Origin: Cypionkella psychrotolerans
GTDB lineage: Bacteria > Pseudomonadota > Alphaproteobacteria > Rhodobacterales > Rhodobacteraceae
Assembly (NCBI RefSeq): GCF_001294535.1
Contig: NZ_LGIC01000065.1
Coordinates: 1-64,000, forward strand
Reading direction: 5' to 3'
Length of the DNA: 64,000 bases
Of this stretch, positions 1-64,000 are shown in pieces. Below the pieces are notes generated by a model that made no database searches, was not told the origin of the DNA, and saw only the letters and a list, made by a program, of their open reading frames with translations. A program made the position numbers and the translations under genes. Position 1 is the stretch's first letter; each line of letters begins with the position of its first letter.

Positions 1-208
1 TCTGACAGAGGCCGAAGAGGCAATGGTCGTCGCGTTTCGGCGCCATACGCTGCTGCCGCTGGATGACTGCCTCTATGCATTGCAACCGTCGATCCCGCAC
101 CTGACCCGTTCGGCGCTGCACCGGTGTCTGCAACGGCACGGCATCTCCCGCCTGCCTGATGTCGAGGGCGAGAAGCCGAAGCGCCAGAAGTTCAAGCGCT
201 ACCCGATC

Positions 209-245
209 CATTGGCCGACAGGCGATGCTTGCATCGCCGAGAGGC
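209..245 (+). repeat. Palindromic insert, copy A (37 bp)
   Basis: A 37 bp insert between ACCCGATC and GGGTTCTTT of the IS481 transposase; removing it restores the expected YPIGFFHI. It holds a perfect 8 bp hairpin (GGCGATGC, loop TT, GCATCGCC) preceded by CATTGGCCGACA and followed by GAGAGGC. Because 37 is not a multiple of 3 it shifts the reading frame. Confidence 0.85.
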
Positions 246-260
246 GGGTTCTTTCACATC

Positions 261-299
261 CGCTGCCCGGCAGTGGTTTGCCTGCAAACCACGAGAGCG
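261..299 (+). repeat. Palindromic insert, copy B (39 bp)
   Basis: A 39 bp insert only 15 bp after copy A. It lies between CACATC and GACATCGCTGAG, so removal joins FFHI to DIAEM as in intact IS481 transposases. Left flank CTGCCCGGCAG, perfect stem TGGTTTGC / GCAAACCA with a CT loop, right flank CGAGAGCG. In frame, it adds 13 codons. Confidence 0.87.
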
Positions 300-476
300 G
301 ACATCGCTGAGATGCAGACCGCTGAAGGCAAGCTCTCGCTCTTCGTCGGCATCGACCGGACTGCCAAGTTCGCCGTCGCGCAACGCGTTGCAACGGCTGA
401 CAGACGCACCGTCTGGGAGTTCGTGCAACACATGCTCGAAGTCGTGCCCTATCAGGTTCATACCATTCTCCCCGAT

Positions 477-518
477 CGAGCCATTGGAAGCGCCACGGGT
501 TCAAGCCCAATGGCGAGG
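477..518 (+). repeat. Palindromic insert, possible divergent copy C (net 39 bp)
   Basis: In place of one codon between the Asp of TILPD and GIPFAE there are 42 bp, a net gain of 39 bp in frame. The insert carries an 8 bp inverted repeat (GCCATTGG at 480-487, CCAATGGC at 507-514) and ends GCGAGG, like the right flank of the other copies. Its loop of 19 nt is much longer than in the others, so membership of the same family is uncertain. Confidence 0.5.
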
Positions 519-665
519 GGCATCCCGTTCGCCGAGCAACCCCGGAACCGCAATACGATCTACTCCCGGCCAATGCGCTTCGACATGATCTGCGAGGCCA
601 ACGGGATTGAACACAGGCTGACGAAACCCAACCACCCATGGACGAACGGCCAAGACGAGCGAATG

Positions 666-704
666 CTTCTCGGTGTTTGACGGCAAACAGCTGTCAGCCA
701 ACCG
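666..704 (-). repeat. Palindromic insert, copy D (39 bp, reverse orientation)
   Basis: A 39 bp insert between GAGCGAATG and AACCGCACGATC of the IS481 gene (expected ERMNRTIKDA). Read on the minus strand it has the family layout: left flank TTGGCTGACAG, stem TGTTTG / CAAACA around CCGT, right flank CCGAGAAG. In this orientation it brings an in-frame TGA into the transposase. Confidence 0.83.
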
Positions 705-828
705 AACCGCACGATCAAGGACGCGACGATCAAGCGCTTCCACTACGACAGCTACGCACGCACCTTGCCGACTTCCTGGCCGCCCACAACTTCGCCCGAC
801 GGCACAAGACGCTGAACGGCCTCACGCC

Positions 829-1587
829 CTAGTCGGCCCAATCGGCTATGTTCTCGGGCGTAACGCGCTGGGCATCATCATGGCCGAGATAGGTTATCAG
901 GGCCTCAATCTTCTGGCGAAAATCACCGACGGTCTTGATTGATTTGCCTTCGTCAAGATGGTCGCGCTCCCAAAGCTTGAACAAAGCCCGGATGGTCAGA
1001 CCTTCATTGCCAGCCTTCGGGGCAACCCCACTGGACGCTTTCAAGGCAGGGAACCGGGCCGCATCGGGGTCCGGGCGATAGTCACCCTTGGCGCGTTTTT
1101 GTTGCTGTTCAGCGGCTTGCCTCAGGGCGCTATCAAGTTCCGCCAAAAGGCGCTGGCGGCTGTGATCATCGGTGACAAGCCCCTGTTCCAGAAGCAGTCT
1201 GTCGGCCTCTGAGCCATACCATTTCGCAAGGCCATCAGGCGCAGCGGCAACACGATCAAGCAAAGCCAACACCGCCCGCCAGATTGAGGGTTCGCCCGGT
1301 TCCAGTTCAAGCGAAGCCATCACGTCCCGATAGAGGATGCCCGACAGCGCAACAATCTGGGCATGGGGCAGGGGTTCAGGTTGCTTGCGGTGACGTTCCC
1401 AGACCATCGCCTGTTTCAGCATAGCTGCCGCATTTAGCACCTTGGCTTGCTCGGGGTCCTTGGTCCGAAGGGACCAACTGATAAACTTGTCGCCCAGCAA
1501 ACGGCGCAAGTCTGTAGGGACGCGCTGGCCGTAATAATACACACCAGTCTTCGGATGTTTGAAGGGTCGAGCCATTTGCAAAGCCAT
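829..1587 (-). pseudogene. Tyrosine-type integrase, N-terminal half only
   Basis: About 250 residues of a phage/island integrase. The N-terminus ARPFKHPKTGVYYYGQRVPTDLRRLLG is the DUF6538-type arm domain of tyrosine recombinases, followed by a helical core-binding region (LTIRALFKLWERDH..SIKTVGDFRQKIEALITYLG). The product stops at ENIADWAD, exactly where IS481 DNA begins, so the catalytic domain with the R-H-R-Y residues is missing and the fragment cannot recombine DNA. The first Met is at 1587; the second (MARPF, 1575) fits the family better. It starts about 80 bp from the 3' end of tRNA-Thr, the usual position of an island integrase at its attachment site. Confidence 0.85.
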
Positions 1588-1588
1588 A

Positions 1589-1611
1589 GTGTAGCACCTT
1601 GGTGTAGCACC
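1589..1611. repeat. Tandem GTGTAGCACC repeat in front of the integrase
   Basis: Two perfect 10 bp copies (1589-1598 and 1602-1611) separated by 3 bp lie immediately upstream of the integrase start, between it and the tRNA. Spaced direct repeats here are typical of arm-type integrase or excisionase binding sites; that role is inferred. Confidence 0.6.
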
Positions 1612-1667
1612 GAAGGCAATCTAAACCCTTGTTAACGCCTATCTTCTTGCTTTGAAAGGAAGAATGA

Positions 1668-1742
1668 TGGTGCTGCAAGAGAGGATTGAACTCTCGACCT
1701 CACCCTTACCAAGGGTGTGCTCTACCACTGAGCTACTGCAGC
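1668..1742 (-). tRNA. tRNA-Thr (anticodon GGT)
   Basis: On the minus strand a full cloverleaf is visible: acceptor stem GCTGCAG / TTGCAGC with one G-T pair, D arm GCTC AGTGGTA GAGC, anticodon stem CACCC / GGGTG with loop TTGGTAA (anticodon GGT), T arm GAGAG TTCAATC CTCTC, and an encoded CCA end at 1668-1670. The integrase remnant follows its 3' end, so this tRNA is the probable attachment site of the former element. Confidence 0.95.
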
Positions 1743-1880
1743 GCCGATCGTTTGCGGAACCGTTTGGAACCGCTTGCGTGGCGGCTGAATAGACGCGTTC
1801 GCCGCAGGGTGCAAGAGCAAACTGGCGGTTTTTTGCATGGCCTTGCTGGACGGTTGACGCGCGCTGTATTAGAAGGCCTG

Positions 1881-2072
1881 ATGCGTGAAAAACCTGATGA
1901 CATTGGCCCGGGCAAGCCCAAATCTCAACGCGAGACTGAGCGCGAGGTGCGCTTGAAGCTGGCGTTGAAGGCGAATATGGGCCGCAGGAAGGCGCAAGCG
2001 CGGGCTAGATCGGCAGCGGATTCGGACGGCCCAGGCGCGGGCTTGATCGACGATAACAATAAAAACGAGTGA
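1881..2072 (+). CDS. Small basic hypothetical protein upstream of murA
   Basis: A 63-residue ORF starting MREKPDDIGPGKPKS and ending DDNNKNE. It is rich in Lys, Arg and Glu with a helical centre (REVRLKLALKANMGRRKAQARAR) and has no membrane segment. It ends 9 bp before murA in the same orientation, so the two are probably co-transcribed. Short proteins of this style in front of murA recur in Rhodobacteraceae as uncharacterised proteins. The frame is open further upstream, but that part overlaps the tRNA, so the ATG at 1881 is preferred. Function unknown. Confidence 0.6.
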   Translation: MREKPDDIGPGKPKSQRETEREVRLKLALKANMGRRKAQARARSAADSDGPGAGLIDDNNKNE

Positions 2073-2081
2073 GGCTGGCAG

Positions 2082-3350
2082 ATGGATTCGATTTTGGTAA
2101 AGGGCAATGGGCCGCTGAACGGGGTGATCCCGATTGCGGGGGCGAAGAATGCCTGCCTGACGTTGATGCCCGCGACGTTGCTTTCCGAAGAACCGCTGAC
2201 GCTGACCAACGCACCGCGGCTGTCGGATATCGCGACGATGACACAGCTTTTGCAGTCTTTGGGTGCGGAAGTGGCCTCAATGCAAAACGGGCTGGTGCTG
2301 GCGATGTCGAGCCATAAAGTTGACAACCACACCGCTGATTATGAGATTGTACGCAAATTCCGTGCCTCGATCCTTGTGCTGGGGCCGCTGCTGGCGCGGG
2401 ATGGTCATGCGATTGTTTCGCTGCCGGGGGGCTGTGCGATTGGCGCGCGCCCGGTGGATTTGCACCTGAAGGCGTTTGAGGCGATGGGGGCGGAACTCGA
2501 TCTGCGCGACGGTTATGTCCACGCCAAGGCGCCGGGCGGACGGTTGCGCGGGGCGGTGGTGGAGTTTCCGTTTGTCTCGGTGGGGGCCACGGAAAACGCT
2601 CTGCTGGCGGCGACTTTGGCGAAAGGCACCACGGTTTTGAAGAATGCGGCGCGCGAGCCGGAGATTGTCGATCTTGCGGTGTGTCTGCGCCGGATGGGGG
2701 CGCAGATCGACGGCGAAGGTACCAGCACGATCACCATTCAGGGCGTGGACCGTCTGGGCGGGGCGACGCATCCGGTGGTGACGGACCGGATTGAACTTGG
2801 CACCTACATGCTGCTGCCTGCGATTTGTGGCGGTGAGGTGGAGTGTTTGGGCGGCAAGATGAGCCTTGTCGGTGCGTTTGCCGAAAAGCTGGATGCAGCC
2901 GGGGTTTCGGTGGTGGAAACCGAGCGCGGGTTGAAGGTGACGCGGAAGAATGGCCGGGTGAATGCGGTCGATGTGGTCACAGAGCCGTTCCCCGGCTTTC
3001 CGACCGATTTGCAGGCGCAGATGATGGCGTTGCTTTGCACAGCCGACGGGGTTTCGGTGCTGGAGGAGAAAATCTTCGAGAACCGCTTCATGCACGCGCC
3101 GGAACTGGTGCGGATGGGCGCGAAGATTGATGTACATGGCGGCCATGCCACGGTCACCGGCGTTGAGAAATTGCGCGGCGCACGGGTGATGGCGACAGAT
3201 CTGCGCGCCTCGGTGTCGTTGATCCTAGCGGGCCTGGCGGCCGAAGGCGAAACCGTCGTCAGCCGAGTTTACCACTTGGATCGGGGCTATGAGCGGGTTG
3301 AGGAAAAGCTGCGTGGCGTTGGCGCCCAGATCGAACGGATCAGCGGATGA
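2082..3350 (+). CDS. murA: UDP-N-acetylglucosamine 1-carboxyvinyltransferase
   Basis: A 422-residue enolpyruvyl transferase, the normal size for MurA. It transfers enolpyruvate from PEP to UDP-GlcNAc, the first committed step of peptidoglycan synthesis in the cytoplasm and the fosfomycin target. The active-site cysteine lies in [15 protein letters not shown] (Cys118), and the N-terminal [15 protein letters not shown] carries the conserved Lys-Asn pair. The ATG follows a GAGGCTGGCAG region. The gene overlaps the next by 4 bp, indicating translational coupling. Confidence 0.97.
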
Positions 3351-3823
3351 GCGATGCGCGGTTTGAAGATGGCGGTGAAGTGCCGCTGCGGCTGGTAGCC
3401 AATGATGCTGAAGGTTTGGCGGTGATTGCGGCGCTGGTGCAGGACGCGGTGTTCCCGATCACCGAGATGTCGCTGGTGCGGCAAAAGCGGCGGTTTGCGC
3501 TGATGCTGAACCGGTTCCGCTGGGAATACCGTGAGGCCGCCGAGAAGGCGGGGCAACCGTTTGAGCGGGTGCAAAGCCTGCTGGTGTTTGAAGATGTGCT
3601 GGCAGTGCAAACACAAGGCATTGATCGTGCAGATAAAGACACCATCCTGTCGCTGCTCGATATCAGTTTCTCGCCGGGCGTGGATGGCACGGGTTTGGTG
3701 ACGCTGATCTTGGCAGGGGATGGCGCGATTGGCTTGCAGATCGAGGCGCTGGACGCCACCCTGCGCGATGTCACAAGACCTTATCTGGCACCTTCGGGTA
3801 AGGTGCCAGAGCATGGAGCGTAA
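3347..3823 (+). CDS. DUF2948 family protein
   Basis: A 158-residue soluble protein of the DUF2948 family, which in alphaproteobacteria is commonly found just after murA. It starts on an ATG that overlaps the murA stop (ATGA). The characteristic stretch [30 protein letters not shown] is present and the C-terminus covers [11 protein letters not shown]-type residues. A 10 bp hairpin (CTGGCACCTT / AAGGTGCCAG) lies within its last codons and may help end transcription. Biochemical role unknown. Confidence 0.85.
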
Positions 3824-3853
3824 GGCTTAGGCCTCGGCTTGACCGCTGGGGCC

Positions 3854-3982
3854 TTAGTCTTTTGGCCCGTTGGTATTGATCACTACGGAATTCTTCGTGC
3901 TAGGCGTCGCCACGGCGGGCTTGGCCTTGTCTTTCTTTGGCTTTTTCACGTTCTTGCCGGGTTTGCTCATGCCCTTGGCCAT
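3854..3982 (-). CDS. Small lysine-rich protein
   Basis: A 42-residue ORF beginning MAKGMSKPGKNVKKPKKD and ending NTNGPKD. An AAGGAAA ribosome binding site sits 5 bp before the ATG. About a quarter of the residues are lysine. Short MAKG..K..KKPK proteins are annotated across Rhodobacterales without a known role. It is convergent with the murA operon. The good RBS and composition favour a real gene, but it was found only by reading the sequence. Confidence 0.55.
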   Translation of the reverse strand: MAKGMSKPGKNVKKPKKDKAKPAVATPSTKNSVVINTNGPKD

Positions 3983-4541
3983 CTGATTTTCCTTACAAGC
4001 AGCGGCCATCCGTTTGGCCTTGATCACCATGCGCCTTTACGGGCACAAACCCAAGCCCATTCGGCTGGGAGGGCTGCTTTGAACGCTTCATATGCCAGGC
4101 AGAAGATCGGCTTAGTTTTGGCCCAGATTTGGAGAAAATTCACATCGCTTTTAGCGGTCTGAGTGCAGTTTTGCAGTTCGGTCGCCGTAGTTTGACTATA
4201 GGGGCGCTGCAGCGTTAGTAGTGGGGTGTTTTTGGTAAATATATATAATTAACAATAAGTTGCGGAAATTTTTTGATATACTAAATGCTGCATTGCCGCA
4301 GGAAAATGCGGCGACGCAGCAACCGCAGGCTGAGAGGGTTGCAATAGATTTTCAATCCATCGAACGACCTGCATTTGAAAATTTGAAAGCGCTTTGAGCC
4401 GCGAATCGTTGACGAAATGGACAGTTTCGGGCTATTGCCGTGCAAACGCTTCGGGAGGCCGGGTCGCAAGAACCGGAAAAGGACGCGTTTTAGACAGGGC
4501 AGCGCCGATAGGGCGCGATCAAAATTATAGGGAGGAAATCC
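3983..4541. promoter_or_regulatory. Intergenic region upstream of the thu operon
   Basis: No convincing ORF lies in these 559 bp. The stretch 4180-4290 is clearly more AT-rich than its surroundings. A GCAACC / GGTTGC hairpin lies near 4318-4345, and a LacI-type palindrome at 4384-4397. The leader after the operator is about 145 bp and ends in a strong GGGAGGAAA ribosome binding site before thuE. I could not fix the promoter boxes. No regulator gene is encoded here. Confidence 0.6.
4384..4397. promoter_or_regulatory. LacI-family operator in front of thuE
   Basis: TGAAAGCGCTTTGA is a near-perfect 14 bp palindrome with the central CG of LacI/GalR-type operators; only one symmetric pair (G/G) fails. 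Thu operons of rhizobia and relatives are controlled by the LacI-family repressor ThuR, so this is the likely ThuR-type site. The assignment to ThuR is inferred because no repressor gene is in the window. Confidence 0.65.
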
Positions 4542-5822
4542 ATGTCCTTTGGATTCAAGAGCCGCGCATTGCGGTCGGCTGGTGTTGTCGCGCTGATCAG
4601 CGCGCTGGGGACGCCGATGATGGCGGAAGAAATCTTCTACGTCTCCGGCTCGGTCGGTAAAGCGGTTGAGAATTTTAAAACGCTGGTGAAGCCGTGGGAA
4701 GATGCCACTGGCAACACCGTGACGATGGTGCCAATGCCGGCGTCAACCTCGGATCAGTTCGGCCAGTACCGGCTGTGGTTGGCCGCAGGTGCTACCGATA
4801 TTGACGTCTACCAGACCGACGTGATCTGGGCACCGCAGCTGGCGGATCACTTTGTTGATCTGAGCGAAGCCGCCAAAGATCTGGCCCCGACGCATTTCCC
4901 CTCGATCATCGAATCGCAAACCGTTGCGGGCAAACTGGTGGCCTTGCCGATCTTCACCGATGCGCCCGCGCTGTATTACCGCAAGGATTTGCTTGAGAAA
5001 TACGGCGTTGCGGTGCCGAAAACCTGGGACGAGCTGACAGCGGCTGCAACCAAAATCCAAGAGGGTGAGCGGGCAGCAGGCAAGGGTGATTTCTGGGGCT
5101 ATGTCTGGCAGGGCAACGCCTATGAAGGCCTGACCTGCGATGCGCTGGAATGGGTGAAATCCTTCGGCGGCGGGCAGATCGTTGAGGCTGATGGCACGAT
5201 CTCGATCAACAACGAGAAAGCCGTGAAGGCGCTGGAAACCGCAAAGGGCTGGGTTGGCACGATCTCGCCAGAGGGCGTTCTGGCTTACGGCGAGGAAGAA
5301 TCGCGCGGCGTCTGGCAGACTGGCAACGCGGCGTTCATGCGCAACTGGCCCTATGCTTACACGCTGGGCAATGGCGACGACTCGGCAGTCAAGGGCCTGT
5401 TCGACGTCACCACGCTGCCGGTGGGCGCAGAGGGTGACACTTCGGCGGCGACTTTGGGCGGCTGGAACGTGGCTGTGTCGAAATACTCCAAACATCAGGA
5501 TGTGGCGATCAGTCTGGCTTTGTATCTGGCGGGACCAGAGGCGCAAAAGGCACGCGCGATTTCGGAATCCGCGCTGCCGACCATCGTGGCTTTGTATGAT
5601 GACGCTGACATCGCCGCCGCCCAGCCGATCATCCCGCAGTGGAAAGCCGTGTTCCTGAACGCCGTGCCACGGCCTTCGGCCCCGACGCTTGGCAAGTACA
5701 ACGAGGTGTCCTCGAAGTTCTGGTCGGCAGTGCATGAAACCCTGTCGGGCAATGGCTCGGCTGCCGACAACCTTGCCGGGTTGGAAGCCGATTTGACCGA
5801 CCTGAAGGGCGACGCCTGGTAA
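4542..5822 (+). CDS. thuE: Trehalose/maltose ABC transporter substrate-binding protein
   Basis: A 426-residue periplasmic binding protein with an N-terminal signal (SRALRSAGVVALISALGTPMMAEE, cleavage near residue 28). It belongs to the family-1 extracellular solute-binding proteins; the order of neighbours (permease, permease, ATPase, thuA, thuB) marks it as ThuE. It captures trehalose or related alpha-glucosides and hands them to ThuFG. A strong RBS (GGGAGGAAA) precedes the ATG. A stable hairpin after the stop would let the cell make more binding protein than membrane subunits. Confidence 0.88.
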   Translation: MSFGFKSRALRSAGVVALISALGTPMMAEEIFYVSGSVGKAVENFKTLVKPWEDATGNTVTMVPMPASTSDQFGQYRLWLAAGATDIDVYQTDVIWAPQLADHFVDLSEAAKDLAPTHFPSIIESQTVAGKLVALPIFTDAPALYYRKDLLEKYGVAVPKTWDELTAAATKIQEGERAAGKGDFWGYVWQGNAYEGLTCDALEWVKSFGGGQIVEADGTISINNEKAVKALETAKGWVGTISPEGVLAYGEEESRGVWQTGNAAFMRNWPYAYTLGNGDDSAVKGLFDVTTLPVGAEGDTSAATLGGWNVAVSKYSKHQDVAISLALYLAGPEAQKARAISESALPTIVALYDDADIAAAQPIIPQWKAVFLNAVPRPSAPTLGKYNEVSSKFWSAVHETLSGNGSAADNLAGLEADLTDLKGDAW

Positions 5823-5849
5823 TCCTCCCGTTATCGGGCACGCCTTGAG

Positions 5850-5893
5850 GATGGGCGGCGGCAGAGCATAACGCCAACCGCCGCCCATCTTTT
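5850..5893 (+). terminator. Intra-operon hairpin after thuE
   Basis: A perfect 12 bp stem (GATGGGCGGCGG at 5850-5861, CCGCCGCCCATC at 5878-5889) is followed by TTTT. It looks like a partial terminator or mRNA-stabilising hairpin between the binding protein gene and the first permease gene. Confidence 0.85.
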
Positions 5894-5935
5894 ACGCTCG
5901 GCCTCGGAGGGGGGCCGGTTTAAGGGGGGAAATTC

Positions 5936-6900
5936 ATGACAGCTTCAAAGACTGCCATAGGGCGGGAAAGTGGCCTGAGCCTGCAAAAGCAGCGCCAGAA
6001 AGCCGCGTTCTGGTTCTTGGCCCCCATGCTGATCGCGCTGTTTTGCGTCGCAGCATGGCCCTTGCTGAGAACGGTTTGGTTCTCATTGACCGACACATCA
6101 CTTAACAATCTGTATGGCGGCAAGTGGATCGGTTTTGACAATTACCTGCGGGTGCAAACCCTGTCGAACGGCACGGTGCGCTACAAAGGCACGCTGGTCG
6201 ATCCGGCATGGTGGAACGCGGTGTGGAACACGGTGCGGTTCTCGGTGGCCTCTGTGGTCTGCGAAACCATTCTGGGGCTGATCGTGGCGCTGGTGCTGAA
6301 CGCCGAGTTCAAGGGCCGCGGTTTTGTGCGCGCCGCGATCCTGATCCCATGGGCGATCCCGACGATTGTTTCGGCGAAAATGTGGGCCTGGATGCTGAAC
6401 GACCAATACGGCATCCTGAACGATATGGCGCTGAATTTGGGGCTGATTTCCAGCAAGATCGCATGGACCGCCAATTCTGATACCGCGATGTATGCGGTGC
6501 TGATGGTGGATATCTGGAAAACCACGCCGTTCATGGCGTTGCTATGTCTGGCGGGGCTGCAAATGGTGCCGCGCGATATTTATGAGGCGGCGAAGATTGA
6601 CGGCATCAACCCGGTGAAAGTGTTTTTCAAGATCACGTTGCCGCTGATCCGCCCGGCGCTGATGGTGGCGGTGATCTTCCGGATGCTGGATGCTTTGCGG
6701 ATTTTCGATCTGATCTATGTGCTGACGCCCAATTCGGCATCGACCAAGACCATGTCGGTGATCAGCCGCGAGAACCTGATCGAGTTCGATAAATTCGCCT
6801 ATGGCTCGGCGCAATCGACACTGTTGTTCGCGATTCTGGCGATCTTCGTGTCGCTGTATATCTGGCTCGGCAAGGTCGATCTGTCCGGGGAGGGCGGCAA

Positions 6901-6904
<4 letters not shown>
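5936..6904 (+). CDS. thuF: Trehalose/maltose ABC transporter permease
   Basis: A 322-residue MalF-type inner-membrane permease with about six membrane segments; the first is FWFLAPMLIALFCVAAWPLL. The cytoplasmic EAA loop that docks on the ATPase is EAAKIDGINPVKVFFKITLPLI. A GGGGGGAAA RBS precedes the ATG, and the stop overlaps the start of thuG (ATGA). It forms the translocation channel with ThuG. Confidence 0.9.
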
Positions 6905-7734
<830 letters not shown>

Positions 7735-7738
7735 AAAA

Positions 7739-8740
7739 ATGGCAAAAATTGAACTGAAGAACGTCAAGAAGTCCTATGGCGCGGTGGATGTGATCAAGGG
7801 CATCGACCTGACGATTGAGAAGGGCGAATTCATGGTGTTTGTCGGGCCCTCTGGCTGCGGCAAATCCACCCTGTTGCGGCTGATCTCGGGGTTGGAGGAG
7901 ATTTCCTCGGGCGACATGCTGTTTGACAATGACCGCGTCAACAACGTGCTGCCCAGCCAGCGCGGCATCGCGATGGTGTTCCAATCCTATGCGCTTTACC
8001 CGCATATGTCGGTTTATGACAACATGGCCTTCGGGATGAAGCTGGCCAAGGCCAGCCCCGAGGCGATGAAGAAGAGGGTGATGGAGGCGGCGAAGCTGCT
8101 GCAAATTGATCACCTGCTGGACCGTCTGCCGAAGCAGTTGTCCGGCGGCCAGCGCCAGCGCGTCGCCATCGGCCGCGCGATTGTGCGCGACCCACGGGTG
8201 TTCCTGTTTGACGAGCCTTTGTCGAACCTCGACGCGGCTTTGCGGGTGCAGACCCGGTTGGAAATCGCCAAGCTGCACCACTCGATGACGGACGTGACGA
8301 TGATCTACGTCACGCACGATCAGGTCGAAGCGATGACCTTGGCCGACCGGATCGCCGTGCTGCGCGATGGCCGGTTGGAGCAGGTGGGCTCGCCCGCCGA
8401 GCTTTATGAACGCCCGAATTCGATCTTCGTCGCGGGCTTCATCGGCAGCCCAAAGATGAACTTCCTGACCGGCAAATTCGCTTCGGATCACGGTTGCGCC
8501 ACTTTGGGCATCCGCTCGGAGCATATCGACGTGGTCGAGGGCGGCTTGTGGACGGGCGAGATCGTGCATGCCGAAGATTTGGGCAGCGACAACTATTTGT
8601 TCGTTGAAGTCGGCTCGGATGAACCAATGATCGTGCGTCGTGAAGGTAAATTGACCATGAAGGTCGGCGATACCGTCTCGCTGTCGCCGAAGGCTGGCCA
8701 ATTGCACAAGTTCGATCAGAACGGCAAGCCGATCCGCTAA
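7739..8740 (+). CDS. thuK: ABC transporter ATP-binding protein for trehalose/maltose
   Basis: A 333-residue MalK-like ATPase: Walker A GPSGCGKSTLL, Q-loop VFQSYALYPHMSV, signature LSGGQRQRVAIGRA, Walker B VFLFDEPLSNLD, switch His in YVTHDQVEAMTL. A shortened TOBE-type C-terminal domain starts near residue 240. It binds the cytoplasmic face of ThuFG and powers uptake. Confidence 0.92.
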   Translation: MAKIELKNVKKSYGAVDVIKGIDLTIEKGEFMVFVGPSGCGKSTLLRLISGLEEISSGDMLFDNDRVNNVLPSQRGIAMVFQSYALYPHMSVYDNMAFGMKLAKASPEAMKKRVMEAAKLLQIDHLLDRLPKQLSGGQRQRVAIGRAIVRDPRVFLFDEPLSNLDAALRVQTRLEIAKLHHSMTDVTMIYVTHDQVEAMTLADRIAVLRDGRLEQVGSPAELYERPNSIFVAGFIGSPKMNFLTGKFASDHGCATLGIRSEHIDVVEGGLWTGEIVHAEDLGSDNYLFVEVGSDEPMIVRREGKLTMKVGDTVSLSPKAGQLHKFDQNGKPIR

Positions 8741-8760
8741 CCATCCTAAAACCATTCGTC

Positions 8761-8780
8761 GCGCCCCTTGTTGGGGGCGC
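8761..8780 (+). promoter_or_regulatory. Hairpin in the thuK-thuA gap
   Basis: GCGCCCC / GGGGCGC pair around a six-base TTGTTG loop. There is no U tract, so it is probably an mRNA processing or stability element rather than a terminator. The thuA ribosome binding site (AAAGGAAC) begins 10 bp later. Confidence 0.55.
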
Positions 8781-8803
8781 GGCAGCTATCAAAGGAACAT
8801 GCC

Positions 8804-9589
8804 ATGAGCATCCGCGTCACCGTTTGGGGCGAGAACGTCCACGAACAGAAAAACAAAGTTGTGTCAGAGATTTACCCGCTGACGATGCATGGCACGATTG
8901 CCGCTGCGCTGAATAAGGCCGAGGGCATTTCGGCCGCAACCGTGACCTTACAGGATCCGGAACACGGGATGACGGCAGAAAAGCTGGCCGCAACTGATGT
9001 GCTGATCTGGTGGGGGCACGCCGCACATGGCGATGTCGATGATGCGATTGTCGAGCGGGTCTGTAACGCGGTTTGGGGCGGGATGGGGATCATCTTCCTA
9101 CACTCGGCCCACTTCGCCAAGCCGTTCAAACGCCTGATGGGTGCGCCGTGCAACCTGACTTGGCGGGAAGCGGGCGAACGCGAACGGCTGTGGGTGACCA
9201 GCCGCCAGCACCCGATTGCGGCAGGCTTGCCCGATCATTTTGAGTTGGAATACGAGGAAATGTATGGCGAGCCGTTTGGCGTGCCGGAACCCTTGGAAAC
9301 CGTGTTCATCAGCTGGTTTGCCGGGGGCGAGGTGTTCCGCTCCGGCCTGACCTACAAGCGCGGCGCGGGGAATATTTTCTATTTCCGCCCCGGCCATGAA
9401 ACCTATCCGACCTATCACGACGCCAATGTGCAGCGGGTGATCTCGAATGCGGTGAAATGGGCGCATAATCCGAATGTGCGGATCGCCAACCCGAATGACG
9501 CGCCGAATACGCCTGTCGATAAGGCACTGGAGCCGATCACGGAACGCGGCCCGCGCCTGCATCATGACGGCGAGGCGGGGTATCGGTGA
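8804..9589 (+). CDS. thuA: ThuA-like trehalose utilisation protein
   Basis: A 261-residue ThuA family protein with a class I glutamine amidotransferase-like fold; typical segments are VLIWWGHAAHGDVDD, IIFLHSAHFAKPFKRLMG and GNIFYFRPGHETYPTYHD. Together with ThuB it is known in rhizobia to convert disaccharides such as trehalose to their 3-keto forms. The ATG at 8804 has AAAGGAAC upstream; an in-frame start 36 bp earlier lacks an RBS. The stop overlaps the thuB start by 4 bp. Confidence 0.9.
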   Translation: MSIRVTVWGENVHEQKNKVVSEIYPLTMHGTIAAALNKAEGISAATVTLQDPEHGMTAEKLAATDVLIWWGHAAHGDVDDAIVERVCNAVWGGMGIIFLHSAHFAKPFKRLMGAPCNLTWREAGERERLWVTSRQHPIAAGLPDHFELEYEEMYGEPFGVPEPLETVFISWFAGGEVFRSGLTYKRGAGNIFYFRPGHETYPTYHDANVQRVISNAVKWAHNPNVRIANPNDAPNTPVDKALEPITERGPRLHHDGEAGYR

Positions 9590-10647
9590 TGGCGAAACCA
9601 GTTCGTATTCTGATCCTCGGCACCGGGGGCATGGCGGCCAACCATGCCGACTGTTTCAAGGCGATTGAAGGCGTCACGCTGGTGGGCGGCATCGACACGC
9701 GCCCTGTGCAACTGGCGGAGTTCTGTGATCGCCACGGCATCGCCGGGCGGTTTGCCTCGATTGACGAGGCGATTGCGTGGGGGCAGTTTGACGCTGTCAC
9801 CAACGTGACACCGGATGCGGCGCATTACGCCACCACCTTGCCATTTCTGGCGGCGGGCAAGCACGTACTCTGCGAAAAGCCCCTTGCTACGTCCGAAGCG
9901 CAGGCCGATGCGATGGCCGCAGCCGCCGCAAAAGCGGGTGTGGTGAACATGGTCAACCTCAGCTACCGCAACGTAGCGGCCTTACAAAAGGCGGCGGCGA
10001 TGGTGCGCGAAGGTGCCATCGGTACGGTCCGGCATTTTGAGGCGAGCTATTTGCAAAGCTGGCTGACCCAACCGGCTTGGGGCCATTGGGATAAAGAAAG
10101 CCAATGGCTGTGGCGGCTGTCGACAAAGCATGGTTCCAAGGGTGTGCTGGGCGATGTCGGCATCCATATCCTTGATTTTGCAACCTTTATCGCCGGGCAA
10201 CCGGCGGTCGAAGTCTCATGCCGTCTTGCCACCTTCCACAAAGCGCCGGGCGATCAGATTGGCGAATACCCGCTCGATGCCAATGACTCCGCCACCATGC
10301 AGATCGTGCTGGAGAATGGCGCACTGGGCACGGTGGCCGCGACGCGGTTTGCCTCGGGCCATCTGAACGACCTGCGCCTGCGGATTTATGGCGACAAGGG
10401 CGGGCTGGAAGTGCGCTGGGAGAAGAACGAAAGCTCTCTCCGCGCTTGCCTTGAGGCCGATCTGCAAACGGGGCAGTGGCATGACATTGACGCTCCGGTG
10501 CTGGCGACGATCTACCAGCGTTTCATCGCCGCGATCCGAGGCGAGGGCGTGGCAGAGCCGGATTTTGCGCGCGGCGCAGCATTGCAGCGGCTGCTAGACC
10601 GGGCAGAGCAATCGGCAGGTCAAGCCGGCGTCAGCCTAAAGGTCTGA
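9586..10647 (+). CDS. thuB: Gfo/Idh/MocA-family dehydrogenase ThuB
   Basis: A 353-residue NAD(P)-dependent oxidoreductase. It has the N-terminal Rossmann fold (ILILGTGGMAANHADCF), the family motif HVLCEKPLATS with the conserved EKP, and a C-terminal Gfo/Idh/MocA domain carrying KGVLGDVGIHILDFATF. It acts with ThuA on imported disaccharide, oxidising the C3 position. It is the last gene of the operon and is followed by a strong terminator. Confidence 0.9.
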   Translation: MMAKPVRILILGTGGMAANHADCFKAIEGVTLVGGIDTRPVQLAEFCDRHGIAGRFASIDEAIAWGQFDAVTNVTPDAAHYATTLPFLAAGKHVLCEKPLATSEAQADAMAAAAAKAGVVNMVNLSYRNVAALQKAAAMVREGAIGTVRHFEASYLQSWLTQPAWGHWDKESQWLWRLSTKHGSKGVLGDVGIHILDFATFIAGQPAVEVSCRLATFHKAPGDQIGEYPLDANDSATMQIVLENGALGTVAATRFASGHLNDLRLRIYGDKGGLEVRWEKNESSLRACLEADLQTGQWHDIDAPVLATIYQRFIAAIRGEGVAEPDFARGAALQRLLDRAEQSAGQAGVSLKV

Positions 10648-10665
10648 TCCCGGCCTGCCGGTGGA

Positions 10666-10694
10666 AAACCGAGGCGTCCCCAGCGCCTCGGTTT
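10666..10694 (+). terminator. Terminator of the thu operon
   Basis: A perfect 11 bp stem AAACCGAGGCG / CGCCTCGGTTT with a 7 nt loop, starting 19 bp after the thuB stop and followed by GAATTTTG. Confidence 0.9.
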
Positions 10695-10784
10695 GAATTT
10701 TGCGCAAACTGATATGAATCATAGGTGACGACGGAAACCAGCTTATATAGCGTATCAAGTCAAATGTTTATGAAGGGACGTCGC

Positions 10785-11273
10785 ATGCCTGATCTCAAAG
10801 GCTATTCCGCCAGCCAAATCTTTCTGCATTGGCTGGTGGCAGGGCTGATCTTGTTCCAACTGATCTTTGGCGAAGATATGGGCGGCGCTTGGGACGCCTT
10901 TGAGGAGGGACGAACCCCCAATATGACGCTCTGGGTTTGGGCGCATATCGTGGTGGGAATCGCAGTGTTGGTGTTTGCGCTGTGGCGGCTGGCTTTGCGG
11001 TTCAACCGTGGCGCGCCAGAGGCTCCGGCCGATTCAGCGCTGATGATGTTGGCGGCGAAATGGGGACATTGGGCGCTTTATGCCGTGATGTTGCTGGCGC
11101 CGATTACCGGACTGGTGGCTTGGTATGGTGGTGTGGCCACGGCGGCAGAGCTGCATGGATGGTTCAAGCCGGTGATTATCGTGCTGGTCGCCGGGCATGT
11201 GGTGGCAGCGCTGTATCACCATTTTATCGTGAAGGATGGCTTGCTGCTGCGGATGAAACGCCCGCTGGACTAA
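10785..11273 (+). CDS. Cytochrome b561 family protein
   Basis: A 162-residue membrane protein with four helices and histidines placed to bind haem b: HWLVAGLILFQLIF near residue 16, AHIVVGIAVLVF near 60, and HVVAALYHHFIVKDGLLLRM near the end. The last motif is characteristic of bacterial b561 proteins, which pass electrons from quinol or act as superoxide oxidase. The ATG at 10785 follows GAAGGGA. It is an isolated gene between two hairpin terminators. Confidence 0.85.
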   Translation: MPDLKGYSASQIFLHWLVAGLILFQLIFGEDMGGAWDAFEEGRTPNMTLWVWAHIVVGIAVLVFALWRLALRFNRGAPEAPADSALMMLAAKWGHWALYAVMLLAPITGLVAWYGGVATAAELHGWFKPVIIVLVAGHVVAALYHHFIVKDGLLLRMKRPLD

Positions 11274-11294
11274 GGCGCGCGGCCTGCGCCGAAC

Positions 11295-11338
11295 CGGAAA
11301 ACGCGGTTTTCCGTACACGATTTTTGGGTCAAAAATCG
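11295..11338. terminator. Double-hairpin convergent terminator
   Basis: Two back-to-back stems: CGGAAAAC / GTTTTCCG (11295-11313) and CGATTTTTG / CAAAAATCG (11318-11338). They lie between the cytochrome gene and the convergent hydrolase gene and can serve both strands. A closely similar pair lies at 15546-15592. Confidence 0.75.
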
Positions 11339-11362
11339 GTTTGGCGCAAATATTTAGGAAGA

Positions 11363-12136
11363 CTAGCCGTTCAGAAACACCTGCACGGCCTGTTCAAATT
11401 CGCGCGGGCGCTCGGCGTGCAGCCAGTGGCCCGCGCCGGGCAGCTTGGCGAAATGCGATTTCGGGAACAGGCTTCGGATGGTGTCGCGATACTCCGGCTT
11501 GACGTAATGCGACAGAGCCCCGGTGAGAAACAGCGTGTGGCCCGCAAACTGCCCCTCGGTGCCCGGCCAACCAACAATCAACGGCATCTGATCTTCCAGC
11601 ACATCAAGGTTCAGCCGCCAGATCGGGGGCTGTGCCTTTAGGTCAAGCGATTGCAAGAAAAATGCCCGTAGGGCAGGGTCGGGGATGGTCGCGCTGAGCC
11701 TGCGATCAGCCTCACTGCGCGCGGTCAGGCCCGTCAAATCCAGCCCCCGCATCGCGTCAATATACTGGGTCTGGTCGTGGCTATAGGCCACCGGCGCAAT
11801 ATCGGCCACCACCAGCTTGCGCACCAGCGCAGGCTCGGTCAGCGCCAGTTGCATCGCAGCCTTGCCGCCCATCGAATGGCCCAGCACATCCATCGGCGTG
11901 CCCAATGCTTCAATCACTTCGGCCAGATCGCCCGCCATATCGGGATAACTTTGCGTGGCAGCCCTTGGGCTTTGGCCGTGGTTGCGCATATCGACCACAT
12001 GTACCGCGCGGGTGTCGGCCAGATGCCGGGCGATCACGCTCCAGTTGCGGGCAGAGCCGAATAACCCATGCACGATCAGCAGATCGGGCAAGTTGGGGTC
12101 GGGTGCGGTGGCGGGATAGGTGGTGATCGCAAGCAT
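11363..12136 (-). CDS. Alpha/beta hydrolase (YbfF-like esterase)
   Basis: A 257-residue single-domain hydrolase. The oxyanion region is IVHGLFGSARNW, the nucleophile elbow is GHSMGG, and the catalytic His is in LPGAGHWLHAERP near the C-terminus. The start at 12136 (MLAITTYPATAPD) fits the family; the frame is open further upstream but there it overlaps the divergent small gene. The size and HGLFGSARNW motif match the YbfF acyl-CoA esterase group. The substrate is not known. Confidence 0.85.
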   Translation of the reverse strand: MLAITTYPATAPDPNLPDLLIVHGLFGSARNWSVIARHLADTRAVHVVDMRNHGQSPRAATQSYPDMAGDLAEVIEALGTPMDVLGHSMGGKAAMQLALTEPALVRKLVVADIAPVAYSHDQTQYIDAMRGLDLTGLTARSEADRRLSATIPDPALRAFFLQSLDLKAQPPIWRLNLDVLEDQMPLIVGWPGTEGQFAGHTLFLTGALSHYVKPEYRDTIRSLFPKSHFAKLPGAGHWLHAERPREFEQAVQVFLNG

Positions 12137-12232
12137 GTGGCTTTGATAGCGCGGATTGAGAGTTTCGGCCAGAGCAGTTGAAGCCCTGCGGTGGCAGCGA
12201 TAAGGTCCGGCGATGTCAAAAGGAAGTGCTAC

Positions 12233-12604
12233 ATGACCGGAGTGCCTATTCAGCAAATGGCCGACCGCGTGGCGGGTCTGATGGAGCAGCGCCTGCGGGT
12301 GCGGGGGCAGGGGCTTGGCGAAAAGCTGCGCAAGGGTGGACGGTTGTTGCCACGCCGGGTGCGCGCGTCGGCAGAGGTTTTGCACACCGGAGCCGTGATG
12401 GCGCAAAACCCCAAGCTCTGGGCGCAGGTCGATCAGCAGGCGGTGGCACAGGCCTATGACACCTGCGTGCGGCATCTGAACGGCGTCGATGGCGGTGATC
12501 GCCGCAAGGGCGCCGTGCTGGGGATTGCGGCCTCGGTCGCGTTCTCGGTTCTGGCTGTGGCCGCTTTGCTGTTTGCAGTGCTGCGTTGGCGCGGTTTTAT
12601 TTAG
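12233..12604 (+). CDS. Hypothetical protein with C-terminal membrane anchor
   Basis: A 123-residue protein (MTGVPIQQMADRVAGLMEQRL...) with a basic N-terminal two thirds and one hydrophobic segment near the end (AVLGIAASVAFSVLAVAALLFAVL) followed by RWRGF. An AAGGAAG ribosome binding site precedes the ATG. It is divergent from the hydrolase. It would sit in the inner membrane with its N-terminal part probably in the cytoplasm. No family recognised. Confidence 0.7.
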   Translation: MTGVPIQQMADRVAGLMEQRLRVRGQGLGEKLRKGGRLLPRRVRASAEVLHTGAVMAQNPKLWAQVDQQAVAQAYDTCVRHLNGVDGGDRRKGAVLGIAASVAFSVLAVAALLFAVLRWRGFI

Positions 12605-12730
12605 CCGGACGCAGGCCAGAACAAACAGCAACCGCGCCCAATCGCCACGGCTGAGCCCCCTCGGCGCGAAGTGATGGGTGGCTGATCGGGCAGGTGAGGC
12701 ACGCGGCGCATGTCGGGTGTCATAGTCTGA

Positions 12731-13075
12731 TCACGAAATCGGATTGGCACCAAAACGGTTGCTGCCAATATCACCGGGCATAACATACAGTACAAATTCG
12801 AGAAATTGGCCGATAAACGGTAAAAACAGCGCCAGCCAGATCGCCTGCTGCACACTGATATCGTTGGCGCGCCGAATGGTTACAGCGATTTTTGAGCAGA
12901 CCAACACCCCGACAATCACCGCCCCGGCTATGAGAATCAACGGCACGGGCAAAAGGCGGCAGATATGGAGGGCGAGCAAAACCGCCGTCCACTATGCCAG
13001 TTGGTACAGCAGGTAGCTTTTGCGATTGCGCCGGACCGAGAGACTAAAAAGATATTCAAAGACTGGTTGTGACAT
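12731..13075 (-). pseudogene. DUF805-like membrane protein gene with an in-frame amber codon
   Basis: The reading MSQPVFEYLFSLSVRRNRKSYLLYQLA-stop-WTAVLLALHICRLLPVPL... continues in the same frame to 12731 with three hydrophobic segments and the RRANDI/PFIGQF style of DUF805 membrane proteins. The TAG is at 12992-12994 (codon 28 of 114). No other damage is seen. It is either a young pseudogene, an amber readthrough gene, or a shorter protein started after the stop (Met at 12979). Confidence 0.65.
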
Positions 13076-13128
13076 GGGCCAGGCGCAAAACTGCATTGCC
13101 GTATTAGGCCTGTGATCGCCCAAAATGA

Positions 13129-13157
13129 CAAGAGGGTGGACAGATACCACCCTCTTG
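13129..13157 (-). terminator. Terminator of glyA
   Basis: An 11 bp stem CAAGAGGGTGG / CCACCCTCTTG with T-rich sequence on both sides (TCATTTT in the glyA direction). It lies 26 bp after the glyA stop. Confidence 0.85.
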
Positions 13158-13182
13158 CCCGTTTTACAAAGAATCGCGTGAC

Positions 13183-14475
13183 TTACAGTCCCGGATACAT
13201 CGGGAATTTCTCGCACATGGCTTCAACGCGGGCTTTCACGGCGGCCTCAACCTTGGCGTTGCCATCCTCGCCATTGGCGGCCAGACCATCAACCACTTCG
13301 ACGATCCATTTGCCGATCTGGCGGAATTCAGCCTCGCCAAACCCCCGCGTGGTGCCTGCCGGTGTGCCAAGACGCACACCCGAGGTCACGGTCGGCTTTT
13401 CCGGGTCAAACGGGATGCCGTTCTTGTTGCAGGTGATGTTGGCGCGGCCCAAGGCTTTCTCGGTGGCATTGCCTTTCACACCCTTAGGGCGCAGATCGAC
13501 CAGCATGACATGGGTGTCGGTGCCGCCAGTGACGATGTCGATGCCACCTTTCATCAGCTCATCCGCCAAGGCTTGCGCGTTCTTGATCACTTGGCCGGCA
13601 TAGGCTTTGAATTCGGGGCGCAGAGCCTCACCGAACGCCACGGCTTTCGCGGCGATGACGTGCATCAACGGGCCGCCTTGGATGCCGGGGAAAATCGCCG
13701 AGTTCACTTTCTTGGCGATATCTTCGTTGTTGGTCAGGATCATGCCGCCTCGCGGGCCGCGCAGGGTTTTGTGGGTCGTGGTGGTCGCAATGTCAGCATA
13801 GGGGAAGGGCGAGGGATGATGACCGCCGGCCACAAGGCCCGCAAAGTGAGCCATATCGACCATCAGGTAGGCACCCACTTTATCCGCCACTTCACGGAAC
13901 TTGGCAAAGTCGATCTGGCGCGGCACGGCGGAACCGCCCGCGATGATCAGCTTCGGCTTATGCTCCAGCGCCAAGGCTTCCAGCTGGTCATAGTCGATGC
14001 GGCTGTCTTGCTGACGCACGCCGTACTGGATGGCGTTGAACCATTTGCCCGACTGGTTCGGGGCCGCGCCGTGGGTCAAATGACCACCGGACGCGAGGTT
14101 CATCCCCAGAATGGTGTCGCCGGGTTTCAGCAAAGCGTTGAACACGCCTTGGTTGGCTTGGCTTCCCGAGTTCGGCTGCACGTTGACAAAACCGCAGCCA
14201 AACAGCTGCTTGGCGCGGTCAATCGCCAGATTTTCAGCCACGTCAACGAATTCGCAGCCGCCATAATAGCGTTTGCCCGGATAACCCTCGGCATATTTGT
14301 TGGTCATCACCGAGCCCTGCGCTTCCATCACCGCGCGGCTGACGATGTTTTCCGAAGCGATCAACTCGATCTCATGGCGCTGACGCCCCAATTCGTTGGT
14401 GATCGAGCCGAAAAGTTCGGGATCGCGGCTGGACAGGCTTTCGGTGAAAAATCCGGTATCGCGGTGGGCGGTCAT
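13183..14475 (-). CDS. glyA: Serine hydroxymethyltransferase
   Basis: A 430-residue PLP enzyme interconverting serine plus tetrahydrofolate with glycine plus methylene-THF, the main one-carbon entry point. Diagnostic segments: [45 protein letters not shown], and [14 protein letters not shown], which carries the PLP-binding lysine. The start at 14475 follows GCAGGAGACGCC; a 23-residue upstream extension of the frame has no support. Confidence 0.97.
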
Positions 14476-14684
14476 GGCGTCTCCTGCGGGTGATGGGCCG
14501 ATTTGCAGCGGTTCTAGGCCAAGGGGGGGCTTTGGGGAAGGCAAGAAACGACGCGGAACGGGTCGGTTACGCCGTCTTGTTCACTATAGGAAACTTGTTA
14601 CCGCTATCGAAAGCGCGGGCAGGGCTTGAGTTTGGCGGCAGGGCGGGCAAGGCTGCGCATCCAAGCACAAGGATTCTGCGGGTG

Positions 14685-15446
14685 GTGTTCAAGAAGATCG
14701 CGTTTGTGGCCAGCACGACCCCGGCGGCGCAAGAGGCGCTGGCGGAGCTGGTGGGCCTGCATGGGCAGGTGGCGGTAGAGCTTGCAGATGTTGTGGTGGC
14801 TTTGGGGGGGGACGGTTTCATGCTGCAAACCCTGCATGAGACGCAGCCGCTGGGGTTGCCGGTCTATGGGATGAACTGCGGCACAGTGGGGTTTCTGATG
14901 AACACCTTCTCGGCCGATCTGCTGCCGAAACGGCTGGCTGTGGCGGAGGAGGCGGTGATCCATCCGCTGGCGATGACGGCGGTTTCCTCGAACGGGGCGA
15001 TCACGCAGGCTTTGGCGATCAATGAGGTGTCCCTGCTGCGGGCGGGGCCGCAGGCGGCGAAGGTGCGGATCTCGGTCGATGGCAAGGTTCGGCTGGAGGA
15101 GTTGGTTTGTGATGGCGTGCTGGTGGCGACGCCTGCGGGGTCCACCGCCTACAATTATTCGGCGCATGGGCCGGTGCTGCCGATCGGGTCGGAGGTGCTG
15201 GCTTTGACGCCGATGGCGGCGTTTCGGCCGCGACGCTGGCGGGGGGCTTTGCTTCCCAAGTCTGTGGTGGTGCGGTTTGATATTCTGGAGCCAGAGAAAC
15301 GTCCAGTGCGGGCAGATGCGGACAGCCGGTCCGTGACGGATGTGGTTTCGTTGGAAATACGGTCGGAACCGTCCATTTGTCACCGGATTTTATTTGATCC
15401 GGGGCATGGGTTGGAGGAGCGGTTGATTGTGGAGCAGTTTGCTTGA
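14685..15446 (+). CDS. nadK: NAD kinase
   Basis: A 253-residue ATP-NAD kinase: the GGDG motif sits in VVALGGDGFMLQTLH and the NE/D element in ALAINEVSLLR. LVCDGVLVATPAGSTAYNYSAHGPVLP is the signature substrate-binding loop. It makes NADP from NAD in the cytoplasm. The GTG at 14685 (then FKKIAFVAS) is chosen because homologues begin there and AAGGA lies 12 bp upstream; the open frame further upstream is unlike NadK. Confidence 0.93.
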   Translation: MFKKIAFVASTTPAAQEALAELVGLHGQVAVELADVVVALGGDGFMLQTLHETQPLGLPVYGMNCGTVGFLMNTFSADLLPKRLAVAEEAVIHPLAMTAVSSNGAITQALAINEVSLLRAGPQAAKVRISVDGKVRLEELVCDGVLVATPAGSTAYNYSAHGPVLPIGSEVLALTPMAAFRPRRWRGALLPKSVVVRFDILEPEKRPVRADADSRSVTDVVSLEIRSEPSICHRILFDPGHGLEERLIVEQFA

Positions 15447-15545
15447 TTTTGGCTTTGTCCACGTGTGGACAGAATTTGATGTAAGGAAAATCAAGGGGTT
15501 GCAGGGGTCTGTTCAGGAAGTGTTAATACTTGCCCGCAGCGCAAC

Positions 15546-15592
15546 CGATTTCTGGGGCAGAAATCGTTCCCGATTTTTTGCTTAAAAAATCG
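15546..15592. terminator. Double-hairpin convergent terminator
   Basis: CGATTTCTG / CAGAAATCG (15546-15566) and CGATTTTTT / AAAAAATCG (15571-15592) form two stable stems between nadK and the convergent response regulator gene, which ends 3 bp later. The T and A tracts serve both directions. Confidence 0.85.
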
Positions 15593-15594
15593 CC

Positions 15595-17031
15595 CTAGCG
15601 CTGCGTCCAAGTCTCAATCTTGCGATAGAGCGTGGAGGGCGACAGTTCCAGCACCCTTGCGGCTTTTGGCACCGAGCCGTTGTGTTGGGCCAGCGTGGCT
15701 TCGATCACCAGACGCTCGATCTCTGCCAAGGGGCGGCCCAGCAGCGTGTCAAGGCCGGTCGGTTCTGGTTGGCTCGGCGGCTCGCTTGGATGGGCGGGGC
15801 GCTGCGCGATCAGCAGATCTTGCGCCTGCTGCAGCAGGCTGGCGGGCAGCATGCCGGAAGTCAGCACACCGCCATCATGCAGCACGGCGACGTTGCGGAT
15901 CACGTTCAACACTTGCCGCACATTGCCAGGCCATGGCAGGCGGCGGAACAGCGCGCGCACCTCGGGCGACAGGCCGTCAAACTGCTTGCCTTCCTCTTGC
16001 GCAAAGCGGGCAAGCGCGGTTTCGGCGATCTCGATCATATCATCGCCGCGCTCACGCAAAGGCGGCATGTGGATCGGCACCACGAACAGGCGGTAAAACA
16101 AATCCTCGCGGAACTGGCCGCGCCGCACCGCATCCATCGGATCGCGGTTGGTGGCGCAGACGATGCGGACATTGACCTTCCTTGGCCGGGTCGCCCCCAC
16201 CGGCACCACGGTGGAGGTTTGCAAAAACCGCAGCAGCTTGGTTTGCAGCGCCGGGGCCATTTCGCAGACTTCATCCAAAAATAGCGTGCCGCCATCCGCA
16301 GCCGTCGCCGCCCCCGGTTTGTCGGAAATTGCCCCGGTGAAACTGCCCTTCATATGGCCGAACACTTCGGATTCCAGCAAATCCTGTGGGATCGCGCCGC
16401 AGTTCAGCGCGATGAACGGGCCGTTGGCGCGCGGGGAATTGCTATGCACAGCCAAAGCGCACAGCTCTTTGCCGGTGCCGCTTTCGCCGGTGATGAACAC
16501 CGTGGCCATCGAGCGGGCGACTGAGACGATGGTGGCGTGGATGGCGGCCATCGCCTGCGACGAGCCGATGAAGCCGCTGCCGATCGGGGCTGGCACCGGA
16601 CTGGCGGCGGCGGGCAACACAGTCAGCGGCGCTGCGGCTTTGGCGCGCGGCTTGGCGGACGCTGTTTTATGGGCATTGGCCACGACATTCAGCAGTCGCG
16701 CTTCGTCAAACGGTTTGACCAGAAACTCATGCGCGCCGGCCCGCATCGCTTCGACCGCCTTGTTGATCGAGCCATGCGCCGTCATCACCACGACATGCAG
16801 GCCGGGGTGCAGTTGCAGGATTTCGCGCATCAAATCAAGGCCATCGCGGTCGGGGAGCACCAGATCCAGCAAGATCACCTGCGGGGTGGCTTCGTGCAAC
16901 AACTCTAGCCCTTCGGCGGCCGTGCCGGCCGTCACCACTGCGTAACCGGCTTTGGTCAGTGCTGCGCGGTACAGCAGTTGCAGCGAGGGCGTGTCCTCGA
17001 TCAGCAGGATAGGGGGCAGAGATGCGGTCAC
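15595..17031 (-). CDS. Sigma-54-dependent response regulator (NtrC/LuxO type)
   Basis: A 478-residue activator with three parts. The receiver domain (1-120) has IEDTPS, phospho-acceptor Asp56 in LLDLVLP and Lys106 in FLVKPF. The AAA+ domain (about 155-385) has Walker A GESGTGKE at 182-189, a sigma-54 contact loop reading GSFTGA at 229-234, and FLDEVCEM. A Fis-type helix-turn-helix closes the C-terminus (AARVLELSPSTLYRKIETW). Its first 4 bp overlap the end of the hybrid kinase gene, its evident partner. When phosphorylated it should open promoters held by RpoN; targets are not shown here. Confidence 0.92.
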   Translation of the reverse strand: MTASLPPILLIEDTPSLQLLYRAALTKAGYAVVTAGTAAEGLELLHEATPQVILLDLVLPDRDGLDLMREILQLHPGLHVVVMTAHGSINKAVEAMRAGAHEFLVKPFDEARLLNVVANAHKTASAKPRAKAAAPLTVLPAAASPVPAPIGSGFIGSSQAMAAIHATIVSVARSMATVFITGESGTGKELCALAVHSNSPRANGPFIALNCGAIPQDLLESEVFGHMKGSFTGAISDKPGAATAADGGTLFLDEVCEMAPALQTKLLRFLQTSTVVPVGATRPRKVNVRIVCATNRDPMDAVRRGQFREDLFYRLFVVPIHMPPLRERGDDMIEIAETALARFAQEEGKQFDGLSPEVRALFRRLPWPGNVRQVLNVIRNVAVLHDGGVLTSGMLPASLLQQAQDLLIAQRPAHPSEPPSQPEPTGLDTLLGRPLAEIERLVIEATLAQHNGSVPKAARVLELSPSTLYRKIETWTQR

Positions 17032-18548
17032 TGCGGCTCCTGCGTGGTGACGGTGGGTGTCAAGTTGAGGGGGCTCACGATCTTCTGGTCGATGAAATGG
17101 ATCAACATGTCTAATTGTTCAAGGGCTTGCGGCAGCAGAGTGTGGAAGGTGCCGCGATCAGGCACCGGCTGGTGCGCCAAAGTGTTGATCGCCTGCGCCA
17201 GCTGATACAGGAAAGTGGCGCCTGCCGTGCCTGCCAGCGCAATCATCACATGGGTTTGACGCCGCACCTCCAACCAGTCGGGACCATGCGCGGCAGCGAG
17301 CAGCCCGCGTTCGGCGGTGCGCAGATCTTTTTGCAGATGATCCAGCAGCTCGGCGGCCATTTTTGGCCCGGCCATTTGCAACAACTCCTGAAACTGCCCG
17401 GGTTCAACCTGCGGGCCGGCGTGATGGGGGGCTACGTTGCGGCGCAGCACTTGCCCCAGCACTTCGGCGAGGTTCTGGGCATCGAGCACCGGTTTGCACA
17501 GCAGGCTATCGGCCCCAGCGGCCAAAATTGCCGCCTTGTTGGCGCGGAGTTGATACGCGGTAATGGCAAGAATCGGTAGCCGGGCCAGCGCGCCGGATTG
17601 GCTGCGGATGTGGCGGATCACCTCTAGCCCGCTCATCTGCGGCATTTCGATATCGACCAGAAGGGCATCAAAACGGCCGCGCTTGAGGTGGTCAAGGGCT
17701 TGCAGGCCATCGCTTGCCGCCGTGACCTGCGCCCCTTGGCTGGTGAGCAGTTGGGTCAGCAGCAGCCGACCAGTTTCGCTGTCATCGGCGATCAGCAGGT
17801 GTCGGTTCAGCAAGAGTGCGGACGTGGCGATTGGAACAGCGGGCGGTACTGCCGCGGGCAGGAGGGGGTGCAGCGGCAACAGCACAACCACTTCGGCCCC
17901 GCCGCCTGCATGGTTGGCGGCGCTGATCTGGCCCCCGGCTTGGCCAACGATCTGCCAGATGATGTGCAGCCCCATGCCTGTGCCCGGTATACTGGCGCTC
18001 TCATCGCGGTTGTTGCAGGTGTAAAGCCGCGCCAGCGTGGCGGGGGCAAAGCCTTTGCCTTGGTCTTGCACGGTTATGTTCAACTGCTGCGCGGCGGTGA
18101 TGTGCAATTTGCACGAGATGCAGCCTGTCTCGGCATATTTCAGCGCGTTGTTCAGCAGGTTTGACAGAATCCGCTCCAGAAAAGCCGGGTCCAGCGCCAG
18201 CTGTGCGGGCAGGTTCTTGGCCTCAAGCTGAAAGCTGAGACCTTGCTCTTGCGCCCGGGCCGTCCAGCGCAACTTCAGGCTGTGCAGCAGGTGTTCGGTG
18301 TGCAAGCGGATCGCGGCGGTTGTCTGATGCAGCGGGGCGTCCTGCAGCAGGACGAGGGCTTGCTCTAACAGCAGGGCGAGGGCTTCGCTGGCGGCACGGG
18401 TGCGAGCGATATGGCTGCGCGGTTCTGCAGGCAGCCGTTCAGGGTCGATCAGGCGCAGCCCGCCGATCACCTCGGACAAAGCCGCGCGCAGATCGTGGCC
18501 CAACAGGGCAACGGTCTGGGCATCTGGGGGGAGAGGGCTGTTGCGCAT
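17028..18548 (-). CDS. Soluble hybrid histidine kinase with receiver and Hpt domains
   Basis: About 506 residues. The His phosphorylation box comes almost at the start (LLGHDLRAALSE, His18). The ATPase domain follows with N box LSNLLNNALKYA, G1 DQGKGFA and G2 GTGMGLHIIW. A receiver domain (LIADDSETGRLLL, LLVDIEMPQMSG) and a C-terminal Hpt-like helix bundle (RRQTHVMIALAGTAG) complete it. No sensor or membrane segment is present, so input must come from another protein. The Met at 18548 is preferred; the 36 extra upstream residues are low-complexity. The phosphorelay probably ends on the overlapping sigma-54 regulator. Confidence 0.88.
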   Translation of the reverse strand: MRNSPLPPDAQTVALLGHDLRAALSEVIGGLRLIDPERLPAEPRSHIARTRAASEALALLLEQALVLLQDAPLHQTTAAIRLHTEHLLHSLKLRWTARAQEQGLSFQLEAKNLPAQLALDPAFLERILSNLLNNALKYAETGCISCKLHITAAQQLNITVQDQGKGFAPATLARLYTCNNRDESASIPGTGMGLHIIWQIVGQAGGQISAANHAGGGAEVVVLLPLHPLLPAAVPPAVPIATSALLLNRHLLIADDSETGRLLLTQLLTSQGAQVTAASDGLQALDHLKRGRFDALLVDIEMPQMSGLEVIRHIRSQSGALARLPILAITAYQLRANKAAILAAGADSLLCKPVLDAQNLAEVLGQVLRRNVAPHHAGPQVEPGQFQELLQMAGPKMAAELLDHLQKDLRTAERGLLAAAHGPDWLEVRRQTHVMIALAGTAGATFLYQLAQAINTLAHQPVPDRGTFHTLLPQALEQLDMLIHFIDQKIVSPLNLTPTVTTQEPQ

Positions 18549-18597
18549 AACCCCAAGGTAAGCGCTGCGGCGGCTTTGTCTAGTGTTGGGCTTTGGG

Positions 18598-20502
18598 TTA
18601 GAGCTTTGGTTGGGCCTTGGCGTAGCCGATGGTTTGCAGTGCTGTGCGGATTTCATCCAAGACGGCCGGATCGTCGATTGTGGCGGGCATTTTCCACGGC
18701 GCGTTGTCGGCGATCTTGACCATAGTGCCGCGCAGGATCTTGCCGGAGCGGGTTTTCGGCAGGCGGTCGACCACCACCGCGCGTTTGAAATCGGCGACCG
18801 GGCCGATTTTGTCGCGCATCAGTTGCACACATTCCTTGACGATCTGCTGCGGGTCACGGGTGCAGCCTTTGTTCAGGCAGAGGAACCCTACCGGGCTTTG
18901 GCCTTTCAGATCATCCGCCACGCCGACCACAGCACATTCAGCAACGTCTTTGTGGTTGGCGAGAACCTCCTCCATCGCCCCTGTAGACAGCCGATGTCCT
19001 GCGACATTGATCACGTCATCGGTGCGGGCCATGATGTAGAGATAACCTTCGTCATCAACATACCCGGCATCGCCGGTCTCATAATAGCCGGGGAAATGGG
19101 TGAGGTAGCTTTTGATGAAGCGATCCTCGGCGTTCCACAGCGTCGGCAGCGTGCCGGGGGGCAGCGGCAGTTTCACCGTGATCGCGCCCAAAGTGCCTGG
19201 GGCCACCGGATGGCCACCTTCGTCAAGGATTTGCACGTCATAGCCGGGCATCGCCACGGTGGGCGAGCCGATTTTCACCGGCAAAGCCTCAATCCCCAAC
19301 GGATTGGCGGCGATGGCATAGCCGGTTTCGGTCTGCCACCAGTGATCAATCACCGGAATGTTCAGATGGGTTTGCGCCCAGTGGATGGTATCAGGGTCGG
19401 CGCGTTCTCCGGCCAAGTATAATGCCTTTAGGGCGCTAAGATCATAGCCCGAGGGCAATTCGCCGTCCGGATCTTCGCGCTTGATGGCGCGCAGAGCGGT
19501 GGGGGCGGTGAAAAAGGTTTTCACCTTATGCTCGGCAATCACCCGCCAGAACGTGCCCGCATCCGGGGTGCCAACGGGCTTGCCTTCAAACACCACCGTG
19601 GTGCAGCCCGCGATCAAGGGCGCGTAGCAGATATAGCTGTGGCCGACGACCCAGCCGACATCGGAGGCCGCCCAGAACACATCGCCCACGCCGCAGTCGT
19701 AAATCGCCCGCATCGTCCAGTTCAACGCCACCAGATGGCCCGCCGTGGGGCGCACCACCCCTTTCGGTGCCCCCGTGGTGCCCGAGGTATACAGGATATA
19801 GGCCGGATGATCACCCGACACGGCCACACATTCGGCGGGTTCGGTGCCAAATTGAAAGCTGTGCCATGCTACATCGCGACCGGGGATCAGGGCCGCAACC
19901 TCTTGCTCGCGTTGCAGGATCACGCAGAAATCGGGTTTGTGGGCGGCCATGTCGATCGCGGCATCCAGCAAGGGTTTGTAGTGGATCACGCGGGACGGCT
20001 CGATACCGCAGCTTGCCGCGATGATGGCTTTCGGAGTGCAATCGTCGATCCTGACCGCCAGTTCCGTCGCCGCAAAGCCGCCGAACACCACGGAGTGTAT
20101 CGCCCCCAGCCGCGCACAGGCCAGCATCGCCTCAAGGGCTTCGGGAACCATCGGCATGTAGATGATGACGCGGTCGCCTTTTTCCACCCCCTTGGCGCGC
20201 AACGCCCCGGCGAGCGAGGCGACGCGGCTTTGCAACTCGGCATAGGTGATCGCGTGTTTGGTGCGGGTGACCGGGCTGTCATGGATGATCGCCAGTTGAT
20301 CGCCGCGCCCGGCCAGAACGTGACGGTCGACGGCGTTCCAGCAGGTGTTAACGGTGGCGTCGGTGAACCATTCATACAAGGGCGCGCGGCTGGCATCCAA
20401 GGCTTTGGACGGCGGTTTCACCCAATCAATCTTGGACGCGGCTTCCATCCAGAACGCTTCCGGGTTGGCCTGCCAGCCTGCATAGATTTCACGGTATACC
20501 AT
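18598..20502 (-). CDS. prpE: Propionyl-CoA synthetase
   Basis: A 634-residue AMP-forming acyl-CoA synthetase of the PrpE/Acs branch: ILYTSGTTGAPKGVVR is the P-loop with the GVVR of PrpE, WQTETGYAIAANP is the A5 motif, YETGDAGYVDDEGYLYIMARTDDVINVAGHRLSTGAMEE spans A7-A8 (key residues Asp and Arg), and KTRSGKILRG holds the acetylatable lysine. It activates propionate for the propionyl-CoA route, which also needs mce further along the window. The upstream region is packed with TTTGCAAA-type palindromes. Confidence 0.88.
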   Translation of the reverse strand: MVYREIYAGWQANPEAFWMEAASKIDWVKPPSKALDASRAPLYEWFTDATVNTCWNAVDRHVLAGRGDQLAIIHDSPVTRTKHAITYAELQSRVASLAGALRAKGVEKGDRVIIYMPMVPEALEAMLACARLGAIHSVVFGGFAATELAVRIDDCTPKAIIAASCGIEPSRVIHYKPLLDAAIDMAAHKPDFCVILQREQEVAALIPGRDVAWHSFQFGTEPAECVAVSGDHPAYILYTSGTTGAPKGVVRPTAGHLVALNWTMRAIYDCGVGDVFWAASDVGWVVGHSYICYAPLIAGCTTVVFEGKPVGTPDAGTFWRVIAEHKVKTFFTAPTALRAIKREDPDGELPSGYDLSALKALYLAGERADPDTIHWAQTHLNIPVIDHWWQTETGYAIAANPLGIEALPVKIGSPTVAMPGYDVQILDEGGHPVAPGTLGAITVKLPLPPGTLPTLWNAEDRFIKSYLTHFPGYYETGDAGYVDDEGYLYIMARTDDVINVAGHRLSTGAMEEVLANHKDVAECAVVGVADDLKGQSPVGFLCLNKGCTRDPQQIVKECVQLMRDKIGPVADFKRAVVVDRLPKTRSGKILRGTMVKIADNAPWKMPATIDDPAVLDEIRTALQTIGYAKAQPKL

Positions 20503-20584
20503 TGTATGCCTCCTCCAAAGCTGCGGCTGTCTTAGGCAAGCCCGCTTGAGTCGCGCAAGGATCGCGACAGGGGTGCGACACTAA

Positions 20585-20697
20585 GTTTGCATATATTGCG
20601 TAGAGATGGGCGCAAAGTTTTGCAAACTGCCTGCAAATATACGATGTTTGCGTGCAAACCTACGTGGTTTGCAAACCCGACGGGTCGGGTTTGCGAA
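20585..20697 (-). promoter_or_regulatory. Cluster of TTTGCAAA palindromes upstream of prpE
   Basis: At least four related sites lie between prpE and the end of maeB: TTTGCAAA at 20619, GTTTGCGTGCAAAC at 20646-20659, the perfect palindrome GGTTTGCAAACC at 20666-20677, and TTTGCGAA at 20690-20697. In Rhodobacter sphaeroides the short-chain acyl-CoA regulator PccR (ScfR family) recognises paired TTTGCAAA sites in front of propionyl-CoA genes, so these are likely operator sites for that type of regulator. No regulator gene is nearby. Confidence 0.7.
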
Positions 20698-20717
20698 GTT
20701 TGTCTGGGTGAGATATT

Positions 20718-22997
20718 TTACCCGTAATGCGCGACCGGCGTACCCGCGATGGCCGTCATGTTCAACAATCCCCGCGCGGTGATCGAGGGGGTGGCGATAT
20801 GGGCGCGGTTTCCCATGCCCATCAGGATCGGGCCAACTTCAAGGCCCCCGGCCTTGAGTTTCAACATGTTACGCGCGGTGCTGGCAGCGTCGGAATAGGC
20901 GAAGACCAGCACGTTGGCAGGGCCTTGCATCCTTGATCCGGGGAAGATGCGGGCGCGGAGTTCGGGATCAAGCGCCGCATCGGCGTTCATCTCGCCTTCA
21001 TAAATGAAGTCGACTTCGCGGGCGTCGAGGATTTCCAGGGCCGCGCGCGTCCGGCGACCGGAATCGCTGTCAAGGTTACCAAAGCTGGAATGACTGCACA
21101 GAGCCACCTTCGGCTGCACGCCAAAACGCTTGGCGTGGCGGACCGCACCGATCACGGTATCGGCGATTTGCTCAGGCGTCGGCACGGCGTTGACCTGCGT
21201 GTCGGCGATGAACAGCGGGCCGTCTTCAAGGATCATCAGCGACAACGCGCCGCGGGGGTGCAGGCCGTCACGCGCAAGGATCTGGCGGACATAGCCCAGA
21301 TGCCACAGATATTGCCCGAAGGTGCCGCAGATCATGCTCTCGGCATCGCCGCGATGCACCGCGATGCCCGCGATGGCGGTGGTGTTGGTGCGCATCACGG
21401 CACGCGCAATATCTGGGGTGACGCCTTGGCGGGCCATCAACTCGTGGTAGGAACCCCAGTAGTCGCGATAGCGGTGGTCGCTTTCGGGGTTGATGATTTC
21501 AAAGTCTTTATCCGGCCGGATCGGTAACCCAGCACGTTCGCAGCGGGTGGCGATGACCTCTGGGCGGCCGATCAGAATCGGCTTGTCGGTCATTTCCTCC
21601 AGCATGGCGTTGGCGGCGCGCAGTACGCGTTCATCTTCGCCCTCGGCAAAAATGATGCGGCGGCTGACGGTGGCGGCGGCCTCAAACACCGGGCGCATGA
21701 TCAGCGCCGATTTGAACACCGAGCCGTTCAGCTTCTCGCGATAGGCGTCCAGATCGTGGATCGGCCGTGTGGCGACGCCGGTTTCCATCGCGGCCTTGGC
21801 AACGGCGCTGGCGACAACGCCGATCAGGCGGGGATCGAACGGTTTCGGGATCAGGTAATCCGCACCAAAGGTCAGCTTTTCGCTGGAGTAAGCGGCGGCG
21901 GCTTCGGCAGAGGTTGTGGCGCGGGCGAGGGCTGCGATACCGTCGATACAGGCCAGTTGCATCTGGTCATTGATCACAGTGGCACCGACGTCTAATGCGC
22001 CGCGGAAGATGAAGGGAAAGCACAGTACATTATTGACTTGATTGGGGAAATCGCTGCGCCCGGTGGCCATGATCGCATCAGGCGCCACGGCGCGAACGGC
22101 ATCGGGCATGATCTCGGGGTTCGGGTTGGCGAGAGCAAAGATGATCGGGCGCGGGGCCATTTTCGCCACCATTTCGGCAGTCAAAACGCCGGGACCGGAG
22201 AGACCGAGGAACAGATCGGCATCCTTAATCACATCGGCCAAAGTGGCGGCGGTGGTGCCCTGAGCGTAGGCGGCCTTCTGCTCGGTCATCTGCTCGTTGC
22301 GGTCTTTGTAGACGAGGCCCGCAAGGTCGCACAGCCAGACGTTTTCGCGTTTGACGCCGAGTTTCAGCAACATGTTCAGGCAAGCGATTCCCGCAGCGCC
22401 GCCGCCGGTGGAAACCACCTTGATATCGGCGAAAGATTTGCCCGCGACATGCAGCGCGTTGGTGGCAGCGGCCCCGACCACGATGGCGGTGCCGTGTTGA
22501 TCATCGTGGAAGACCGGGATTTTCATCCGCTCGCGGCACAGTTGTTCAACGATGAAACAATCCGGGGCCTTGATGTCTTCCAGATTGATCGCACCAAAGG
22601 TCGGTTCCAGCGCACAGACGATATCGGCGAGTTTATAGGGGTCAGGCTCGTTCAACTCGATATCGAAACAGTCGATATTGGCGAATTTCTTGAACAGAAC
22701 CGCCTTGCCTTCCATCACGGGCTTCGAGGCCAAAGCCCCAATGTTTCCAAGGCCCAAGACGGCGGTACCGTTGGTGACAACCGCCACCAGGTTGCCGCGC
22801 GCGGTGTAGCGGCTCGCGGTGGCGGGATCGGCTTTGATCTCAAGGCAAGCCTCTGCCACACCGGGGGAATAGGCGAGCGAGAGATCGCGGCCATTGGCCA
22901 GTGGCTTGGTCGCGCGGATTTCCAGCTTTCCCGGCTTGGGGAATTCGTGGTAATCCAGCGCCGCTTGCCGTGCGTTATCTTGCCGTGCTTCTTCCAT
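20718..22997 (-). CDS. maeB: NADP-dependent malic enzyme fused to a phosphotransacetylase-like domain
   Basis: A 759-residue two-domain enzyme. The N-terminal malic half (about 1-430) has [43 protein letters not shown] and the [10 protein letters not shown] metal/NADP site. The C-terminal half (about 440-759) resembles phosphate acetyltransferase ([43 protein letters not shown]) and is regulatory in known homologues. It decarboxylates malate to pyruvate for NADPH supply and for balancing C4 acids, for example from propionate. Confidence 0.95.
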
Positions 22998-23288
22998 CCG
23001 AACCTCCCGCAGATTTATAGTTTACCCTTAAACCAGTTTATATCGCGCGCCAACTGTGGCTTTTCCACACTGTGTTTTAGCGCCTTTTTGTGAACGGTGC
23101 GCATGCTTTTGGTTTGAGTATGCGCTGGTAGACTTAAAGCAAAGCAAGCCCGTCGCAAAGTCAAAGCGGTTTGGTGATAGCTCGCATCACAAGAAATCGC
23201 TTGAAATAGAAACTTTAAGTTTGAAATATAGCGCCAAATGTACGGCTAAATACGGGCCGAACAAGTTTGGGCCCAAAGGGAAAAGCTG

Positions 23289-24359
23289 ATGTCTGATATT
23301 CGCGCCGAAATCGTGCTGCCGACCCGCGACTTGCGCAAGGATTTGCCGTTCTTTACCAAGACTTTGGGGATGCGGATGGATATGATCTATCCGGCGGACA
23401 ACCCAGCCGTTGCGGTGATCTCGGGGCATGGGCTGCGGCTGCGGTTGGATGCCGAAAGCAAGTCCGCCCCCGGTTTGCTGCGGATTTTGACCGATGAGCC
23501 GATTGCCGATGGCGCGAAGGCTTTGACCTCGCCGGGCGGCACGCAGGTTGAGATTGACGAGTTGAACCCGCCGCTGGTGTTGCCGAAAACCGAACATGCG
23601 TTTGTGGTGCGCAGGCTTGCCGATCAAGCGCCTTGGGTGATCGGGCGGGCCGGGATGGAATACCGCGATCTGATCCCGACGCGGTTGGGCGGCGCGATGA
23701 TCGCCAGCCACATCCGGGTGCCGGATGGGCCGGTGCCGGATATGGTGCATTTCCATAAGGTCGGGTTTCAGCTGATCTTCTGCGTCGCGGGTTGGGTCGA
23801 TGTTCTCTATGAAGATCAAGGCGATATCATGCGGATCGAAGCGGGTGATTGCTTTATCCAGCCGCCGACCATCCGCCATAAAGTGCTGCATTCCGAAGGC
23901 GTTCAGGTGGTGGAAATCGGCGTTCCTGCCGAGCATGTTACCGAGATTGACCACGTTATGACCCTACCAAATGGCACCATTAACCGCGAACGGGAATGGG
24001 ACGGCCAGCGCTTTGTGCATAACATCGGCAGCACTGGGGCCTTTGCGCCGTTCCGAATTCCGGGGTTTGAGGCGCGCGATACCACCATTCACGCCAACAC
24101 CAAGCGGGTGGCGTCGGTGATGGTGGCGCGGCCAAATGGGGTGGCACCTTGGACCAAACATCAGGGCGATATTCTGTTCAGCTTCGTGATGACGGGCGAG
24201 ATGGTGCTGGAGGGCGAGGGCAAAGACCCCTTCCGTCTGGCCCCCGGCGATGCCTTCGTGATCCCGCCGGGGATGGCGACGCGGTATTCCGAATGTTCAT
24301 CGGATTTGCAGCTTTTGGAAGTCTCGCTGCCGGGAAATCCGCCGACGCAGGTTCTGTAG
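23289..24359 (+). CDS. VOC-cupin fusion protein
   Basis: A 356-residue protein with an N-terminal glyoxalase/VOC-like module (about 1-100: EIVLPTRDLRKDLPFFTKTLGMRMDMIYPADNP). Two cupin barrels follow, one near 150-225 (FHKVGFQLIFCVAGWVDVLYEDQG...GDCFIQPPTIRHKVLHSEG) and one near 270-350 (PWTKHQGDILFSFVMTGEMVLEGEG...GDAFVIPPGMATRYSECS). Metal-ligand-like His and Glu are present in the first cupin. The role is not known; a small-molecule dioxygenase, isomerase or sensor is possible. AAAGGGAAAAGCTG precedes the ATG. It is divergent from maeB. Confidence 0.75.
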   Translation: MSDIRAEIVLPTRDLRKDLPFFTKTLGMRMDMIYPADNPAVAVISGHGLRLRLDAESKSAPGLLRILTDEPIADGAKALTSPGGTQVEIDELNPPLVLPKTEHAFVVRRLADQAPWVIGRAGMEYRDLIPTRLGGAMIASHIRVPDGPVPDMVHFHKVGFQLIFCVAGWVDVLYEDQGDIMRIEAGDCFIQPPTIRHKVLHSEGVQVVEIGVPAEHVTEIDHVMTLPNGTINREREWDGQRFVHNIGSTGAFAPFRIPGFEARDTTIHANTKRVASVMVARPNGVAPWTKHQGDILFSFVMTGEMVLEGEGKDPFRLAPGDAFVIPPGMATRYSECSSDLQLLEVSLPGNPPTQVL

Positions 24360-24380
24360 CGCACTTGCACTTTACCCTGA

Positions 24381-24425
24381 AGCGGCTCACACTTCTGGAC
24401 CATATGGTCAGGAAGTGGAGCCGCT
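24381..24425 (+). promoter_or_regulatory. Long hairpin covering the cdd ribosome binding site
   Basis: The two ends AGCGGCTC (24381-24388) and GAGCCGCT (24418-24425) pair, and the interior continues to pair through CACTTC / GAAGTG to a perfect GACCATATGGTC palindrome at the tip, with only a one-base bulge and one mismatch zone. It ends one base before the cdd ATG and buries the AGGAAGTGGAG ribosome binding site. The central palindrome could also be a dimer operator. Confidence 0.75.
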
Positions 24426-24426
24426 G

Positions 24427-24834
24427 ATGTCGTTGTTGAGTGCTGCAACCGAGGTGCGGCTGCGCGCCTATGCGCCCTATTCGCGGTTCAAGGTGGGGGC
24501 GGCGATCCTGTCGGTTGAGGGCAATCTGCACGTCGGCTGCAACGTCGAAAACGTGGCCTACCCGGAAGGCACCTGCGCCGAAGCCGGGGCGATTGCGGCG
24601 ATGATAGCGGGCGGTGACACAAGGATTGCCGAGATTGCAGTGATCGCCGATAGCCCCGAGCCGGTGCCCTGCTGTGGTGGCTGCCGTCAGAAAATCGCCG
24701 AGTTTGCGGGTCAAGACGTGCGGGTAACCCTTTATACCACCGATGGAAAATCGAAAGTGCTGACGGTGGCGGAACTGTTGCCGGGGGTGTTTACCTTAGC
24801 CCATATGGACGCCACACCTAAGGTTGGGGTGTGA
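24427..24834 (+). CDS. cdd: Cytidine deaminase
   Basis: A 135-residue homotetramer-type enzyme deaminating cytidine and deoxycytidine to uridines. Substrate motif YSRFKVGAAI and CNVENVAYPEGTCAEAGAI are present, with the zinc ligand Cys and catalytic Glu in CAE. The second zinc pair is PCCGGCRQ. It is first in a five-gene nucleoside salvage operon. ATG 24427 is preferred over an in-frame start 12 bp upstream because of the RBS position. Confidence 0.95.
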   Translation: MSLLSAATEVRLRAYAPYSRFKVGAAILSVEGNLHVGCNVENVAYPEGTCAEAGAIAAMIAGGDTRIAEIAVIADSPEPVPCCGGCRQKIAEFAGQDVRVTLYTTDGKSKVLTVAELLPGVFTLAHMDATPKVGV

Positions 24835-26141
24835 TGGACGCCCGCGCCATTATCGTCAGCCTGCGCGATGGTGTGGTGCCCTCGGCTGCCGAATTGCAAT
24901 GGTTCGCGCAGGGGTTGGCGACGGGTGCCGTGACGGATGCACAGGCCGGGGCGTTTGCGATGGCGGTGCTGCTGAAAGGCCTCGGCGAGCAGGGGCGTGT
25001 GGCGCTGACACGCGCGATGCGGGACTCGGGCCATGTGCTGGAATGGGACATGCCGGGGCCGGTGTTGGACAAACACTCCACCGGCGGGATTGGCGATTGT
25101 GTGTCGCTGATGCTGGCACCTGCGCTGGCGGCCTGCGGCGCCTATGTGCCGATGATTTCGGGCAGAGGATTGGGGCATACTGGCGGCACTTTGGATAAGC
25201 TGGAGTCTATTCCGGGGTTCAAAACCGGGCTGACCGAAGACCAGTTGCGGCGGCAGTTGAAGGATATTCGCTGTGCCATCGTCTCGGCGAGCGCTGAAAT
25301 TGCGCCTGCGGATCGGCGTTTGTATGCGGTGCGCGATGTGACGGGGACGGTGGAATCGGTGGACCTGATCACTGCCTCCATCTTGTCGAAAAAGCTGGCG
25401 GCGGGGCTGGAAGCGCTTGTTCTGGATGTGAAATGCGGCTCTGGCGCGTTTATGAAAACGCTGGAGGAGGCCGAGGCTTTGGCGCGGGCCTTGGTGCATA
25501 CAGCACAAGGGGCGGGGTGTATGACTTCTGCGCTGATCACAGATATGAGCCAGCCTTTGGCCACCGCTGCGGGCAATGCGCTGGAGGTGATCGAGGTGAT
25601 GGAGACGCTGACGGGCACCTCTGTCAATGCGGCTTTGTGGGATATCACCATGGCGCTGGGGGGGGAGGCTTTGGCTTTGGGCGGCTTGGCTGCGGACCCT
25701 GCGGATGGCGCGGGGCGGATAGAGCAGGCGTTGGAATCCGGGGCTGCGGCGGAATGGTTTGGCCGGATGGTCGCGGCGCAAGGCGGGCCTTTGGATTTTG
25801 TCGAACGCTGGCCGGACCGCCTGCCTGCGGCGACGGTGATCCGAGAGGTGCCCAGCCTGCGGCAAGGCTTTGTCACCGCGATTGACGGGCAGGGATTGGG
25901 CCTTGCGGTGGTCGGCCTTGGTGGTGGTCGGCAGCGCGAGGGTGACAAGTTGAACCTGTCGGTCGGGCTGTCGGATCTGGCCGGGATTGGCGAGGATATC
26001 GGCGCGGGCGATCCCTTGTGCATGGTGCATGCGGCGACCGAAGCGGCGGCGGAAGAAGCAATTCTGCGGGTGCAGGCGGCCTATGCGATGGGGGCGGTGG
26101 CCCCGCCAGACCCGGATTTGATCATCAAAAGGATCACTTAG
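24834..26141 (+). CDS. deoA: Thymidine phosphorylase
   Basis: About 435 residues of the pyrimidine-nucleoside phosphorylase family. Conserved parts are VLDKHSTGGIGDCVSLMLAP (phosphate site), PMISGRGLGHTGGTLDKLESIPGF, and VKCGSGAFMKTLEEA. It cleaves thymidine or deoxyuridine with phosphate to base plus deoxyribose-1-phosphate. The ATG shares a base with the cdd stop (TGATG), so translation is coupled; a GTG codon 3 bp earlier is a possible alternative. deoB follows with no gap. Confidence 0.95.
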   Translation: MDARAIIVSLRDGVVPSAAELQWFAQGLATGAVTDAQAGAFAMAVLLKGLGEQGRVALTRAMRDSGHVLEWDMPGPVLDKHSTGGIGDCVSLMLAPALAACGAYVPMISGRGLGHTGGTLDKLESIPGFKTGLTEDQLRRQLKDIRCAIVSASAEIAPADRRLYAVRDVTGTVESVDLITASILSKKLAAGLEALVLDVKCGSGAFMKTLEEAEALARALVHTAQGAGCMTSALITDMSQPLATAAGNALEVIEVMETLTGTSVNAALWDITMALGGEALALGGLAADPADGAGRIEQALESGAAAEWFGRMVAAQGGPLDFVERWPDRLPAATVIREVPSLRQGFVTAIDGQGLGLAVVGLGGGRQREGDKLNLSVGLSDLAGIGEDIGAGDPLCMVHAATEAAAEEAILRVQAAYAMGAVAPPDPDLIIKRIT

Positions 26142-27338
26142 ATGACGCGCGCGTTTCTGATCGTGATGGATTCGGTGGGCTGCGGTGGTGCGCCGGATGC
26201 GGCGGATTTCGGCGATGCCGGGGCGAATACGCTGGGGCATATTGCGCAGGCCTGTGCTGCGGGGCGGGCAGATGTCGGGCATTTGGGGCCGTTGCGGATG
26301 CCGCATTTGGATCGGTTGGGGTTGGGGGCGGCGATTGAACTGGCTTCGGGGCTGAAGGCTCCGGGGTTAGGGTCCGCGCCTGTTGGGCGCTGGGGGGCTG
26401 CGACAGAAGTGTCGCGCGGCAAGGATACGCCCTCGGGGCATTGGGAATTGGCGGGGGTGCCGGTGCCCTGGGATTGGACGTATTTTCCCGATACGGTTCC
26501 GTCATTCCCTGCGGATTTGGTGGCGCTGGTATGTAAGTTGGCGGGAACGCAGGGGATTTTGGGCAATTGCCATGCCTCGGGCGTGCCGATCATCGAGCAG
26601 CATTGCGCCGAGCATCTGCGCACTGGTTGGCCGATTTGCTATACTTCGGCGGATTCGGTATTCCAGATCGCGGCGCATGAGGAGGCGTTTGGCTTGGAGC
26701 GGCTGTTGAAGCTGTGTCAGGATCTGGCACCGTATCTGCACGCGATGAAGGTGGGCCGGGTGATCGCGCGGCCGTTTACCGGGGTGCCGGGGGCGTTCAA
26801 ACGGACTGCTAATCGGCACGATTACGCGATGGACCCGCCGGGGCCGACCCTGCTGGAATGGGTGCAAAGCGCGGGGCGGGCGACCCATGCGATTGGCAAG
26901 ATTGGCGATATTTTCTCGATGAAAGGCATTGGCAAGCTGTGGAAGGGCAAGAGTGACCTTGACCTTTTTGGGTATTTGGATGGCTTGGTGGACGGTGCAG
27001 AGGACGGTTCCTTGACCTTTGCGAACTTTGTCGAATTTGACACGCTGTATGGCCATCCCCGCGATGTGGCGGGATATGCTCGCGCGCTCGAATGGTTTGA
27101 CGGGCGGGTGGGGGCTTTGCTGACGCGGCTGCGCCCCGGTGATCTGGCGATATTCACCGCTGATCATGGCAATGATCCGACTTGGACGGGGACGGAACAT
27201 ACCCGGGAACGGGTGCCTGTGGTCTGTGCCGGGATAGGTTCGGGCAGCTTGGGGCTGCGAGCGTTTGCGGATGTGGGGGCCTCGGTGGCGGCGCATTTGG
27301 GGGTGACGGCGCAGCGGCCGGGGAGGAGTTTTCTTTGA
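26142..27338 (+). CDS. deoB: Phosphopentomutase
   Basis: A 398-residue alkaline-phosphatase-superfamily mutase converting (deoxy)ribose-1-phosphate to the 5-phosphate, the step after DeoA. Metal-binding motifs: IVMDSVGCGGAPDAADFGDAGANTLGH at the N-terminus, KDTPSGHWE in the middle, and FTADHGNDPTWTGTEHTRERVP at the C-terminus. It begins directly after the deoA stop and overlaps the add start. Confidence 0.96.
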   Translation: MTRAFLIVMDSVGCGGAPDAADFGDAGANTLGHIAQACAAGRADVGHLGPLRMPHLDRLGLGAAIELASGLKAPGLGSAPVGRWGAATEVSRGKDTPSGHWELAGVPVPWDWTYFPDTVPSFPADLVALVCKLAGTQGILGNCHASGVPIIEQHCAEHLRTGWPICYTSADSVFQIAAHEEAFGLERLLKLCQDLAPYLHAMKVGRVIARPFTGVPGAFKRTANRHDYAMDPPGPTLLEWVQSAGRATHAIGKIGDIFSMKGIGKLWKGKSDLDLFGYLDGLVDGAEDGSLTFANFVEFDTLYGHPRDVAGYARALEWFDGRVGALLTRLRPGDLAIFTADHGNDPTWTGTEHTRERVPVVCAGIGSGSLGLRAFADVGASVAAHLGVTAQRPGRSFL

Positions 27339-28327
27339 CGATCAACAGCTTGCCGAAGGTGGAATTGCATCTGCATCTGGAAGGCGCAGCGCCACCTGCG
27401 TTCATCAAGGGCCTTGCGAAAGAGAAGAACATCGACATCGCCGGGATTTTCAACGAGGACGGCAGCTATCGCTTTACCGATTTCTGGAACTTTCTGAAGG
27501 TCTATGAGGCGGCGTGTGAGCCGTTGAAGGGGCCGCAGGATTTTTATCGGTTGACCCTCGCGGTGCTTGAAGAAAGCGCAGCAAGTGGCGTAGTTTACAG
27601 CGAAACTTTTCTTTCGCCAGATTTTTGCGGCGGGCGCGATCTGGGTGCATGGAAGGAATATCTGCACGCGATCACGGAGGCTGCCGCCAAAGCCGAGAAG
27701 GATTTCGGCATTACGCTGCGCGGCATCGTCACGCCGATCAGGCATTTTGGACCGGAAAAGGCGCGGGAAACCGCCCGCTGTGCGGCGGAGACCGCGGGCC
27801 ACTTCATCACCGGTTTTGGTATTGGTGGCGATGAAAAATCCGGTGAATTGAAGGATTTTCTGTGGTCGTTCGATGCGGCGCGCGAGGCGGGATTGCGGAT
27901 CACCGCCCACGCCGGCGAGTGGAAAGGCCCCGATGAGGTGCGCGCGGCGATGAATGATCTGGGCGCGGAGCGCATTGGTCATGGAGTGCGCGCGATTGAG
28001 GATATGGCACTGGTTGAGGAAATCGCCGAGCGTGGCGTGGTGCTGGAGCTTTGTCCGGGCTCGAATGTTGCCCTCGCCATCTACCCCAGTTTCCGCAAGC
28101 ATCCGATTGGTGAGATGTTTGATCGCGGCGTCAAGGTGACGATCAACACCGACGATCCGCCGTTTTTCCACACCACGATGGCGCGCGAATACGAGATGTT
28201 GAATCAAGCGTTTGATTGGGACGAGGGGGTTTTTGCCAAGATCGCCCGCACCGCGCTTGACGCGGCGTTTTGTGACGCCGATACCAAAACCCGCATTCTG
28301 AAAATTCTGGAGCAGGCCAATGGCTGA
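27335..28327 (+). CDS. add: Adenosine deaminase
   Basis: A 330-residue zinc deaminase converting (deoxy)adenosine to (deoxy)inosine. Zinc motif [10 protein letters not shown], the substrate loop GIGGDE, HAGEWKG, and [16 protein letters not shown] with the metal Asp. The start is a TTG at 27335 overlapping the deoB stop (TTGA), with GGGGAGGAG six bases upstream; longer starts would run deep into deoB. Its last 8 bp overlap upp. Confidence 0.93.
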
Positions 28328-28952
28328 ACATCTGACCGTCGTTTCTCACCCATTGGTGCAGCATAAGCTGACGCTTATGCGCGAAAAAGACACCTCGACC
28401 GCGTCTTTCCGCAAGCTTTTGCGCGAGATCAGCCTGCTGCTCGCCTACGAGGTGACGCGCGAATTGCCGATGACCACCAAGCACATCGAGACGCCGATTG
28501 AGCCGATGGACGCGCCGACGATTGACGGCAAGAAACTGGCGTTGATCTCGATCCTGCGGGCGGGCAATGGGCTGCTGGATGGCATCTTGGAATTGATCCC
28601 GGCGGCCCGGGTCGGGTTTATCGGATTGTACCGCGACCCGGAAACGCTGCAGCCGGTGCAATACTACTGCAAACTGCCCGATCATCTGGAGGAGCGGGTG
28701 TCGATCGTGGTTGATCCGATGCTGGCGACGGGGAATTCCTCGGTCGCGGCGATTACGCTTTTGAAACAATCGGGTGCGAAGAATATTCGGTTTTTGTGCC
28801 TGCTTGCCGCCCCCGAGGGCATTGCCCGGATGAAAGAAGCCCATCCCGATGTGCAGATCGTCACAGCAGCAGTAGACAGACAGCTGAATGACCACGGATA
28901 TATTGTCCCAGGGCTAGGGGATGCGGGCGACCGGATGTTTGGCACTAAATAA
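28320..28952 (+). CDS. upp: Uracil phosphoribosyltransferase
   Basis: A 210-residue enzyme making UMP from uracil and PRPP. The N-terminal [25 protein letters not shown] and [13 protein letters not shown] are typical; [15 protein letters not shown] is the PRPP loop and [17 protein letters not shown] the uracil-binding C-terminus. It is the last gene of the salvage operon, so bases released by DeoA and Cdd are recaptured. Confidence 0.96.
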
Positions 28953-28994
28953 AGCTTAGCCCCTTTACTCGGAAACAATCCTGACGCATTCTTT

Positions 28995-29012
28995 CCCCAA
29001 AACTACTTGGGG
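28995..29012 (+). promoter_or_regulatory. Small hairpin over the SPOR gene ribosome binding site
   Basis: CCCCAA (28995-29000) can pair with TTGGGG (29007-29012), which is the G-rich ribosome binding site 7 bp before the ATG at 29019. It may damp translation; no further regulatory structure is visible. Confidence 0.4.
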
Positions 29013-29018
29013 GTAGTC

Positions 29019-30224
29019 ATGCTATTGAAGATTGTATCGGTCGCGGTGTTTGCGGCTGGGATGGGTCCGATTGTGGCCTCTGCGCAGACAGTGGCGCAGA
29101 TTGGCCAACCTGCTGAACGCCCGCCGGCCAGTTTTAAGGGCGCGCAATACGTTGACAGCCGGGGCTGCGTTTTCATGAACGCAAGCTACGCGGGTGCTGC
29201 GCAATGGGTGGCGCGGGTGAACCGCAAGCACAAGGTTCTGTGTGGCTATCCGCCGACATTTGGCGCCCGCCCCGCGATTGAAGTCGCCGAAGATGTGGCC
29301 CCGGTTAAGGCGGCCCCAGTGGTGGTGGCTGCGGCCCCCGTGGTGGTGAAGCCCGCGAAAGCCAATGCGCCGATGGCGACGGTGGCCAGTGCGATGATGC
29401 CCGAAGCTGTGATGGTTGCACCCGTGCCGCAGGTGCGGGTCGAACATCCGACCGCAGGTCTGGTGGCGAGTTTGCCGACCCCGGCGCAGGCTTATGAGCG
29501 GGCGGCGAGTGTTGGCCCGGCTGCGGGCAAGATCGGCTGCTATACCTCGGCTCCGGTGGCGGAAGTGGTGCGGTTGCGCAATGGCGGCACGGCGGTGGTC
29601 TGCACGCGCGGCGACGGCACGCTGACCGGCTGGCGGTCGCCGATCTATCCACGTGGCGCGGGTGTCGGTGCGGCGCTGAGCGCGCCTGTGCAGGTGGCAC
29701 GGGCGGACAATCCGGGCGTCGGACGGGTGGCGGCTGCCCCCGTATATGCCTCGGCTGCGGTGCCGAATGTGGTGGTGCCGAAGGGCTACAAAGTCGCATG
29801 GACCGATGGCCGCTTGAACCCGCTGCGCGGCGTTGGCACGGCAGAGGGGCAGGCGGCGCAGGATCAGTTGTGGACGCAGAAGGTTCCGGCGCAGCTGATC
29901 ACTGATGTGCAGAAGGCCAAGACCCGCAAGCACAAGCCAGTGGCTTCGGTGACGGTGTCGTCCTCGGGTCAGGCCGAGGTTGCGCCGAAAGCCGTGCGTG
30001 GCGGGGCTTGGGTGCAGATCGGCACCTTTGGCGTGGCCGCCAATGCGGCGGGGGCTGCAGCGCAGTTGCAGGCTTTGGGTCTGCCGGTGGCAAAGTCGAA
30101 GCTGCAGCGTGGCGGCAAGGATTTGCAGATCGTAATGGCGGGGCCGTTTGGCTCGGGCGCTGATGCGCAAGCGGCGTTGCGGATTGCGCGTGGCGCCGGG
30201 TTTGGCGACGCCTATATCCGCTAA
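29019..30224 (+). CDS. Exported SPOR-domain protein
   Basis: About 401 residues. The signal peptide (LLKIVSVAVFAAGMGPIVASAQ) is followed by a short region with two cysteines (SRGCVFMNAS..RKHKVLCGYPP), a long Ala/Pro/Val-rich linker and a C-terminal SPOR domain (GGAWVQIGTFGVAANAAGAAAQLQALGLP...QIVMAGPFGSGADAQAALRIARGAGFGDAYIR). SPOR domains bind denuded glycan strands at the division septum, so this is probably a periplasmic division or cell-wall factor. An IS element sits 4 bp after its stop. Confidence 0.8.
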   Translation: MLLKIVSVAVFAAGMGPIVASAQTVAQIGQPAERPPASFKGAQYVDSRGCVFMNASYAGAAQWVARVNRKHKVLCGYPPTFGARPAIEVAEDVAPVKAAPVVVAAAPVVVKPAKANAPMATVASAMMPEAVMVAPVPQVRVEHPTAGLVASLPTPAQAYERAASVGPAAGKIGCYTSAPVAEVVRLRNGGTAVVCTRGDGTLTGWRSPIYPRGAGVGAALSAPVQVARADNPGVGRVAAAPVYASAAVPNVVVPKGYKVAWTDGRLNPLRGVGTAEGQAAQDQLWTQKVPAQLITDVQKAKTRKHKPVASVTVSSSGQAEVAPKAVRGGAWVQIGTFGVAANAAGAAAQLQALGLPVAKSKLQRGGKDLQIVMAGPFGSGADAQAALRIARGAGFGDAYIR

Positions 30225-31179
30225 TGGGATGTGTCGGCTGCTTCCCCCGTTGGGTTATCCTGAAAAGGGATCAACCGTGCAACGAGGAGAAGTGGCCGTG
30301 TGTGCAAAGAAGACAGAAAGCCTTGATGAGCTTGCCGTGGTCGGTGTCGACCTTGGGAAGGATACGTTTCACTTGGTCGGGTTTGATCGCGTCGGCCAAT
30401 TGGTCATGCGTAAGCAGATCAAGCGGTTGGCATTGCAATCGACATTCGAGCAGCTCCCGCGGTGCATCGTGGGGATGGAGGCCTGCCTCAGCGCCCATTT
30501 CGTCAGCCGGACGCTGCGCGGCATGGGTTTCGAGCCGCGGATCATCCCGGCAATTTACGTGAAGCCCTTCAACAAGGGCTAGAAGAATGACTACAATGAC
30601 GCCGAGGCAATCGCTGAGGCGGTGCTGCGACCTAGCCTGCGGACCGTTTCGGAGAAAGATCAGGATCAGCTCGATCTTCAGGCATTGCATCGGGTCCGGG
30701 CGCGGCTGGTTGCGCGGCGCACGGCGAGCATCAACCAAATCCGGACCTTTTTGATCGAACAGGGCATCACTGTGCGCTCGGGTCTGCGGGCGTTGAAGAA
30801 TTCGTTTGAGGCGATCCTCGAACAGCGGCGGGGCGAGATCTCGCCCCGGATGCGCGGCATTCTGATCGGGCTTTACGGCGACTGGCTTTGGCTGGACAAA
30901 CGGATTGAGGACGTCTCGGGCGAGATCGAGGAGATCAGCCGCACGGAAGAGAACTGCGCCAACATCATGACCATTCCCGAGATCGCTCCGATGATCTCGA
31001 CGGCAATGGTCGCGGCAGTTGGCAAGGGGGAGGCTTTCGACCGAGGCCGGGACTTTGCGGCGTGGGTCGGTTTGGTGCCGACCCAATACAGCACGGGCGG
31101 GAGAACGATCCTCGGGCGGATCACCAAACGGGGCAGCCGCTATCTTCGCATGCTATTCGTCCAGGCGGCGAAGGTGATC

Positions 31180-32259
31180 TGTAAGCGGTGCGCCGATGAC
31201 ACCTTTGCGGCGTAATTCCACGGCAGCAGGTCTGCGATCTGGCTTTGTTTATGCGCATTGACGATAGCCTGAAGGGTTTGCGTGAGATACGCGTGCGGTT
31301 CGATTGCGTTGAGTTTGCAGGTCTCGACCAAGGACGCAATGGTGGCCCAGTTCTCGGCGCATAGGTGAAGGCCACACCGGGCGGGGCGGCCCCACCCCTG
31401 GGGCGATCATCGCGGGCCAATGCCCAAAAAAATCCGGTCTTGGTCTTGCCCGCCTTCGGATCGAGAACCGGAGCCCGGGTTTCATCTGTTACCCGGCAGG
31501 CGATTGTAAAACAATCAGCCGAGAGGGCATGAACAGCTTGGTGGATCGCTTCAGATCGGCGATCAATGCGGTAAACACCGGCTTCAGTTCATAGGCGGCC
31601 TTGCCGACCCATGCCGCGAGTGTGGAACGGTCCAGATCAATTCCCTGTCGGCTGTAAATCTGCGCCTGCCGGTAAAGTGGTAAATGGTCGGCGTATTTGG
31701 AGACCAGAACATCGGCAACGGTTGCCTCGGTCGGCATGCCGCGGGGGATCAGCCGCGCTGGTGCAGGTGCTTGCACCACACCGTTTGAGCAGGACCGGCA
31801 GCCATACTTCGGGCGGTGGGTGACAATGACGCGGAACTGGGCCGGGATCACGTCGCGGCGTTCCGAGACGTCTTCACCGATCTGATGCAGATCACCCCCA
31901 CAGCCGCAGACCGATACCTTTGGCTCGATAAGCTCTTCGACGCGCAATAGATGCTTGGGCAAGGAACCACGATTGGCGTTCCGGGGCTTGGCTGAGCGTG
32001 TCTTGGCCGGATCAACCGCCTCATCTTCAGCATGGATAGCGGCAATCGCGGTCTCGATATCCTCCAAGGCAAGTTCGAACTGATCGGGATCGATCTTCTC
32101 GGATTTGCGCCCGAACATCGCCTGTTTGAAGGCTGCAACCAGCACTTCCAGCCGATCAATCCGTTCTTGCTTGCGCTGATCTCGGGCCTCGGCGGCGGCC
32201 AACATCGCCTTCAAGGTGTCCAGATCATTAGGGAAATCGGCGGCGTTCAACATGGCCAT
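31180..32259 (-). pseudogene. tnpC: IS66 transposase (TnpC), internally deleted and frameshifted
   Basis: The N-terminal part (from 32259) is intact: a coiled coil (AMLAAAEARDQRKQERIDRLEVLV), FGRKSEKIDPDQF, and the zinc-finger-like CGCGGDLHQIGEDVSER...YGCRSC. A palindromic insert at 31487-31527 breaks the frame after STKLFM. DETRAPVLDPKAGKTKTGFFWALARDD follows in another frame. Then about 200 codons of the DDE core are missing before ENWATIASLVETCKLNAIEPHAYL...DLLPW. The frame then runs through the left end of the element. Confidence 0.85.
31487..31527 (+). repeat. Palindromic insert, copy H (about 38-41 bp)
   Basis: Interrupts tnpC between KLFM and DETRAPVLDP. Family flanks ACCCGGCAG and CGAGAGGG surround GCGATTGT / ACAATC with an AAA loop and a one-base bulge. 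Up to three bases at its edge may belong to tnpC. Confidence 0.85.
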
Positions 32260-32482
32260 TCTCTCTCAAAACCCACCCCCGGCCGCCTGCCAAAACCACC
32301 CCCCGAGTCATCTTGCCGCAGCTATTCCACTGCCATCGGGGGTACGCACTTCTGCTGCCCGAACCCGTCGCCAATCCAACCCCGAGAACAGGGCCTCAAA
32401 CTGCGCATGGCCAAGGCCTATCACCCCGTCCTTGATCGCTGGCCAGGTGAATGTGTGTTCCTCCAGCCGCTTGTAGGCCATC

Positions 32483-32519
32483 CATTGCCCAGCAGGCGAC
32501 GCATGCATCGCCGAGAGGG
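32483..32519 (+). repeat. Palindromic insert, copy E (37 bp)
   Basis: Splits tnpB between WDGTG and MAYKRLEEH. Left flank CATTGCCCAGCAG, stem GGCGACGC / GCATCGCC with one mismatch, right flank CGAGAGGG. Very close to copy A at 209-245. Confidence 0.87.
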
Positions 32520-32594
32520 ACCAAACCCGGTGCCGTCCCAATAAAGCAGCTTCAATCGATCCGCCCTGCGGGACCGGAATACAAACCCGGTGCC

Positions 32595-32632
32595 CCTCTC
32601 GGTGAATGCGATGCATTCACCTGCCGGCAATG
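32595..32632 (-). repeat. Palindromic insert, copy F (about 38 bp, reverse orientation on +)
   Basis: Splits tnpB between KDPFS and GTGFVFR. On the minus strand: CATTGCCGGCAG, a perfect 9 bp stem GGTGAATGC / GCATTCACC with a 3 nt loop, then CGAGAGG. Confidence 0.87.
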
Positions 32633-32704
32633 GCTGAACGGATCTTTGTGCAACGCGTTCTTCACCAAAGCTGCCAACCCGTCATGGCCTTTGCGGAAAT
32701 CGAT

Positions 32705-32741
32705 CCACTGCCCGGCAGTGCATGCGTGCATGCGCGAGAGG
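32705..32741 (+). repeat. Palindromic insert, copy G (37 bp)
   Basis: Splits tnpB between KP and the DFRKG motif near its N-terminus. Left flank CCACTGCCCGGCAG, stem around TGCATGC / GCATGCG, right flank CGAGAGGG. Shifts the frame. Confidence 0.87.
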
Positions 32742-32785
32742 GGGCTTGGTCGCCACCATGATCCGCACCCGGTTCGATGGAAAGA

Positions 32786-33177
32786 TCATCCTGCGGCATT
32801 CAATGCGCGAACAATCTCTGCGATCCGCGCCGCAGGGGTGGCGGCATCCAACCGAAGCGTCACCTCGCCCCGGATCACGTCCAAAACATCCGCAAAAGGT
32901 GCCGGTTCTGCAACGGGGTCTTGGTGCACAAAGATCGGCGCAAACCCAAAATCCTCAGCAACTGCAGGCAAGACCAATCTGCCGGTTCGTGCCATGCGCC
33001 GTCATTCCGACACATGGTTCGGCCGCATATCATACCGCCGGGCAACCGCATGGACCGTCGCACCCTCCACCAACGTCTCCGCCACAATCTGAGCCTTCAG
33101 AGCCTCCGGCCAATGCCGTTCCCTTTGGGTCCGACAATCAGATCAATCTGACTGAGAATCTCCACTGAGCGCCCCAT
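32786..33177 (-). pseudogene. tnpA: IS66 TnpA-like protein, one frameshift and one stop
   Basis: Reads [20 protein letters not shown] from 33177. After a one-base deletion within 33111-33120 it continues [37 protein letters not shown] (an HTH_Tnp_1-type domain, key residues of the helix-turn-helix visible). A TGA at 33002-33004 replaces the Trp of SEWRR, and the C-terminal tail FGFAPIFVHQDP...RIAEIVRALNAAG follows. Unlike tnpB and tnpC, it has no palindromic insert. Confidence 0.82.
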
Positions 33178-33715
33178 GGAGAACCTCCAATCCAAATACA
33201 CGGCACGGGCTGAATCTCAGATCACGAACAGATGCGGAAGCTGGGGTTGGAGCACCGCTTACCAAAGGTGATCATGATGCGTCAGAACAGGTGATCTGCC
33301 TTCAGCTTCGGCCCCTGGCTGGCCGAAGCGGTGAAGCGCATGCCGCGCAACAAGGCAGCCGTTGTGCTGGCCAACAAACTTGCCCGAACTGCGTGGAGCG
33401 TTCTGCGACACGGGACCCGGTTCGACGCCCCAAGAGATATGGCCATGGAAACCATCTGACGCTTTCCACGGTCAAAAGGAGTTCGCGACAGAGAGGACAG
33501 CATGGAACGGAGAAAATACGCCCCCAGAGTCTGACGGCGCTTATGGTCAGCAAAGACCTTGCCGCTAATGAGACCACGGCGCGTGCATAACCCCATCAAG
33601 GCCACGACCCGCGAGCCGATCAACAGGCCGGATACATATCAGCGATTTCCGAAGTCGTGCCAAATTCTCAATTGCGAACAGCAGCCGACACATACATATG
33701 GGCCGGGAGTGATTG

Positions 33716-33747
33716 CGAAGCCCCTCGGTTTGCGCCGGGGGGCTTTG
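33716..33747 (+). terminator. Hairpin after the nested IS
   Basis: AAGCCCC (33718-33724) pairs with GGGGCTT (33739-33745), followed by TGCTATTT. In the uninterrupted chromosome it would lie directly after the SPOR gene stop at 30224 and is probably that gene's terminator, now displaced by about 3.5 kb. Confidence 0.65.
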
Positions 33748-33758
33748 CTATTTCCGGC

Positions 33759-34778
33759 TCAGCCGTTGCAGATCGCTTGCAGGTCTTGCCAGTGTTGGGT
33801 GGTCAGAACCTCGGGCTCGCTGCCGTTCTGGAACGGGTCGGCCTCGATCAGCGGCAGGGTGGTTTCGCCGGATTTATCCAAGGCATAGGCATAGGGTTGG
33901 GCTGTGACTTTCGCCGCAGTGAACGCGGCGAGCAGGGCCTCATCCGATAGTGTGATGGCGGGCGGGCTGAGCAGGCTTTGGCCGTAGCCAACAAGCGCAT
34001 CGGACGCAATCGCGCCGCTGGCGAGCAGACGTATGGTGGCCATCAGTCCAGCCTTTTCCAGCAGTGGCTGCATTGGGTCTTTCAGCGCGGCTTGCCCGGT
34101 GGTGGCAAGGATATAGCCTGCGATGATATCCGGGCCCTCGGCGCTTTGCAGCAGCTTCAACGGCAGGATCAGCAGATCGCCGGGTAGTGCCAGCGGGGCT
34201 TGCAGCGCGTCGCGCACCACCAGCACATGCGGCGGATGGATGGGGTTCAGCCGCAGGCCCAAAGCCACTGAGGCCGCAGTGCCAGCCTTGCCGGTGCAGG
34301 GCGATCCGGTCAGTTTGGTCAGATCTTGCAGCGCCAGTTTGCCCAAATCGCTGCGGGTGGCGGGCGGCAGCATGGCGGCGGTGTAGTCAATCAGCTTGCC
34401 CGGCAGCCAGAACACCGCAAGCGATCCGATCACAGCACCAAAGCCGCCCAACAGCACACCGCGTAGGCGGCCCGGTTTGGGGCGGCGGCGCTCTAATGCA
34501 GTGCGGACGGTGTCCAGCGCTGCCATCATATCGCGGTCGTCGACCTCTAGGGTTTCGGGGTCATCCTGACCGGGGCTATACAAAGCGGGCAGTTTGCCGG
34601 GGTTCAACCGGGTCAGCGCGGGCAGAGACCACTGCGCCAAGGCCATCTCGGTCTTGGGATCTGACAGCACGATGGTAGCTTCGCGTAAACCTACGACAAC
34701 CTCGCGCAGTTGCGCCGAGGGGGATTCGCGCCACAGCCCCGGGCTTTCCAGCCGCAGGTATTTGCGAAGTGCTGTCAT
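33759..34778 (-). CDS. Hypothetical membrane protein resembling an M48 peptidase without the zinc site
   Basis: A 339-residue protein with a membrane segment near 107-127 (VLLGGFGAVIGSLAVFWLPG). The region VVRDALQAPLALPGDLLILPLKLLQSAEGPDIIAGYILATTGQAALKDP follows the order of an M48 metallopeptidase core (a small-residue LPG strand, then the helix that should hold HExxH). Here that helix reads YILATT, so zinc binding is not expected. The similarity is by eye only. Function unknown; possibly a non-catalytic relative. Confidence 0.6.
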   Translation of the reverse strand: MTALRKYLRLESPGLWRESPSAQLREVVVGLREATIVLSDPKTEMALAQWSLPALTRLNPGKLPALYSPGQDDPETLEVDDRDMMAALDTVRTALERRRPKPGRLRGVLLGGFGAVIGSLAVFWLPGKLIDYTAAMLPPATRSDLGKLALQDLTKLTGSPCTGKAGTAASVALGLRLNPIHPPHVLVVRDALQAPLALPGDLLILPLKLLQSAEGPDIIAGYILATTGQAALKDPMQPLLEKAGLMATIRLLASGAIASDALVGYGQSLLSPPAITLSDEALLAAFTAAKVTAQPYAYALDKSGETTLPLIEADPFQNGSEPEVLTTQHWQDLQAICNG

Positions 34779-34842
34779 TGCGCGGAAGTGTCTTTCCCTA
34801 CTATCATTGGGTTACGATAGCCACTTGCTGCGCAGGCCACAA

Positions 34843-36468
34843 TCACGCGTCCATCAGTTTCGCCACCGCGCGCAGCTCAAACTTCTGGATTTTTCCGGTC
34901 GAGGTCTTTGGAAGCTCGGTAAACACCACATGTTTCGGGGTTTTGAAGCCCGCCAGCCGGCCGCGGCAATGTGCGATCAACTCGGCCTCGGTGGCGCTCG
35001 CCCCCGGTTTGAGTTCGACAAAGGCGCAAGGCACCTCGCCCCATTTCGTATCCGGCTTGGCCACCACGGCGCAGAGCAACACGGCGGGGTGGTGCATCAA
35101 CGCACCTTCGACCTCGACCGAGGAGACGTTTTCACCGCCCGAGATGATGATGTCCTTGGCGCGGTCGGTGATTTTCAGATAGCCATCGGGATGCTGGAAA
35201 GCGATGTCTCCGCTGCGAAACCAACCGCCCTTGAACGCCTCGGCGGTGGCCTCGGGGTTCTTGTAATAGCCCTTCATCACCATATTGCCGCGCAGGGCGA
35301 TCTCGCCCAAGTGCTGGGTATCGCGGGGGACGGGATTGCCCTGGGTGTCGTGCAGTTCGGCCCCCTCCAGCATCGCCATGGCGACCCCGGTGCGGGCCTT
35401 CAGGGCAGATCGGTCATCGCCGGTGGCGGCATCCCATTCGGTCTGCCATAGGCATTCGGTGGCAGGGCCGTAGGTTTCGGTCAGCCCGTAAACCTGCGTC
35501 ACATTGAAACCGAGCGGTTCAAACGCGGCGAGGGTGGCGGCGGGCGGCGGTGCGCCTGCGGTGAAGACCTCGACCGTGTGGGCAAAGCTGCGGCGGTCTT
35601 CGGGTTTGCAGTTGATCATGGTGTTCAAGACGATAGGTGCGCCGCCGAAATGCGTCACACCCTCATCCGCGATGGCGTCATAGATCGCCTTGGCGGTGAC
35701 ATCTCGGCAGCACACCACGGTGCCGCCCAGCATCGGGATCATCCAGGCATGGCACCAGCCGTTGCAGTGAAACAGCGGCACAATGGTCAGGTAAGTCGGA
35801 AACAACAGCATCCGCCATGCGATCGTATTGGCGGTGGTGGCAAGATACGCGCCGCGATGGTGGGTGACGACGCCCTTAGGCCGCCCGGTGGTGCCAGAGG
35901 TGTAGTTGATCGCAAGGCTTTCCCATTCATCGTCCGGCATCAGCCAGTCAAAGCCGGGATCGCCCGAGGCCAGCATATTCTCGTAGGTCTCATAGCGGCC
36001 CGAGGCGGTAAAGCCGTGGTCTACCACCTCGATGATCTGCGGCGCGGGGGTGGTCATCTGGGCGATGGCGGCCTCGGCCAAGGGCAGGAAGGCGGTGTCA
36101 CACAGCAGCAGTTTCGCGCCCGCATGGCCGAAGATATAGGCGACGGTGTCAGCCTCTAGCCGCGTGTTGATGGTGTTCAGCACGGCCCCGCAGGCAGGCA
36201 CGCCGAAATGGGCCTCGGCCTGCGCCGGGATGTTCGGCAGCAACGTTGCCACCACATCGCCGGGCAGGATGCCGCGCTGCGCCAGAGACGAAGCGAGTTG
36301 GCTGGTGCGGGTGGCATAGTCGGCATAGCTCAGCCGGGTGGATTTCCACACCAAAGCGGTGCGATGGGCGAAGACATTCGCCGCGCGGCGCAGGTGTGAC
36401 AGCGGCGTCAGCGGCGCATAGTTGGCCCGCGTTTTGCCAAGCCCGGTTTCATCTGCCAGCCAGCCCAT
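34843..36468 (-). CDS. AMP-dependent acyl-CoA ligase (medium-chain / DmdB-like group)
   Basis: A 541-residue adenylate-forming enzyme: NYTSGTTGRPKGVVTHHRGAY (P-loop), VPLFHCNGWCHAW, QVYGLTETYGPATEC, GWFRSGDIAFQHPDGYLKITDRAKDIIISGGENVSS (hinge region, Asp and Arg present) and KTSTGKIQKFELR with the catalytic lysine. The N-terminal YAPLTPLSHLRRAANVF is typical of ligases for short/medium acyl chains including methylmercaptopropionate. The exact substrate cannot be told from sequence alone. Confidence 0.85.
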   Translation of the reverse strand: MGWLADETGLGKTRANYAPLTPLSHLRRAANVFAHRTALVWKSTRLSYADYATRTSQLASSLAQRGILPGDVVATLLPNIPAQAEAHFGVPACGAVLNTINTRLEADTVAYIFGHAGAKLLLCDTAFLPLAEAAIAQMTTPAPQIIEVVDHGFTASGRYETYENMLASGDPGFDWLMPDDEWESLAINYTSGTTGRPKGVVTHHRGAYLATTANTIAWRMLLFPTYLTIVPLFHCNGWCHAWMIPMLGGTVVCCRDVTAKAIYDAIADEGVTHFGGAPIVLNTMINCKPEDRRSFAHTVEVFTAGAPPPAATLAAFEPLGFNVTQVYGLTETYGPATECLWQTEWDAATGDDRSALKARTGVAMAMLEGAELHDTQGNPVPRDTQHLGEIALRGNMVMKGYYKNPEATAEAFKGGWFRSGDIAFQHPDGYLKITDRAKDIIISGGENVSSVEVEGALMHHPAVLLCAVVAKPDTKWGEVPCAFVELKPGASATEAELIAHCRGRLAGFKTPKHVVFTELPKTSTGKIQKFELRAVAKLMDA

Positions 36469-36568
36469 GTTGTTCCCTCCCCGAAACCCTGTGCGGTATG
36501 TCGCTTTCTGACGTGCAGAGTGGAAGCGTTCCGGGCAGTTGGAAAGCGGGAAACCGAAGGATCATGCC

Positions 36569-37489
36569 ATGTCCGCGACGAAAGACCATACTTTAGCCGC
36601 AGCCGGGCTGATCCTTACCTATGCGATGATCATCGGCTTCACCGACAATTATGTGAAGGTGATCGCGTCCGAGGTCGGGCTGTGGCAGTTCCACTTCACC
36701 CGCAGTTGCATCGCGATGATCCTGCTGGGGCTGTTGGCGTTGGCGTTCGGGCTGCGCTTGCGCCCGGTGAATATGCGGGCGGTGTTGGCGCGCTCGACCC
36801 TGCATGGCTTGACGATGGTGATTTATTTTGGCGCTTTGGCGTTTCTACCGGTGGCCTTGGTGGCTGCAGGATTGTTCACTGCGCCGATTTTCGTGCTGCT
36901 GATCTCGCGCTTTGCCTATGGTCACGCCATTGGCCCGGTGCGGATTATCGGGGTGGCGTTGGGGTTTCTGGGCGTGATTCTGGTGCTAGGGCCGGAAGCG
37001 ATGTCGGGTGCGTCCTTGGCGGCTTTGCTGCCGGTGATCGCCGGCGCGATGTATGCGATGGGCAATATAGCGACGCGGGAATGGTGCCCCAACGAGAGCG
37101 CTGAGACGCTGTTGGCAGGGTTTTTCCTGGCCCTGGGGGTGATTGGCGTCGTGGGATTGGCGGTACTGGCGCTGTGGCCGATTGCGGTGCCTTTGGGGAC
37201 GGATGGGTTCTTGCAGCGCGGGGCAGTTTGGGCCTCGGGTGGTTTCTACTTCTGGACCGTTGTGCAGGCGGTGGGCTCACTGCTGGGGGTGGGCATGATG
37301 ATCCGCGCCTATCAGCTTACCGAAGCCAGCCGGGCGTCGGTGCTGGAATATATCATCCTGCCCGCGTCGGCATTCTGGTCGTATATGCTTTGGGGCGAGA
37401 CTTTGACCCCCTTGGCGGTGTTCGGCATGGTGCTGATTGTGGCGGCAGGGGCGATGATCGCGCTGCGGGCGAAGGTGCAGGAAGCTTAA
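36569..37489 (+). CDS. EamA-family (DMT) transporter
   Basis: A 306-residue inner-membrane protein with ten predicted helices in two EamA repeats; the second repeat begins near LLAGFFLALGVIGVVGLAVL. Such proteins usually export amino acids or metabolites. The ATG at 36569 has GAAGGA upstream. It is divergent from the acyl-CoA ligase, and its stop overlaps the convergent tdk stop by 4 bp. Substrate unknown. Confidence 0.85.
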   Translation: MSATKDHTLAAAGLILTYAMIIGFTDNYVKVIASEVGLWQFHFTRSCIAMILLGLLALAFGLRLRPVNMRAVLARSTLHGLTMVIYFGALAFLPVALVAAGLFTAPIFVLLISRFAYGHAIGPVRIIGVALGFLGVILVLGPEAMSGASLAALLPVIAGAMYAMGNIATREWCPNESAETLLAGFFLALGVIGVVGLAVLALWPIAVPLGTDGFLQRGAVWASGGFYFWTVVQAVGSLLGVGMMIRAYQLTEASRASVLEYIILPASAFWSYMLWGETLTPLAVFGMVLIVAAGAMIALRAKVQEA

Positions 37490-38064
37490 TCAGCGACGGC
37501 CTCGCGCCAATGGCGGCGGCAGAGCGAAACGTAGGTTTCATTGCCGCCGATCTGCACCTGCTCGCCGTCTTTCAGCGCCCGCCCATCCGGGCCGCGCCGG
37601 ATCACCATCGTCGCCTTCTTGCCGCAGTGGCAAATCGTGCGGACCTCACGCATTTCATCGGCCCAAGCCAGCAGTGCTGCCGAGCCGGGGAATAAATTTC
37701 CTTGGAAATCAACGCGAAGCCCGTAACACATCACCGGCACGCCCAGATCATCCACCGCGCGGGCCAACTGCCAGACCTGTTCTTTGGTCAAAAACTGCGA
37801 CTCGTCAATGAACACGCAGGCCACCCGACTTTGCGCAAAGCGGGTGGCAAGTTTTGCAAACAGATCATCCTCGGGCGCGAACGTATCCGCCGCCTCGCCA
37901 ATGCCGATGCGGCTGGCAATCCGGCCCTCGCCTGCGCGATTGTCGAACTGCGCGGTGATCAGATAGGTCTGCATCCCGCCCTCGCGGTAGTTATGCGCGG
38001 CTTGCAGCAGCAGCGTCGATTTGCCTGCGTTCATGGTGGAGTAGTGGAAATAAAGCTTGGCCAT
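37486..38064 (-). CDS. tdk: Thymidine kinase (type II)
   Basis: A 192-residue cytosolic kinase making dTMP from thymidine. It has P-loop FHYSTMNAGKST, Walker B-like CVFIDESQFL, the sugar-binding GLRVDFQGNLFPGS, and a zinc-binding Cys cluster beginning at ICHCGKKATMVIR. It complements the nucleoside salvage operon at 24-29 kb. The start at 38064 matches homologues; a 29-residue upstream extension has no motif support. Confidence 0.95.
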   Translation of the reverse strand: MAKLYFHYSTMNAGKSTLLLQAAHNYREGGMQTYLITAQFDNRAGEGRIASRIGIGEAADTFAPEDDLFAKLATRFAQSRVACVFIDESQFLTKEQVWQLARAVDDLGVPVMCYGLRVDFQGNLFPGSAALLAWADEMREVRTICHCGKKATMVIRRGPDGRALKDGEQVQIGGNETYVSLCRRHWREAVAD

Positions 38065-38492
38065 GCGCCGATCTAGCGCATGGCCAAGGGCACTGGCAAG
38101 ACCGTGCGAGGAAGTCACGGTGGCTTGCCGCAGCGAAACAACGGACACCAACTACAGACGGGCACACTGGCAACAGGCACATAAACAACACGGCACATAC
38201 GCGGGTGGGGCCATAGCAGACCGGACTCAAATGGTTACGCGCGATCAGGCAAGCCCAAACGCAAACTCAAGTGGTAGGCTCGCCGCGCGACCGTGACACT
38301 TGCCCCAGATCACCCTGATGGGCCTATGCACGACGGAACCCCACCCACACCAACGCTGGGGGCGCTGGCCACTCACTACGCGTTCCGGTTGCCCGGAACA
38401 CCTTTATGCATGACAAATCCTTAGGGCGGGATTAATGGGAAAAGATAGAATGAATTCCCCGGATTAGCCGAAATCGGAGGGTGGAGCGGATT
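38065..38492. other. 428 bp non-coding gap
   Basis: No plausible ORF on either strand. A 7 bp hairpin GTTCCGG / CCGGAAC lies near 38380-38398. The end (38430-38490) is AT-richer and leads into a GGAGGG ribosome binding site before the next gene. I compared it by eye with tmRNA, 6S RNA, SRP RNA and RNase P RNA and saw none of their signature motifs. It may hold an unrecognised small RNA. Confidence 0.5.
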
Positions 38493-38945
38493 ATGAGCAC
38501 CGAAAGCTATTTGAAAAAACACACCGAAGCGCTGGTGAAAGATGTCGGCATCGAGGCCGCTTGTGCGTTGACCGGCAAGTCAAAGGCGACGCTGGGGCGG
38601 TATTATTCGGATTCGGGTGAGCATGACGACCGCTTCATGCCGATTGACGTGGTGGCGCAGCTTGAATCGGCAGCGCGGTTTCCGCATGTCACCTCGGCTT
38701 TGGCCGATCTGCGCGGCATCACGCTCAGCTACGATCCCGAAAAGCGCAACGCCGACAGCAAGGGTGTGAATGCCGATGTGGTGGCGCTGGCGCAGCGCTT
38801 TGCCATGCTGATGGCTGAGTATAACACGGCGATTGGCGATGGGGTGATTTCGGTCAACGAGGCCAAGCGGATGCTGCGGGAAACCTTGGCGATTCAACAG
38901 GTTCTGCTGGATATGAAGCTGAACCTTGAGGATGAGGTCAGCTAG
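38493..38945 (+). CDS. Hypothetical protein with an N-terminal helix-turn-helix-like segment
   Basis: A 150-residue soluble protein. The stretch KKHTEALVKDVGIEAACALTGKSKATLGRYY looks like a helix-turn-helix of the type that pairs a helix with GKSKATLGRY, followed by VVAQLESAARFPHVTSALADLRG. The C-terminal part is helical (ADVVALAQRFAMLMAEYNTAIGDGVISVNEAKRMLRETLAIQQVL). It resembles phage CII-type regulators common in Rhodobacteraceae chromosomes. Good RBS (GGTGGAGCGG) before ATG 38493. Probably DNA-binding; target unknown. Confidence 0.65.
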   Translation: MSTESYLKKHTEALVKDVGIEAACALTGKSKATLGRYYSDSGEHDDRFMPIDVVAQLESAARFPHVTSALADLRGITLSYDPEKRNADSKGVNADVVALAQRFAMLMAEYNTAIGDGVISVNEAKRMLRETLAIQQVLLDMKLNLEDEVS

Positions 38946-38984
38946 AGTTCACTGTCGTTAAGCTTAGAGTGATTTAGACATAGA

Positions 38985-39015
38985 AAAAGCGCCCGGATGA
39001 TCTCCGGGCGCTTTT
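38985..39015. terminator. Bidirectional terminator
   Basis: A perfect 13 bp stem AAAAGCGCCCGGA / TCCGGGCGCTTTT with a 5 nt loop between convergent genes; A and T tracts suit both strands. Confidence 0.93.
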
Positions 39016-39031
39016 CATTTTAGGCTGTGTT

Positions 39032-40393
39032 TTAGCGCGGCGTGCGGGCGACAGCACTGCGCGGCTTGGCCGCACCATCAGCCCGACGCGGGGCAAAGCT
39101 GCCGCCAGCGGGCTTCGGTTTGCCCTGTGGCTTCGCACCGGGCTTGCCGGGGGCCGCACGTTGGATCGGTTGGCTGCCGGGCTTTTGACCACCACGACCC
39201 ATGCCGGGGCGTTGGCCACGGTTCTGGCCGGGCTTCGGAGCCGCAGCCACCGCATCGGCCGCCCAAGGCGCGCCACCCAACACTGGGATCGGCTTTTTCA
39301 GCAGCTTTTCAACGGCTTGCAATTCGCCCATTTCCGCAGGTGCGCAGAAGGAAATCGAGGTGCCTTCCTTGCCCGCCCGCGCGGTGCGGCCAATACGGTG
39401 CACATAGTTTTCCGGCACGTTCGGCATGTCAAAGTTATAGACAAAGCGCACGCCGGGAATGTCGATGCCGCGCGAGGCCACATCGGTCGCCACCAGCACG
39501 TCCAACTCCGCCTTGCGGAATTCGGTCAGGGTGCGGTCGCGTTGGTTCTGGCTTTTGTTGCCGTGGATCGAGCCTGCCTTAAAGCCCCAAGCCACCAGCA
39601 GCTTCATCAGCTTTTCCGAACCGTGCTTGGTGCGGCCAAACACCAAGGCCTGCTCGCCCGGATGCTTCAGCAGATATTCTTTCAGCATCAAAGCCTTGTC
39701 GCCATTCGGCAGATAATGCACGCCTTGGTCGATCCGCTCTACCGGCTTGCCCGGAGGGGCAACTTGCACCTTGATCGGGTTTTGCAGATAGGTCGCGGCG
39801 AGTTCTTCAATATCCTTCGGCATGGTGGCCGAGAACAGCAGGGTCTGGCGTTTCAACGGGATATGCTTGGCGATTTTGCGCAACGAATGGATGAAACCCA
39901 TGTCGAGCATATGGTCGGCCTCGTCCAGCACCAGGTAGCCGGTGGCGTGCAAGGACACATCGCCACGCTCCAACAAATCAATCAGACGGCCGGGGGTGGC
40001 GACAAGGATATCCGCGCCGCGTTTCAGCCGCTCAGCCTGCTTGAACAGGCTAGCGCCGCCAACAACCATGGCGACCTTCACCGAGGTGCCTTTGGTGAAA
40101 ACCTCAAGGTTATCCGCGATTTGCGCGACAAGCTCGCGGGTGGGGGCCAGGATCAAAGCCCGCACGGTTTTCGGTGCAGGCGGATGGCCCAGATCAAGAA
40201 TGCGGTGCAGCAGCGGCAGGCCAAACGCGGCAGTTTTGCCGGTGCCGGTCTGCGCCAGACCCATCAGATCTTTGCCCGCCATGATATGCGGGATCGCCTG
40301 CACCTGAATTGGCGACGGCATCTTGAGGGTGGTTTTTTCCAATGCTTTCAGGATGGTCTCTGAAAGCCCGAGGTCTGCGAAAGTCGTGGTCAT
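39032..40393 (-). CDS. DEAD-box RNA helicase (RhlE-like)
   Basis: A 453-residue helicase with all core motifs: Q motif around PSPIQVQAIP, I AQTGTGKT, Ia PTRELVAQI, Ib TPGRLIDLL, II DEAD, III SAT, IV LVFGRTK, V ATDVASRGIDIPG, VI HRIGRTARAG. A low-complexity basic C-terminal tail rich in Gly, Pro, Lys and Gln (from about residue 370) should bind RNA. It probably acts in ribosome assembly or RNA decay, especially in the cold. Start at 40393 (MTTTFADLGLS) matches the family. Confidence 0.93.
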   Translation of the reverse strand: MTTTFADLGLSETILKALEKTTLKMPSPIQVQAIPHIMAGKDLMGLAQTGTGKTAAFGLPLLHRILDLGHPPAPKTVRALILAPTRELVAQIADNLEVFTKGTSVKVAMVVGGASLFKQAERLKRGADILVATPGRLIDLLERGDVSLHATGYLVLDEADHMLDMGFIHSLRKIAKHIPLKRQTLLFSATMPKDIEELAATYLQNPIKVQVAPPGKPVERIDQGVHYLPNGDKALMLKEYLLKHPGEQALVFGRTKHGSEKLMKLLVAWGFKAGSIHGNKSQNQRDRTLTEFRKAELDVLVATDVASRGIDIPGVRFVYNFDMPNVPENYVHRIGRTARAGKEGTSISFCAPAEMGELQAVEKLLKKPIPVLGGAPWAADAVAAAPKPGQNRGQRPGMGRGGQKPGSQPIQRAAPGKPGAKPQGKPKPAGGSFAPRRADGAAKPRSAVARTPR

Positions 40394-40624
40394 AACAGTC
40401 TTTCCGGCAGCCAACAGCCGCCTTCCACCCCCGAAATCAGGGGCGGCAGTGGGAAGCGACACCCCCTCGCATCGGGCGCTTGCCCAATACCGTGGCCGTC
40501 GCGGAACCCCTGCGTGCGGTGGGAACCAGTCTCGGGGTCTTACACATGCTCACGCGGCACGGACGCTCCGATTGGGGGGAGATGGCGGATCGGCGGGGAT
40601 TTGTCAAGGGGGGAGGGAGGCCGA

Positions 40625-41344
40625 CTATGGCCGTTTGATTTCTATTGTTTTCGATTGTTTGTAAGAATGGGGATTGATCAGCAAGACTCGATCCCAAAAT
40701 GGTGTGCCGCGAAGCTCATTCTCAATGAATTTTGCGTATGACTCAGATACGCCAACAGCGACACCCCCGCTGACCGCCAGCCACCACTCGCCAAACAGTT
40801 CCTTGGCCGACACGAGTTTCTCAGTTTTCCGTTTTATGGCATCTTGAGTTTGCTTGGAAAGCTGTTCAAGAACCCAACCTGCACTGTTGCGTGTGTTCAT
40901 GCCTCCCAGAACAAAGGGCGTTTCGAAGCTATTTGACGACTTTAAGATTTCAATCTCAAGTTCGTTTGTTATCCGCTGCCGATGTGGGATAATTGCAGAT
41001 GTTTGGCTGAGTTCGGACAAATAGGCTGTCAGTTTTCGTCTCGCAATGCGGAGTTCGATATCGATATCAAAGTCGAGACATACAAAATAGCTGTGCGTAA
41101 GGTTGCATCGAGGGAGATCTTTGAAGGCGGCCTCTAAGCTGCGAATAATGCTTGGTTCAATTTGATCGAGATTGTATTCCCGCCCATTTTTTTCAACGAT
41201 ATGAACAAGACGGGTGCATTCGACCCCGATGCGTTCACCGATAGAGAAATCGGGAAATGTATTGGGGCCGCTCGGTTCAAATATTACTTCACCGAGGCCA
41301 AGCGACTCGAGATACTCTTTGGTCGCTCGCTCAACGAAATCCAT
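40625..41344 (-). CDS. Hypothetical protein, possible PD-(D/E)XK-like fold
   Basis: A 239-residue soluble protein beginning 3 bp after the carB stop on the same strand. Its base composition is visibly more AT-rich than all neighbours, which suggests transfer. The N-terminal order helix (FVERATKEYLESLG), then FPDFSIGERIGVECTRL, recalls the PD...ExK pattern of nuclease-fold proteins, but the last catalytic residue would be Thr or Arg rather than Lys. The rest (SYFVCLDFDIDIELRI..) shows no known motif. It may be a defence-type or DNA-processing protein; this is a guess from pattern only. Confidence 0.6.
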   Translation of the reverse strand: MDFVERATKEYLESLGLGEVIFEPSGPNTFPDFSIGERIGVECTRLVHIVEKNGREYNLDQIEPSIIRSLEAAFKDLPRCNLTHSYFVCLDFDIDIELRIARRKLTAYLSELSQTSAIIPHRQRITNELEIEILKSSNSFETPFVLGGMNTRNSAGWVLEQLSKQTQDAIKRKTEKLVSAKELFGEWWLAVSGGVAVGVSESYAKFIENELRGTPFWDRVLLINPHSYKQSKTIEIKRP

Positions 41345-41347
41345 CTA

Positions 41348-44300
41348 CTACCCTTGTAAAGTCCTTACCCCATAGCCCTCACCCCGAGCCTTCATCGCCT
41401 CGACCACTGCAATACTCGCCGCTGCGGTGGTGAAGTAGGGGATCTTGTCCATCAGCGCCACGCGGCGGATATCGCGGCTGTCGGTGACGGCTTGGGTGCC
41501 TTCGGTGGTATTCATCACCATGGCGATGTCGTTGTTTTTCAAGCGATCCACGATGTTCGGGCGGCCCTCATAAACCTTGTTCACCAGCGTGGTTTGGATG
41601 CCCTGAGCGGTCAACCAAGCAGCGGTGCCGCGGGTGGCGACGATCTCAAAACCCAAAGTCACCAGATCGCGCATCGCGGTGGCAAAGGCGGCGGTTTTGT
41701 CCATGTCTTTGATCGACACAAAGGCGCGGCCTGCGTCGGGAAGCGTCACGCCCGCGCCCATTTGCGCCTTGAGAAACGCCAGAGCGAAGGTGCGATCCCA
41801 GCCCATCACTTCGCCCGTCGAGCGCATTTCTGGCCCCAGAACCGGGTCAACACCGGGGAAGCGGGCGAAGGGCAGCACGGCTTCTTTCACGCTGAACCAA
41901 GGGGTTATCGGATCGGCGAGGGTGAAGGCATCGGCCAAGGGCAAGGGCGTATCGGGGCCAACGCCTGCGGGGTAGGGCGCGCGCATCGGGAAGTTCGACA
42001 TCGGCTCGCCTGCCATGAGGCGGGCGGCGATGGCGGCAATTGCGCTGTCGGTGGCTTTGGCGACGAAAGGCACGGTGCGCGAGGCGCGCGGGTTGACTTC
42101 CAGCACGAAAATCACGCCGTCTTTGATCGCGAATTGCACGTTCATCAGGCCCACGACGTTCAGGGCAAGCGCCATCTGCACGGTTTGGTTTTTCAGTTCG
42201 GCAATGATCTCGGGCGACAGCGAATGCGGTGGCAGGCAGCAGGCCGAATCACCGGAATGCACGCCCGCTTCCTCAATATGTTCCATGATTCCAGCGACAT
42301 GCACGTCTTTACCGTCGCTTAACGCATCTACGTCAACCTCGATAGCACCAGAGAGGTAGCTGTCGAGCAGAACCGGGCTGTCGCCGGACACCTGCACGGC
42401 GGTGCGGATATAGCGTTCAAGCTGGGCGTCGTCGCGGATGATTTCCATCGCGCGGCCGCCCAAAACGAAGGAGGGGCGGATGACCAAAGGATAGCCCACG
42501 TCTTTCGCCACGGCGAAAGCCTCGTCGCGCGAACGCGCGGTGCCATTGTGCGGCTGTTTCAGGTTCAGTTTGTGCAGAAGCTGTTGGAAACGCTCACGAT
42601 CTTCGGCGAGGTCGATGGCGTCGGGGGTGGTGCCAAGGATCGGAATGCCTTCGGCGTGCAGCGCATTTGCCAGCTTGAGCGGGGTTTGGCCGCCGAATTG
42701 CACGATGACGCCATGCAGGGTGCCGTTTTCTTGCTCAACCCGCAGGATTTCGAGGACGTGTTCCAGCGTCAGCGGCTCAAAATACAGACGGTCCGAGGTG
42801 TCGTAGTCGGTGGAAACCGTTTCCGGGTTGCAGTTCACCATGATGGTTTCATAGCCCGCAGCGGTCAGCGCATAGCAAGCGTGGCAGCAGCAATAGTCAA
42901 ACTCGATGCCTTGGCCGATGCGGTTCGGGCCGCCGCCTAGGATGACGACTTTTTTCGCGTTGCTGGGCCGGGCTTCACATTCCACATCGCCCATCGCGGG
43001 GGCTTCGTAGGTGGAATACATGTAGGGGGTCTGGGCTTCAAACTCGGCGGCGCAGGTGTCGATGCGTTTGAACACCGCGTTGACGCCAAGGTTGCGGCGG
43101 GCGCGGCGGATTTGTGCTTCGTCCCGGCCCGTCAGCATGGCAAGGCGGGCGTCGGTGAAGCCCATCATTTTCAATTTGCGGATGCCCGTAGCGTCCAACG
43201 GCAGGCCCTTGGCGCGAATGACGGCTTCGGCCTCGATGATTTCGCGGATGCGGGCGAGGAACCATGGATCGAAACTGGTGATTGCGTTGATTTCGTCGTC
43301 GGAAAGGCCATGCCGCATGGCTTGGGCGATGACGCGGAGACGGTCTGGAGTGGCTTTTGACAGCGCCAAGGTGATGGCGACTTTGTCGGGCGCACCGGGG
43401 ATGTCGATTTCGTCGAAACCCGAAAGCCCGGTTTCCAAAGACGCCAGCGCCTTTTGCATCGACTCGTGGATGGTGCGGCCAATCGCCATCACTTCGCCCA
43501 CGGATTTCATCGCGGTGGTGAGGTTGGGCTCGGAGCCGGGGAATTTCTCAAACGCGAAGCGCGGGATTTTGGTGACGACGTAGTCGATGGAGGGTTCAAA
43601 CGAGGCGGGGGTGACTTTGGTGATGTCGTTGTCCAACTCGTCCAATGTATAGCCGACCGCCAGTTTTGCGGCGACCTTCGCAATCGGGAAGCCGGTGGCT
43701 TTCGACGCGAGCGCCGAGGACCGCGAGACACGCGGGTTCATCTCGATCACCACCATGCGGCCATCGGCGGGGTTGATCGCCCATTGCACGTTCGATCCGC
43801 CAGTTTCCACCCCGATCTCGCGCAGGACGGCGATCGAGCCGTTGCGCATGATCTGGTATTCTTTGTCGGTCAGGGTCAGCGCCGGGGCGACGGTGATGCT
43901 ATCGCCGGTATGCACCCCCATCGGATCGATGTTTTCAATCGCGCAGATGATGATGGCGTTGTCGGCGGTGTCGCGCACCACCTCCATCTCAAATTCTTTC
44001 CAACCGAGCAGCGATTCGTCGATCAGGATTTGCGCCATTGGCGAGGCCTCAAGGCCCGAGCGGCAGATCGCTTCATAATCGTCGCGGTTATAGGCCACAC
44101 CGCCGCCGGTGCCGCCAAGCGTGAAGGCAGGGCGGATGATGGCGGGAAGGCCTACGTATTCGATGGCGGCCATGCATTCGGCGACGCCTGCGGAAATGTC
44201 GTATTTACCTGAGGGCAGTTTTGGGGCAGCGATGATGGTGGCTTTGGGGTTTTCAAGCCCGATGCGGTCCATCGCTTCGCGGAACAATTTGCGATCTTCT

Positions 44301-44677
44301 GCCATTTCAATGGCCGGACGCTTGGCCCCGATCAGCTCAACATTGAACTTTTCCAACACGCCAAGATCAGCCAACGCCAAAGCGGTGTTCAGCCCGGTTT
44401 GGCCGCCCATGGTGGGCAGCAGGGCATCGGGGCGCTCTTTTTCGATGATTTTGGCGACGACTTCGGGGGTGATCGGCTCGATATATGTCGCATCCGCAAG
44501 GCCGGGGTCGGTCATGATGGTGGCGGGGTTCGAGTTGACCAAGATCACCCGGTAGCCTTCTTCGCGGAGCGCCTTGCAGGCCTGCGCGCCGGAATAATCG
44601 AACTCACACGCCTGACCGATGACGATGGGGCCTGCGCCGATGATCATGATGGATTTGATATCGGTTCTTTTCGGCAT
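41348..44677 (-). CDS. carB: Carbamoyl-phosphate synthase large subunit
   Basis: A 1109-residue duplicated ATP-grasp enzyme that makes carbamoyl phosphate for arginine and pyrimidine synthesis with CarA. Both halves are visible: the first has [33 protein letters not shown], the second [28 protein letters not shown]. The C-terminal allosteric MGS-like domain includes [25 protein letters not shown]. Start at 44677 (MPKRTDIKS) follows CAGGAGAG; the 62-residue extension upstream is not CarB-like. carA is not in the window. Confidence 0.97.
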
Positions 44678-44772
44678 GCCCACTCTCCTGCTATTGCGCC
44701 CCCAATGCGCAAAACTTTGCGGGTTATAGCCATGCTCCGCCGGGGCGCAAGGGGCGTTGCGGGCGAAATTGG

Positions 44773-45123
44773 CTAAAGCTGGATGCCCGAGCGGTTGGCG
44801 ACCCGCAGCATCAGCAGATAAAGCAGGAACGTCAGCCCGCAACCAAGCCCGAGCGCCAGCCAAAACCCTGTGCCGTTCCGCAAAAGAAATGGAATGAGCA
44901 GAAACATCGGCACCGAAGGCGCGATGTACCAGAGCGTAGCGCTGACATGCGAGGCCATCCGCGCAGGATCATGTGTATCACGCCACAGCCAGATCATCCC
45001 CAAGGCCGAGATCAGCGGCCGCGATGCGATCAGCGCCCCAAGCCCTGCATTGCGGCGCGCGACCTCAGAGGCAAGGGCGATCAAGACTCCGGAGATTGCG
45101 GCTTTCAGTAACAGATACATCAT
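44773..45123 (-). CDS. DUF3147 family membrane protein
   Basis: A 116-residue protein with four hydrophobic segments ([74 protein letters not shown]). The [16 protein letters not shown] stretch is typical of DUF3147. Located between carB and an APC permease; no function known. Start may be 45123 or the next Met at 45120. Confidence 0.8.
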
Positions 45124-45155
45124 GGGGTTTCCGATGCAGAGGCACGGTAAGGAAA

Positions 45156-45180
45156 GGGCGGCCAGATGTTCCAGCCGCCC
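45156..45180 (-). terminator. Terminator of the APC permease gene
   Basis: GGGCGGC / GCCGCCC stem with an 11 nt loop; in the minus direction it is followed by TTTCCTT. It starts about 28 bp after the permease stop. Confidence 0.75.
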
Positions 45181-45208
45181 CCCAAATTCAAACTTGCAGC
45201 GTTAGGGG

Positions 45209-46768
45209 CTACTTCTGCCCGACTGCAGCCTCGGCTGCGGCAATCGCAGCCTTGCGTTTTGCAATAGCATCGCCAATCGGCGGACCCTGGAACCGGCGGT
45301 TTTCAAACCCAACCCAAATCAAAAGAGCCAGAACGATGAAGCCCAAAGTGATCTCTAGCGCCCAGTCGTTTGGCGGCTGGATGCCGATGTAGAACATGAT
45401 GGCCATCGAGATAATCGACAGAACGGCCATCAGTTTGTAGGTGCCCACGCCGATATTCCATGGCCCCATGGCGGGCCATTTCGGACCGCCAATCGCAATC
45501 AGACCCAGCGTAATCGGCAGGGCGAAGGACAGGAACAGGAAGATGACAGTGCAGGACACCACGATCGAATAGGCCGGGGTGCCGGCAATGGTGATGGCCG
45601 ACGTCAACCACACGAACAGCACCGACAGGACCGAGGCAGTCCAGATCGCATTCACCGGCACGCGGTGTTTCGGGCTGACGGTTGCCAGTGCTTTTGATGC
45701 ACCGGGAATGCCGCCATCGCGCGAGAAGGCAAACAACATGCGGCTGGCCGAAGTAACCGTGGCTAGACCGCAAAGCCATTGCGACACGAAGATCGCGACA
45801 TAGAGCACGGTCTTCAGGGTCGGATTGACGGCGCTGTCCATGCCCCAGAAGAACACGTTCCAGCCTTGCTTGGCAGCGTCATCCATATTCGGCAACATCA
45901 GCACGAACGAGCACAGCATGATCCAGCCGAACAGGCCTGACCAGATCACCGAGGAGACCATACCCTTGGGCACCGAAACCGAGGCTTTGACGGTTTCTTC
46001 GGCAGTATGGGCCGAGGCATCATAGCCAGTGATGGTATAGATCGGCAAAAGCAGCCCTAGAAGGAAAGCCATGCCGCCGCCGACGGCCACAGGCCAAACC
46101 GATGATGCGCCCTCGGTTCCGGTGTAGTTGCTGAAGGTCCAGAGCCGCGAGAAATCCCATGAGCTTGCCGAGAACAGGCAGGCGAAGGTCAGAGCCGCTG
46201 CCGTGGCAAGGATCAAAAAGCCCGAAAAATCGGTCAGTTTCGCAGTGAGTTTGATGCCGAAATGGTTCACCGCCGCCTGAGCCCCGGTGATCAACGCAAC
46301 GAAAATTACCCGGTGCGACAGCGTGTCTTCCAAGCCGATCAAGGGCCCAAACGAGCCGAAGAAGAAGTAGAAGGTGCCGACGTTGATCGCCCCCAACACG
46401 GTGATCAGCCCCAGCAGGTTCAGCCATGCCGACAGCCAGCCGGTAAAGCGGTTCCCCAAGATCGAGCCCCAGTGGTAAAGCCCGCCCGCCGTCGGATAGG
46501 CCGACGAGATCTGCGCCAGAGCCAGCGCAAAGACACCCGACATCAGCACGCCCAGCGGCCAGCCAAGGCCAATCGCGGCACCGCCTGCACCCGAGGTGGC
46601 CTGCCCGAGCGAGTTGATCCCGCCCGAAAGAATACAAATAATAGAAAACGAGATCGCAAAGTTAGAGAAACGGCTCATTGAGCGTTCCAACTCTTGCGCG
46701 TAGCCCATGCCATGCAGAACTTTCACGTCTTCATGGTGGTCTTTATCGGTATAGTCTTCCGATGCCAT
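45209..46768 (-). CDS. APC-superfamily amino acid permease
   Basis: A 519-residue inner-membrane transporter with about 12 helices. The N-terminal QELERSMSRFSNFAISFSIICILSGGINSLGQATSGAGGAAIGLGWPLG is the helix-1 substrate loop of the amino acid/choline subfamily (GABA permease or BAT1-like). Later PIYTITGYDASAHTAEETVKA and NAIWTASVLSVLF conform to that group. Single gene with its own terminator. Substrate not decidable from sequence. Confidence 0.87.
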   Translation of the reverse strand: MASEDYTDKDHHEDVKVLHGMGYAQELERSMSRFSNFAISFSIICILSGGINSLGQATSGAGGAAIGLGWPLGVLMSGVFALALAQISSAYPTAGGLYHWGSILGNRFTGWLSAWLNLLGLITVLGAINVGTFYFFFGSFGPLIGLEDTLSHRVIFVALITGAQAAVNHFGIKLTAKLTDFSGFLILATAAALTFACLFSASSWDFSRLWTFSNYTGTEGASSVWPVAVGGGMAFLLGLLLPIYTITGYDASAHTAEETVKASVSVPKGMVSSVIWSGLFGWIMLCSFVLMLPNMDDAAKQGWNVFFWGMDSAVNPTLKTVLYVAIFVSQWLCGLATVTSASRMLFAFSRDGGIPGASKALATVSPKHRVPVNAIWTASVLSVLFVWLTSAITIAGTPAYSIVVSCTVIFLFLSFALPITLGLIAIGGPKWPAMGPWNIGVGTYKLMAVLSIISMAIMFYIGIQPPNDWALEITLGFIVLALLIWVGFENRRFQGPPIGDAIAKRKAAIAAAEAAVGQK

Positions 46769-47035
46769 TCAGTTACCCTCCGAACCGTTGATTGGTCGTT
46801 ATTATCGTTGGCGGTGCGACGTTATGCCGTCCCTAGCCGTAGGGAAGCGCGGATTTTACAGTCTGGCAAGCACTGAATAGATATTTTCAGAAATCAGCGA
46901 CGGGCGGGCCGGGTTGCGATCTGCGACGGACATTTTTGCGTCGCAAATGCGCAAAAGACGGGCGGCCCCAAATTCATAAAATGGCTGGCACTGGATTTGC
47001 AGGCAGGGCTGGCCTAGGTGATGCGGCTGGCTTAA

Positions 47036-48211
47036 ATGTCAGGCAGGGCAACAAGGGGCGCGGGCGTGATCCTGATCGAAGACGGACCTCTGGGGAAGCC
47101 AGCGCTGTTTGACACTGCTGAAGCGCTGATCGTGGCGCGGGCTGCGGATGAGGTGGCCCCGGCTTTGGCGCAACTTGACGCCATGCGTGCGCAGGGCAAA
47201 TGGCTCGCGGGCTATATCAGCTACGAGGCTGGCTATGCGTTAGAGCCAAAGCTGGCGGGGCTGATGCCAGCGGCGGACCCCACGCGGCCCTTGCTGGCGT
47301 TCGGGGTGTTCGCCGGGCCCAGCGATCCGGCGCAGGTGCTGGCTGAGGCGAAGGCCGAGGCGCGCGGCGTGGCGGTCGCGGCGCTGGAGCCTGCGATCAA
47401 CCGCGCAGAATACGGCGCCGCTATGGACCGCGTGATGTCCTATATCGCGGCAGGCGATTGCTATCAGATCAACCTGACCTTTCCGCTGCGCACGCGGCTG
47501 CTGCAAGGCTCGGCCCTTGGGCTCTATGCTGCGCTGCGGGCGCGGCAGGCGGTGGGGCATGGTGCCTATCTGGATCTTGGCGTGGGGCCGGTGCTGGTCT
47601 CGCGCAGCCCGGAATTGTTTTTGCGCACGACGGCGGCGGGACGGATTGAAGCAAGGCCGATGAAGGGCACAGCCCCCCGCGACGCTGACCCCGTGCGCGA
47701 TGCGGAACTCGCCGAGGCGTTGCGGGGCAGCCCGAAGGATCAGGCGGAAAACCTGATGATCGTCGATCTGTTGCGCAATGACATCAGCCGGGTGGCGCAG
47801 ATCGGCTCGGTCAAGGTGCCGGAACTGTTCGCGGTGGAACATTACGCAACGGTGCATCAGATGGTCAGCCGGGTGGTCGGGCAACTGATCGAAGCCCCCA
47901 GCATGACCGCGCTGATGCCAGCCCTGTTTCCCTGTGGATCAATCACCGGCGCGCCGAAAATCCGCGCGATGCAGATCATCCACGAGGTCGAGCCGTTCCC
48001 GCGCGGCGTCTATTGTGGTGCGATGGGCTGGATGGCCCCGGATGGCGCGTCGTCGTTCAACGTCGCGATCCGCACGTTGTCGGTGTTTCCAGATGGCGCG
48101 ATAGAATTGAATGTCGGCGGTGGTGTGGTGCAAGACAGCACGCCCGATGGCGAATGGGAGGAGGCGTTGTGGAAAGCGCGTTATCTGCAGGGGCTGGTGC
48201 GCCCGGCCTAA
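47036..48211 (+). CDS. pabB: Aminodeoxychorismate synthase component I
   Basis: A 391-residue chorismate-binding enzyme forming 4-amino-4-deoxychorismate for folate. The catalytic segment is ARPMKGTAPRDADPVRDAELAEALRGSPKDQAENLMIVDLLRNDISRV; the Lys in PMKGT is the PabB hallmark (Ala in TrpE). The closing motifs GSITGAPKIRAMQIIHEVEP and FNVAIRTLSV are present. N-terminal region includes YISYEAGYALEP. pabC begins inside its 3' end, so the two steps are coupled. No clear RBS is visible before 47036. Confidence 0.93.
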   Translation: MSGRATRGAGVILIEDGPLGKPALFDTAEALIVARAADEVAPALAQLDAMRAQGKWLAGYISYEAGYALEPKLAGLMPAADPTRPLLAFGVFAGPSDPAQVLAEAKAEARGVAVAALEPAINRAEYGAAMDRVMSYIAAGDCYQINLTFPLRTRLLQGSALGLYAALRARQAVGHGAYLDLGVGPVLVSRSPELFLRTTAAGRIEARPMKGTAPRDADPVRDAELAEALRGSPKDQAENLMIVDLLRNDISRVAQIGSVKVPELFAVEHYATVHQMVSRVVGQLIEAPSMTALMPALFPCGSITGAPKIRAMQIIHEVEPFPRGVYCGAMGWMAPDGASSFNVAIRTLSVFPDGAIELNVGGGVVQDSTPDGEWEEALWKARYLQGLVRPA

Positions 48212-48819
48212 AGCTGATCGAGACGCTGTGTTGGGATGGCGCTGCATTGGTGCGCTTGCCCCTGCATCTGGCGCGGCTGTCCGCTTCGGCGCGCAGCTTG
48301 GGCTGGGGCTATGATCCGGCTGTGGCCGAGGCGGCGCTGCGGGCAGCCGTGCCAGCGGCGGCCGCGCGGATGCGGCTGACGTTGGATGCAAGCGGCGCAG
48401 TTGAGGTGCAGGCGGCGGCTTTGCCTGCGGGCAAGGCGGTGTGGCGGGTGAGCTTGGCAGCTGACCGGCTGACCTCAGACGATCCTTGGCTGTCGGTAAA
48501 ATCGACAAAGCGCGCGGCCTATGACGCGGCACGTGCCAGTCTGCCGGATGGCTTCGATGAGGTGATTTTCCTCAACGAGTGCGGCGAGGTCTGTGACGGC
48601 TCGATCACCACGGTGTTTTTCGATCAGGGCGAGGGGCTCTGCACCCCGCCGCTCAGCTGTGGCCTGCTTCCGGGCGTGCTGCGCGCCGAAATGCTAGCGT
48701 CAAAAGCCGCGCGCGAGGCGGTTTTGCGCAGCGCCGATCTTGCAGATGTGCGGCTCTGGGTGGGCAATTCACTGCGCGGCCTGATCCCAGCGGTTTTTGT
48801 GCAAAAGGTCGGGGCGTGA
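48169..48819 (+). CDS. pabC: Aminodeoxychorismate lyase-like aminotransferase class IV protein
   Basis: About 216 residues of a fold-type IV PLP enzyme that would release pyruvate from aminodeoxychorismate to give p-aminobenzoate. Seen: LIETLCWDGAALVRLPLHLARLSASARSLGW, the Lys region SVKSTKRAAYDAAR, and EVIFLNECGEVCDGSITTVFF with the cofactor-binding Glu. Proposed start is a GTG at 48169 with GGGAGGAGG 5 bp upstream, overlapping pabB by 43 bp. Its 3' end overlaps the convergent cfa gene by 51 bp. At 216 residues it is short for the family. Confidence 0.85.
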   Translation: MESALSAGAGAPGLKLIETLCWDGAALVRLPLHLARLSASARSLGWGYDPAVAEAALRAAVPAAAARMRLTLDASGAVEVQAAALPAGKAVWRVSLAADRLTSDDPWLSVKSTKRAAYDAARASLPDGFDEVIFLNECGEVCDGSITTVFFDQGEGLCTPPLSCGLLPGVLRAEMLASKAAREAVLRSADLADVRLWVGNSLRGLIPAVFVQKVGA

Positions 48820-50019
48820 CGCCTCGGTGATGTAATCGCGCGTCAGCGGCACTGCATCCTGTCGGTTGGCAAGCTGCATCTGGAACACGCATTGCCGCCC
48901 TTCCCGGAAGGTCATCTCAGACGCGATCAGATAATACCGCCACATCCGGCAGAACCGATCATCATAAAGCGCACGAATTTTATCAATATTGGCCTCGAAG
49001 CGGTACAACCAGTGCGCCAAGGTCATGGCGTAGTGCAGCCGCCAAACCTCGATATCCGTCGGCCACAGCCCGGATTTCTCCATCGCCGCCGACATTTCGG
49101 ACAGGACGGGCACATAGCCGCCGGGGAAGATGTATTTTGTGATCCACGGATTGGTCGCACTCGGCGGTGCGGCGCGACCAATGGTGTGGATCAGCGCGAT
49201 ACCATTTGGGGCAAGCAGGTTTTTCACTTGCGCAAAATATTCGGGATAATGCGGCACGCCGACATGCTCGAACATGCCAACCGAGACGATGCGGTCAAAT
49301 GTGCCGGTCAACTGGCGATAATCCATCAGCTGAAACGACACGCGGTCGGACAGGCCAGCTTCGACTGCGCGCTCCACTGATCGTTTGTATTGCTCTTGCG
49401 AAAGCGTCACGCCCAGCACTGTCGTGCCATAATCTTTGGCCAGTGTCAGCGCCATGCCGCCCCAGCCCGAGCCGATATCCAACACCGTCATGCCCGGTTT
49501 CAGGCATAGCTTTGCGGCGATATGCGCCTTCTTTTGCTGTTGCGCCTGTTCCAGCGTGTCATCAGGATGGATGAAATAGCCGCAAGAATACTGCCTGTCG
49601 GCGTCCAGAAACAAATCATAGAGCGCGCCCGACAGATCATAGTGATGCTCGACGTTGGCGGCAGATCGCTGGGTGCTGTTGAACTGCGCCGCCCCGCGCA
49701 GCATCACCCGCACCGCATCCTGTATCCGCCGCCACCAGACCAGTGCGCCACCGCCTTTGGTGTTGGCAATCACCAGCGCCAGCAAACCGCGCAGATCATC
49801 CGCGTCGATGGTCAGGCTGCCATCCACATAGGCCTCGCCCAAAGCCAGATCGGGGTTGCGCGCCATGCGGCCGACAAGCGCGGGGTCGATCACCCGTACG
49901 GTCACGGAAGGTGCATCGCCGTTGCCATGGCGTTGCGTCGAGCCGTCTGGAAAATGAAGGATCAGCGTGCCTTGCCGGATCAACTGCGCCAACATTCTAT
50001 TCAAAATGGTCGTCCACAT
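48769..50019 (-). CDS. cfa: Cyclopropane-fatty-acyl-phospholipid synthase
   Basis: A 416-residue SAM-dependent enzyme that adds a methylene group across double bonds of membrane lipid chains. SAM site VLDIGSGWGGMALTLAKDYG, then VSVGMFEHVGVPHYPEYF and the bicarbonate/lipid region HTIGRAAPPSATNPWITKYIFPGGYVP. The N-terminal part binds membrane lipid. Start at 50019 (MWTTILNRML) is favoured since AAAGGG lies 8 bp upstream; an ATG 6 bp earlier is too close to that RBS. Confidence 0.9.
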   Translation of the reverse strand: MWTTILNRMLAQLIRQGTLILHFPDGSTQRHGNGDAPSVTVRVIDPALVGRMARNPDLALGEAYVDGSLTIDADDLRGLLALVIANTKGGGALVWWRRIQDAVRVMLRGAAQFNSTQRSAANVEHHYDLSGALYDLFLDADRQYSCGYFIHPDDTLEQAQQQKKAHIAAKLCLKPGMTVLDIGSGWGGMALTLAKDYGTTVLGVTLSQEQYKRSVERAVEAGLSDRVSFQLMDYRQLTGTFDRIVSVGMFEHVGVPHYPEYFAQVKNLLAPNGIALIHTIGRAAPPSATNPWITKYIFPGGYVPVLSEMSAAMEKSGLWPTDIEVWRLHYAMTLAHWLYRFEANIDKIRALYDDRFCRMWRYYLIASEMTFREGRQCVFQMQLANRQDAVPLTRDYITEASRPDLLHKNRWDQAAQ

Positions 50020-50433
50020 GATCATACCCTTTTTGCGCCCTGTGAGCATGGCTTTGGCACATCAATGGTCTCAGCTTTGGAACCGACACGCGGGCGAAAT
50101 GGCCCTTAGTTTCCATCGGCAAAGACAGAAATGTGGCTTTGCTCAACGAACCAAGCCCAATTCGGTTCCCAATATATCACATGACCTTGACTTCACTGCA
50201 TCCAAAGCGACCCTCGACGGCAAGCCAGCGGAGCACGTTGCGCGCATTGTCTTTATCTCGGGTTTGCGGGACTTCGCCCGAAACCCTCGGGAGCGCCCGG
50301 TGCAGCGGTCGGCGCGATCCGGGTAGGGTGGCGTTTGACATATCGGGTTTGATGTTGGTTAATCAAACCTAAACGGACACCTGTTAAGTCCTTGATATTG
50401 CGTGGCAGGGGTCATGCGCCACGCGTGGACAGC
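50020..50433. other. 414 bp gap between cfa and the M48 gene
   Basis: No convincing gene. An inverted repeat GGTTTGAT / ATCAAACC (50346-50369, 8 nt loop) lies near TTTGACATAT. A second 7 bp hairpin GCGTGGC / GCCACGC (50400-50425) sits just after the M48 stop and may be its weak terminator. The cfa promoter must lie in the left half; boxes were not assigned. Confidence 0.5.
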
Positions 50434-51171
50434 CTAAACGCCGCGCAGCTTAGCGACCACAGCGGCGACCAAAGCCTTGCGCTGCCGATTGGCCGGATGG
50501 GTGCCCAGAAACTGATCGCCGGGATCGGGCAGCCGATCAAAAAAGCCCGTGCCCTTGACCGGATCATAGCCGGCGTGAAACGCAATCTCGGCCCCGATGG
50601 CGTCGGCCTGCAATTCATATTCCTTCGAGAACTGCCGCGTCGCCAGCCCCGCCCCCATTTTCTGCGCCTGCTGAACCTCATCCTGCCCGGCCCCGGAAGC
50701 GGCGGCCAATATCCCCGCCATCATCGCGCCGGATAGGGCCGTTTGTTCCTGCTTGGGTATGTGACCCAGAATGTGATGACCGGCCTCGTGGCCCAACACG
50801 AAAGCGATCTCATCGGCGTTGCGGGCATCGGCGATCAAAGCCAGCGAGAATGCAATGATCGGCCTGCCTGACTTGTCGACGGTTTGGAACGCGTTGGCGG
50901 GCTGGCCGGGGCGGTCGTCGATCACGATCTGAAAATCGCAGCGATGCGCCACATGCTGCGCGCGGCAGTAGGCCTCGGCGACAGGTTCCACCCGCTGCAC
51001 CACGGTCAGAAAGTTCACCGCCGCCGCCCGCGATGCCAACGCACCGCCGGTTTGCGAGGGTTGGGTCAGCACCTGTGCGGCGCTGTCGCTTGGGGGCAAG
51101 GGTGGCATCCCTGGCTGTACGCAACCCGCCAGCAGTGCCGCCGCCAAAATCCATCCTGCCTGCCGCTTCAT
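50434..51171 (-). CDS. M48-family metalloprotease lipoprotein
   Basis: A 245-residue periplasmic protein. The signal ends in a lipobox (AALLAGC, lipidated Cys17). The zinc motif HEAGH is at 128-132 in FVLGHEAGHHILGHIPK, and the third ligand is expected in YELQADAIGAEIAFHAGYDP. PGDQFLGTHPANRQRKA is a typical M48 tail. It is a short relative of LoiP/YcaL that would degrade misfolded envelope proteins. Start at 51171 (MKRQAGWILAA) gives a proper signal peptide; the longer start does not. Confidence 0.9.
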   Translation of the reverse strand: MKRQAGWILAAALLAGCVQPGMPPLPPSDSAAQVLTQPSQTGGALASRAAAVNFLTVVQRVEPVAEAYCRAQHVAHRCDFQIVIDDRPGQPANAFQTVDKSGRPIIAFSLALIADARNADEIAFVLGHEAGHHILGHIPKQEQTALSGAMMAGILAAASGAGQDEVQQAQKMGAGLATRQFSKEYELQADAIGAEIAFHAGYDPVKGTGFFDRLPDPGDQFLGTHPANRQRKALVAAVVAKLRGV

Positions 51172-51345
51172 CACGCTCGCCTTCGCCGCTGTCCTGATAC
51201 TGCCCATATCAAACCCGTTGCGGTTTCATAGCCCCATCTGGGCCCGATCTGGCTGCACTTTCGCTTGAACGTGGCGCGGATGCTTGACCCTGATCACAAT
51301 GCGGGCTCATCTGGTTGTAATTTGATCCGGGACAGGAGCCTTGCG

Positions 51346-51591
51346 ATGTTCACCATCGAGCATGAATTCGACGCCACCGTGATCACATTGGTGGATGAGG
51401 GTGAGCCGGACAGCCCGTTGCAAGAGGACATCACCATTGATGCCTTCGCCGAATGTGTGGTGCTGCGGCAGATGGATCAAATGACCGATGAAGTGGTCGT
51501 GATCACGTTTTCCATCGCGCAGTTGCGTGACCTTGCGGCGGCGTTGGATCTGCCGGAGGGCAGTTACCGGATCGAGCCGAAGCAGCCCTAA
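51346..51591 (+). CDS. Small acidic hypothetical protein
   Basis: 81 residues (MFTIEHEFDATVITLVDEGEPDS...AAALDLPEGSYRIEPKQP). It is strongly acidic with a beta-rich start and no membrane segment. GACAGGAG precedes the ATG at 51346. Its stop overlaps the convergent DUF167 stop by 4 bp. It resembles small conserved Rhodobacteraceae proteins; function unknown. Confidence 0.7.
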   Translation: MFTIEHEFDATVITLVDEGEPDSPLQEDITIDAFAECVVLRQMDQMTDEVVVITFSIAQLRDLAAALDLPEGSYRIEPKQP

Positions 51592-51842
51592 TCCAGCCGG
51601 AACACCTTGTTGCGCGAGATTGCGCCGCGCAGCAGGGTCAGCCGGGATTTGGCGACACCAAGGGCATGGGCCAGCGCCTCGGTGACGGCAGCGGTCGCCT
51701 TTCCGTCTTCGGCCGCGGCGGTGACGCTGATTTTTATCATGCTGCCGTCGCGGGTGATACTGCTGCGGCGGGCGCGCGGCGTGACTTTGCAGGAAAACTC
51801 TGTCCCTGAAACCGCCAACTCTGCCCACGCGCCTTTTTGCAT
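51588..51842 (-). CDS. DUF167 (YggU) family protein
   Basis: An 84-residue protein with the DUF167 pattern: CKVTPRARRSSI then ISVTAAAEDGKATAAVTEALAHALGVAKSRLTLLRGAISRNKVFRL, where the A-AEDGKA segment and the G..S..K end are the conserved marks. Start at 51842 (MQKGAWAEL). Family function unknown. Confidence 0.87.
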   Translation of the reverse strand: MQKGAWAELAVSGTEFSCKVTPRARRSSITRDGSMIKISVTAAAEDGKATAAVTEALAHALGVAKSRLTLLRGAISRNKVFRLD

Positions 51843-51932
51843 GGGGACAGAGTGCAGAAGCCAGTGTGCAAGGGCAAGCCCACTTGACGAAGGCCGCCCA
51901 CACCGCCACCTCTGGCGCAAAGGAGTCCCTAT

Positions 51933-52517
51933 ATGATGCACGACGCTTCCGCTTTGACCCAAGATGCCTTCGATTTTCTGCAAACCCGGCAATCGCATCC
52001 GGCTAAGCTGTTCAAAGGCCCTGTGCCCGCGCGTGCCGAACTGCTGGAAATTCTGACCGCAGCCACCCGGGTGCCCGATCATGGCAAGCTGGAGCCCTGG
52101 CGGCTGGTGGTGCTGGACCGCGCGGCCATGCTGCGGCTGGGCGATCTGGCCGAGGCGCGGGCTCGGGAGATAGGGGCGGACGATGAAAAAATCGCCAAGG
52201 GGCGCGGGCAGTTTGATCTGGGGCAGTTGGCGGTGGCGGTGATTTCCTCGCCGAAAGCCTCGGATAAGATCCCGCTGTCAGAGCAGATATTGTCGGCCGG
52301 GGCGCTGTGCTTTGGCGTGCTCAACGCGGCTTTGGCGAAGGGCTGGGGGGCGAATTGGCTGTCGGGTTGGCCCTCGCATGATCCGGTGTTCGCGGCGCAG
52401 GCGTTTGGCTGTGTGGGCGATGAGACGGTTGCGGGCATCGTGCATATCGGCACAGTTGTGACGCCGATTTCTGACCGCCCGCGGCCTGATTTGTCGAAGC
52501 TGATCACATGGGCCTGA
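51933..52517 (+). CDS. Nitroreductase family protein
   Basis: A 194-residue FMN-dependent oxidoreductase of the YdjA-like type. It has FLQTRQSHPAKLFKGP with the FMN-binding R-x-S region, TRVPDHGKLEPWRLVVLD, and GWGANWLSGWPSHDPVFAAQAFG near the C-terminus. AAAGGAGTCCCT precedes the ATG (51933, or 51936 for the next Met). Physiological substrate unknown. It leads into the EI24-domain gene 34 bp later. Confidence 0.88.
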   Translation: MMHDASALTQDAFDFLQTRQSHPAKLFKGPVPARAELLEILTAATRVPDHGKLEPWRLVVLDRAAMLRLGDLAEARAREIGADDEKIAKGRGQFDLGQLAVAVISSPKASDKIPLSEQILSAGALCFGVLNAALAKGWGANWLSGWPSHDPVFAAQAFGCVGDETVAGIVHIGTVVTPISDRPRPDLSKLITWA

Positions 52518-52551
52518 TCGGCGGCGGCGTGAGCACCGGGAGTATCGGGAC

Positions 52552-53241
52552 ATGATCTTCAGTGATTTCGCCAAGGCGTTGAGTCAGCTTGGCGATGGCC
52601 GGTTTCTGCGGGTGATGCTGTTAGGGGTGGCGCTTGCGGCGGCGCTGCTGACCGGGGCCTATGCGGCGTTGTTGTGGCTGATTGAGACCTTCACGCCGGG
52701 CAGCATCGACATCCCTTTCGTTGGACCGGTTGGCGGCTTGGATACGCTGCTCAGCTGGGGCTCGATCCTGTTGATGGTGGTGCTTTCGGTGTTTCTGATG
52801 ATCCCGGTCGCCTCGGCCTTCTCGGGGCTGTTTCTGGAGGATGTGGCGCAGGCGGTTGAGGATCGGCACTATCCCAGTTTGCCAGCGCCAGAGCGCCAAA
52901 ACCTTGGTGATACGCTGATTGATACGGCCAATTTCATTGGCCTGCTGCTGGCGCTGAATACCGGGGCGCTGCTGCTTTATCCGTTTGCGGGGCCGTTCAG
53001 CCCGCTGCTGTTTTGGGGCATGAATGGTTATTTGCTGGGGCGAGAGTATTTCACGCTGGTTGCCACCCGCCGTTTGGGGCGGGATGGTGCGCGCGCGATG
53101 CGCCGCGCCTATAGTTTGCGGATTTGGGCGGCGGGGGTGCTGATGGCGGCCCCTTTGTCTATCCCGCTGATCAACCTTGCAATTCCTGTGTTAGGCGTCG
53201 CCACCTTCACCCATATGTTCCATCGGTTGAATCGTCAGTAA
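52552..53241 (+). CDS. EI24-domain (CysZ-like) membrane protein
   Basis: A 229-residue protein with four or more membrane helices; FGLFLEDVAQAVEDRHYPSLP-type and FWGMNGYLLGREYFTLVATRRL segments are the EI24/CysZ core. CysZ relatives move sulfate, but this branch in alphaproteobacteria is uncharacterised. Its end overlaps the convergent DUF1467 gene by 7 bp. Confidence 0.82.
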   Translation: MIFSDFAKALSQLGDGRFLRVMLLGVALAAALLTGAYAALLWLIETFTPGSIDIPFVGPVGGLDTLLSWGSILLMVVLSVFLMIPVASAFSGLFLEDVAQAVEDRHYPSLPAPERQNLGDTLIDTANFIGLLLALNTGALLLYPFAGPFSPLLFWGMNGYLLGREYFTLVATRRLGRDGARAMRRAYSLRIWAAGVLMAAPLSIPLINLAIPVLGVATFTHMFHRLNRQ

Positions 53242-53510
53242 CGGTTGGCCCACAGCCCGAACACATCCAGATCGGCGATGCCCCAGCGACCTGAAGTGAT
53301 CAGCAGATAGAGAATGGCGAAGATTACAATCGTGATCAACGTGGTCAGTTGGGCTTTCGGTTTGATCATGGCTTCGGCGGGGGCAGAACGCGGCGTGCCG
53401 GGTTCGACCTCACCCATCTGCGCCTGGCTTTTGAAGCGCAGCGGCAGCACGCAGAAAAACACCATGAACCAAGTGACCGAAAACAGCACCAATGCGGCGG
53501 TGATTGTCAT
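53235..53510 (-). CDS. DUF1467 family membrane protein
   Basis: A 91-residue protein with two membrane helices (ALVLFSVTWFMVFFCVLPLRF and LITIVIFAILYLLITSG) and the GEVEPGTPRSAP loop between them, the DUF1467 pattern. Its ATG overlaps the mce stop by 4 bp, an arrangement common in Rhodobacteraceae. Function unknown. Confidence 0.88.
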   Translation of the reverse strand: MTITAALVLFSVTWFMVFFCVLPLRFKSQAQMGEVEPGTPRSAPAEAMIKPKAQLTTLITIVIFAILYLLITSGRWGIADLDVFGLWANRY

Positions 53511-53911
53511 GTTTGCTCCAATTCCACCAAACAGCCGTTGAAGTCCTTGGGATGCAGGAACAACACTGGCTTGCCATGCGCGCCGATTTTTGGCTCTCCT
53601 GAACCCAGAACCCGTGCACCACTGGCTTGAAGATGGTCGCGCGCGGCCAGAATGTCATCCACCTCGTAGCAAATGTGATGGATGCCGCCTGCGGGGTTTT
53701 TCTCAAGGAAAGCCTTGATCGGGCTATTATCGCCCAAAGGATACAGGAGCTCGATCTTGGTGTTTGGCAGTTCGATGAAGATCACCGTGACGCCGTGGTT
53801 GGGCTCATCTTGGGGCGGCCCGACTTTCGCCCCCAAGGTATTGCGGTACTGATCCGCCGCCGCGGTCAAATCCGGCACGGCAATCGCGACATGGTTCAGG
53901 CGGCCAATCAT
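53507..53911 (-). CDS. mce: Methylmalonyl-CoA epimerase
   Basis: A 134-residue VOC-fold enzyme interconverting the (S) and (R) forms of methylmalonyl-CoA on the way from propionyl-CoA to succinyl-CoA. Metal ligands: His in RLNHVAIAVPDL, Glu in KIELLYPLG, His in GGIHHICYEVDD and Glu in CLVELEQT. It works with prpE and the propionyl-CoA carboxylase/mutase genes, which are not in this window. Confidence 0.93.
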   Translation of the reverse strand: MIGRLNHVAIAVPDLTAAADQYRNTLGAKVGPPQDEPNHGVTVIFIELPNTKIELLYPLGDNSPIKAFLEKNPAGGIHHICYEVDDILAARDHLQASGARVLGSGEPKIGAHGKPVLFLHPKDFNGCLVELEQT

Positions 53912-54083
53912 GGGCAGGCTCCTTGCAAGCTGATGCTGGCCTTATGGATGCAGCGCGGGGTTCCGGCAAGGGGGCGCGCGGTCGCAGGGTGGGTTGAAAA
54001 ATTTTACCAGCGGCGGTGGCGTTTACGATTTATGCACCAAAACCGTGGAAGACTGGCTGGGTCGATTTAGCCGCAGGTCCGCC

Positions 54084-54827
54084 ATGCCCAGCCAAATGCC
54101 CCATGATCCGCCGCTGCCGCCCGGTTTTGCCTTGCCGAACCTTGTGGCGGGGGCAGAACTGCCGCTGCAGGGTGTCACCATTCTGGCGGTGGAGGATAGT
54201 CGCTATGCCTGTGAAGCATTGCGATTGATGAGTCAGCGCGCGGGCGCGCGGCTGCGCAGGGCGGATACGCTGGCGCTCGCGCGGGCGCATTTGCGGGTGT
54301 ACCGGCCTGATGTGGTGATTATTGACCTTGGTTTGCCGGATGGCCGGGGCGAGGGTTTGATCCGCGAGTTGGCGATGGCGCGGCAGCGGCCGCTGGCGGT
54401 GCTTGGCACTTCTGGCAATCCAGACGGTCGGGGCGCGGCTTTGGCTGCGGGGGCAGAGGGGTTTCTCGATAAGCCTTTGGAAAGTTTTGCAGAGTTCTGC
54501 ATGGTTTTGCGGCGGTTTTTGCCGGGGCTTGCGCCGTCGCTGGTCGAAGATGCGGTGATCTGTCCCGATCCATTGGCGTTGCAGGACGATCTTTCGCGCG
54601 CGGCAGCAGCGCTTTGGGCAGAGCCGGATGCGGCGGGGCGGCGGTATCTGGCCGGGTTTGTGCTGGGCGTGGCGCATCACGCGCATGACAGCGCCTTGGC
54701 GCGGGCGGCCAGTGCTGCGAGCGTGCCGAATAGCGGTGATCTTGATCAGTTGCGCGGCTTGATTGATAAGCGACTGACGGTCGCGAATATAACGACAGCT
54801 TTCGCCGCTAAGCCTGAGGCTGTGTGA
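54084..54827 (+). CDS. Orphan response regulator with unknown C-terminal domain
   Basis: 247 residues. A receiver domain spans about 32-150: acidic pair in VTILAVEDSR, phospho-Asp81 in VVIIDLGLPDGRGEG, Thr/Ser in LGTSGNPDG and Lys130 in FLDKPLES. The remaining 100 residues are helical (AGRRYLAGFVLGVAHHAHDSALARAASAAS) and match no output domain I recognise. No kinase is adjacent. The frame is open 90 bp further upstream but homologous sequence starts near 54084. Confidence 0.8.
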   Translation: MPSQMPHDPPLPPGFALPNLVAGAELPLQGVTILAVEDSRYACEALRLMSQRAGARLRRADTLALARAHLRVYRPDVVIIDLGLPDGRGEGLIRELAMARQRPLAVLGTSGNPDGRGAALAAGAEGFLDKPLESFAEFCMVLRRFLPGLAPSLVEDAVICPDPLALQDDLSRAAAALWAEPDAAGRRYLAGFVLGVAHHAHDSALARAASAASVPNSGDLDQLRGLIDKRLTVANITTAFAAKPEAV

Positions 54828-54933
54828 CGCGGCGCAGCCCCGCAATCACCACGGCTTTGGCCAATACGCAGCATGGTTTCGCCCCAATCACCGGGCAAAA
54901 CCGCGCCACCAGACGTTATAGAAAGTGCCATTG

Positions 54934-55101
54934 ATGTCCGCCAAACAATGCTTTCTGCGTGACGAATCGGGTGCGGTTTTTGCGGAATGGGTGGTGATCA
55001 CCGCCTTTGTGGTGACCTTGTGTATGGTCGCGATCACGGCTTGGCGTGGCGATGCGGATTTAGCTGACAACCGCGCCGTGGCGGTGATGTCCGGTGTTTG
55101 A
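54934..55101 (+). CDS. Flp-pilin-like short membrane protein
   Basis: 55 residues: MSAKQCFLRDESGAVFAEWVVITAFVVTLCMVAITAWRG and a short tail. The basic start, the D/E-S/G-A-V...EWVV motif and a single hydrophobic helix are typical of Flp/TadE-like pseudopilins of Rhodobacteraceae, with a prepilin-type junction near DESGAVFAE. No tad genes are nearby. It lies 106 bp after the orphan response regulator, and its end abuts the convergent DUF1501 gene. Confidence 0.6.
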   Translation: MSAKQCFLRDESGAVFAEWVVITAFVVTLCMVAITAWRGDADLADNRAVAVMSGV

Positions 55102-56322
55102 TTATAGCAATATCCGGGGGTCTGTGCCCATTTTCAGACCCGGAAACACAGCGTTTTCCAGTACGGACTGGTCAATGCCATACAGCCCTTGGATCGCATG
55201 GGCCGCCCAAGCCCGCACGTCGGAAGTGGGCATCAGATCGCGACGCTCGTAAAGATTGGCCTCCGACAGCCCCGGCCAATCCCCATAGACCTTGCCGCCG
55301 TTCAGCGCGCCACCCGCCATCACCATCACCCCACCGGTGCCGTGATCGGTGCCTGTCGTGCCGTTTTCGCGCGCGGTGCGGCCAAATTCGGTCATCGCCA
55401 GCAGCAAGGTTTTGCCCCAGACTTTCTCTCCCAACCCGGTTTGCAGCCGCAGGATCGCGTATTGCAAGCGGGCGAGAGACTTGGAAAGTCCGCCCGCTTG
55501 ACCCCGGTGGGTATCCCATCCCGTCATCGAAAACGCAGCAATCCGTGCGTCTTGCTTTAGCTTTCCAGCAGCGTAATCAACCAGTTGCTCGACGTCCTGC
55601 ACCTTCAGGCCGGCCATTTGCGACGGGTCTGCCGCCATGGCCAAGTCGCCATTGCCGGCATCTGCCAACTCCATCGCCTCTTGCGAAGCGGCGTGGAACA
55701 ACGGATCGGATTCGTAGACCTTGTCAAACAGCAGCCGCGCTTGCGGCGTCAGCAGCAGCGTGGTCTCGGGTGACCAGTTGCGCACCTCAGCGGGGCCTTC
55801 CAGCAGCGGCATCGCAACTTGGCCGATGGAATAGGCGGTTTCAGAGGTCAGGCCCTTTTGGGTCTGCAACAGCCGGTTCAGCCAGCCGTCCTTGACCTGA
55901 TTGAGCGGCACATCCATGCCGGTGCCAGCCTCCAGCATGTCTTGGCCGACAAAATGGCTGCGCTTGTCGCGGTAAGGCGTCGACGTGGCGTGGACAAAGC
56001 CCAACTGGCCCGCGCCCCACAATGGCATCAAATCGCCAAAGGCCGGATGCAGGCGGAAAAATCCATCAAGGTCAGCGGCTTGCGGGTTCAAAAGCGTGGG
56101 GCGCAGGGCGGCGTAATCGGCATCGCCTTGCGGCTGCACCACATCCAGCCCGTCCATTGCGCCGCGCAGGATGATCACGATCAACCGATGATCGCCAAGG
56201 GCGCGCCCACCATTGGCACCCGCCATCGTCACTGTGGTCAGCATCGGATGCGCAGCAATCGAGCAGCCCAGCACGCCGCCGAGCCCGCGCAGAAAATTCC
56301 GTCTGTCCATCGAAGCTGTCAT
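55102..56322 (-). CDS. DUF1501 (sulfatase-like fold) protein
   Basis: A 406-residue exported protein. A twin-arginine-like start (MDRRNFLRGLGGVLGCSIAAHPML) is followed by the alkaline-phosphatase-superfamily core: LIVIILRGAMDGLDVVQP, FVHATSTPYRDKRSHFVGQDMLE, TGWDTHRGQ, and MTEFGRTARENGTTGTDHGTGGVMVMAGG. DUF1501 genes are almost always paired with DUF1800 genes, as here with an 8 bp gap. Role in the envelope unknown. MTAS at 56322 is the likely start. Confidence 0.87.
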   Translation of the reverse strand: MTASMDRRNFLRGLGGVLGCSIAAHPMLTTVTMAGANGGRALGDHRLIVIILRGAMDGLDVVQPQGDADYAALRPTLLNPQAADLDGFFRLHPAFGDLMPLWGAGQLGFVHATSTPYRDKRSHFVGQDMLEAGTGMDVPLNQVKDGWLNRLLQTQKGLTSETAYSIGQVAMPLLEGPAEVRNWSPETTLLLTPQARLLFDKVYESDPLFHAASQEAMELADAGNGDLAMAADPSQMAGLKVQDVEQLVDYAAGKLKQDARIAAFSMTGWDTHRGQAGGLSKSLARLQYAILRLQTGLGEKVWGKTLLLAMTEFGRTARENGTTGTDHGTGGVMVMAGGALNGGKVYGDWPGLSEANLYERRDLMPTSDVRAWAAHAIQGLYGIDQSVLENAVFPGLKMGTDPRILL

Positions 56323-56330
56323 GGCGACCC

Positions 56331-57686
56331 TCATCTGCGGTTGAATTCGGCGGAGGCCAGCACGAGGCCGACGCCCTGTGTGATATCTTCGGCGCGGGCG
56401 GCCCCCCACAGCAGCGGTTCGCTGGCGCGGTCGGCAAGGCAGGATTGCGCCAAGGCCACAGGATCGGGTAGCGGTTCCGCCAACCGGGGCGGCACCCGCA
56501 TCGCCCAAGTGATGCGGCGGGCGAGGCCCTGCGGCGTGATCCATTCCTCGGCGGCCTCTTCAAAGCCATTCGGGCCTGCGGGGCGTTTGAAGGGTTGGCC
56601 CATGCCCGCCATCGGGGCCAAGACCTGGCCGCGAAATTGTTTGTAGGGCATTTGCTGAAGCTGCTCGCCCGTGACGCCCAAAGCGCGCAACGAGGCGACC
56701 ATGAAATCAAAGGGTTGTCGGGCCTTCTCGGTGGTCCCCACCCAAGCGGCGGGGTGACCCAGCAGGGCGGTATAGGTTACCATCAGATCGCCACCAGAGC
56801 CGTTGTAGGCCGCAGCAATGGCTTTGACGAGATCGGCATCGGGGGTATCCGAGACGAAATGCACCGCCAGTTTGCGCGCCAGATGCTGTCCGGTGGCGGG
56901 CTGCAGCGCGAGATCGCGCAGGGCGGCGTGGATATTGTCCATTCCCGGCGCATCATAGGTCTTGCCCAGTAATTCGCGCGGGCCCGGTTCGGCCCGGCGC
57001 GGTTGAAACTCCATCAGCAGATCGGCGTTCATTGTCAGCCCGGCGAGGATTTTGGCCATCTCGGTGACATCGGTCTGGCTGTAGTTCGCACCGACGCCCA
57101 TGCTGTGCAACTCGATCACCTCGCGGGCGAGGTTTTCGTTCAAGCCTTTGTTCTGGTTCTTGCCGAAATGCGAATTCGGCCCGACCGAACTGGATTGATC
57201 GAGATAGCTGAGCATCGCCGGATGCAACGTCGCCGCCGTCAGCATATCGGCGAAATTGCCGGTCAGATGCGGGCGGATGGCATCGTCGACCAAGGCGTAG
57301 GGGAACAGCGCTTCAAGTTGCCGCTTGGCGATGACCGAGAAATGGTCGGCCCAAAACGTGGTCAGCCGTTCGCGAAAGCCATCGGCACTGTCCAAAGCAC
57401 GGGCGAAGGTGATCACGCTGGCGGCTTCGGCGGCAGTGCTGAAATCTTGCAGCAGCGCATCGCGTTTGGGGTTTTTGGCGGCGGGTTTTTTGCCAGCTTT
57501 CTGGATTTGACGCAGCTGTTGGATGTTGGGGACCAAATCCGCAGAGTTGCGGATCGGCCATGTCTGCATCGCCTCGTCAGGCCCGGCGAGCATTTCCAGC
57601 ACGGCTTCGGCTGACGCTGGCGCGCCTTTGGGTTGCGGCAGGCCATAGCCAAAACGTATCGCAGCAAGGGTACGTAGCTTCGACAT
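56331..57686 (-). CDS. DUF1800 family protein
   Basis: A 451-residue protein with the DUF1800 pattern: TFWADHFSV, LLTAATLHPAMLSYLDQSSSVG-like segment, NENLAREVIELHSMGVGANYSQTDVTEMAKILAGLT, and HLARKLAVHFVSDTPDADLVK. First of the DUF1800-DUF1501 pair. Start at 57686 (MSKLRTLAAIRFGYGLP) is the usual family start. No enzyme activity is established for the family. Confidence 0.88.
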   Translation of the reverse strand: MSKLRTLAAIRFGYGLPQPKGAPASAEAVLEMLAGPDEAMQTWPIRNSADLVPNIQQLRQIQKAGKKPAAKNPKRDALLQDFSTAAEAASVITFARALDSADGFRERLTTFWADHFSVIAKRQLEALFPYALVDDAIRPHLTGNFADMLTAATLHPAMLSYLDQSSSVGPNSHFGKNQNKGLNENLAREVIELHSMGVGANYSQTDVTEMAKILAGLTMNADLLMEFQPRRAEPGPRELLGKTYDAPGMDNIHAALRDLALQPATGQHLARKLAVHFVSDTPDADLVKAIAAAYNGSGGDLMVTYTALLGHPAAWVGTTEKARQPFDFMVASLRALGVTGEQLQQMPYKQFRGQVLAPMAGMGQPFKRPAGPNGFEEAAEEWITPQGLARRITWAMRVPPRLAEPLPDPVALAQSCLADRASEPLLWGAARAEDITQGVGLVLASAEFNRR

Positions 57687-57836
57687 CGTTTTCGAACTCC
57701 GGTTCACACGGCCACGGCCTGCCTTTGGGAAAACATAGGCCTGCGTGGACAGAATACCACCGTTTCGGGATCAAAAATGCGGCATGGGCATGGGGTGGCC
57801 GAAGTCTGCCCCACACAGAGCGGAAAGCCGCTTGTG

Positions 57837-57862
57837 GGATGGCCTGCGCGGGCAGGCCATCC
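57837..57862 (-). terminator. Hairpin after aspS
   Basis: GGATGGCCTG / CAGGCCATCC, a perfect 10 bp stem with a 6 nt loop, 17 bp after the aspS stop in its direction of transcription. No clear U tract. Confidence 0.65.
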
Positions 57863-57879
57863 GGATCACCGCTGAGGCG

Positions 57880-59658
57880 TTACTCTTTCGGGGCGACGCG
57901 CAGGGACAGTTCGCGCATCTGGGCGTTTGTGGGTTCTGACGGTGCTCCCATCAGCATATCTTCGGCGCGTTGGTTCATCGGGAACATGATGACCTCGCGG
58001 ATGTTCGGCTCATCCGCCAGCAGCATGACGATGCGGTCGATGCCAGCGGCGCAACCCCCGTGCGGCGGGGCGCCGTATTTGAAGGCTTTGACCATACCGC
58101 CGAAGCGTTTCTCGACCTCGGAGTTCGGGTAGCCTGCGAGTTCAAAGGCTTTGAACATGATTTCGGGTTTGTGGTTGCGGATGCCGCCACTGATCAATTC
58201 GTAGCCGTTGCAGGCCAGATCATATTGATATGCATAGACTTCCAGCGGATCGCCGTTCAACGCATCCAGCCCGCCTTGCGGCATCGAGAACGGGTTGTGC
58301 GAGAAATCAATCTTGCCGTCGTCGGTTTTCTCATACATCGGGAAATCGACGATCCAGGCGAATTTGAAGCAATTTTGCTCGGTGAGGCCAAGCTCGCGGC
58401 CGATTTCATTGCGGGCACGGCCAGAAATGGCCTCGAAGGTTTCCGGTTTGCCGCCGAGGAAGAAGGCGGCGTCGCCGAGGCCGAGGCCGAGTTGTTGGCG
58501 GATGGCTTCGGTGCGTTCGGGGCCGATGTTCTTGGCAAGCGGCCCTGCGGCTTCAATGCCAGAGCCATCTTCGGCCTCGCGCCAGAAGATATAGCCCATG
58601 CCCGGCAGGCCTTCCTTCTGCGCAAACGCATTCATGCGGTCGCAGAACTTGCGGCTGCCACCGGTTGGGGCGGGAATAGCGCGGACCTCGTTACCGGGTT
58701 GTTCCAACAATTTGGCGAAGATCGCAAAGCCGGAGCCTGCGAAATGCTCGGACACGTCCTGCATCTTGATCGGGTTGCGCAGGTCGGGTTTATCCGAGCC
58801 ATACCATTTCAGGCTGTCGCGGTAGGCGATCTTGGTCCAGTCGGAATAGACCTTTTTGCCCGGTGCGAATTCTTCAAAGATGCCCTGAACAACGGGCTGC
58901 ACGGCGGCAAACACGTCTTCCTGCTCGACAAAAGACATTTCAATATCAAGCTGATAGAAGTCGGTGGGCGAGCGGTCTGCGCGCGGATCTTCGTCGCGGA
59001 AGCAGGGCGCGATCTGGAAGTAGCGGTCAAAGCCCGCCACCATGATCAGTTGTTTGAACTGCTGCGGTGCTTGCGGCAGGGCATAGAATTTGCCGGGGTG
59101 CAGGCGCGATGGCACCAGAAAGTCGCGCGCACCTTCGGGCGAGGATGCGGTGATGATCGGGGTTTGGAATTCGGTAAAGCCCTGATCCCACATCCGGTTG
59201 CGCATTGAGCGCACCACGTTCGAGCGCAGCATCATGTTGCGGTGCAGCTTTTCACGGCGCAGATCGAGGAAGCGGTAGGTCAGCCGGGTTTCTTCGGGGT
59301 AGTCGACATCGCCAAACACCGGCAATGGTAGTTCCTCGGCGGCACCCAGCACGGTGAGGGCGGTGGCGTAGACCTCAATCTCACCCGTTGGCAGTTTGGC
59401 GTTGACCAGCGACGCATCGCGGCCTTTCACCCGGCCATCAATCCGCACCACCCATTCGGCGCGCACTTTGTCCATATCGGCAAAGGCGGGGCTGTCGCTG
59501 TCGGCGATGACTTGGGTGATGCCGTAATGGTCGCGCAAGTCGATGAACAACACACCACCATGATCGCGCACCCGATGCACCCAGCCAGAAAGGCGGACCT
59601 CATTGCCCACATGAGATTTGTTCAGATCGGCGCAAGTGTGGCTGCGATAGGCGTGCAT
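57880..59658 (-). CDS. aspS: Aspartyl-tRNA synthetase
   Basis: A 592-residue class II synthetase of bacterial type: N-terminal OB fold ([26 protein letters not shown]), motif 2 with [24 protein letters not shown], the large bacterial insertion domain, and motif 3 [14 protein letters not shown]. It charges tRNA-Asp, or both tRNA-Asp and tRNA-Asn in many alphaproteobacteria that use GatCAB. The start at 59658 ([15 protein letters not shown]) is standard; the open frame runs far upstream without homology. Confidence 0.96.
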
Positions 59659-59804
59659 GGACTTCCCCTTCACGGAGGCTGGATCGGTTTTGCCCGATAC
59701 ACTCTGCCGACCGGGTGAAGTCAAGCCCATGGCATTGCGCTTTGCTATTTCATCTTGGCTCAAATATCCCCGCCGGAGGCTTCTACAGAGGATAAGAGGA
59801 CGGC

Positions 59805-60164
59805 ATGTTGCAGATCGTCGATGTTTTGCGGGATCGTGGCTCGCGTTATGCGGTGTCGGGCGGACCCGTGCAGGGGCGTGCCGGAATAGAGGCGTTTCTG
59901 GCCGAGTTGAAGCGGGCCAAGAAATTCGCCAAGGCGACACATAACACCTGGGCCAGCGTTTTGTCGGACGAGGGGGCTGTGAAGGGTGATGACGGTGAGG
60001 CGGGCGCGGGGGCGGTGATCCTGAAGATGTTGGAGCGGGCGGAGCTGCGCGATCATATTGTGGTGGTGACGCGCTGGTATGGTGGGGTGCATCTGGGCGG
60101 CGATCGCTTTGCGCATGTGGTGACTTCTGTGCGCGCTTATCTGGACGCGCTTGCCAAGGCGTGA
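59805..60164 (+). CDS. IMPACT/YigZ N-terminal-domain protein
   Basis: A 119-residue protein equal to the N-terminal domain of YigZ/IMPACT proteins: [27 protein letters not shown] and [21 protein letters not shown]. The C-terminal domain of full YigZ (about 80 residues) is absent with no trace after the stop, so this seems a natural short form. Proposed regulator of translation or unfolded substrates; no clear role in bacteria. Confidence 0.85.
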
Positions 60165-60218
60165 GGCTTGCTAAAATCGGGGGCTTGCGCTTGGATGGTT
60201 GCCTGAATGGGGGGAGCC

Positions 60219-60581
60219 ATGCGGGATATTTTGCGCGCCGAGGCGCGGCGGCTTGCCAATACGGTGATTTGGTCGTGGGACGGTTGGGTTGCTGCTTGGA
60301 CGACGGAAAAGACGCTGCGGCAATGGACAGTGGTGAACCTGCTGTCGGCGGGGCTGGCATTTTCGTTGGATTTGTCGGCGGCCGAGCGCAGTTTGATCCT
60401 TGCGCTAGGCCTGTTGGTGCTGGCGGCGGAGTTGATGAACACCGGGTTGGAGGAAGCGGTGGATTACATCTCAAAGGTCGACGATCCGCGCGCCAAGAAG
60501 GCGAAGGATTGCGGCTCGGCGGCGGTGGCTTTGACAGCGATAGCGGGTGGCGTGGCTTGGGCGGTGATCCTGATCGGCTAG
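60219..60581 (+). CDS. dgkA: Diacylglycerol kinase
   Basis: A 120-residue integral membrane kinase with three helices that recycles diacylglycerol to phosphatidic acid. The catalytic and ATP-binding residues lie in [42 protein letters not shown] 60219 follows GGGGGGAGCC. It follows the IMPACT-domain gene by 54 bp in the same direction. Confidence 0.92.
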
Positions 60582-60633
60582 TGCGATCAGGATCGTGGTG
60601 GCTTTAGGGCGGGATTGTGATCGGGTTGTGCGA

Positions 60634-62226
60634 TCAGAAATCGACTTTGGCGGGTTTTTCGTAGATGTCTTCCAACCGCTGCTTGAACTCCTTGAAGCAG
60701 GCTCCAGCATTTATCCGCCCGTTTAGCCGATCCCACACCACATCATTGGTCGCGGCGCCCTCAGCACATTGGTTTTCTGGCGTGCCGGTGTTCTGGCAGA
60801 CCACCCGCAAAATGCTGAGTTGTACGGCCAGCGGGCAGTTCACAATCTCATCCAGTTTCGCCAGTTGTTCGGGTGTCATGCCTGAGATGTCTACGGCTTG
60901 GATCAAGTTGCTTTGGTCCTGCACCATTTGCAGCTTTGGCCGCGCGGCATCGGCAAATTCATCGGTGCCGTAGCGCGAGTAATAGATCGCGTTGTGGAAA
61001 TACGGCTCGGCTTTGGCGATGCTGTCAAGGTCTTGCCAACGCAGAGTTATCTCGGCGAGGTCGATCCACAGTTGCGGTGCGGTGGGCACTGCTTTCAAGG
61101 CGGCATGTAGGCGTGTTGTTATCTCGGCCTTGTCTGCAAGTGTGACGGGACGATTGGCATATTCTGCGGCATCAAACAGCACGCCAATGTAACGGTGCAG
61201 CAGATATGGGTTCAGCGGGTCTTGGAGGAGGGCGTCGTGCAGGTAGGGGACTTCCCGGCTTAACGCGATGGCGAGTTCGGGGTATTTAGCCTCCATCGGT
61301 GAGACATTGTTGATTTGATTGCGCAAAGTGTCGAGCTTGCGTGCCTCACGAGAGGCCATTTCGCCATCGGCCTTGATCTTTTCCAGCAGCACGATGCTGT
61401 CTTCTGGGCTCGTCAACCCATCCATCATGTCATTGTAACGGGCATTGTCGAGGATGGGATGGTCGGTGAACATCAAAAGCTGATGGGCGGCCGCGCGTTG
61501 GTCTCCATACCAGAAACCGGCATAGTAAACCGCGTCGATGCGGCAGATTTCGGGGCTGTAGTCTTTGATATCGGTGATCTTGGGGGCGTAGCGATCACAG
61601 AGCAGGTTCACCTGTTCGGGCCGGCCGCCCCATTGTGGCGCAAGGGCTACCATCGCGCGCATCAAGCTGCCGCGATTGGGCTGGCTGTTCATAATGCGTT
61701 CCAACTCGCGCGGGATCACCGATTTATTCCCCAAGGTGGCGGTCAGGCGCAGCAGGCCATCCGAGGCAGGAATCAGGTCTGGCGCAAGCTTGGTCGCTTG
61801 TTTGAACAGCGGGAAGGCAGCGGTGTGGCGCTGCATCAGAGCGGACATTGCCTCGTCAGTGGTATTGTTGACGCTGGCCCTGCCACGCCAAAAATTGCCC
61901 CAAGCGTAAAGATTCCAGCCTTTTGCAGTCAGAGCGCGAGGATTGTCGGGCTGATCGCGCGCCCAGTCTTCGGTGAAACCCTGGATCGCGGGATCAGATA
62001 GGGCGAAGACGTTGTAGAGATCGCGCTCAGCATCCGGCGTATGAGCAGATGTATAGCTGGTATGGGCGGCTTCAAGGGCCGCGTCGGTCGCTGTGAAATC
62101 CCGCGCGAGGACGAGCCTGCGCAGCGCGTCAAAGCTGATCGGAGGTGCTGGGGGCTGACGGAGCAGTATCAGCGCTGGCGCCGAGAGCAGCAGCAAAGCG
62201 GCCAGTGCTATCAGGCGCTTACGCAT
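60634..62226 (-). CDS. DUF4034-type exported protein
   Basis: A 530-residue protein with an N-terminal signal or anchor (RKRLIALAALLLLSAPALILL), then helical repeat-like sequence with Trp/Tyr-rich blocks (GWNLYAWGNFWRGRASVNNTTDEAM, YYAGFWYGDQRAAAHQLLM). This resembles DUF4034 proteins, which look like TPR-type scaffolds. Two Cys pairs near the C-terminus (IVNCPLAV, RVVCQN, NQCAEG, GACFKE) may form disulfides in the periplasm. Start at 62226 overlaps a small upstream ORF by 8 bp. Function unknown. Confidence 0.72.
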   Translation of the reverse strand: MRKRLIALAALLLLSAPALILLRQPPAPPISFDALRRLVLARDFTATDAALEAAHTSYTSAHTPDAERDLYNVFALSDPAIQGFTEDWARDQPDNPRALTAKGWNLYAWGNFWRGRASVNNTTDEAMSALMQRHTAAFPLFKQATKLAPDLIPASDGLLRLTATLGNKSVIPRELERIMNSQPNRGSLMRAMVALAPQWGGRPEQVNLLCDRYAPKITDIKDYSPEICRIDAVYYAGFWYGDQRAAAHQLLMFTDHPILDNARYNDMMDGLTSPEDSIVLLEKIKADGEMASREARKLDTLRNQINNVSPMEAKYPELAIALSREVPYLHDALLQDPLNPYLLHRYIGVLFDAAEYANRPVTLADKAEITTRLHAALKAVPTAPQLWIDLAEITLRWQDLDSIAKAEPYFHNAIYYSRYGTDEFADAARPKLQMVQDQSNLIQAVDISGMTPEQLAKLDEIVNCPLAVQLSILRVVCQNTGTPENQCAEGAATNDVVWDRLNGRINAGACFKEFKQRLEDIYEKPAKVDF

Positions 62227-62389
62227 CGCGTTGCGTGGCCATGAATTGCTGCGGCGCGGGCGCACAATGGGGGCGAACAGGTTGCAGCGGGCTGGGCGTG
62301 ATCGCGGTGCCTTCGGCGCAGAGCACGGGTTCGGGTTGGGGGAGCGTATGGCCGGGCAGGGGCGGCGGCAGAAACACTAAGCGCAACAT
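62219..62389 (-). CDS. Small proline-rich ORF coupled to the DUF4034 gene
   Basis: 56 codons: MLRLVFLPPPLPGHTLPQPEPVLCAEGTA... ending ATQRDA with a TAA that overlaps the next start. GAGGTGG lies 4 bp before the ATG. No other gene occupies this stretch. Translational coupling to the DUF4034 gene makes it a fair candidate for a real small protein, but coding evidence is weak. Confidence 0.35.
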   Translation of the reverse strand: MLRLVFLPPPLPGHTLPQPEPVLCAEGTAITPSPLQPVRPHCAPAPQQFMATQRDA

Positions 62390-62431
62390 GGGGCCACCTC
62401 ACCGGGGATTTCCGTGCAGGTTGTCAGGCTA

Positions 62432-62803
62432 TTACGGCAGGTCTTTGGCGGCTTCGCGGCGTTTGTGGGCGCGGTAAAGGATGGGGGCCATCAGGTGATC
62501 GTAGAATGCGCAGGTCAGCGGATGGATCAGCGGTAGTGCGGTGATGCGCGCTATTAGTCGCCAGCATGGCAGTTGCGCCCAGAGGATTTGGAAGGCCGGG
62601 ATACCGGAGAGCAGTTGGCCTTGGTGCAGCACATGCAGGCGTTTTGCTGCGGCCTCGGGGGTGACGCCCCAAGCGCTTGCTTGGGTCAGGTCGTCGAAGC
62701 GTAGCGGCAGATCCTCGGCGAGGGCGACCTTGCGGTGGTGACCGATTTCAAACCGGCAAACCGGGCAGGTTTCGTTGTAGAGGACTCGGGTTTCATCGGT
62801 CAT
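62432..62803 (-). CDS. DCC-family thiol-disulfide oxidoreductase-like protein (DUF393)
   Basis: A 123-residue protein with the family signature near the N-terminus (VLYNETCPVCRFEIGHHRK, where CPVC replaces the usual D-x-x-CPxC context). The later part LHVLHQGQLLSGIPAFQILWAQLPCWRLIARITALPLIHPL has the G-A-F and two hydrophobic stretches typical of DUF393. Role unproven. Confidence 0.82.
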   Translation of the reverse strand: MTDETRVLYNETCPVCRFEIGHHRKVALAEDLPLRFDDLTQASAWGVTPEAAAKRLHVLHQGQLLSGIPAFQILWAQLPCWRLIARITALPLIHPLTCAFYDHLMAPILYRAHKRREAAKDLP

Positions 62804-62851
62804 GGCGTGAGTATAGTGGATTATGCGTTGATGGAGGTGTGGCGTTGCGTC

Positions 62852-63517
62852 TCAGGCGTGAAGCGGCTGCGGGCCGGATTCTGTCAGGATATAATCCATA
62901 GGGATATCATGAGGTTGTGGAAAGATAGTTGGCAGGTGGGCGGCATCTAACCCGATGCCGATGGCGATGGGTGAGGGAGTGAGCGTGGCAAGGGTGCGGT
63001 CAAAATAGCCGCCACCATAGCCTAAGCGAAAGCCGGCGTTGTCCCAGCCGACGAGGGGAGAGAGGGTGATATGGGGGATGATCTCGGGCCCCGTCGCGGG
63101 GGTGGGGATGTTCCAGAAACCGCGCTCCATCGGGGTTTGCGGCGTCCAGGCGCGAAAGGCGAGCGGAGCTTTCGGGGTGAGGATCAGCGGCAGGGCGGCG
63201 GTGGCACCGCGGGCCGCGAGGCTGGCAAGCCAGAAGCGCAGGTCAAGTTCGGCTTTGATCGGCCACCAAGCCGAGATGATCAGGCGACTCAGGCTGGGAA
63301 AGCGCTGGGCGAGCAGGCGGTCGAGATGGGTGGCGATGGATTGGGCTGCGGCCTGGCGCGTGGCGACGGAGAGGGCGGCGCGCTCGGCAAGCAGGCGGGT
63401 GCGTTCGGCTTTGCGCCAGCGGGCAACATCGGTGGCTTGTTGCGGGTCGATATGATTGGGGTCGATTTCCTGCGCAAGGCAGGCGGGGGAGGCGTAGGGG
63501 CGGGGGGCTTGGGTCAT
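62852..63517 (-). CDS. 5-formyltetrahydrofolate cyclo-ligase family protein
   Basis: A 221-residue enzyme that returns 5-formyl-THF to the active folate pool as methenyl-THF. Helical N-terminus with RWRKAERTRLLAERAAL, LIISAWWPIKAELDLRFWL for substrate, and the ATP loop GFRLGYGGGYFDRTL. The first 40 residues are less conserved, so a later start is possible. Start overlaps the end of the next gene upstream (ATGA), indicating an operon. Confidence 0.87.
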   Translation of the reverse strand: MTQAPRPYASPACLAQEIDPNHIDPQQATDVARWRKAERTRLLAERAALSVATRQAAAQSIATHLDRLLAQRFPSLSRLIISAWWPIKAELDLRFWLASLAARGATAALPLILTPKAPLAFRAWTPQTPMERGFWNIPTPATGPEIIPHITLSPLVGWDNAGFRLGYGGGYFDRTLATLTPSPIAIGIGLDAAHLPTIFPQPHDIPMDYILTESGPQPLHA

Positions 63518-64000
63518 GGCGATGTGAGCCGGGCGAGGGCCGTTTGGGCTTCGCTGAGGATGGTAGCGATGCGCGCGGCGGCGGTGGGCAGGGTGGTGAT
63601 CAGCGCGGCACTTTGGCCGGCGTAATTGGGCATGGCTTCAAGATCGCCCGTGGTGATGCGCAGGGGGCTGTCGGTGCTGTAGCGCAGCAGGGGGCGGCCA
63701 TCCTCATGGGCGATGATCTCGTGCGGGAGGGTGTCGGGGTGGTGGCCAGTCAGAGTGTGGCCGATGGCGTCGGTGACGGAATTGCGGATGACGCGCACCG
63801 GCGAGTTCGCCGGCCAATTCAGCGCGAAGACGTCGGTGTAGACGGTATCCTCGGCTGAGGCGGCCAGCACGCGGGCCTTGTGGTCGTCATGCGCGAAAGA
63901 TTCTTCGGTGGCGAGGAAGGCGGTGCCGCAGTGGATGGCTTGGGCGCCCAGGGCGCGGGCGGCGATCAGCGAGGCTCCGGTGGCGAAACCACCTGAGGCG
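63514..64000 (-). CDS. Nitronate monooxygenase-like protein, C-terminal part
   Basis: The gene runs off the right edge. The visible 162 codons include ASGGFATGASLIAARALGAQAIHCGTAFLATEESFAHDDHKARVLAA, the FMN phosphate-binding and GT.F..T.ES motifs of 2-nitropropane dioxygenase/nitronate monooxygenase enzymes, and a tail with MPNYAGQSAALI. It detoxifies alkyl nitronates in characterised members. It overlaps the cyclo-ligase gene by 4 bp. Confidence 0.87.
   Translation of the reverse strand, partial: ASGGFATGASLIAARALGAQAIHCGTAFLATEESFAHDDHKARVLAASAEDTVYTDVFALNWPANSPVRVIRNSVTDAIGHTLTGHHPDTLPHEIIAHEDGRPLLRYSTDSPLRITTGDLEAMPNYAGQSAALITTLPTAAARIATILSEAQTALARLTSP

Follow-up and report, generated by a model that had tools for sequence, protein, structure and literature searches.

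A family of short hairpin elements residing in transposase genes of Cypionkella psychrotolerans and other Rhodobacterales

Transposase genes of Cypionkella psychrotolerans and its relatives are interrupted by copies of a short palindromic DNA. We interpret it, with a probability of about 0.5, as a non-coding mobile hairpin element, nearly confined to the Rhodobacterales, that lives in multi-copy DNA, chiefly transposase genes, and moves by homing or short-tract copying. The best reading of the data is that the element is non-autonomous and homes between repeat copies. The literature accessible to us, mainly as titles and abstracts and foremost in openly accessible papers, yielded no description of this hairpin element.

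We analyzed a 64,000-nt stretch of the C. psychrotolerans genome (the window) with a covariance model (CM) trained entirely on copies from outside the window, one of which lies elsewhere in the same genome. The CM identified six copies, two in an IS481-like gene and four in IS66 genes, rather than the seven clear copies counted in the original prediction; the next match in the window (5740-5754, E 0.69) is chance-like. The CM and the letters placed the four IS66 copies, which occur in both orientations, within 1-2 nt of their predicted coordinates. Furthermore, all six copies (6/6) reside in genes of two IS, consistent with the earlier observation that no ordinary gene in the window carries the element. 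The copies and their host genes are as follows:

2-677, + strand: IS481-like transposase remnant with two elements; decay elsewhere in the ORF too, by eye.
209-245, + strand: palindromic element of 37 nt in the IS481-like transposase ORF, between KRYPI and GFFHI (CM E 0.0086).
261-299, + strand: palindromic element of 39 nt in the same IS481-like ORF, between FFHI and DIAE (CM E 8.4e-7).
31489-32259, - strand: IS66 transposase (tnpC) ORF, interrupted by the 31487-31527 element; its piece 31528-31926 matches Pfam DDE_Tnp_IS66 and zf-IS66.
31487-31527, + strand: palindromic element of 41 nt, antisense in IS66 tnpC, between KLFM and DETR (CM E 2.3e-6).
32308-32760 (approximate limits), - strand: putative IS66 tnpB frame, split by three elements into four pieces, read by eye from the letters and the ORF list.
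32483-32519, + strand: palindromic element of 37 nt, antisense in IS66 tnpB, between DGTG and MAYKRLE (CM E 7.2e-5; gene context by eye).
32594-32633, - strand: palindromic element of 40 nt, sense in IS66 tnpB, between DPFS and GTGFVFR (CM E 9.4e-6, match 32594-32632; gene context by eye).
32706-32742, + strand: palindromic element of 37 nt, antisense in IS66 tnpB, between KP and IDFRKG (CM E 7e-6; gene context by eye).

We take the transposase remnant at 2-677 to be of the IS481 type. Its piece 2-208 has no Pfam match, and its homologue in locus L361 has rve and rve_3 matches that score below the Pfam cut-off. Both insertion sites in this remnant are also used elsewhere: the site homologous to that of 209-245 is occupied by other hairpins in loci L126, L361 and L364, and the site homologous to that of 261-299, which adjoins what is presumably the first catalytic Asp codon of the transposase, is occupied in locus L352. 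The insert at 31487-31527 has an insert-free homologue in locus L070. Once the inserts are cut by script, the segments KRYPI/GFFHI/DIAE and KLFM/DETR continue in reading frame. Clean joins had been proposed for all four IS66 copies; the script bore this out for KLFM/DETR, whereas the three tnpB joins were judged by eye and one of them, DGTG/MAYKRLE, is one base out of frame. Adjoining the truncated IS66, ORF pieces at 30148-31215 resemble, by eye, an IS110-type transposase.

The consensus of the element is C[AG][CT]TGCCCGGCAG, followed by a hairpin region of variable sequence (12-26 nt) and then by CGAGAGGG, with a length of mostly 37-45 nt. When 58 copies from loci elsewhere are aligned, the flanks (TGCCCGGCAG and CGAGAGGG) are nearly invariant and the outer CCC/GGG pairs of the stem enclose a 4x4 internal loop (GGCA/GAGA). 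Double-changed cells at the three inner pairs number 16, 28 and 8, and broken ones 5, 0 and 12 (of 58). The inner stem varies through compensatory pairs while the flanks stay nearly fixed. Long forms also have a bulged T when the alignment is read by eye. The length of the insert is not a multiple of three in 109 of the 122 hairpins listed from a scan of one genome per species. At gathering cut-offs, Rfam returned only tRNA in the window and no family on the elements; a search of five loci at E <= 0.5 gave one chance-like match (L107:1859-1899) off any element.

The C. psychrotolerans genome (5.08 Mb in 93 contigs) has 32 CM places at E <= 0.5 and 27 distinct copies, the latter counted by script over extracted loci and not matched one by one to the CM places. 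An abutting piece with a Pfam transposase-type match above the cut-off accompanies 11 of the 27 copies, and homology or inspection by eye assigns 15 to ORFs of the IS3, IS5, IS66, IS110 or IS481-like type. Two copies counted as lying in IS ORFs (L043 and L193:1501) have no Pfam match, and the class of the host gene is ambiguous for one of the 27 (L206).

The element family is nearly confined to the Rhodobacterales. An exact pattern matched 57 of 195 related genomes, 53 of them from the same family, and the reversed-pattern control gave a single match in each of ten genomes. The species scan yielded at least 120 matching stretches, and 75 of the 80 titles listed belong to what we take to be Rhodobacterales. 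The other five are three Alphaproteobacteria, Labrenzia, whose match is a hairpin copy, and Kitasatospora, whose match failed the hairpin cut-off. Among the matches listed, 122 folded as hairpins and 9 were dropped for weak folding, although about six of the latter look true by eye. Two consensus queries matched 92 and 108 plasmid records, mainly from roseobacters and including 2 records from Shinella, and one consensus query had no match in phage records. Finished genomes contain the element, as do plasmid records from many genera, and this speaks against an artefact of assembly. Viral contigs contributed 25 matching stretches, 10 of them with a clear hairpin. The clear hairpins are on IMG/VR contigs (L445, L452, L454, L456-L458, L460, L461, L463 and L468) that are possibly proviral or misassigned bacterial DNA.

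The association with transposase genes extends beyond the window. A transposase-like ORF is present within 250 nt of 112 of the 122 hairpin copies listed from the species scan versus 5 of 86 control positions (Fisher p about 1e-39). These controls are local rather than genome-wide, each taken from the same stretch as the copies at a distance of more than 2 kb. Direct reference matches alone account for 99 copies and 2 controls, and the further calls draw in part on BLAST links made transitively and on motifs read by eye. Pfam was also tallied over 109 ORF pieces, taken from both strands. The majority of these pieces had no match; the domains found were mostly those of transposases, with single instances of DUF6880, IclR and DUF6233.

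Ten of the 122 listed copies have no recognised IS ORF around them. By eye, L332 and L356 of this group look like IS3 orfA. L346, and less clearly L403, sits in a different dispersed repeat that also houses three copies from the family set (L096, L098 and L119). This non-IS repeat thus contains four of the copies outside IS, perhaps five. It has 53, 8 and 7 matches, many of them partial, in genomes G086, G023 and G112, respectively, and none in two other genomes searched. The repeat is about 165 bp long (L098:1195-1359), and neighbouring repeat units contain the hairpin element. The hairpin copies in the non-IS dispersed repeat suggest that repeated DNA, not transposase per se, may be the true target. 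The transposase bias first noted in the window is strong and holds in other genomes, but it is qualified by the few copies in a non-IS dispersed repeat.

The element inserts exactly between two bases and without target duplication. An empty-site homologue was counted for 83 of 156 copies and is ungapped across the junction in 51; at least 7 of the remaining 32 are gapped or self matches. The target preference is loose, with (A/G)TC before the insert and G after it. Strict copies have T at position -2 (58%), C at -1 (74%) and G at +1 (74%). Target frequencies taken from the species scan are biased because the scan pattern fixes the bases adjoining the element. A site map that placed 155 of 271 copies has 94 antisense and 61 sense to the host gene.

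Some sites are used recurrently. For example, 13 mapped copies in IS5-like genes are at LV/DSTGIK and 9 at RNR/IE (the slash marks the insertion point). IS3-like genes have 5 mapped copies at FI/EEH and 2 at HHT/DRGSQY, and IS481-like genes have 2 at HI/DIAEV. The hairpins at a shared site are often unlike, as illustrated by TGGTTTGCTTGCAAACCA and GGCATTGCGCAGCAATGTCC, both at DSTGIK; at the RNR/IE site most are alike. Homologous IS of different genomes can thus carry other hairpins at an identical site. Several of the recurrent Asp and Glu codons are, we presume, catalytic. By hand tally, 7 of 13 antisense sites immediately before an Asp codon are at such presumed catalytic codons versus a rough expectation of about 2 in 15 (p 6e-4).

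Insertion could in principle occur anywhere, with copies visible only where they are neutral, in dead or redundant IS. We consider tolerance of this kind, by itself, a rather unlikely explanation. It is consistent with the decayed look, by eye, of the IS481-like copy in the window and with the best places in plasmid records, most of which have no annotated feature in a gene table that omits pseudogenes. Furthermore, the substitutions among six copies of an IS3 in genome G027 (5 non-synonymous and 2 synonymous, in orfB only) look neutral. However, only 10 of the 122 listed copies are outside recognised IS ORFs, with two of these being IS3-like and one or two in another repeat, and the same codon was hit repeatedly in different genomes. 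Persistence only where harmless, one of the options in the original prediction, may therefore be partly true, but it fails to explain on its own the scarcity of copies outside IS and the recurrent sites.

Some insertions are recent. Genome G115, a single contig, has at least 11 copies of an IS5-type element that are 0.1-0.8% apart, plus a relative that is about 13% diverged (40 of 129 candidates scored). Among the 11 copies listed, 8 are empty and 3 are filled by an identical 38-nt element at one site. The original prediction had named IS copies with and without the insert as a check, and both states were recovered, here as well as in the empty homologues of the 83 copies described above. The filled copies are on two SNP haplotypes that are both also present empty, which indicates that the insertion moved between copies or was made more than once. 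Ordinary gene conversion could account for the common insert on the two haplotypes. One of the three filled copies has a second element elsewhere, with a change of TT to GG beside the second insert (L111/L304). The hairpin of this second insert was seen in none of the other CM matches (7 CM matches in this one-contig genome), so its donor is missing. This second insert is also the newest insertion that we saw.

Filled IS copies continued transposing. In genome G027 (two contigs), the IS3 of 1385 bp is at six places, 98.6-99.9% identical, and each copy carries the same four inserts; 3-bp duplications are present at three copies. Among all candidates scored in this genome, we found only the six filled copies, a 318-bp fragment and weaker partial matches, and no empty copy. 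Genome G089 has four copies of another IS3 with 3-5 inserts each and, with all candidates scored, no empty copy of that IS3. Similarly, a plasmid of Sulfitobacter pontiacus has two identical IS3 copies carrying the insert.

A further reading is that bacteria have a homing element, about 40 nt long, directed at the active-site codons of transposases from unrelated IS families; the interrupted genes would still be expressible, the element would be a neutral rider and the host IS would stay active. We regard this reading as improbable.

Expression of the interrupted genes could involve ribosomes or RNA processing passing the hairpin, as in mitochondrial bypassing elements, a possibility that we consider improbable and that is the boldest reading of the data. 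The presence of only filled copies of the multi-copy IS in G027 and G089 is consistent with skipping, as is an orfB in G027 that is open across 308 codons once its four inserts are cut by script. Furthermore, the species-scan inserts have more stop-free frames (658 of 732) than hairpin-preserving shuffles (588, sd 12), and 93 unique middles have 47 compared with 35 in shuffles (sd 4.2), a weak signal because the copies are related. On the other hand, both orientations occur within one gene as well as overall (94 antisense, 61 sense), and the upstream triplet and the end of the insert are unmatched in the consensus. G115 retains empty copies that could act in trans, and the changes in G027 look neutral.

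Genome G077 can be read both ways. It has four IS6 copies with a common, in-frame 39-nt insert before the Asp of TIVT/DKAHSY; loci L049 and L051 carry insert-bearing IS6 copies of this genome. Three of these filled copies have pairwise dN/dS values of 0.07-0.14 outside the insert, as would be expected if the gene were still expressed, but the values are 0.49-0.71 in comparisons with the fourth copy, which looks unrelated in its 3' part. The copies differ 5 nt upstream (a non-silent change) and 11 nt downstream of the insert. Such a pattern would be expected from a recent re-insertion that involved very short tracts, but also from a gene that kept its function, and the insert happens to be in frame. 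Neutral changes in G027 versus strongly purifying selection in three G077 copies mean that selection gives no single answer.

We also considered a REP-like or IS200/IS605-like element mobilised by a host RAYT or Y1 transposase, a scenario about as improbable as skipping. The hairpin, the bulged T in long forms, the insertion without target duplication and the mostly 5' target preference are all consistent with such an enzyme. Furthermore, C. psychrotolerans has a RAYT gene (L160:1024-1497, - strand, contig C90), which matched the NCBIfam model NF047646 with 140 bits and scored just below the cut-off of PF01797. However, its protein has Ser aligned with Tyr115 of 4er8, which we take to be the catalytic residue, and a related ORF in L161 likewise has Ser at this position by eye. 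The original prediction had suggested a search for a small transposase, for example of the Y1 or RAYT type, that co-occurs with the repeat. Counts and presence lists compiled by hand for 120 genomes of the family did not bear this out: genomes with RAYT do not differ accordingly in their element counts (odds ratio 1.1-1.7, p 0.19-1.0), and both RAYT and Y1 are missing from 11 of the 21 genomes that have at least three copies. For Y1 (PF01797) alone, the association is weak (odds about 4, with p about 0.02 at a threshold of two or three copies) and may only mark IS-rich genomes. In a search across 121 genomes, the firm result for Y2 and reverse transcriptase is confined to the C. psychrotolerans genome, which had no match to either.

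The weakest alternative is IS silencing, a role raised in the original prediction, by a host system that marks and inactivates transposase genes via frame-breaking hairpins; the many families of transposase genes with inserts, which are frequently at presumed catalytic codons (7 of 13 antisense sites before Asp, p 6e-4 on a rough expectation) and mostly of frame-breaking length (109/122), are consistent with it, but we consider such silencing very improbable and unsupported by the data, as insert-bearing IS were amplified with their inserts in place and continued transposing, a few copies are in a non-IS repeat, none of four gene families tested is a linked host gene, and the position in the gene should be irrelevant to inactivation.

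In the homing model that we prefer, the mobile form would be a single-stranded hairpin; copying or pasting would place it in an IS copy, at a site that matches the element's short flank. Transfer would be by homing or very short-tract conversion, and the element would spread from one repeat copy to the next while also hitch-hiking with the IS. The mover may be an enzyme or, instead, a host replication or repair process. A dedicated protein is suggested by the jumps across IS families and by the constancy of the flanks; homing driven only by homology could do without one. Genomes of the G115 type provide direct pairs of empty and filled sites and make the movement testable.

The element resembles several known systems without matching any of them. 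Like the REP/REPIN sequences associated with RAYT, it is a short (20-40 nt), imperfect palindrome with a conserved foot, many copies and no ORF. However, REPs are extragenic while the hairpin element is mostly inside transposase genes, and the consensus foot here is GGCAG/CGAGA rather than the GTAG or CGTC tag at one end of REPs (PMC3733652). Nor, unlike REPs, does the element show any tracking of RAYT. Single-strand transposons of the IS200/IS605 family, which rely on Y1, have hairpin ends with a bulged T, no target duplication and a short 5' target motif. Like them, the element has a hairpin end with a bulged T and enters its target without duplication; its short 5' motif is only partly conserved. 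It has one hairpin only and no gene, and Y1 was not found in many of the element-rich genomes searched. A MITE is likewise disfavoured; terminal inverted repeats together with target duplication characterise this group, and the insertions here are without duplication.

Mitochondrial bypassing elements (byps) of Magnusiomyces are, like the hairpin element, many short inserts that interrupt coding genes, with 81 positions in the case of byps (PMC5009743). In contrast to byps, the hairpin element is bacterial, resides almost only in IS, occurs in both orientations and gives mixed, indirect signs of skipping. Small palindromes that enter genes or other repeats include the Rickettsia palindromic elements and the small dispersed repeats of cyanobacteria. 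Compared by description only, the element differs from these in having transposase genes as hosts and lengths that mostly break the frame. Homing introns and inteins insert recurrently at conserved active-site codons. The element shares recurrent insertion at what are presumably active-site codons, but it is a hairpin without known splicing, nuclease or coding capacity.

We regard the element as a new family of tiny hairpins that colonise repeats, foremost transposase genes, and ride along with their hosts; homing or the copying of short tracts between repeat copies is the most likely route. The family may account for some of the transposase remnants left blank by the annotation of roseobacter genomes. 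If interrupted transposases still work, they would point to a bacterial skipping mechanism, so far known from very few cases. And if the homing reading is true, the element would be a parasite of parasites that has no gene itself and, at about 40 nt, spreads as a hairpin via transposase genes.
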